Source: a virus. Taken from it: 26,580 nucleotides of DNA. This document shows positions 1 through 26,580 of the stretch, in pieces; positions within the stretch are counted from its first letter, which is position 1; each line of letters starts with the position of its first letter. The notes beneath the pieces are model-generated. The model searched no databases. It was given only the letters and a program-made list of their open reading frames with translations, and was not told where the DNA came from. Position numbers and translations under genes: made by a program. Where the stretch lies: IMG/VR virus record IMGVR_UViG_3300017767_000100, positions 1 through 26,580 of that record; one strand, written 5' to 3'.

Positions 1-71
1 AAGAAAAGGAGTTGTTGGTCAGCACCAAGACGATTCGTTATGTTTGAATCTATGCCACTTCTTGAAGCCAT
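1..71 (-). CDS. Tail gene downstream of the distal-tail candidate, 5' end only (partial)
   Basis: An ATG at 71-69 overlaps the stop of the preceding gene in a TAATG junction, the same coupling seen at several other junctions in this operon. The frame stays open to the window edge and gives 23 residues starting MASRSGIDSNITNRLGADQQ. In the RcGTA order the gene after the distal tail protein is a hub or minor tail protein, so a tail-tip role is likely by position. Too little is visible to assign a family. Confidence 0.6.
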   Translation of the reverse strand, partial: MASRSGIDSNITNRLGADQQLLF

Positions 72-952
72 TATGTATTACTCGCTGCAATATCCTCAAC
101 AACACTGAAACTTATGCCATAGGTACTTGCTCTGTTTGCACTCCAGTTTACTTCTTTATCTATAAGCCTGAATAAACCTTGTGGTTGGTTAAATACAACA
201 AAATATCCATCTGTTAAATCTTTTCTCAATCTTGGCTCAGTATGTACAGCGACACTTGTACCAGATTGGACTGCATCTTCAGTGACCATGACTAATTGAA
301 AGGGCATGTGTGAATTACTGTTGCCACTCAGCAATCCTAAATAATCACCTGCTTTTATAGTGCCTGTGCCTGAATTTATGCTTGTTAAAGCTAATCCTGT
401 AGCTCCTGAGACATTTTGCCTTACAGAACAACTTGCGGTGCTACTTTCACTTGTAAGCGTACTGGTGGTAATTATAGTGGTTGCATTTGTTATTGAACTT
501 ATCTTATGTGTGCCATTGTTTTCTTCATTGATAGCTCCAGTCACATGCACGAAGTCTCCTGCTATCAAACCTCCAAAGATGGATGTTCCTGCGGTTATTG
601 TGCTGCCACTAAAAGATAGTGTCTCACTTGTGTCGTTTACTCGTCTTGAAGCAGTGTAGTGTGTTTGATTATATGTTCCTTGATTTGTTTTAGCATCAGG
701 GTCGCCTAGCTTAAAAGAGTTTGTTGGTCCTTTGCAGTTGACCAAAAATGATTGCCATAAAGCAGCTTGTGATCTTTTCATAGGAGGTAACGTGAGTTGT
801 GCAGTGAAATAGGTGTTAGCAAACTCTTGGGTTTTTTGTTGTCCTGTGAATGGACTGATAGTTGTACCTATAGTTCTTACCAATGACCAATCACTATCTG
901 TAAAATTTGGAGTAGTTGGCATAGTCACTATGTTATTTGTATTGGTTGTCAT
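71..952 (-). CDS. Minor tail protein, distal tail candidate
   Basis: A 293-residue protein encoded directly after the tape measure, the position of the distal tail protein (g12) in RcGTA-like tails. The N-terminal 90 residues (SPFTGQQKTQ, then PPMKRSQAALWQSFL and FKLGDPDA) match a pattern I know from uncharacterised minor tail proteins of marine siphophages. The middle is Ser/Thr/Gly-rich and probably beta-structured, and the C-terminus (GISFSVVEDIA) resembles the last strand of a tail-tip beta domain. The start ATG at 952 overlaps the tape-measure stop as ATGA, with GGAG just upstream. Virion role is well supported by context; the exact ring it forms (Dit or another tip protein) is inference. 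Confidence 0.65.
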   Translation of the reverse strand: MTTNTNNIVTMPTTPNFTDSDWSLVRTIGTTISPFTGQQKTQEFANTYFTAQLTLPPMKRSQAALWQSFLVNCKGPTNSFKLGDPDAKTNQGTYNQTHYTASRRVNDTSETLSFSGSTITAGTSIFGGLIAGDFVHVTGAINEENNGTHKISSITNATTIITTSTLTSESSTASCSVRQNVSGATGLALTSINSGTGTIKAGDYLGLLSGNSNSHMPFQLVMVTEDAVQSGTSVAVHTEPRLRKDLTDGYFVVFNQPQGLFRLIDKEVNWSANRASTYGISFSVVEDIAASNT

Positions 953-2718
953 GCTCCACCTAGTAATCCTTTTCTGAATGCACCACCTCTTGCTGAGGCT
1001 TCAAAAACTGCCATTTTAGAAGTTTCTGCTATCTGAGGTAACATCTTTTGTACTTCTGCCCTAGTTGTTGCTTCTACTCCTAAGGCAAAGTTATTATTCT
1101 GTACCACAGTCACTCCTCCGCCTCCACCCATTGCGTTTCTTGAGTTCATGTTATTCATAAGAGTACCGCCTGTGTTCGGCATAAATAACTCAGGTCCTCT
1201 TTCTCCAACTAAAATAGGTCTGTTTGCTTGTAATGTACCTCCACCTGCTGAACCACCTATAGTCGGCAAAGCGTTTGGTGTACCACTCAAACTAAATACA
1301 GCATTTAATATTTGATTAACTACTGCCATTTGTAAAAAAGTGGCTATGATTTGCTGTACTATATTTTTTGCAAAGTTTTTAAATGATTCTAAAGCCGATT
1401 CACCTTCCATCAATGCACCGACAAAATCATTAGTGAAAGCATGACTGGTGCTTGTTATAGACTGTTTTAATTCGCTGCCCAAAGTCACTTTAGCTTTATC
1501 GGCTTTTTCACCTAGATCATCAAGACCATCACCTACGTCATTTAATTCGCTTTCCAATTCTGATGTGTCTATAGTCAACTCTTTTACTATCTCACTTAAA
1601 CTAGAAGTCACTCCTAGTTGTTCATCAAACTTACCAATAATATCTTGTACTTTTTTTCCTAGATCATCTAGCAAACCTGTGAAATATAGTATTGAAGCCG
1701 ATATTAAAAGAATAGGGTTTGCCTTCATTATTAAATTGAATAATTTCATAGCAGCAGTAGCAATCGTCAAACTTTTGACTAATTTGAGCAGTGCTAAACC
1801 CATACTGGCTAATTTCAAGGCAATGCCCACTGCCATAAAAGCTACTATTTCGTCTTTAAATTTTTTAACAAAGTCAAATGCTGTGCTTATTGCCTGACCG
1901 CTTTTTTCAAATGCAAGTCTTACTACTCCACCTATGACTTTAGCTGTCTCTAACGAGTTGACCAATAGCACACTTAAATCTCTAGCAACATCTATAAGTA
2001 CATCTTTCAATCCACCTTGACCTATTTCATCCATAAACAAAGAAGTAGCATCGCCTAAGTTTGAAAAAGCACCTGTCAAAGTATTAGCTCTTTGCGTTAT
2101 TGCTTCTGGAAACTTAATTTCTCCTACAGCTCTCACAAAACCCATTACCCCTTCGGCAGATTTATCAACTGTTTCAGTGATATCCCCAAAACTTAAGGTG
2201 ATCTTGTCTCCTTCAGTCTTTCCTTCAAAACCTAAGGCTTGTAGTGATTCAATAGAAGTAGTACCTGCTTTAAAGATAGCCTGAGCTATTTGGTCTATGC
2301 CTACTCCTTGAGCTGCAGCTACATTACCGATACCTCTCAAATCTTCTTCGGTTGGCTTGAGTCCTATTCTTCTAAACTCAAGAAAAGCTCTGGTCACTTC
2401 ATCAATTTGGAAAGTGGTTTGTGCGGTGAACACCTTAATCATATCTAAGGCTTGTGCTGTTTCTGCAGCACTGCCTGTGTTAGCTTGTAAGGTTGCTTCT
2501 AAATCCTCAAACATTTGTGTCGTTTGCACAACACTAGAAGCCAATCTAGCAAAACCAATGACACCAAAAACCTTAGCTAAGTTTCTAAAAGTTAAAACAG
2601 ATGATTTTGCTTTCTTATTGGATATATCTAATTGTTTATTTACTTGATCAAGACCTTTACGCAGATTTGCTGTTTCTGCCCTAATCTCTACAATTAAACT
2701 GTCTACTGTAGTTGCCAT
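949..2718 (-). CDS. Tail tape measure protein
   Basis: A 589-residue protein that sets tail length and is threaded through the tail tube. Residues 1-70 are rich in heptad-like Leu/Ile/Val positions (MATTVDSLIVEIRAETANL), typical of tape-measure N-termini. Residues about 290-345 form a long hydrophobic, helix-rich stretch (FMAVGIALKLASMGLALL, then LILLISASILYF-like). Near the C-terminus a Gly-rich linker precedes LVGERGPELF (503-512), a motif repeatedly found in phage tape measures. The start overlaps the upstream stop as TGATG. By the usual rule of about 0.15 nm per residue, the tail would be about 85-90 nm. The gene lies directly after the chaperone frames, as expected. Confidence 0.93.
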   Translation of the reverse strand: MATTVDSLIVEIRAETANLRKGLDQVNKQLDISNKKAKSSVLTFRNLAKVFGVIGFARLASSVVQTTQMFEDLEATLQANTGSAAETAQALDMIKVFTAQTTFQIDEVTRAFLEFRRIGLKPTEEDLRGIGNVAAAQGVGIDQIAQAIFKAGTTSIESLQALGFEGKTEGDKITLSFGDITETVDKSAEGVMGFVRAVGEIKFPEAITQRANTLTGAFSNLGDATSLFMDEIGQGGLKDVLIDVARDLSVLLVNSLETAKVIGGVVRLAFEKSGQAISTAFDFVKKFKDEIVAFMAVGIALKLASMGLALLKLVKSLTIATAAMKLFNLIMKANPILLISASILYFTGLLDDLGKKVQDIIGKFDEQLGVTSSLSEIVKELTIDTSELESELNDVGDGLDDLGEKADKAKVTLGSELKQSITSTSHAFTNDFVGALMEGESALESFKNFAKNIVQQIIATFLQMAVVNQILNAVFSLSGTPNALPTIGGSAGGGTLQANRPILVGERGPELFMPNTGGTLMNNMNSRNAMGGGGGVTVVQNNNFALGVEATTRAEVQKMLPQIAETSKMAVFEASARGGAFRKGLLGGA

Positions 2719-2906
2719 CAGTCAGGATACCTCTCCATAAGATCATTTAATTCGTCTTTGGACATAGGGGTTGGTTGATTGCCACTATGAAATTCAGTGA
2801 ACCCATCTATGGCACAGTGTATTTCTATCACTGTAGCGTTCCAAAATTCAGAAGGTTGCATTCCAATCATACCCATACATATCTCCATATATCTTTTGAT
2901 GGGCAA
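2718..2906 (-). CDS. Second tail assembly chaperone frame (GTA gp10.1 / TAC_6-like), probably made by -1 frameshift
   Basis: This 62-codon frame would have to start at a TTG with no Shine-Dalgarno sequence at a normal distance. The motif GMIGMQPSEFWNATVIEIHCA matches the Phage_TAC_6 (RcGTA gp10.1) type. The frame is open upstream without a stop all the way to the A-run at 2928-2936 in the preceding gene and lies exactly in its -1 frame. The likely product is therefore a 183-residue fusion: 114 residues of the upstream protein followed by 69 residues from the codon at 2927 onward. The fusion would act like lambda gpGT, binding tail tube and tape measure during assembly. Independent initiation at TTG is the alternative. 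Confidence 0.8.
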   Translation of the reverse strand: MPIKRYMEICMGMIGMQPSEFWNATVIEIHCAIDGFTEFHSGNQPTPMSKDELNDLMERYPD

Positions 2907-2933
2907 TTTGTCATCAACTCTTACTCCTTTTTT
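2896..2933 (-). promoter_or_regulatory. Programmed -1 ribosomal frameshift site (A_AAA_AAG) with downstream hairpin
   Basis: On the minus strand the codons before the stop of the chaperone gene read GGA AAA AAA AAG GAG TAA. The heptamer A(2933) AAA(2932-2930) AAG(2929-2927) is the canonical bacterial -1 slippery sequence used in dnaX. Nine bases downstream TTGATG (2917-2912) can pair with CATCAA (2901-2896) around a 10-base loop. A GGAG lies about a dozen bases upstream and could act as a Shine-Dalgarno-like stimulator. The hairpin is short and AT-rich, so its role is less certain than the slippery site. Confidence 0.75.
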
Positions 2934-3268
2934 TTTCCTTCTGCTTCTCCTTCTTCTACTGAATCAGTCGTAAGTGATTGTGTTAATAACTCAGCTACTG
3001 CTTTAGTTGCATTGACCAAACCTATGTCAGCAACTATTTTTTTTATGTCGTTTTCTTGAATATCTTTACCACCGCCTCTTAAGGCAGGGGTTAGCACATA
3101 GATGATATCTGCCATTCGGATATCTCCTTCTGCCATTTTATTAGCTAATTTGATGACTCCACATCCACAAGCTGCTTCTATTTGCATAATAGAATCAACA
3201 GTTAATCTGGCTTTGTAAGTATCTTTTCCTAAAGTAAGATCAATCTGACCCTTCATTGGATTTGCCAT
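2921..3268 (-). CDS. Tail assembly chaperone (GTA gp10 / TAC_11-like)
   Basis: A 115-residue protein corresponding by position and pattern to RcGTA gp10 (Phage_TAC_11): MANPMKGQIDLTLGKDTYKA, a central VDSIMQIEAACGCGVIKLAN and ALRGGGKD at about residues 62-69. Such proteins coat the tape measure before the tail tube polymerises. The C-terminus is acidic, then ends in Lys-Lys-Lys-Glu encoded by a run of nine A. That run is a slippery site linking this gene to the next frame. The start at 3268 lies inside the 3' end of the preceding gene, whose stop is at 3240. Confidence 0.8.
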   Translation of the reverse strand: MANPMKGQIDLTLGKDTYKARLTVDSIMQIEAACGCGVIKLANKMAEGDIRMADIIYVLTPALRGGGKDIQENDIKKIVADIGLVNATKAVAELLTQSLTTDSVEEGEAEGKKKE

Positions 3269-3509
3269 TTGACTCTCCTTGAGCTTTGCTCGTTGGACTT
3301 CCCATTGGAAGTTCTAATTTAAGTTTTAAAATATCGTCTCTAGTATCAAGTGATACCGAAACAACCTTATAAGACTTGCCATCTACAACAATGGTAGTTG
3401 GCTCATCTTTTTCTTTGCCTAGAAAGTTCGGCAACTCAAGAACGTCATCCTGCATAACTGCAGGCATCTCTTTGCCACCTTCTTTAACAAGAACATTCTT
3501 CCAAGCCAT
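3240..3509 (-). CDS. Small unknown protein between tail tube and tail chaperone genes
   Basis: An 89-residue protein starting MAWKNVLVKEGGKEMPAVMQ. I do not recognise a family. The middle (TTIVVDGKSYKVVSVSLDTRDDILKLKLEL) suggests a small beta-strand domain, and the last 20 residues are hydrophilic (Gly/Ser/Asn/Lys). AGG upstream of the ATG at 3509 gives a weak ribosome binding site. It overlaps the next gene by 29 bases and sits in the tail operon, so a tail-assembly or minor structural role is likely by context only. Confidence 0.65.
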   Translation of the reverse strand: MAWKNVLVKEGGKEMPAVMQDDVLELPNFLGKEKDEPTTIVVDGKSYKVVSVSLDTRDDILKLKLELPMGSPTSKAQGESNGKSNEGSD

Positions 3510-3517
3510 AAGTTACC

Positions 3518-3925
3518 TTATACTGTTGCGAATGTTATTGCACCAGAGCTTTCTAAAGTTACTGAATAAGTAACTTCTCCATTAAACTCTCCTGCGTACT
3601 CTAAAGAAGCAACCATAAACGCACCTGTGTAAGTTCCAAAATCTGGAACAATCACTTGGAAGTTTTTGAATGCTGCTGCATTCATTGCATCTTTCAGGGT
3701 AGTTTCAGTAGAGGAATCAGTAAAGACTCCTGAGCCTGAAACAGACATAGAATGAATACCACCATCAGCCAACAAAGTTCTATTCCCTGAGGAATCTTTA
3801 TTTGTGACATCAACAGCTTCATCATTGAGAGTTATGGAAGTAGAACGCAATCCACCAACTGTTACATAGGTAGAACCTGTGGTGTTGATTTTGAGCAGTA
3901 GTGCTGCTCCTTTTTGTGCTGCCAT
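3518..3925 (-). CDS. Major tail tube protein (TP901-1 / GTA gp9 type)
   Basis: A 135-residue protein whose pattern fits the Phage_tail_2 family: an N-terminal GAALLLKI, then a STSITLNDEAVDVTNKDSSG segment, and a C-terminal YAGEFNGEVTYSVTLESSGAI. The EAVDVTNKDS-type segment is a hallmark of TP901-1-like tube proteins. It polymerises as rings around the tape measure. The start has a good Shine-Dalgarno sequence (TAGGAGTAAAATTATG), which fits a highly expressed structural gene. The position before the chaperone pair and after DUF3168 matches the RcGTA order. Confidence 0.88.
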   Translation of the reverse strand: MAAQKGAALLLKINTTGSTYVTVGGLRSTSITLNDEAVDVTNKDSSGNRTLLADGGIHSMSVSGSGVFTDSSTETTLKDAMNAAAFKNFQVIVPDFGTYTGAFMVASLEYAGEFNGEVTYSVTLESSGAITFATV

Positions 3926-3943
3926 AATTTTACTCCTATTATA

Positions 3944-4345
3944 TTAACCTAATAATACTGCACGAAATCTCATGACACCATGTCTTGTTATCCCATCTGG
4001 GTCTCTCATTATATCACTAAATTCATATCTTAAATTAATCAGATTAAATCCACTGACACTCAAATTACTATCATGCAATAAATCATGCACTCTGTCCATA
4101 ATTTGTTTAGTTTCCTTACTACCTTTATATTCCGACCAGATGTGTATTGTCAAGGTAGAACTTGTACCATTTACGTCTTTTGTGCCGCTCTCGTTTGCAG
4201 AATCCTCTCCTAAGACCACATAAGGGAAATTACTACCCTGTGGCACATCATCATAAATAGATGCTCCTAACGTGCTTGTAAGGTTGTTATCATTGCTTAA
4301 AGTACTGTAAATACTGGTTTGTAATGCAAATTGCCCTAGACTCAT
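3944..4345 (-). CDS. DUF3168 family protein, tail terminator/completion candidate (GTA gp8 position)
   Basis: A 133-residue protein with the DUF3168 layout: an N-terminal ALQTSIYSTLSND helix, IYDDVPQGSNFPYVVLGED at about residues 29-47, a strand with SSTLTIHIWSEYKGS, then a MDRVHDLLHD helix and a C-terminal GVMRFRAVLLG strand. Members occupy the tail-terminator or completion position of siphophages. The start overlaps the preceding stop as ATGA (4342-4345). Family assignment is good; the precise role is taken from GTA and phage synteny. Confidence 0.85.
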   Translation of the reverse strand: MSLGQFALQTSIYSTLSNDNNLTSTLGASIYDDVPQGSNFPYVVLGEDSANESGTKDVNGTSSTLTIHIWSEYKGSKETKQIMDRVHDLLHDSNLSVSGFNLINLRYEFSDIMRDPDGITRHGVMRFRAVLLG

Positions 4346-4788
4346 TTAATTAACCCTTTACGCTTCATTATTTGGAAAACTCTAGGTGCAGACTTATTTA
4401 ATGCAGGTTGCATAAAAGGTCTTGCTGCCATACTGCTAGTACCAAACTCTAAGTGTTTTGCATAATTATCCCCACCACCATCAGAAGCATGAGCAATAAC
4501 TTGACCCACTACTCTATTATATTGAACATCTACATCCATAGTTATGCCACTTACTAAAACACCAGTATCAGATGCAGGTGCTTGACCTGCCGCTGATGCA
4601 GTATGCACTACAGTACCACGTCTATAAGTTCTCCCTGATTTATTGCCTGAAACAATACTAGTAACTGCGTTTCCTCTTACAACCATAGTAGCTTCTGCGA
4701 GTGCTGCAATAAGATTTTTATCAGTATTTTTACTTAGTCTTTTTTCCATTTTTCTTTTAAACGCACCTAAGTTTTTATATCCTGCCAT
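4342..4788 (-). CDS. HK97 gp10-like head-tail protein
   Basis: A protein of about 148 residues starting MAGYKNLGAFKRKM. The C-terminal motif AKHLEFGTSSMAARPFMQPA is the signature of the HK97 gp10 family, involved in head-tail joining or tail completion. A longer reading from a TTG at 4812 is possible. The ATG at 4788 is preferred because AGGAG lies upstream at normal spacing and because it overlaps the preceding stop as TAATG. The N-terminal half is basic (KRKMEKRLSKN). Confidence 0.87.
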   Translation of the reverse strand: MAGYKNLGAFKRKMEKRLSKNTDKNLIAALAEATMVVRGNAVTSIVSGNKSGRTYRRGTVVHTASAAGQAPASDTGVLVSGITMDVDVQYNRVVGQVIAHASDGGGDNYAKHLEFGTSSMAARPFMQPALNKSAPRVFQIMKRKGLIK

Positions 4789-5111
4789 TATGTTGCTACT
4801 CCTTCTGTGCAAGATAACTGCAAAAATCTATCACGTTCATGTATGTTTAATATAGATTTGATATTAAAAGTTCTATTCTCGTAAACGAATCGGTATCTAG
4901 TGTTTATATCGCTTCTATACCTAATAAAAAAATCGTGTGTAGTTTCGTCTTGTACTTGACCTTGTCTGTAAGATTCTTTGCCACTTTTAGGCACTATGTT
5001 TGCATATATAATTACTAAGTCTGACCAAGCCTGTGCACGACCACCGCCTGCATCAGTAGTGTCGGTTGGGGATTGTAACTGAACCCTGTATCGCATCTTA
5101 CCTATAGACAC
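4788..5111 (-). CDS. Head-tail joining/adaptor protein (SPP1 gp16, Phage_H_T_join type)
   Basis: A 107-residue protein with the family pattern: IGKMRYRVQLQSPTDTTDAG at the N-terminus, a WSDLVIIYANIVPKSGKESY strand pair, THDFFIRYRSDINTRYRFVY in the middle and an IHERDRFLQLSC C-terminus. It forms the stopper below the connector. The start at 5111 is GTG. I keep it because the conserved IGK-x-RYRV motif begins right after it. An ATG six codons in (5096) would cut that motif. It corresponds to RcGTA g7. Confidence 0.85.
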   Translation of the reverse strand: MSIGKMRYRVQLQSPTDTTDAGGGRAQAWSDLVIIYANIVPKSGKESYRQGQVQDETTHDFFIRYRSDINTRYRFVYENRTFNIKSILNIHERDRFLQLSCTEGVAT

Positions 5112-5114
5112 GAT

Positions 5115-5771
5115 TTAACCTACTGCTAATAAAGTTGAAGTGCCTAATCCTTTCATAACAACATAAGGTGCATACATTGTTTTTACTATAGGCGGCATTG
5201 GTGCAGCAGCTTCGTACATATCTCCTCTATGCTCGTACAAATAGGCAATATGTTGCATCATTCCCATTCTAATTGGCTCTGGTACTGTGTATGCTGATGT
5301 ATAACCAGTAACATAAACAACCTTAATCGCATTAGCTACTCTTAGTGCTGTGGGAAATGTTTCACCTTGTCTTAGAACTATTCTTGCAGGTTCTCTAACA
5401 TTATCTACATAATATTTAGAAGCTGCCATAGTTGTTTCATTGTCTGAGTCATCAAACGTACTGACCGCAGTAACGCTTTGTACTGGACTTCTAGGTAAGT
5501 TTATATAGTTTTTATAATAATTGAGATATGGTCCAGTCCTTGTGCCTTCCCATAAAGGGTCTGCTAACTCATCATAAGCATCAACGAACATTGACAGTGT
5601 TTGTGTCATCAAAGACCTTCCTAGATGCTCCTCTGCAATTCTCCTAGCGGTTTCTATAAATGGTCTAAGAAGTCTTTCATCAGTAGAATCTTCAACACGC
5701 AAATACTCTTTTACTTCTTGTAAAGAAAGCGGCTCTTGTGTTGGGGGTGTAGTTATCTGTATTCCTGCCAT
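5115..5771 (-). CDS. Head-tail connector/adaptor (phiE125 gp8 / HK97 gp6-like)
   Basis: A 218-residue protein starting with the typical PLSLQEVKEYLRVEDSTDERLLRPFIETARRIAEEHLGR helical region (residues about 15-55), followed by a middle beta region (INLPRSPVQSVTAVSTFDD) and a C-terminal VPEPIRMGMMQHIAYLYEHRGD helix. This is the pattern of the phiE125 gp8 and gp6-like adaptors that bind below the portal. The start overlaps the preceding stop as TAATG. In RcGTA this gene (g6) directly follows the capsid gene; here more than 12 kb separates them. Confidence 0.85.
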   Translation of the reverse strand: MAGIQITTPPTQEPLSLQEVKEYLRVEDSTDERLLRPFIETARRIAEEHLGRSLMTQTLSMFVDAYDELADPLWEGTRTGPYLNYYKNYINLPRSPVQSVTAVSTFDDSDNETTMAASKYYVDNVREPARIVLRQGETFPTALRVANAIKVVYVTGYTSAYTVPEPIRMGMMQHIAYLYEHRGDMYEAAAPMPPIVKTMYAPYVVMKGLGTSTLLAVG

Positions 5772-5971
5772 TACAATACCTGTGCAATTACTTGTGTGCC
5801 TATGATTAACACATAGACTCCAATTATCATGGCTTCTACTCTAGCAAATCTTTTACTGCCAGACTCTAGCCTTTTCTCAATGTTCTCATAGCGTATCGCA
5901 CAAATCTTCTCATGCGAGTCCAACGCTATTGCGACATCACTCTTCGTCTGATTCTTCGCTTGTCTCGGCAT
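5771..5971 (-). CDS. Small membrane protein, XhlA/holin-like candidate
   Basis: A 66-residue protein. Residues 1-45 are hydrophilic with a predicted amphipathic helix (HEKICAIRYENIEKRLESGS), and residues about 47-65 (AMIIGVYVLIIGTQVIAQVL) form one transmembrane segment near the C-terminus. This arrangement resembles small XhlA-like phage membrane proteins linked to host lysis. It is also common in unassigned small phage genes. No endolysin lies beside it, so a lysis role is only a candidate. It begins inside the 3' end of the preceding gene (35-base overlap), and its stop overlaps the next start. Confidence 0.65.
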   Translation of the reverse strand: MPRQAKNQTKSDVAIALDSHEKICAIRYENIEKRLESGSKRFARVEAMIIGVYVLIIGTQVIAQVL

Positions 5972-6230
5972 CCTCTACTTCCTCAGTTTCCGACTCATCT
6001 GAATCAAGTAAAGGCTTTAGTGCCTCTAAGTAATGCTTCTGCAATATATCGTTTTTCTCTAAGCCAAACTCGGCATTAGTTTTGATAGTTTGTGACTCTT
6101 TGCTAAGTATCTCAATCTTGGTGTAAAGCATCTTGGCTTCATCATTCATGTCTGCCACCTGATAGGTAACATCTTCGCCTGACTCTTCTTTCATAATTAG
6201 CGTTCTTTCGTCTTTATTAGCTTCTGCCAT
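5937..6230 (-). CDS. Acidic small protein, DUF6447-like
   Basis: A 97-residue protein. Residues 20-40 (DVTYQVADMNDEAKMLYTKI) and the following helical segment resemble small proteins found after tail fibre genes in marine phages (DUF6447-type). The last 25 residues are almost entirely Asp, Glu and Ser. A strong ribosome binding site (AAAAGGAGATAAAAATG) supports the start. Function is unknown; the acidic tail could be a DNA-mimic or a solubility tail, which is speculation. Confidence 0.7.
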   Translation of the reverse strand: MAEANKDERTLIMKEESGEDVTYQVADMNDEAKMLYTKIEILSKESQTIKTNAEFGLEKNDILQKHYLEALKPLLDSDESETEEVEDAETSEESDEE

Positions 6231-6297
6231 TTTTATCTCCTTTTAAAGTTAAAGTTCTATATATCATATCAGTTGTTCGTTTATGTTCAATACCCAT
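6217..6297 (-). CDS. Possible 26-codon mini-gene in the gap after the third fibre
   Basis: Immediately after the stop of the third fibre, the sequence GAAGGATAACATG recurs exactly as at the junction between the giant fibre and the second fibre. The ATG here opens a frame of 26 codons (MGIEHKRTTDMIYRTLTLKG...) that ends just inside the start of the next gene. It would couple translation from the fibre to the acidic protein. It may be only a relic of the junction sequence left after a fibre gene was lost. No homology is recognised. Confidence 0.3.
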   Translation of the reverse strand: MGIEHKRTTDMIYRTLTLKGDKNGRS

Positions 6298-6298
6298 G

Positions 6299-8026
6299 TT
6301 ATCCTTCCAATGTCTCTATTCTAGCTTTTAAGTCATCTATTATCACTTGTTGTTCTTGCATAGCTTTTATTAACATAGGAACAAACACTGAGTATTTGAC
6401 TGATTTACTCTCGGTATCTAATTGTTTGCCATTAGCATCAATATCTTTGATTGTTTCTACTAAAGCAGGAAATACAGTTTCTAATTCTTGTGCAACAACA
6501 CCTATTTGTTTTAAATCATCTCCTATGAAATTAAAGTTTCTGACTTTGACCTTTTTCAAGTCATCTAATTTGCCTGTAGCGTCTACTATATTTTCTTTTA
6601 GTGTTCGGTCTGATAATTGCCCATAACTATTATTAGCATTCTGTATATTACCATTTGCAAATATAACAAATCTTTGCGTTCCATTGGCATTAGTAGATGC
6701 TCCCTCAAAACCACTTAACACTTGTCCACTTGTGCCTGATGTACCTGTTCTCAATCTTAAGGTAGATGTAGTGCTAAAAATATCGGATAATCCAGAAGAA
6801 GCAATACGCATTCTTTCATTACCATTTTCTTCAAATATGAAACCACCATTACCAGCAGCATTTAATTTCATATTGTCATTATCACCACGAATATGAACTG
6901 TATTATTTGAGGTAGAAGCACCAGAAACACCACTATCACTTAACTTTATTCTTCTGTCATTACCGCCTACAAGATGCACATTTCCATCAGTTGTAAAAAT
7001 AACATCGGCATCATCTGAACCTGTTCCACAAGCAAAAGCTAATCCATTATTATCTCCTGATATTTGAAAATCTGGTCTTGTTCCATTACCTGTTCCGAAC
7101 CCTGCTTTAAAAGCATCTGCAAAGTGCATACCATTACCTGCAGCAAATGTAGCAGTTGCATTGAAACCAATATTACCTGAGCTATCTATGCTCAAACGCT
7201 TTGTGCCTGTTCGTGTTGTAGTGTTTGCTGCGGTATAAAAGTTTATTTCAGTAGAAGCGTTGTATTGAGAAGAAGCACCTCCTACATCTATTCTATTGCC
7301 TGATGAGTTTGCGAAGTATTGTAATATCTGGAAACCTTCTGTCTCTGTTCCTGAATCGTATTGACGAGCTAGAAAATGTCCTTCTTTATTAGTATCATCA
7401 GTTTCGTTATCCGCAATAATTAAAGCACCATCTAAAGCTAATCCAACATCATGGACATGGGTTAATAGCACTTCACTGTTAGCACCAAATTTTATTGAGT
7501 CACCATCAATAGGTAAGTTAATCCCTGTGCTAGAGGTTAAGACCTTTAAAACATTATCATAATATAGCTCTACCTGCCCATCAGCTACAGCTTTTATCAT
7601 AATCTCTGTTGTTGCTACTTTTTGTAACTGTATTTCAGAACCACGAACTCTTAAAATTCCTGTTCCTGCATCATCTATAAAACTATTAGACCCATCGTGA
7701 TAAATTTGTAAATCGCCACCACTCGCAGAGCCTATTTCTAATTTGACACTATCCCCAAGTATCAAATCCCCTGTCATAGTGCCACCAGACAAAGGTAGGA
7801 CTGTGCTAAAGAAGGAAGCGTTGTCGTTCATGGCAGCAGCTAACTCATTCAGCGTATTAAGTGCGGAAGGTGCAGAATCTACTATATTGGCTACCGCAGT
7901 AGTAACGAATGCTGTGGTCGCTACTCTTGTTGTGTTGTTACCTGCAGACTGTGTGGTCGTAGTTGGATTACCGCCTAGAGCTACGCCATCTATAATCTGT
8001 TCACTGCTTATCTTGGTATTACTCAT
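6299..8026 (-). CDS. Fibre protein 3 with C-terminal S74 intramolecular chaperone
   Basis: A 575-residue fibre. Residues 1-90 form the head found also in the second fibre (NTKIS, VALGGNPTTTTQSAG, TTRVATTAFVTTAV, ALNTLNELAAAM), ending in LPLSGGTMTGDL. One unit of the DLQIYHDGSNSFIDDAGTG repeat follows, then Gly/Ser/Asn-rich beta structure. Residues 472-575 are a Peptidase_S74 chaperone: SDRTLKEN gives the catalytic pair Ser472 and Lys477, and GVVAQELE and a terminal coiled coil follow. After trimerisation it should cut itself before Ser472. The start has GAAGG provided by the end of the preceding gene. It is an adhesin or host-recognition fibre. Confidence 0.9.
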   Translation of the reverse strand: MSNTKISSEQIIDGVALGGNPTTTTQSAGNNTTRVATTAFVTTAVANIVDSAPSALNTLNELAAAMNDNASFFSTVLPLSGGTMTGDLILGDSVKLEIGSASGGDLQIYHDGSNSFIDDAGTGILRVRGSEIQLQKVATTEIMIKAVADGQVELYYDNVLKVLTSSTGINLPIDGDSIKFGANSEVLLTHVHDVGLALDGALIIADNETDDTNKEGHFLARQYDSGTETEGFQILQYFANSSGNRIDVGGASSQYNASTEINFYTAANTTTRTGTKRLSIDSSGNIGFNATATFAAGNGMHFADAFKAGFGTGNGTRPDFQISGDNNGLAFACGTGSDDADVIFTTDGNVHLVGGNDRRIKLSDSGVSGASTSNNTVHIRGDNDNMKLNAAGNGGFIFEENGNERMRIASSGLSDIFSTTSTLRLRTGTSGTSGQVLSGFEGASTNANGTQRFVIFANGNIQNANNSYGQLSDRTLKENIVDATGKLDDLKKVKVRNFNFIGDDLKQIGVVAQELETVFPALVETIKDIDANGKQLDTESKSVKYSVFVPMLIKAMQEQQVIIDDLKARIETLEG

Positions 8027-8027
8027 A

Positions 8028-8213
8028 TTAGCCTTCTAACTTATCAAGGTTGGTTATAGTGGGTTGTGCATCGCTGACTTCCCATTTTGTAATCTGCCAT
8101 TTAGTGCCTGTTTTAACAATTACAATTTTTTCGTTACCGCCAACTATCGCAGGAGCAAAGTCATCATCTACAACATTTGGACAAGCAGCTTTTATTTTTT
8201 CAAACATAGTCAT
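8028..8213 (-). CDS. Small protein between fibres 2 and 3
   Basis: A 61-residue protein (MTMFEKIKAACPNVVDDDFA...). The C-terminal half KTGTKWQITKWEVSDAQPTI resembles short phage proteins encoded next to tail fibres, some of which assist fibre assembly. I cannot name the family. AGGA in the stop region of the second fibre serves as ribosome binding site seven bases before the ATG. It ends in Leu-Glu-Gly, as fibres 1 and 3 do, where GAAGG provides the ribosome binding site for the next gene. Confidence 0.65.
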   Translation of the reverse strand: MTMFEKIKAACPNVVDDDFAPAIVGGNEKIVIVKTGTKWQITKWEVSDAQPTITNLDKLEG

Positions 8214-8217
8214 AATT

Positions 8218-9687
8218 CTATCCTATCAAACATACAGAAAAGTAAGAAGCTGTTGTTATTTGCCCATTTGATGAGCCTGAAAATGCTTCATATCTGTAAA
8301 TGTCTCCTTTTGCCATATATAGATTTAGAGCTTGATAAGCATCATAATTATAGGCATTATGAGAGCCGCCTGACCCCTCTGTATATTCAGTATGTGCTAC
8401 ATAGTATTCCCCTAAACCACTACCTGAACTGTTCAAATGATTACCTTTTACTAAAAAATAATTAGTTGAGTTGATAGCATATAAATTAAAGTGTGAACCA
8501 ATACTGTAAATGCCAGTAACAGGAGCAGTAAATATACCGCCTGAAAAGTGTCCACCTATATCAGATGAATTGGTTGTAAACCCAGTAAGAGTGACCCAAC
8601 CATCTCCTGCGGTTACAGTCGTAGTAGAAGCCATTTTTCTTATACCATATGGTCCTGTACTTGTCCTTGATATACCTACTCCATAACCTTCATCATTGAT
8701 AAGTTCCCAATTTTTATTAGTGTTTGATGCATTTCTTGACATCAAAAGCAGTGATGCTTTGGCACTTGCTGTATCGTCTGTTTGTACAGTGATTTTTGCA
8801 GATGATGCGCCATCTAAACCTAAGATATGTAAATCAGAGCTTGGCGAAGTATAATTTATTCCAACCCTTTTATCGGTACTCACAGCTAAAACTTCTGTAT
8901 CTACGCTGCCTGATGTGCCAAATCCAACTCTCCAATAATCAGTAGATGCAGAAAAAACACCCATCATATCAAAAACAGTATTATCTCCTGCTCTTAATAA
9001 ATAAGCAGGATTATTACCTGCTCCTCCTGTTTTTACAGTCATACTGGGATTGCCACTTGCTGTTGATATAATAGAATCATTACCAAAGGTAGCACCTGCA
9101 TTAAAAGTTGCTGCACCTGCAGCAGACATATCTAAAGTAAGAGCAGTAATCGTGCTACTGCTATCAACACCATTAAATTTTATGTCTTTGTCAGACTTCA
9201 ATGAATAGATAACTAAGTTTTCACTTTCGTTAGAAACTCTACCTACTTCACCGCTTCCTCCATAAGCAAATATAGTGTGGTCTCCATCTGCATCTAAGGT
9301 TAGATTGCCCCCAACATCTAAACTAAAATTACCTGCATGAGCAATGTTTCCTGTCAAAGTACCACCTGCTAATGGCAGTTTAGTAGCTATGGAGTTAGTT
9401 ACAGTCGTGGAGAAGTTAGCGTCATCTCCCAACGCTGCTGCCAGTTCATTAAGTGTGTTCAAGGCACTTGGCGAACTATCCACTAGGTTAGAGATTGCTG
9501 TACTGACAAAGGCAGTCGTAGCCACCCTTGTAGTGCTGTTTCCTGCGGTTTGAGTCGTTGTTGTGGGGTTACCTGCTAGTGCAACATCATCTGCCACTTT
9601 ATCGCCTGTGACAGCGTTATCTGCAATGGCAGCAGTGAGAATGTTTGCGTCTGCTATTACCTTTGATGTTATCTTTGTGTTTGCCAT
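8218..9687 (-). CDS. Fibre protein 2 with C-terminal C1q-like domain
   Basis: A 489-residue fibre. Residues 1-115 share the head of fibre 3, with an insertion of about 18 residues near the start (ANILTAAIADNAVTGDK). The shaft is Gly/Ser/Thr-rich (GATFGND, TLDMSAAGAATFN). There is no S74 chaperone. Instead residues about 363-489 follow the C1q/TNF-like pattern: GGIFTAPVTGIYSIGSHF, then ALNLYMAKGDIYRY and a final ASYFSVCLIG. C1q domains are trimeric jelly rolls known at the ends of some phage receptor-binding proteins. The Shine-Dalgarno GAAGGA overlaps the stop of the giant fibre. Confidence 0.85.
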   Translation of the reverse strand: MANTKITSKVIADANILTAAIADNAVTGDKVADDVALAGNPTTTTQTAGNSTTRVATTAFVSTAISNLVDSSPSALNTLNELAAALGDDANFSTTVTNSIATKLPLAGGTLTGNIAHAGNFSLDVGGNLTLDADGDHTIFAYGGSGEVGRVSNESENLVIYSLKSDKDIKFNGVDSSSTITALTLDMSAAGAATFNAGATFGNDSIISTASGNPSMTVKTGGAGNNPAYLLRAGDNTVFDMMGVFSASTDYWRVGFGTSGSVDTEVLAVSTDKRVGINYTSPSSDLHILGLDGASSAKITVQTDDTASAKASLLLMSRNASNTNKNWELINDEGYGVGISRTSTGPYGIRKMASTTTVTAGDGWVTLTGFTTNSSDIGGHFSGGIFTAPVTGIYSIGSHFNLYAINSTNYFLVKGNHLNSSGSGLGEYYVAHTEYTEGSGGSHNAYNYDAYQALNLYMAKGDIYRYEAFSGSSNGQITTASYFSVCLIG

Positions 9688-9688
9688 G

Positions 9689-12600
9689 TTATCCTTCTAA
9701 TTCTTTTACTCTTGCTTCTAATTCTTTTATTGCTCTTACTAAGTGTGCAATTACACCAACAGTATCAATTCCCATATCGCCTTGTCCATCTGTTCCTGTC
9801 ACTACATCTGGCAATAGTGGTTGTACTTCTTGTGCTATAAACCCTGTTTTTTGATTACGTATTTCTTCACCTTCAATAATCGTAGATTTCATCCTAAAAG
9901 ACTTGATGGGTATTTGAGTAATCTTGTCTAATGATGTTCCGCTTACTTCTTTTATATTTTCTTTTTTATCTCTATCAGATACGTTGCTTCCTGCAAAGTA
10001 GTAGTCTCCATTTCCATAGACTCTGAATAAACTATTTGAACCCCAATGCGATAGATGTATGTAGTTGTTATTAGAAGCATCACTATCCCATGTGTAGCCA
10101 ACATAACCTGTGTTCTTGGTACTATTAGCCTTACCCACCCCAAGATATAAAGTCTCTCCATTTGTAAGGTTTGCCACAAGGTTTTCTTGAACGTGGTTAA
10201 AAGCATCAGAACGATTATTTTTAACTTGTAATGTTGCTGCACCTGCTGCACCAGAACTATTAATTCTAAGTCTTTCTGTGCCACCTGCAATAATATTTAC
10301 AGCATCTGAAGTAGGTCTACTAATTCCTGTATCTGTATCATTAGTAAAGGCAAATGCAGGTGCTGATGTTCCTTGTGAAGGAACTCGTACTTGAGCATTA
10401 AAATTAGCTATACCACCTTCTGACATATCAAATTGCACTGCATTGATAACAGTACTATTATCATTACCTTGGATATATATATCAGCATCTGCAATTACAC
10501 TTTGAATAATAAAATTATTACTGTCTTCTTTAAATTGCCCATAAAGTAAACTACCATCAAAAAATCTCACTTCACCATTATCGTCAGCACTTAAATCAAT
10601 CCTAGCAGCAGAGTCTAATGTTATAGTGCCATTTGGCGTGGCTATCGCTCCTGCTGTTCCATCACTTGTTATTTCAATATCAAAACCTGCTCCTAAAGAT
10701 AAAGTTTTATTATCACCAAGACGAATATGAGAGTTAAATGTAGCTGTTCCTCCATCTGACATATCTAGGGTTAGTGCTGTAGTTCCTGCTGAACCATCAT
10801 CATTGCCTTGGAATATTATGTCTTGGTTTACAGTAGCATTTTTAATATATGTGTTTGAGCCATCATTATAAATAGCAGCATCATCATTACTTCCAAGTCT
10901 TACTGCCCTATTATCACTTAATCCAATATCATTATTGAAATTAGCACGACCACCTTCTGACATATCTAGGGTAAGTGCTGTAAAAGCACCACCACCATCA
11001 GAGTCATTACCTCTTATAAATAAATCTTTATCTGCTTGTTCTACACCTAAATAAGTATTTCCACTTACATTAGAAATTGAATAAAAAGTAGAACCACCCG
11101 CTTTGTAAAAAATGTTATCACCATCAGCATCAAGAATGATGTCTCCTGCGACATCTAAGGTAAAGTCACCTACAGGAACAACTAAATCAGAAGCACTGCC
11201 TGTTGTGCCTAAAGTAGTTTCTTGACCATTTGACTCTAAAGCAAGTGTTGCTCTATGTCCGCTTGTTGAAGCTGTATCAACAAGCAATCTGGCGTGTTGA
11301 GTAGCATTAAGGGTAAGAATATTTGCATCATCATTATTATTACTTGCACCCCCTGTCGCTGTAACTTTTCCTGCAAAGGTAGCGTTCTCATTACTATCAA
11401 AGGTAAGTGCTACTGCATCCGCAGAAGAAGATATGCTTACTGCAGTAGCCATTAAGGTATTCACGTCAGTCTTTTTCAGTGCTGAATCGGTAGCATCAAG
11501 AATCATCATCTTGTCGCCACTTACCGCAGTTACTTCTGTTAAGCCTGAGATAATATCTGTGTTTAGGTGTGAAGCCTTGATTGTGTCATTGACTGGTACA
11601 TTGATGTCTGTCTGCGTAAAGGTCATTACCTCTAGGATTGCACCGCTTGTTGGTGCTGTGTCCATTGTTAGGGTAGTACCGCTTACGCTGTAATCTGTTT
11701 TCTGTTGGTAGACACCATCTAAGAATACCTGTGTGTTGTTCTCTGATACTGGTGCTATTGATAGGGTAAAGTTGACCCCTAAGTTACCGCTACCGCCATT
11801 ACAGGTAAATTGGTCAGTATTTAGATTGCTACCTGATACTGCAGCTCTAACTGAGTAAACAATAATTCTAGTTCCGCTTGGTGGTGCTTCATCAAGTGTT
11901 AGTGTTGTGCCATTGAGTACATAGTCATTTGGATTTTGGAATACACCGCCAACGAATACCATGAGGTTATCTTCACTGTTTGGTGTCTGACTTAGCGTAA
12001 AGGCAGTTGTTGAGTTGTCTGCAGTCGTATAATTATCTACTGTAAAGGTATTTGCACCACCGCCACCAATCTCACCCCAAGCGTCTGTATAACCCTCAAA
12101 TCTACCTAAAGAAGTATTGTATCTAAATAGACCTGCTGCTGCTGATGGTCTCTGTGCAGTAGTTCCTTTTGGTACAAAGAAAGCGTCTGTTGCACTACCT
12201 GCATCAAGACTATAACTAGGACTTGCAGTTTTTATACCGACTCTATTGTTAGAAGTATCTACTTTTAGGACATTGGTGTTGACAGCAACATCACCAGTCA
12301 CTGCCAACGAAGTTAGAGTGCCTAAACTTGTAACATTGGCTTGTGCTGCAGTCTGTAAAGTACCTGTCAAAGCACCAGAAAAGCCTGTGGCGGTCATTAA
12401 ACCAGTAGAAGGGTTGTATGTTAAGCCTGTGTCTGTTTCTAAGCCTTGCGTACCTGTAGCACCATCTACGAATACTGGGAATATGTTTTCATTACCACTG
12501 TTATTGGCACTTATTGTTACTGTTGTCGCTAAAGCTGCAGTTCCAGTTGTATCTTGGTTTAGAGTTCCTACTGTAAAGTCTAAAGTGTTGTCTGAGTCTT

Positions 12601-15600
12601 GATAGGCTACTGTAATTCCAGATTCAGTATTTGAACCTACCATTGCACCTACTGTGTCAGCAATAGTTTCTGCAAGTGTAGTGCCATTGACTGTTATGGC
12701 ATCTGCTTCTAATGTGCCATCAATATCAACATCTCCAGAAATATCTAGGCTTGTTGCTACTACTGCACCTGTTACAGAAATACCAGTTGAGGTTGTGGCT
12801 AGTTTTACTGAGTTGTCGTGATAAAGAGATACTGCTCCATTTTCTACTGCTTCTATTAAATTTTCTTGTGTTGTAGTTCCTCTAAATCTTATGCTACCTG
12901 CACCCTCAATATATAAATTACCTGTTCCTGCTTCTCTTATAAAACTGTTTGCACCATCATGAAAAAGTTGTAAATCTGAACTCCCTCCTAATTTAATAGA
13001 AGCACTATCTGGCAAAGTAATATTAGAAGCAAAATCTACTTGTGTTGAATCTCTTGGAATACTGATTGCAGTATTTTTTGTTCCATTGGTTACTCCACCA
13101 ATTAAAACTTTTGTATTAGTATCATCAAAACTAAAATGTGCACCATAAGCTGTAGCACTAGGGTCTATAATGTTTAGACCAAAAGTTGTGCTTGCACTAC
13201 CCTTGATATCTATTCCGTCAGTAGCAGTAGAAAGTTTTTCTGCATTATCAAAGTACGAAGTAACTGCACCATCTTCGTTTAGTGCCATAAAATTTTCGCC
13301 TGCAAGTGATTTGAATCTTAAATTTGTGGCTTGTATATAAAGATGACCACTACCACTTTCTTTTATATAGGCATTAGTGCCATCACTATGAATCTGTAAG
13401 TTTCCACCTGCTCCGAATACTGCTTTATCATTATCACCAAAGTTAATGTCTGCACTTGTTGTAAGACCATCAGTTGTTATAACTCCTGTTACGTTTATCC
13501 CTGTTGAAGTTGTGCTTAATTTTGTAGAATCATTATGAAATAATGTTACTGCACCACCTTCTGCACAAACAATAAAGTTATGAGCAAGAGCAGAACTTTC
13601 AAGTCTTAAATCTGTACCTCTAAGTCTTAAACTACCTGTACCTGCATCTTTTATATAACTATTACTGCCATCATGATAAATCTGTAAATCATCTCCTGCA
13701 CCAAAGATAGCTTTTCCATTATCGCCAAGTTTTACATCATGATTGAATATTGCAGTACCTGCATCTGAGCCATCAAGCGTTAAAGCTGTGGTATCTAAAG
13801 CACTAGCATCAGAAGTTCTAAATACTATGTCTGCATCTACAGTATTATGGTCTATGTAAGCAGTACCAGAAGATTTAAACCTTAAATTATTCTCTGCAAA
13901 TATACTATCGTTAGTACCAACCAACACTTGAAGTGAAGCATCAAGAGTTCCTGTAACATTTACTCCAGTTGAAGTGGTTGCTAATTTAGCTGCATTATCG
14001 TTATAAAGAACTGCTGCACCATTAGCTGTAAATGTAGCATAAGTTTCTGAGTCTCCACTCATTAGGTACAAAACATTACTAGCTTTTATTGACAGGTTTC
14101 CTGTGCCTAGTTCGTTTATAAAACTATTATTTCCATCATGGAAAATCTGTAAATCATTACTTGCACCGAAAACAGCTTTTGAACTGTCTGCAAACTCTAG
14201 GGCATTGTCTGATTTATCAAATACTATATTGGTAGCTGCACCTGTAAATGTTACATCACCACTTACTGTAAGACCTGTTAATGTGCCAAGACTTGTTACT
14301 GTCGGTTGTGCGGTAGCTAAAACAAAATCTAAAGTATTGTCTGCATCTTGGTATGTAGCTGTGATACCTGTTTCAGTATTAGAGCTGAACATAGCTCCCA
14401 CTGTGTCTGATATAACTTCTGATAGGTCAATATCTGCACTACCATTAAAACTAACACCATGTATGTTTCTAGCGGTTTCTAAGGTTGTTGCAGTACTGGC
14501 ATTACCTGTTACAGCACCTACTAATGAAGCTGAGTGGAATGGTTTGTTAGAAGTAAGTCTGCTGTTACTGTTATCCCATGTAATAGTAGGTTTACTTGTT
14601 GAAGCACCAAACTCTATACCTGCACCATTGGTATTTGCTAATGAGGTTGCGTTTTTACCTACTCTTATTGTTAAATCTTCTACATCTAGCGTTGCGGTGT
14701 TGATTGTTGTTTCAGTGCCATTAACTGTGAAATTACCTGTTACGACTAAATTACCACCGATTGTTACGTTATCTGGCAATCCGACAGTAACACTTGCAGT
14801 TTCACTTCCTGAACCACTTACCTCAATCTCATTTGCTGTGCCTGTGATTGTAGATACATAATTTCCTGTGGTGTCTGTTCCTAATGCAACGCTGTTTGCT
14901 GCTACTGTCAAAGCAATAGAAGTATTGCCTAAGTCTGTCATAGTGCCTGAGCCAGTAACGTCTCCTGTGAAGGTTAGTGTTGGGTCATTGACATTGAAAT
15001 CTAATGTGCCATCACTGTCCTCGTAAGTTACTGATATGCCGCTTTCGGTGTTGGAACCCACCATAGCACCAACAATATCTTGTATGCGTTCTGCGTTTAC
15101 AGTTACCGCACCAGAACTTACTGTAAAGTCGGTTGCATTGAAACTAGCTATTCCTTTATTAGATGAAGTAGCGTCCTCTGCACTAACAGTAATTGTTGCA
15201 TTTTCTGAGCCACCGCCTGATACATCAATACCTTCTCCTGCTGTTATATCAGCGACATAATTACCAGTTGTGTCTGTGCCAAGAACAATAGAGTTCGCTT
15301 GTATGGTTGTAGAGATAGTCACATTACCTAAGTTGGTCATTGTGGCACTACCTGCAACATCACCGCTAAGAGTTATGGTTGGGTCTGATACGTTTAGGTC
15401 AATAGTTCCATCGGCATCTTGATATACAACATCTATACCTGATTCTGTGTTACTGCTGAACATTGCACCTACTAAGTCTTGTACATGTTCTGTATTAAGA
15501 CCTAGTGTTACACCTGCAGTTTCTGAGCCGCTATTAGCTACGTCAATACCTGTATTGCTCTGTGCAATAGTAGCTACATAGTTTCCTGTCGTATCTGTGC

Positions 15601-16708
15601 CTAACGCTACTGAATTAGCTTGTATAGTAGCTGCAAAAGAAACATTACCTAGATTCGTTACTGTGCCGCTACCTGCTACATCACCAGTTAAGGTTATATC
15701 AAAGTCACCTACATCAAAGTCTAATGTACCATCGCTGTCTTGATACGTTACTGCAATACCGCTCTCTGTATTGCTCGTTGTCATTGCTCCTACGATGTCT
15801 TGGATTCTTTCTACATTTACTGTTACTGCACCTGATGAAACTGTGAAATCTGTGCTATTGAAAGATGCGACACCTTTGTTGGAGTCTGTGGCATCTTCTG
15901 CACTAATTGTTACTGCCGATGTTTCACTACCGCTACCACTAACATCTATTCCTTCACCTGCGGCTATAGTTGCAATGTAGTTTCCTGTCGTGTCAGTTCC
16001 TAAAGCGACACTGTTAGCAACAATAGTTGCAGTTAGAGTAGCATTGCCAAGTTGGGAGAGTGTAGCATTACCACTTAAATCTCCTGCAAGTGTGATTGTG
16101 GGGGATTTGTTAATAACAGTGCCTGAACTTATATCTCCACCATTGATGTCCACTGTGTTGAGGACTGGTGCAGTTAAAGTTTTGTTAATTAAAGTCTGTG
16201 TTCCTGTTAGCGTCGTGACTGTGCTATCTATGTTTATTGTTACAGTATTACTAGAGCCTACTGTATCTAAGCCTGTGCCACCTGTTATGTTTAATACTTC
16301 GGTGTTTATAGTAACGCTTTGATTACCACCTGTGTCGCCTTGGAAATTGATAGCCTGTGCTGCATTTTGCACGTCTACATAGCTTTTAATAGATTGTTGT
16401 GTAGCAAGTTTAGTATTGCTATTAGAACCCATGTTATCTTCGTCTAATACACCTGTAACTACAGAACCACCGCTTGTAAAACCTAAGTTATAAAGTTTTG
16501 CTGTTAAAGATTGTGACCTTGTAGATTGACTATCTTCCCATTGCAAATTTGCATGGTCATAAACTAATAGTGAACCTGCTGTTCCTGCAGTAGAAGTAAC
16601 AACACTTCTGCCTAGTATCGTATTTGGTCCTGCAACACCTTGAGTACCTGCTGTAACAACTGAAATAGTACTTACATCGGTGACTGTTATTTGACTTACT
16701 GTACTCAT
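9689..16708 (-). CDS. Giant fibre protein 1 (2339 residues) with C-terminal S74 intramolecular chaperone
   Basis: Extremely long beta-rich, Ser/Thr/Gly/Asp-rich protein. In order: a short head with NMGSNSNTKLATQQSIKSYVD (about 95-115); four LGTDTTGNY units (about 230-625) spaced 133, 106 and 133 residues, alternating long and short; a VTSLGTLTGLTVSGDV spacer; four DLQIFHDG-type units (about 843-1320); two tandem small domains (about 1549-1700) with NLMVFVGGVFQNPNDYVL and TQVFLDGVYQQKTDYSV; then further shaft repeats. The end is Peptidase_S74: VSDRDKKENI gives Ser2244 and Lys2249 for self-cleavage, releasing about 96 residues with a terminal coiled coil. It starts at an ATGA overlap with the preceding gene. 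A host-recognition fibre is the likely role; being encoded among head genes, a capsid or neck fibre is possible. Confidence 0.9.
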   Translation of the reverse strand: MSTVSQITVTDVSTISVVTAGTQGVAGPNTILGRSVVTSTAGTAGSLLVYDHANLQWEDSQSTRSQSLTAKLYNLGFTSGGSVVTGVLDEDNMGSNSNTKLATQQSIKSYVDVQNAAQAINFQGDTGGNQSVTINTEVLNITGGTGLDTVGSSNTVTINIDSTVTTLTGTQTLINKTLTAPVLNTVDINGGDISSGTVINKSPTITLAGDLSGNATLSQLGNATLTATIVANSVALGTDTTGNYIATIAAGEGIDVSGSGSETSAVTISAEDATDSNKGVASFNSTDFTVSSGAVTVNVERIQDIVGAMTTSNTESGIAVTYQDSDGTLDFDVGDFDITLTGDVAGSGTVTNLGNVSFAATIQANSVALGTDTTGNYVATIAQSNTGIDVANSGSETAGVTLGLNTEHVQDLVGAMFSSNTESGIDVVYQDADGTIDLNVSDPTITLSGDVAGSATMTNLGNVTISTTIQANSIVLGTDTTGNYVADITAGEGIDVSGGGSENATITVSAEDATSSNKGIASFNATDFTVSSGAVTVNAERIQDIVGAMVGSNTESGISVTYEDSDGTLDFNVNDPTLTFTGDVTGSGTMTDLGNTSIALTVAANSVALGTDTTGNYVSTITGTANEIEVSGSGSETASVTVGLPDNVTIGGNLVVTGNFTVNGTETTINTATLDVEDLTIRVGKNATSLANTNGAGIEFGASTSKPTITWDNSNSRLTSNKPFHSASLVGAVTGNASTATTLETARNIHGVSFNGSADIDLSEVISDTVGAMFSSNTETGITATYQDADNTLDFVLATAQPTVTSLGTLTGLTVSGDVTFTGAATNIVFDKSDNALEFADSSKAVFGASNDLQIFHDGNNSFINELGTGNLSIKASNVLYLMSGDSETYATFTANGAAVLYNDNAAKLATTSTGVNVTGTLDASLQVLVGTNDSIFAENNLRFKSSGTAYIDHNTVDADIVFRTSDASALDTTALTLDGSDAGTAIFNHDVKLGDNGKAIFGAGDDLQIYHDGSNSYIKDAGTGSLRLRGTDLRLESSALAHNFIVCAEGGAVTLFHNDSTKLSTTSTGINVTGVITTDGLTTSADINFGDNDKAVFGAGGNLQIHSDGTNAYIKESGSGHLYIQATNLRFKSLAGENFMALNEDGAVTSYFDNAEKLSTATDGIDIKGSASTTFGLNIIDPSATAYGAHFSFDDTNTKVLIGGVTNGTKNTAISIPRDSTQVDFASNITLPDSASIKLGGSSDLQLFHDGANSFIREAGTGNLYIEGAGSIRFRGTTTQENLIEAVENGAVSLYHDNSVKLATTSTGISVTGAVVATSLDISGDVDIDGTLEADAITVNGTTLAETIADTVGAMVGSNTESGITVAYQDSDNTLDFTVGTLNQDTTGTAALATTVTISANNSGNENIFPVFVDGATGTQGLETDTGLTYNPSTGLMTATGFSGALTGTLQTAAQANVTSLGTLTSLAVTGDVAVNTNVLKVDTSNNRVGIKTASPSYSLDAGSATDAFFVPKGTTAQRPSAAAGLFRYNTSLGRFEGYTDAWGEIGGGGANTFTVDNYTTADNSTTAFTLSQTPNSEDNLMVFVGGVFQNPNDYVLNGTTLTLDEAPPSGTRIIVYSVRAAVSGSNLNTDQFTCNGGSGNLGVNFTLSIAPVSENNTQVFLDGVYQQKTDYSVSGTTLTMDTAPTSGAILEVMTFTQTDINVPVNDTIKASHLNTDIISGLTEVTAVSGDKMMILDATDSALKKTDVNTLMATAVSISSSADAVALTFDSNENATFAGKVTATGGASNNNDDANILTLNATQHARLLVDTASTSGHRATLALESNGQETTLGTTGSASDLVVPVGDFTLDVAGDIILDADGDNIFYKAGGSTFYSISNVSGNTYLGVEQADKDLFIRGNDSDGGGAFTALTLDMSEGGRANFNNDIGLSDNRAVRLGSNDDAAIYNDGSNTYIKNATVNQDIIFQGNDDGSAGTTALTLDMSDGGTATFNSHIRLGDNKTLSLGAGFDIEITSDGTAGAIATPNGTITLDSAARIDLSADDNGEVRFFDGSLLYGQFKEDSNNFIIQSVIADADIYIQGNDNSTVINAVQFDMSEGGIANFNAQVRVPSQGTSAPAFAFTNDTDTGISRPTSDAVNIIAGGTERLRINSSGAAGAATLQVKNNRSDAFNHVQENLVANLTNGETLYLGVGKANSTKNTGYVGYTWDSDASNNNYIHLSHWGSNSLFRVYGNGDYYFAGSNVSDRDKKENIKEVSGTSLDKITQIPIKSFRMKSTIIEGEEIRNQKTGFIAQEVQPLLPDVVTGTDGQGDMGIDTVGVIAHLVRAIKELEARVKELEG
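12750..14180 (-). repeat. Four degenerate DLQIFHDG repeats within the giant fibre
   Basis: Four protein-level units (residues about 843-1320), each with a G-[AS]-x-x-[DN]-LQ-[IL]-[FYH]-x-DG-x-N-[SA]-[YF]-I motif, then a beta stretch and K-L-[AS]-T-[TA] before the next shaft segment. A fifth related unit lies in fibre 3. The first three lie closer together (about 300-470 bases between motifs) than the fourth. The DNA is diverged; the conservation is in the protein. Such units form repetitive beta-helical or knitted-trimer shaft segments in fibres. Confidence 0.8.
14830..16010 (-). repeat. Tandem LGTDTTGNY repeats within the giant fibre (alternating long and short units)
   Basis: Four units begin NS[VI][AV]LGTDTTGNY at minus-strand positions near 15990, 15590, 15270 and 14870. 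Unit lengths alternate 133, 106 and 133 residues. The long units contain an extra AEDAT-x-SNKG-[VI]-ASFN segment missing from the short unit. Each has an SNTESGI-x-V-x-Y-[QE]-D-[SA]-D-x-T motif. The DNA is repetitive enough to mis-assemble from short reads. Confidence 0.85.
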
Positions 16709-17058
16709 CTACTTGTGTTACCTCTTACGCTGTAAGTTCCTTCCATTATGCGATAAACATTACCACTGGAATTTGTTATTTCCAAGTCATAAACACCATC
16801 ACCTACTGCTAGATTTGCAGTATCTGTTGCGGATATCGTTAGCGTAACTGTGCCTGCAGTACCGCCTAAAGCGATTCTGCTATTGCCTGTTGTTAATGTG
16901 AATATTGTTGTGCTTGATTCTGGATTGTCTCTTAAATCCATTTCAGCTGATGAATAGCCTGTTAGATTAACAAGCGTTGAACTTGCATCTTTAAGTGTTA
17001 GTGTCTGACCAAATGTCGCACCTTGTTCTATTATAAAATGATGATAACCTGCACTCAT
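16705..17058 (-). CDS. Small beta-rich virion protein, fibre-associated candidate
   Basis: A 117-residue protein starting MSAGYHHFIIEQGATFGQTL, with LVNLTGYSSAEMDLRDNPES, then GTVTLTISATDTANL and VYDLEITNSSGNVYRIMEGT. This is a common Ig-like or baseplate-upper-protein N-terminal type fold in phages and prophages, usually encoded next to fibre or capsid genes. AGGA lies nine to ten bases before the ATG. Its stop overlaps the giant fibre start as ATGA, so it is likely to be co-translated with it and may link the fibre to the particle. The link is inference. Confidence 0.7.
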   Translation of the reverse strand: MSAGYHHFIIEQGATFGQTLTLKDASSTLVNLTGYSSAEMDLRDNPESSTTIFTLTTGNSRIALGGTAGTVTLTISATDTANLAVGDGVYDLEITNSSGNVYRIMEGTYSVRGNTSR

Positions 17059-17142
17059 TAAAACATATTCCTATAGTTAGCATGGTATCTACCATTTATC
17101 AGCTTCTGCTTCTTTTATCTTACCACTATTTGTCTAGGAAGA

Positions 17143-17487
17143 TTATTTTTTAGTAGTTTTCTTCGCAGTAGACTTAGTAGCTTTCTTAGTTGTTTTTTTA
17201 GGTGCAACACCACCCTCATAGGCTTCATTGACATCAGGAGTATCTGGGTCATCTGCAATAAAGTGTCCTTTATCTGTTCTTGCTCTCACAGGCTCGGCAG
17301 TTTCAATAGTTTTAGTATCTTCTACTTTAATCTCCATTGCCCAATTTCTGCTAACAAAAACTTCCATTAAATCTTTTTGCCATGTTTCTTTGGCTTCCAC
17401 TATCTCATCGTGTTTATAAAGCCTTGAATCTGTGCCTAATTCATTATTTGTACCTACTTTTGGTACTAGAATTTTATAACTTGCCAT
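17143..17487 (-). CDS. Small virion-region protein with RARTDKGHFIADDPDTPDVNEA motif and lysine-rich tail
   Basis: A 114-residue protein. A motif around residues 68-90 (KGHFIADDPDTPDVNEAY) is one I have seen in small phage proteins encoded after the capsid gene, but it has no firm function. The last 20 residues are almost only Lys, Thr and Ala (KKTTKKATKSTAKKTTKK), which suggests binding to DNA or to an acidic partner. A good ribosome binding site (GAGG) precedes the ATG, just after the hairpin terminator of the capsid unit. Confidence 0.7.
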   Translation of the reverse strand: MASYKILVPKVGTNNELGTDSRLYKHDEIVEAKETWQKDLMEVFVSRNWAMEIKVEDTKTIETAEPVRARTDKGHFIADDPDTPDVNEAYEGGVAPKKTTKKATKSTAKKTTKK

Positions 17488-17498
17488 ATTTATACCTC

Positions 17499-17530
17499 AA
17501 AAAGAGTGGGTAGACCCGAAAGCCTACCCA
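17499..17530 (-). terminator. Rho-independent terminator after the capsid and decoration genes
   Basis: On the minus strand TGGGTAG (530-524 of 17 kb) pairs with CTACCCA (513-507) over a 10-base loop, a 7-base-pair stem, and is followed by CTCTTTTTG. It sits in the 63-base gap after the probable decoration protein. It would lower transcription of the fibre block relative to the capsid and decoration genes. The T-run is immediately followed by the GAGG of the next gene, so read-through must still occur or a second promoter must exist. Confidence 0.7.
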
Positions 17531-17550
17531 TCTCCAATTACATAATGCGA

Positions 17551-18015
17551 TTAGACATTATGGATTGTTACAGTGTTATCTGTAGTATGTCTTGCATTAC
17601 CTTTCAGGATAATTCCACTGATACTTGTACCATTTGAATGTGTGCCTGTTTTAGCAATTACAAGTCTTACATATCTTTTACCACCGACATATCCAACTTG
17701 GTGAATAGACCCTGTTGTATCTGGGTTACCGCCTGCAGTACCATCTAAGATTAACCATATACCACCACTGGCAATAGTTCCGTCTATGATGTCTGCTTGT
17801 GCAACGTCAGTATAAGTTGAGTCGTCATCACTATGCTCTAAGGATATTTGGAAGTTCAAGTTTGCTGCAAGAGTATCACCCTCTGCTCCAACATTTACAA
17901 CCGCTAGACAGGATTCATAACCTTGAAGGTCAACTCCTACACCATTGGCTGCAGCTGTTTTTACTGCAGGGATTATGCTCATTACAGGAACTATATTATT
18001 TGATAAATCTTTCAT
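17551..18015 (-). CDS. Probable head decoration or minor capsid protein
   Basis: A 154-residue beta-rich protein encoded 12 bases after the capsid gene with a strong Shine-Dalgarno sequence (GGAGG). The pattern GVDLQGYESCLAVVNVGAEG, then EHSDDDSTYTDV and GKRYVRLVIAKTGTHSNGTS, is frequent in prophage head regions, where it is unnamed. Position, translation signals and small beta-rich composition suggest a capsid decoration protein. It could also be a head fibre base. Family function is not established. Confidence 0.7.
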   Translation of the reverse strand: MKDLSNNIVPVMSIIPAVKTAAANGVGVDLQGYESCLAVVNVGAEGDTLAANLNFQISLEHSDDDSTYTDVAQADIIDGTIASGGIWLILDGTAGGNPDTTGSIHQVGYVGGKRYVRLVIAKTGTHSNGTSISGIILKGNARHTTDNTVTIHNV

Positions 18016-18027
18016 AATTACCTCCTA

Positions 18028-19242
18028 TTAAGTAGAACATTTAAGTTTAGATATCGCTTCCGCTTGGACGACCTGTCCACCAACTCTACGTCTAGCAATG
18101 TATCTAACATTACCTGTTGTAGCTTGTGTGAATGGGTCACGCAATACCGCCATAGAAACTCTATCAACGATCATATAAGCACGTCTAAAGTCACCAAATG
18201 CTACAGGGAAAGTTCCAGAACCTTCACTTGGCATATCAGTTGCTTCAACATAGCTTTGACCAAGAATAGTGTTAGTAACACCACCTTGTAGAGTCATACC
18301 TGCTTGGAATACATATTGTCCTGCAGTGTCTTTAAGTTTTCTTATTTTAGCTAATGAAGTTCTGTTAAAAACAAAAGTTCCATTTCTAGAATATTCAGAC
18401 TTAATGTTATGCACAAGACTAATTAATCCATCAGCAGTAATTTCATCAGCGTCTCCTGAAACTATAAAACCAACGTCGCCATTAGTCATAAATCCTTCAG
18501 GTTTACCAACTGCATCACCACTAACAAAAGCAGCACCCTCTGCCTTCGCAAATTGCTCTGCGAACTCAGATTGCATTTCAGCTTCTAGGTCAAATACAGA
18601 ATCCTCTAAATCTTGCTCTGAAATATCCACAAGTGCGTAATGCTCGTGTGCAGGGATTTCTTCAAGACCTACATTCCAACCAGTAGTCTCTGCTCTTGTT
18701 CCGCTTTCAGCGACCCATGCAGCAGAAAACTGTCCAGTTCTTTTTGGAACTTGGATGCTTCTTTGTCCTGTTGAACGGATTCTAGCAATACTCCTGATTG
18801 GCGAGATTTCTGTTACTGTTTTTAGTAACTCTCTCACGTACTCAGGTGGTGCTAAATATCCACCAGTGCTGTCATTACTGACAGTTAACGCTTTTCTTTC
18901 CATATCGTTTAGGTGTTCTAGACCTTTACGACAATAGTTGTCAAACGCTTGAACAGTACTGTCTACTTGTTTAGCATCATATCCAGATTCAGGTCTTGTA
19001 AGAACTGTTTCTAAATGTTCAACCTTTTCAGCAGCAATTTCCTGTTTTGCTTTGGTTTGAGTAATCTCTTGATTGATGTCCTCTAACGAATCTAGCTTTG
19101 CTTCTATTTTCGCTAATTTATCATCTAGCAGTGGATCACTTAAACCTTTTTCTAGGTTTTCCAGTTTTTCGTCATTAGCTTTTTTGAATTCTTCAAACGC
19201 TTGACCAAACTCTGACATAACCTTTTTCACATCTTCAGACAT
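18028..19242 (-). CDS. Major capsid protein, HK97 fold
   Basis: A 404-residue protein. Residues 1-110 form a coiled-coil-rich delta domain (EFGQAFEEFKKANDEKLENL), the usual internal scaffold removed by the protease. The capsid core begins near NDSTGGYLAPPEYVRELLKT (about 123-142), with AAWVAESGTRAETT, a glycine-containing GKPEGFM loop and a C-terminal region ending in RRVGGQVVQAEAIS. The Phage_capsid (HK97) pattern is clear. Cleavage probably falls between residues 115 and 125. GGAGG six bases before the ATG gives strong translation. Confidence 0.95.
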   Translation of the reverse strand: MSEDVKKVMSEFGQAFEEFKKANDEKLENLEKGLSDPLLDDKLAKIEAKLDSLEDINQEITQTKAKQEIAAEKVEHLETVLTRPESGYDAKQVDSTVQAFDNYCRKGLEHLNDMERKALTVSNDSTGGYLAPPEYVRELLKTVTEISPIRSIARIRSTGQRSIQVPKRTGQFSAAWVAESGTRAETTGWNVGLEEIPAHEHYALVDISEQDLEDSVFDLEAEMQSEFAEQFAKAEGAAFVSGDAVGKPEGFMTNGDVGFIVSGDADEITADGLISLVHNIKSEYSRNGTFVFNRTSLAKIRKLKDTAGQYVFQAGMTLQGGVTNTILGQSYVEATDMPSEGSGTFPVAFGDFRRAYMIVDRVSMAVLRDPFTQATTGNVRYIARRRVGGQVVQAEAISKLKCST

Positions 19243-19252
19243 ATTGTCCTCC

Positions 19253-20224
19253 TTACTGTGTGTTTTTTAGGGTTAAAGTTAAGTTTTTTAAGGCATCTAC
19301 CAATTCAGCATTAGACTCACTGACATCTAGCGTCTCACTACCTGTCTTTAATTCAAATACCTCGTGAACTGCTTTTGCAGCCACCTTTGCTTCTGAACGT
19401 GATAATGAGAAAGCATCTCGCATTCCATTTTCCCATTCTCTAATAGTAACCTCAGTACCCTTTACACTACGAATCTTCGCTTGAGGATTCATAGGGAAAG
19501 TGACTAATGAGATTTCCATTAAATCTACTTCTCCAATCATGCGTTTGTTAGTACGCTTGTCGTAAGAAACTTCTTCTGGGTTTGCTCTAAAACCAATAGA
19601 CATTGCATCTAAAGCACCCATTTTTAATAATTCATAAGCATCTCTACCTGCTGTCGTTTTTAAGGCTAATTTACCTTTAACGTACAGTCCTTGCTTATCT
19701 TCTTTGATTGATTCAAATACACCTATAGGCATATCTGATTTATGTTGGTATAACAATTTAACACCCATGACACCTCTTTTTTTAAGGCTTCTTCTGAATG
19801 CTCCTGTTTTTATGACATCATTACCTAAGTCTGTATTTTCAAATACCGATGCGTAACCTTCAAACTCACCATACTCTTTATCTTCGCCTTCTTCTTCTTC
19901 GTAGGCTTTGATTTCGGTTTTGATTTCTATGTACTCGTTATCTGTAGGTAATTCTATAACTTGGTTTTTAACATCTTCGCCAGTTGCACTGATGTATTCT
20001 TCGTGAGTTTTGCAAGGCATATATATTGTATTGCCTTCTTCGTCATGTGAATGTATTCCTGCACAACCTATTTCTTCTGCACGTGCTTCGGCTTCTTCTG
20101 ATGTTGTGAAAACATCTTTCCTTATTTCGTCTTTACTTTCTTTCTCGTTAGAAACCTCGTCAGAGGTGTACAGGCTTGTACGATTAGCTAAGATATTTTC
20201 TGCATCTGTATACTCAGTTGTCAT
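19253..20224 (-). CDS. Prohead protease (HK97 type, S78) with N-terminal Cys/His module
   Basis: A 323-residue protein. The protease domain spans about 118-255: GEFEGYASVFENTDLGNDVI, VKLLYQHKSDMPIGVFESI (catalytic His161 candidate), ALDAMSIGF (Ser209 candidate) and LMEISLVTFPMNPQAK (Glu237). It processes the capsid delta domain. An extra N-terminal module at about 38-80 carries Cys54, His58, His60, Cys71 and His74, spaced like a small zinc site; this module also occurs in other phage protease polyproteins. Residues 103-120 are highly acidic. GAGG precedes the ATG at 20224. Confidence 0.92.
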   Translation of the reverse strand: MTTEYTDAENILANRTSLYTSDEVSNEKESKDEIRKDVFTTSEEAEARAEEIGCAGIHSHDEEGNTIYMPCKTHEEYISATGEDVKNQVIELPTDNEYIEIKTEIKAYEEEEGEDKEYGEFEGYASVFENTDLGNDVIKTGAFRRSLKKRGVMGVKLLYQHKSDMPIGVFESIKEDKQGLYVKGKLALKTTAGRDAYELLKMGALDAMSIGFRANPEEVSYDKRTNKRMIGEVDLMEISLVTFPMNPQAKIRSVKGTEVTIREWENGMRDAFSLSRSEAKVAAKAVHEVFELKTGSETLDVSESNAELVDALKNLTLTLKNTQ

Positions 20225-20239
20225 AAAGCTATCCTCGTT

Positions 20240-20255
20240 TTACTATATATAGTAA
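20240..20255. repeat. 16-base perfect palindrome between MuF and protease genes
   Basis: TTACTATATATAGTAA reads the same on both strands. It lies in the 42-base gap between the MuF-like stop and the protease start and just before the protease ribosome binding site. It could be a regulator binding site or a weak hairpin. No well-spaced promoter hexamers accompany it. Confidence 0.5.
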
Positions 20256-20266
20256 TTCATTGTTAA

Positions 20267-21094
20267 TCATAGCACAATATCTTCAGCGTCTGCATAGATT
20301 ATTACACACCTACAATTCACATTGTTTTTTGCACCACCTCTTGGGTCTCCTGCATGACTCATTTGTGTACCGCCTATGTCAAAATCTTCGTCCATTGCCC
20401 TAACTTGTCCATTTGCTTCAACGTGTGCAGACCTCGTTCTGTTGTCACTTGTTGAAACCCATTTTTTCATCATATTCAAATCTAAGTCTTTTTTCAATAT
20501 ATCGTGATATTGATGATTTGCGAAACTTGCAGCATTGTGTGTTTCAGTCCTTGCAATCAAAGCGGCTCTGCTTTTACTAATAGGCAAAACTTTATTACTA
20601 ATATTCTGTGCAATCTGATTTACACTCAAACCTTCTTCCCTTCCTTCGGTTATTATTCTTTCAACTCTCTTTGCTATAGACATTGATATACCAGAAAGAT
20701 ATAAAAGTCTACCCTTGTTGTAAATTTCTATTAATTCCTCAATATCAATGTTTCTGCCAAATATTACTGCTTCATCTGCTTTTTTTATTTTGTCATAGTT
20801 AGCTTCGTTAGAATCAAATATGCTTCTAAACACTTTTTTATAATGCATAAACATAATAGGTAGGAATTCTTCTTCTAAGTCTCTGGCTGCTATAAACTGA
20901 TTGTAAAGATTAAATTCTTTAAATAAGTAAGCCTTAGTGTTAACGAATCTACTGAAAGCACTCAACAACTGTCGGTATATTCTTCTTTCTAGATTTCTTC
21001 TTAGTATTTGTTGTCTGCGTATTTCTTTGCGAGTATTTATCCTTCCCTGTCGGAAATTTTGTATCTGTTTAGTTTGCACTAACGATAATGTCAT
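20267..21094 (-). CDS. MuF-like head morphogenesis protein
   Basis: A 275-residue protein. The N-terminal half is helical and basic. The C-terminal Phage_Mu_F domain (about 155-268) has the family signature ARTETHNAASFA (181-192), WVSTSDNRTRSAHVEANGQ (212-230), then SHAGDPRGG and a final NVNCRCVIIY with the paired cysteines Cys261 and Cys263. Such proteins occupy a few copies near the portal and help with head assembly or DNA delivery. It follows the portal with a TAATG overlap. Confidence 0.9.
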   Translation of the reverse strand: MTLSLVQTKQIQNFRQGRINTRKEIRRQQILRRNLERRIYRQLLSAFSRFVNTKAYLFKEFNLYNQFIAARDLEEEFLPIMFMHYKKVFRSIFDSNEANYDKIKKADEAVIFGRNIDIEELIEIYNKGRLLYLSGISMSIAKRVERIITEGREEGLSVNQIAQNISNKVLPISKSRAALIARTETHNAASFANHQYHDILKKDLDLNMMKKWVSTSDNRTRSAHVEANGQVRAMDEDFDIGGTQMSHAGDPRGGAKNNVNCRCVIIYADAEDIVL

Positions 21095-23022
21095 TAGATT
21101 TTACGTAGCGTTGCAAATCTGTGTCCTACTATTATCTCTGATGGCTCACCACCACGATAAACTTCTATAAGGCATGCAGGATTTTCTTCTGTCGCATTGA
21201 GCGTTAAGTTAGTGTCAGGTACTGGTAACTTACCAGACCTCACAATCTTTTTGATTTTACCTCTTGCTCTGCCGCCAGAACTATCCCAAGAAACCATATC
21301 ACCTACTTTTAATGCATCAGCTTCTGCTTTGCTTTCGTTTTCTATTTGATTTCTTTTTTTAGTAGACCAAGAGAAACCTGCGTCGCCACCCCACAACGCC
21401 CATGCTATTCTTCCTGCACTTGGATAACCTTCTTGACCTTGTTTAAATCCTTGTCCTTGTTTATCTACTTCGTGTCTGCTGAAAAAACTATACATACGTT
21501 TTACTGTGCTTGGCGAAAGTTTTTGTTTGCTAATCAACTGATTGGCTCTAGTTACACCGACTCTTGTTCCACCCCTTTTATATTCCTCTCTCCATTTCAG
21601 ACCTCTTTTTGCTTCGGTTGCCATGCCATCACTAGGTGTAAAATCAATATCTGCAATCGCTTTTTCGTCATGCCAAAAATCATATTTATCTTCTCCATCA
21701 ATTTCTTCTTCTTCAACATCTTCGTATTCATTTAGGTCTACTTCGTTATCAGGTTTGTCAGGCTCTGGTGGACTTTCACTACCTAATGGGAATAAGGATG
21801 CATTGATATATATTTCATCACCACCATCAACAGGACTAAGACCAATCTGTTCTCTGGCTTCGTTCCTTGTCATGATTCCTGCATTTACTGCCTGTGTAAT
21901 GTTTTCGTAAGTTTTTCTTTTTCTTTCTGCTAATGCAGGTATTTCTTCTGTACTAAATTCTAAATACAGTCTTTCATCAAACATAGGCACTAACCATTCA
22001 TTAAGGTCTGACTCTACTAATTTTAAATGTGGGATTATTGTTTCTTCATACAATGCCAATCTTGCTTCTGCCACATTTGCATAAGTTTGTGCATCAGGAA
22101 CACCGACTAATTGTGAAGGTACACCGAAACATAAAGCGATATCGGTAGCACTCATGTGTTTTAGATTAATGAAATCCATGTCTTTAGGACTCAAACCCAT
22201 TTCCTTCCAATCAAAATCTCCTTCTAACAACATCGGTCTACCTGCGTTACTTGCACCTGTGAATCTGTTATTTAGGTCTGTTAGTAACTGTTGTCTTTGT
22301 GATTCAGACAAATTGATTGCAAAACCACCATCATCTTTAGGCTTGAATATAACAGCACCGCTTGGTCTTGCACCATTATTCAATAGATTTATATTGTGCT
22401 GACTGGCTAAATTGTGTTGGTCAACTTCTACTGCTGCCGCTGCAAGTGGCGAACAACCATAATAATCATCTAATGGATTCCACAGTTTGATGTGTTTAAG
22501 TTCACTAAATCCTGTGTTGGGGTCTACCTTGAAACTTTGTTGTACTTTGCCATTGATAACATAATCGTATCTTTGTGGTATAGATTTGTTGCCGCCTTGT
22601 ATAACTACTCGGTCTGGTCTTAATAAATGTAGTTCTCTCGGCTTCCCTATTTCGCTACCTACTTTTAGAACATAAGCATTACCGCTTAATAAAAGAAAAC
22701 CAAACATGGCATTCATAAACTCTGATTTAGACTGTAATGGATTGGGTCTATCCATAAGATTAATCAGTGGATGTTGCTCTATCACATCATCACCGCTTTT
22801 GAGTAAGTAGTCTACAGAACTTGCACCTTTTGATATTTCATTGACACAACGATATACAATCGCATTTTTCTTATAACCTTCGTTTGCTAAATCTGCATAT
22901 TTGTATTCTTTGCTGTGAGAATTCACACCGAAATAACCGACCATGTTGCCTGCTTGTTTTATATCTGTTTGGATTACATTGCTACCAAACATTCTTTGAA
23001 ATAGATTTTTCTTTTCTGCCAT
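21094..23022 (-). CDS. Portal protein (HK97 type) with C-terminal accessory and Tudor-like extension
   Basis: About 642 residues from the ATG at 23022. A longer reading from a TTG at 23037 adds five residues but the GGAG lies nine bases before the ATG and the ATG overlaps the TerL stop as TAATG. Numbering from the longer form: the Phage_portal core is about 1-420 (VYRCVNEISKGASS, LLSGNAYVLK, LWNPLDDYYGCSPL, DIALCFGVPSQLVG). An acidic linker (430-450) follows. Then comes a module (about 470-560) with WREEYKRGGTRVGV, SFFSRHEVDKQGQGF and GYPSAGRIAWALWGGDAGFSW. The end (about 575-647, VGDMVSWDSSGGRARGKIKKI) matches the HVA1 Tudor-like (DUF2945) pattern. The portal is the dodecameric DNA entry ring. 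Confidence 0.92.
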   Translation of the reverse strand: MAEKKNLFQRMFGSNVIQTDIKQAGNMVGYFGVNSHSKEYKYADLANEGYKKNAIVYRCVNEISKGASSVDYLLKSGDDVIEQHPLINLMDRPNPLQSKSEFMNAMFGFLLLSGNAYVLKVGSEIGKPRELHLLRPDRVVIQGGNKSIPQRYDYVINGKVQQSFKVDPNTGFSELKHIKLWNPLDDYYGCSPLAAAAVEVDQHNLASQHNINLLNNGARPSGAVIFKPKDDGGFAINLSESQRQQLLTDLNNRFTGASNAGRPMLLEGDFDWKEMGLSPKDMDFINLKHMSATDIALCFGVPSQLVGVPDAQTYANVAEARLALYEETIIPHLKLVESDLNEWLVPMFDERLYLEFSTEEIPALAERKRKTYENITQAVNAGIMTRNEAREQIGLSPVDGGDEIYINASLFPLGSESPPEPDKPDNEVDLNEYEDVEEEEIDGEDKYDFWHDEKAIADIDFTPSDGMATEAKRGLKWREEYKRGGTRVGVTRANQLISKQKLSPSTVKRMYSFFSRHEVDKQGQGFKQGQEGYPSAGRIAWALWGGDAGFSWSTKKRNQIENESKAEADALKVGDMVSWDSSGGRARGKIKKIVRSGKLPVPDTNLTLNATEENPACLIEVYRGGEPSEIIVGHRFATLRKI

Positions 23023-24329
23023 TAGCTTATTCTCCAATTTACATGTCCTTTTGATTTGCTTAATTCAGACATACCCCAAACTAATGCATCAAGTCTATCA
23101 GGACTCGTTTTTATATCTCCTGTATAAGTACACATCTGTGATTCTAATTCAGGATAATAACCAACATGATGAACTCGCTTCTGCTCATACAATGCAGCAA
23201 TAGGTTCTGCTCTTACTAGCTTCCCTCTTGTTGCGTGAACTGACCTATAAGGAATATCACTATCTATATTTCTTAGCAGTCTTTCCACCAAGTCGCCACC
23301 ATTATTAACTTCTGCCACTATTCTATCAGCTTCCCATTCATAATAGGCTCTTATTGCTATTCTACCCCATTTGTCTGCAGAATACTTCCCAGACAAATCT
23401 TCTAATACATAGTATTCGTTATTCATGTCTTTGCCAACCACAATAATACCTGTTTCGTCTGAATTTTCGTTTGCTGTTACTGCAGGGTCAATAGCAACAA
23501 TTATGTTAGTTAGTTCACGTTCTGTGTCATCTCTGAGCCTTGTTTCTTCAATTTCGGCACTATTCCACAATGCTCCTTCAAAGTTATCAACTACTTCTGC
23601 GTATAACTCCTGCCGACCTAATGTAGTACCTTCATATCTATCTTTAAGCATAGCCAATGCACTTTCAGCAAGGTTTGCTTCGTTTTCAAAAGTACTGCCA
23701 CTTGTAACATGGCAATCTTTCCTTTCAATAAGTTCTTTTATTATCTTTGTTGGTTTAGGTGTTGTAGTTATGACACACTGCGGTTTTGCTCCTAAACGCA
23801 GACCAAACATTAACTGATCAAATGCTTCAGGATATCTCCAAGCCGCTAACTCATCACACCATGCTCTATGAAATTGAGGACCACGAAGTCTGTCTGGTTC
23901 TTGTGCAGCAAAGCCTGATATTTTTGAGCCATTAGATAATCTTATCTCAGACGTTGAAGAAGAATATCCCTTTTGGTCACTAGACTTTATGAAACATTCT
24001 TTTGGTATAATTGACAATAAACCACTTGGACCACCAAAACATACTCTTCTTAAATCACCATGAGTCGGTGCTACTACTGCACAATTAGAATTAGGATGCC
24101 TTAATGCATAAGTAACAATATCTTGTGCACCTGTCCTAGTTTTACCCCAACCACGTCCTGCTAGTATTAACCATATGTAGAAATCTACGTCAGGTGCTAT
24201 TTGTTTTGCTCTAGCTGTCTTTAGCCAATTAGTGTACAGAGCTATCGTTTGCTTGTTGCTTGTTTCTTGCAACTGTGTCAAGCAATTCCATAGCTTCTCT
24301 GAAGGCTGCTTCTTCTGTGATGTTTGCAT
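23022..24329 (-). CDS. Terminase large subunit (packaging ATPase and nuclease)
   Basis: A 435-residue protein. Walker A is LAGRGWGKT (about 56-64) and Walker B is AWCDEL (156-161). The coupling motif ITTTPKPTK is at about 188-195. The RNase H-like nuclease follows: IVAIDPAVTANENSDETGI (Asp281), VAEVNNGGDLVE (Glu340) and SPDRLDALVWGMSEL (Asp411 and Asp414). This resembles the terminase of RcGTA-type elements. The ATG at 24329 lies 101 bases inside TerS and has GGA six to eight bases upstream; no other Met precedes Walker A. Confidence 0.95.
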   Translation of the reverse strand: MQTSQKKQPSEKLWNCLTQLQETSNKQTIALYTNWLKTARAKQIAPDVDFYIWLILAGRGWGKTRTGAQDIVTYALRHPNSNCAVVAPTHGDLRRVCFGGPSGLLSIIPKECFIKSSDQKGYSSSTSEIRLSNGSKISGFAAQEPDRLRGPQFHRAWCDELAAWRYPEAFDQLMFGLRLGAKPQCVITTTPKPTKIIKELIERKDCHVTSGSTFENEANLAESALAMLKDRYEGTTLGRQELYAEVVDNFEGALWNSAEIEETRLRDDTERELTNIIVAIDPAVTANENSDETGIIVVGKDMNNEYYVLEDLSGKYSADKWGRIAIRAYYEWEADRIVAEVNNGGDLVERLLRNIDSDIPYRSVHATRGKLVRAEPIAALYEQKRVHHVGYYPELESQMCTYTGDIKTSPDRLDALVWGMSELSKSKGHVNWRIS

Positions 24330-24798
24330 TTAGTTCCACATTATGGGTTGTTTCTCCTAATGCTAATTTTGCCAATCTTTGTGCGGATAATGCAGCATTA
24401 GCTAGAGCGTTTATTTGCGAAGGAATAAAGTTCTTTTTACCTTCATTGATGTTTTCAGTGTTCTTTCTTATGTTCTGTCCGACTGTTGCCATTAATGCTT
24501 TTGCTAAGTTGAGACTGTTTGTATCAAACTTCTTAGATTCTACACTTAGATTTTTGGCTCTTTCTTGGTCTAGCTTAGACAAATATTGTTGTTGAAATCT
24601 TTCTCTTTCTACCTTCCAACTTTCTTTGTTAGCTGCCCTGTAAAGCGTTGATTTAGCTACTTTATGCTTTTTGTACAGTTCATCAAGAGTGAACAAAACT
24701 CTTTCACCTGATTCATCGTCAATACCTTGCACATATTCATTACGTATTTGTAATTTAAGTGCATCAGTAAGTTTTTTATTTGCTGTTTTAGTAGCCAT
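24229..24798 (-). CDS. Terminase small subunit
   Basis: A 189-residue protein encoded directly before TerL. A helix-turn-helix lies at about 38-63 (TLDELYKKHKVAKSTLYRAANKESW), followed by a long helical, coiled-coil-like region (QQQYLSKLDQERAKNLSVES). This fits small terminases that recognise packaging DNA and feed it to TerL. It overlaps TerL by 101 bases. The ribosome binding site is weak (GAG six bases before the ATG), with an AT-rich leader containing TATTCCGAAA. Confidence 0.85.
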   Translation of the reverse strand: MATKTANKKLTDALKLQIRNEYVQGIDDESGERVLFTLDELYKKHKVAKSTLYRAANKESWKVERERFQQQYLSKLDQERAKNLSVESKKFDTNSLNLAKALMATVGQNIRKNTENINEGKKNFIPSQINALANAALSAQRLAKLALGETTHNVELNANITEEAAFREAMELLDTVARNKQQANDSSVH

Positions 24799-24829
24799 AT
24801 TTTCTCAATATTTCTCACAATGTAATACA

Positions 24830-24839
24830 TTTCGGAATA
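24830..24839 (-). promoter_or_regulatory. Partial copy of the TATTCCGAAA element upstream of TerS
   Basis: TATTCCGAAA occurs on the minus strand in the 60-base gap before TerS, in the same orientation relative to its gene as the two longer copies on the plus strand. It lies 35 bases before the ATG instead of 62-66. An AT-rich stretch falls about 20-26 bases downstream of its G, as in the other copies. The 10-base match could be coincidence, but I found TATTCCGAA only at these three intergenic places. Confidence 0.4.
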
Positions 24840-24858
24840 GATGTAAATTCTATAATAC

Positions 24859-25710
24859 TTATTCTTCAACATATCTATCTAAATCTTTTAGTTCTTGTAC
24901 AGTCAATTTATATAATTGTTGCCAAGTGTATCTTCTACCGCAAGGATAAGTACCTGTCTTGTCATAATCCCAGTAGTCTGGGTGGTTGCCATCTATGTAA
25001 ACATCTTTTTCAAAGAACAAACTATTGTACTCATTATATTCTTCATATTGTTCTACTTTTAATCCTTGATGCCTGTCTGCTAGTTTTTTAATTTCCTCAT
25101 ACCAATCTATCTTTACTTTAGGTTGTTTCGGTATGTATTCATCATGTTTACGAGTAAGCCTATCTTCATCATAAATCTTTTCGTAATGCTTTAGCTTTCG
25201 TTCTATTTTCTTCATGCTGTTAGCTATCCTTTTCAGATTGCTTTCATACTGTTTTTGCTTCTTAAGTAAATTAGCTTGTCTACTTTGTAGCTGTTTATAG
25301 TTCTTAGCTACTTTATTTATGGGTTGTTTTGGTTTATCTACTTTCTTGAAATAGTCTGCATCAGTAAACTTATCAGTAATAATTGCCATTTGTTTTTCAT
25401 CAAGTGGGTGATGCCTAAACTGTGAATGTTCATATCCATAGTTATGCATCAACTCATGTGCGAACAATTGTGCTATGTGGTACAAACTTAAATCCTCTGA
25501 CATTGATAAATGCATATCGTGATTCACACCATAGTATTTATCTAAGTATGCATGACCAGAATAGCCATGTTTCTTTTGCCATATTTGTATCTTAAGTGTT
25601 TTCCAATATCTAAGTTTGCCTTCTGATTTAGATATCTCCCTATGTATGTGACTGTAAAGTGTTTTAAGTTTTACAGTATCAAACGCAGATGTGTTTTTTA
25701 TTATTTTCAT
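24859..25710 (-). CDS. Metzincin-like zinc metalloprotease candidate
   Basis: A 283-residue protein. Residues 85-95 read HELMHNYGYEH, the full HExxHxxGxxH zinc site (His85, Glu86, His89, Gly92, His95). The preceding IAQLFAH forms the usual active-site helix. A possible Met-turn candidate is MAIITDKF (108-115). Residues about 135-185 form a basic coiled coil. The C-terminal 100 residues are Tyr/Asp/Glu-rich without a recognised fold. The start has TTGAGGA. It diverges from the ART-like gene at 25845. The substrate and timing are unknown; it may be a host-directed or particle-maturation enzyme. An SprT-like family is the alternative. Confidence 0.75.
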   Translation of the reverse strand: MKIIKNTSAFDTVKLKTLYSHIHREISKSEGKLRYWKTLKIQIWQKKHGYSGHAYLDKYYGVNHDMHLSMSEDLSLYHIAQLFAHELMHNYGYEHSQFRHHPLDEKQMAIITDKFTDADYFKKVDKPKQPINKVAKNYKQLQSRQANLLKKQKQYESNLKRIANSMKKIERKLKHYEKIYDEDRLTRKHDEYIPKQPKVKIDWYEEIKKLADRHQGLKVEQYEEYNEYNSLFFEKDVYIDGNHPDYWDYDKTGTYPCGRRYTWQQLYKLTVQELKDLDRYVEE

Positions 25711-25752
25711 ATTACTTTCCTCAATTTATTATTTAATTATTCTTTATTCTAC

Positions 25753-25781
25753 ATTATAAGACAATAACTATTTATTCCGAA
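25753..25781 (-). promoter_or_regulatory. Possible promoter for the metalloprotease gene
   Basis: On the minus strand TATAAT (25758-25753) lies about 43 bases before the ATG. With a 17-base spacer the -35 position is TTCGGA (25781-25776), a poor match that overlaps the repeat element on the other strand. A regulator binding that element could therefore affect both divergent genes. Confidence 0.4.
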
Positions 25782-25795
25782 AAGGGTTTTCTTTT
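25773..25795 (+). promoter_or_regulatory. Repeat element copy 1 (TATTCCGAAAAGGG...), upstream of the ART-like gene
   Basis: A 23-base sequence identical to 26505-26527 starts TATTCCGAAAAGGGTTTTCT. It contains the inverted repeat GAAAA-GGG-TTTTC. Its G at 25779 lies 66 bases before the ATG at 25845, almost the same spacing as in copy 2. An AT-rich hexamer 21-26 bases downstream of the G could be a -10 region, which would place CCGAAA at the -35 position. Because there is no plus-strand gene upstream here, a terminator is an unlikely explanation. Confidence 0.65.
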
Positions 25796-25844
25796 TTGCA
25801 AATATAGGGCAGAATCCATAACGTACTAAATTGAAGGAGATAAA

Positions 25845-26504
25845 ATGAAACTATACCACGGAACGTCTTACAGAAATCTACAACAAATTATTAAAACAAA
25901 ATCTATTGTTCCACGTAAGGGTGATGGCAATTGGAAACACACATTAAAAAGTAATCCTGAAATGGTCTACCTGACTAATTGTTATGGTTGTTATTTTGCT
26001 TTCAATAGCACTTACCATTTAGCTGATGAAAGCATACCTGATGGTGAATATGATGCTAATAACTATGACGATGATAAAGCAGTCGTATTAGAAATTGATG
26101 TCAGTCCTAAAAACTTATATCCAGATGAAGATGCCTTAGAGCAAGTATCTAGGCTTGATAACGATTTGAATAAACACATAAAGCAATTTATGAGTGATTA
26201 CGATGACAGTATAGATTACATGGCAGACAGAACTAATTTCTTTATAGACAATTACGAGCAATACAAAGACCTTTGGAAAACAAGTTTAGATGCTTTAGGT
26301 ACTGTTTGTCATAAAGGCAAAATACATATCAATCATATTAAAAGAGTAGCTGTGTTACACCCACATGCATTTTTATATAGCCAACCAACAATAACAATCG
26401 CAAATTACAGATACAAAGGTGCAGACTATAGAAAGGAATGTAGTGAATTAATATGGTCAAAAGAGTACTCAAGTAAAGTAATAAAAAACAAGGATTTTAA
26501 ATGA
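25845..26504 (+). CDS. ADP-ribosyltransferase-fold (KptA/ART-like) protein candidate
   Basis: A 219-residue protein. It begins MKLYHGTSYRNLQQIIKTKSI, the YHGTS-x-x-x-L-x-x-I-[IL] pattern of the ART superfamily first strand and helix, where the His binds NAD. VYLTNCYGCYFAF (41-53) fits the second conserved strand and helix, and AVVLEIDV (79-86) the next. The stretch CHKGKIHINHIKRVAVLHP (155-173) is typical of the C-terminal strand pair. I cannot assign the catalytic Glu. The start has AAGGAGATAAAATG. It may modify host proteins or nucleic acid early in infection, or act as a toxin. RNA 2'-phosphotransferase-like is the alternative. Confidence 0.65.
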   Translation: MKLYHGTSYRNLQQIIKTKSIVPRKGDGNWKHTLKSNPEMVYLTNCYGCYFAFNSTYHLADESIPDGEYDANNYDDDKAVVLEIDVSPKNLYPDEDALEQVSRLDNDLNKHIKQFMSDYDDSIDYMADRTNFFIDNYEQYKDLWKTSLDALGTVCHKGKIHINHIKRVAVLHPHAFLYSQPTITIANYRYKGADYRKECSELIWSKEYSSKVIKNKDFK

Positions 26505-26527
26505 TATTCCGAAAAGGGTTTTCTTTT
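26505..26527 (+). promoter_or_regulatory. Repeat element copy 2, upstream of the gene starting at 26573
   Basis: The same 23 bases as at 25773-25795, directly after the stop of the ART-like gene. Its G at 26511 lies 62 bases before the next ATG. A TAAAAT (26532-26537) lies 21-26 bases after the G, as expected for a -10 box. A weak terminator role for the GAAAA/TTTTC hairpin and T-run is possible here, but copy 1 does not follow a plus-strand gene. Confidence 0.65.
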
Positions 26528-26572
26528 CAGATAAAATAAGAGAGAATCAAATAATAAATTGAGGAGCATAAA

Positions 26573-26580
26573 ATGAACGA
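26573..26580 (+). CDS. Start of a further plus-strand gene (partial)
   Basis: ATG at 26573 is preceded by TTGAGGAGCATAAA, a strong ribosome binding site that closely matches the leaders of the metalloprotease gene (TTGAGGAAAGTAAT) and the ART-like gene (TTGAAGGAGATAAA). Only two codons and part of a third (ATG AAC GA) are in the window, so nothing can be said about the product. Confidence 0.6.

Follow-up and report, generated by a model that had tools for sequence, protein, structure and literature searches.

A predicted -1 frameshift joining GTA-type tail assembly chaperones gp10 and gp10.1 in an uncultured siphophage-like virus

The window analyzed here is the whole 26,580-nucleotide stretch taken from IMG/VR virus record IMGVR_UViG_3300017767_000100 (positions 1 to 26,580), from an uncultured, siphophage-like virus; it has no megablast match. 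Its tail genes are transcribed on the minus strand in the order tail tube, chaperones, tape measure, the position in which a lambda G/GT-type chaperone pair is found. The major tail (tube) protein gene (3518–3925, minus strand; 135 aa) matches PF06199 (E 4.9e-40) and, in the PDB, the RcGTA tail tube protein Rcc01691 (E 2.3e-32). It is followed by a gp10-like tail assembly chaperone gene, the G-equivalent (2921–3268, minus strand), whose unshifted, zero-frame product of 115 aa matches PF11836 (Phage_TAC_11/GTA-gp10) with an E-value of 1.5e-17 and 63.9 bits against a curated cut-off of 27.8, and has 22 close relatives in IMG/VR. Beyond the second chaperone frame lies a 589 aa tape measure protein gene (949–2718, minus strand; phrog_1716, E 9.6e-29), the ATG of which overlaps the stop codon of that frame (TGATG).

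Two other regions of the window deserve mention. An 89-aa open reading frame at 3240–3509 (minus strand) follows the tail tube gene and runs 29 nt into the start of gp10; it has no match in Pfam or PHROG. A reading frame overlaps the gp10 start in the same place in 78 of 87 related loci, and the examples read share a start of the form MAWK.V.VK.G. Between the major capsid and head-tail connector genes (6299–16708, minus strand), an unusual location, are three large open reading frames of 575, 489 and 2339 aa, which are probably tail fibres because two of them carry an endosialidase-type S74 chaperone domain.

The 3' end of gp10 reads GGA AAA AAA AAG GAG TAA on the minus strand. It includes a run of nine adenines (2928–2936) that holds both A_AAA_AAA and A_AAA_AAG, the latter (2927–2933) being a slippery heptamer in the correct phase in the gp10 frame. 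After a slip of one base the reading becomes GGA GTA AGA GTT GAT GAC AAA TTG CCC and continues, open as far as the tape measure gene, to a TGA at 2720–2718. The preliminary description of this locus had reported the same coordinates, heptamer and open -1 frame, and also a fusion of 114 and 69 residues, all of which are borne out by the sequence. The extension (2718–2927, minus strand), the T-equivalent and similar to gp10.1/rcc01693, accounts for the 69 post-shift residues (2927–2721) plus the stop codon. A TTG at 2904–2906 is, as had been noted, the only candidate start in this frame before a conserved block that reads LPIKR here.

The extension matches PF09550 (Phage_TAC_6) with an E-value of 4.6e-9 and 37 bits, above the curated cut-off of 23.4. 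Against the rcc01693 family TIGR02216 it scores 26.1 bits (E 7.3e-6), below the equivalog cut-off of 56.1, a threshold also narrowly missed by a Paracoccus GTA copy at 52 bits; on these scores the extension is related to this family and is not an equivalog of RcGTA gp10.1. In predicted structures, the part of gp10 that spans the slip site (residues 103–115) is disordered, as expected if these final 13 residues serve as a linker, and helix 1 of the extension begins at residue 9, ahead of its first ATG. Fold searches with both chaperone models, which are of fair confidence, gave no informative PDB match that would bear on a fold shared with solved tail chaperones.

Relatives were collected from IMG/VR, the close ones at 54–100% identity and further ones by way of gp10 and second-domain alignments; they were picked by protein similarity and not by heptamer. 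Together with the window they provide 87 distinct gp10/TAC_6 junctions, in all of which the second frame is in the -1 register and a strong heptamer, in frame and of the X_XXY_YYZ form as in G/GT, lies inside the overlap: A_AAA_AAG in 36, G_GGA_AAG in 41, A_AAA_AAA in 8 and A_AAA_AAC in 2. When synonymous codons for the same amino acids were drawn at random (2000 runs), only 25.5 ± 3.4 junctions were expected to contain a strong heptamer, with a maximum of 39, against the 87 observed. Within the overlap, a strong heptamer is found at 106 of 942 in-frame positions, compared to 14 of 8826 upstream in gp10, and the heptamers end 0 to 27 nt before the zero-frame stop; in nine junctions (L090, L154, L166 and similar) the stop codon follows the heptamer directly.

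The 87 junctions are mutually related and are not 87 independent trials, and it is therefore important how the heptamer types are distributed on their tree. A-type and G-type junctions are intermixed there, requiring at least five changes by parsimony, at least two of which are forced by well-supported branches. The preliminary description had proposed looking among relatives for stops between the two frames and for conservation of the A run. The -1 frame is open and a strong heptamer present without exception, an outcome in favour of the frameshift; the heptamer is either kept in its type or replaced by another, and the A run is A6, A7, A9 or missing.

A tblastn search with gp10 at 1e-2 found no relatives in phage records, and a scan of a genome collection gave TAC_6-like matches only in two contigs (L182, L183) of one Methanomethylophilaceae (archaeal) metagenome-assembled genome from sheep colon, which may stem from a phage of the gut or from faulty binning. 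Four annotated phage records contain a gp10/gp10.1 pair, in all cases listed as two genes; three of the four have G_GGA_AAC in a -1 overlap, and the fourth has a weaker candidate, C_CCT_TTA, together with a stop/start overlap.

We interpret the locus, with a probability of about 0.92 given the sequence comparisons, as a tail chaperone pair of the lambda G/GT type, in which ribosomes slip -1 on A_AAA_AAG and fuse gp10 to the TAC_6 domain, as the preliminary description had suggested. Most ribosomes would read gp10 to its TAA and produce the 115-aa chaperone, while a minority would slip back one base at 2933–2927 and continue in the -1 frame. The product of the slip would be 183 residues long, comprising 114 residues of gp10 and the 69-residue gp10.1-like domain. 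If they behave as in lambda, the two chaperones would cover the tape measure, with the extension bringing in the tail tube protein.

Candidate stimulators of such a slip were also considered. A GGAG at 2947–2950, 13 nt upstream of the heptamer, is a possible Shine-Dalgarno-like element, and in both the A_AAA_AAG and the G_GGA_AAG groups the stretch ahead of the slip site pairs more strongly with the anti-Shine-Dalgarno (anti-SD) sequence than synonymous redraws do (0 of 40 redraws in each); this is suggestive and not proof, because the sequences are related, and no such enrichment was found in the eight A_AAA_AAA junctions. The preliminary description had also pointed to a 6-bp hairpin (2917–2912 with 2901–2896). 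It does exist, and folding the first 40 nt gives it as the minimum-energy structure, but it is weak (-3.9 kcal/mol) and is displaced by a different structure (-10.0) when 60 nt are folded. Of 23 relatives in which the spacing is the same, only six can form all six pairs; it is probably not a conserved stimulator, and we reject it as one. The average structure signal beyond the slip site is also modest, with a mean z of about -0.8 that is similar to that of a control window at -200, a point against the frameshift.

The strongest competing explanation, although an unlikely one, is that RNA polymerase rather than the ribosome slips on the A9 run, adding an extra A to some mRNAs and thereby bringing the -1 frame into register, such that the fusion is transcriptional. 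Twenty-six of the 87 junctions, including that of the window, have the A9 run, and ten of these offer only A_AAA_AAA or A_AAA_AAC; the eight A_AAA_AAA junctions, which lack the upstream anti-SD enrichment, would also suit this explanation. However, the run reaches just A6 or A7 in 20 A-type junctions, and the 41 G_GGA_AAG junctions do not depend on an A run, 36 of them having no homopolymer longer than 4 nt around the site. Ribosomal slippage accounts for all of these, and a mechanism common to the whole set would have to be ribosomal. Polymerase slippage may add to ribosomal slippage in the A9 members, and the class in which A9 is accompanied by A_AAA_AAA only in frame and by no anti-SD enrichment (L048, L116, L118, L124, L130, L163, L168 and L170) could rely on it.

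Alternatively, the second protein could be made separately, by initiation or reinitiation at the TTG beginning at 2906 and coupled to termination of gp10. RcGTA-type clusters do this through a stop/start overlap in 69 of 76 junctions, and the window does have an in-frame TTG, but we regard this as very improbable. The TTG lacks a proper ribosome binding site, and its position is occupied in the nearest relatives, which have no in-frame start there, by leucine codons that are not starts: CTG in L003 and L004, and CTA or TTA in L007–L016. Most likely it is an ordinary leucine codon. The window belongs to the few junctions that have a TTG at this point; no ATG, GTG or TTG occurs in the second frame of 72 of 85 junctions at or before the conserved arginine of LPxxR, back to the upstream stop of that frame. 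The overlap without a start of its own that characterizes G/GT is thus seen in most of the set, the window itself having the one TTG. Yet the residues upstream of the conserved block, GV(K/R)VDD, are kept in the A-type relatives of the window, and the extension is conserved all the way to the slip site. Between the slip site and the LPxxR arginine, it is the third codon position of the -1 frame that varies most, with 1273 differences versus 578 and 584 at the other two (pairwise and non-independent counts within the largest A-type group).

A sequencing or assembly indel that split one continuous gene, a conceivable error in a homopolymer, has a negligible probability, since the junction is identical in separate contigs (L001, L002), the arrangement recurs among relatives in which the heptamer is non-homopolymeric, and none of the 87 junctions is a single continuous frame.

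The gene transfer agents (GTAs) offer a direct comparison. We assembled 76 distinct gp10/gp10.1 junctions of the RcGTA type from clusters on Paracoccus plasmids, with a tail tube protein similar to Rcc01691 of RcGTA (E 3.2e-69), from a freshwater contig (L197) and from 80 further IMG/VR loci. In none of the 76 do the final 60 nt of gp10 contain a strong heptamer. The 69 with a stop/start overlap (ATGA, GTGA or TTGA) have it in the -1 register, and the remaining seven, with a register of 0 or +1, have their own start. With no heptamer, and with either a stop/start overlap or an independent start, gp10 and gp10.1 of the GTAs are two genes, in agreement with the preliminary description. The tape measures also differ, being 176–264 aa (median 219) in the GTAs versus 544–882 aa for the complete ones in the phage set. 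The window does not resemble an RcGTA-type GTA in these respects, as no gp10.1 start is found at its gp10 stop and its tape measure has 589 aa. A plasmid of Paracoccus versutus (L195) encodes a PF11836 gp10-like protein outside the GTA cluster, with no TAC_6 partner seen; its gene lies on the same strand as, and just upstream of, an open reading frame that by eye resembles a capsid protein.

From these sequence patterns, the phages very probably fuse the gp10/gp10.1 pair and the GTAs keep two separate proteins. We tentatively suggest, at somewhat less than even odds, that the frameshift is ancestral for gp10/gp10.1, and that domestication of a phage to an alphaproteobacterial GTA shortened the tape measure and removed the slippery linker, so that the two genes, still in their former -1 register, came to be coupled through overlapping stop and start codons. 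In the comparison the GTAs make up a single group, and the tree is unrooted and does not itself fix the direction of change.

In the literature searched (most subscription papers lay outside it) we found no account of a frameshift at GTA gp10/gp10.1 or of its absence, and none of the expression of this pair or of a contrast between phages and GTAs, which is weak evidence of novelty. The sequence evidence places the GTA-gp10/gp10.1 chaperone families in the G/GT scheme, and it follows that, for these phages, gene calls would be wrong if they miss the second gene or assign it an independent start.

The tail chaperone frameshift of lambda G/GT and its conservation in long-tailed phages were reportedly described by Levin in 1993 and Xu in 2004, and are reviewed in PMC5009743. 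The lambda heptamer is G_GGA_AAG, and many relatives of the window use the same one; the families differ, the lambda G and T proteins being replaced here by the GTA types PF11836 and PF09550, with a shift that is predicted from sequence. Frameshifting of -1 in tail chaperone genes is established for lambda G/GT and conserved in long-tailed phages, and G_GGA_AAG is listed as highly shift-prone in Escherichia coli (PMC5009743). The present case thus adds to a known mechanism and extends it to the GTA-gp10/gp10.1 families; the bridge that the preliminary description drew between the GTA-type pair and G/GT is a fair one at the level of protein families, not a new mechanism. The phiCbK-like phages have a chaperone -1 frameshift at AAAAAAC or GGGAAAC (PMC3556154) and phages of R. 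capsulatus usually have a chaperone frameshift (PMC8601537); these alphaproteobacterial phages are alike in this respect, and the gp10/gp10.1 family pair is not named in the passages concerned. RcGTA shares with the window the two Pfam families and their order ahead of the tape measure, but it differs in lacking a slippery heptamer, in its stop/start overlap and in a tape measure of about 219 aa. Fusion in long-tailed phages and separate proteins in GTAs with short tape measures would form a natural contrast with which the importance of the fusion, and of the ratio of the two products, can be tested.
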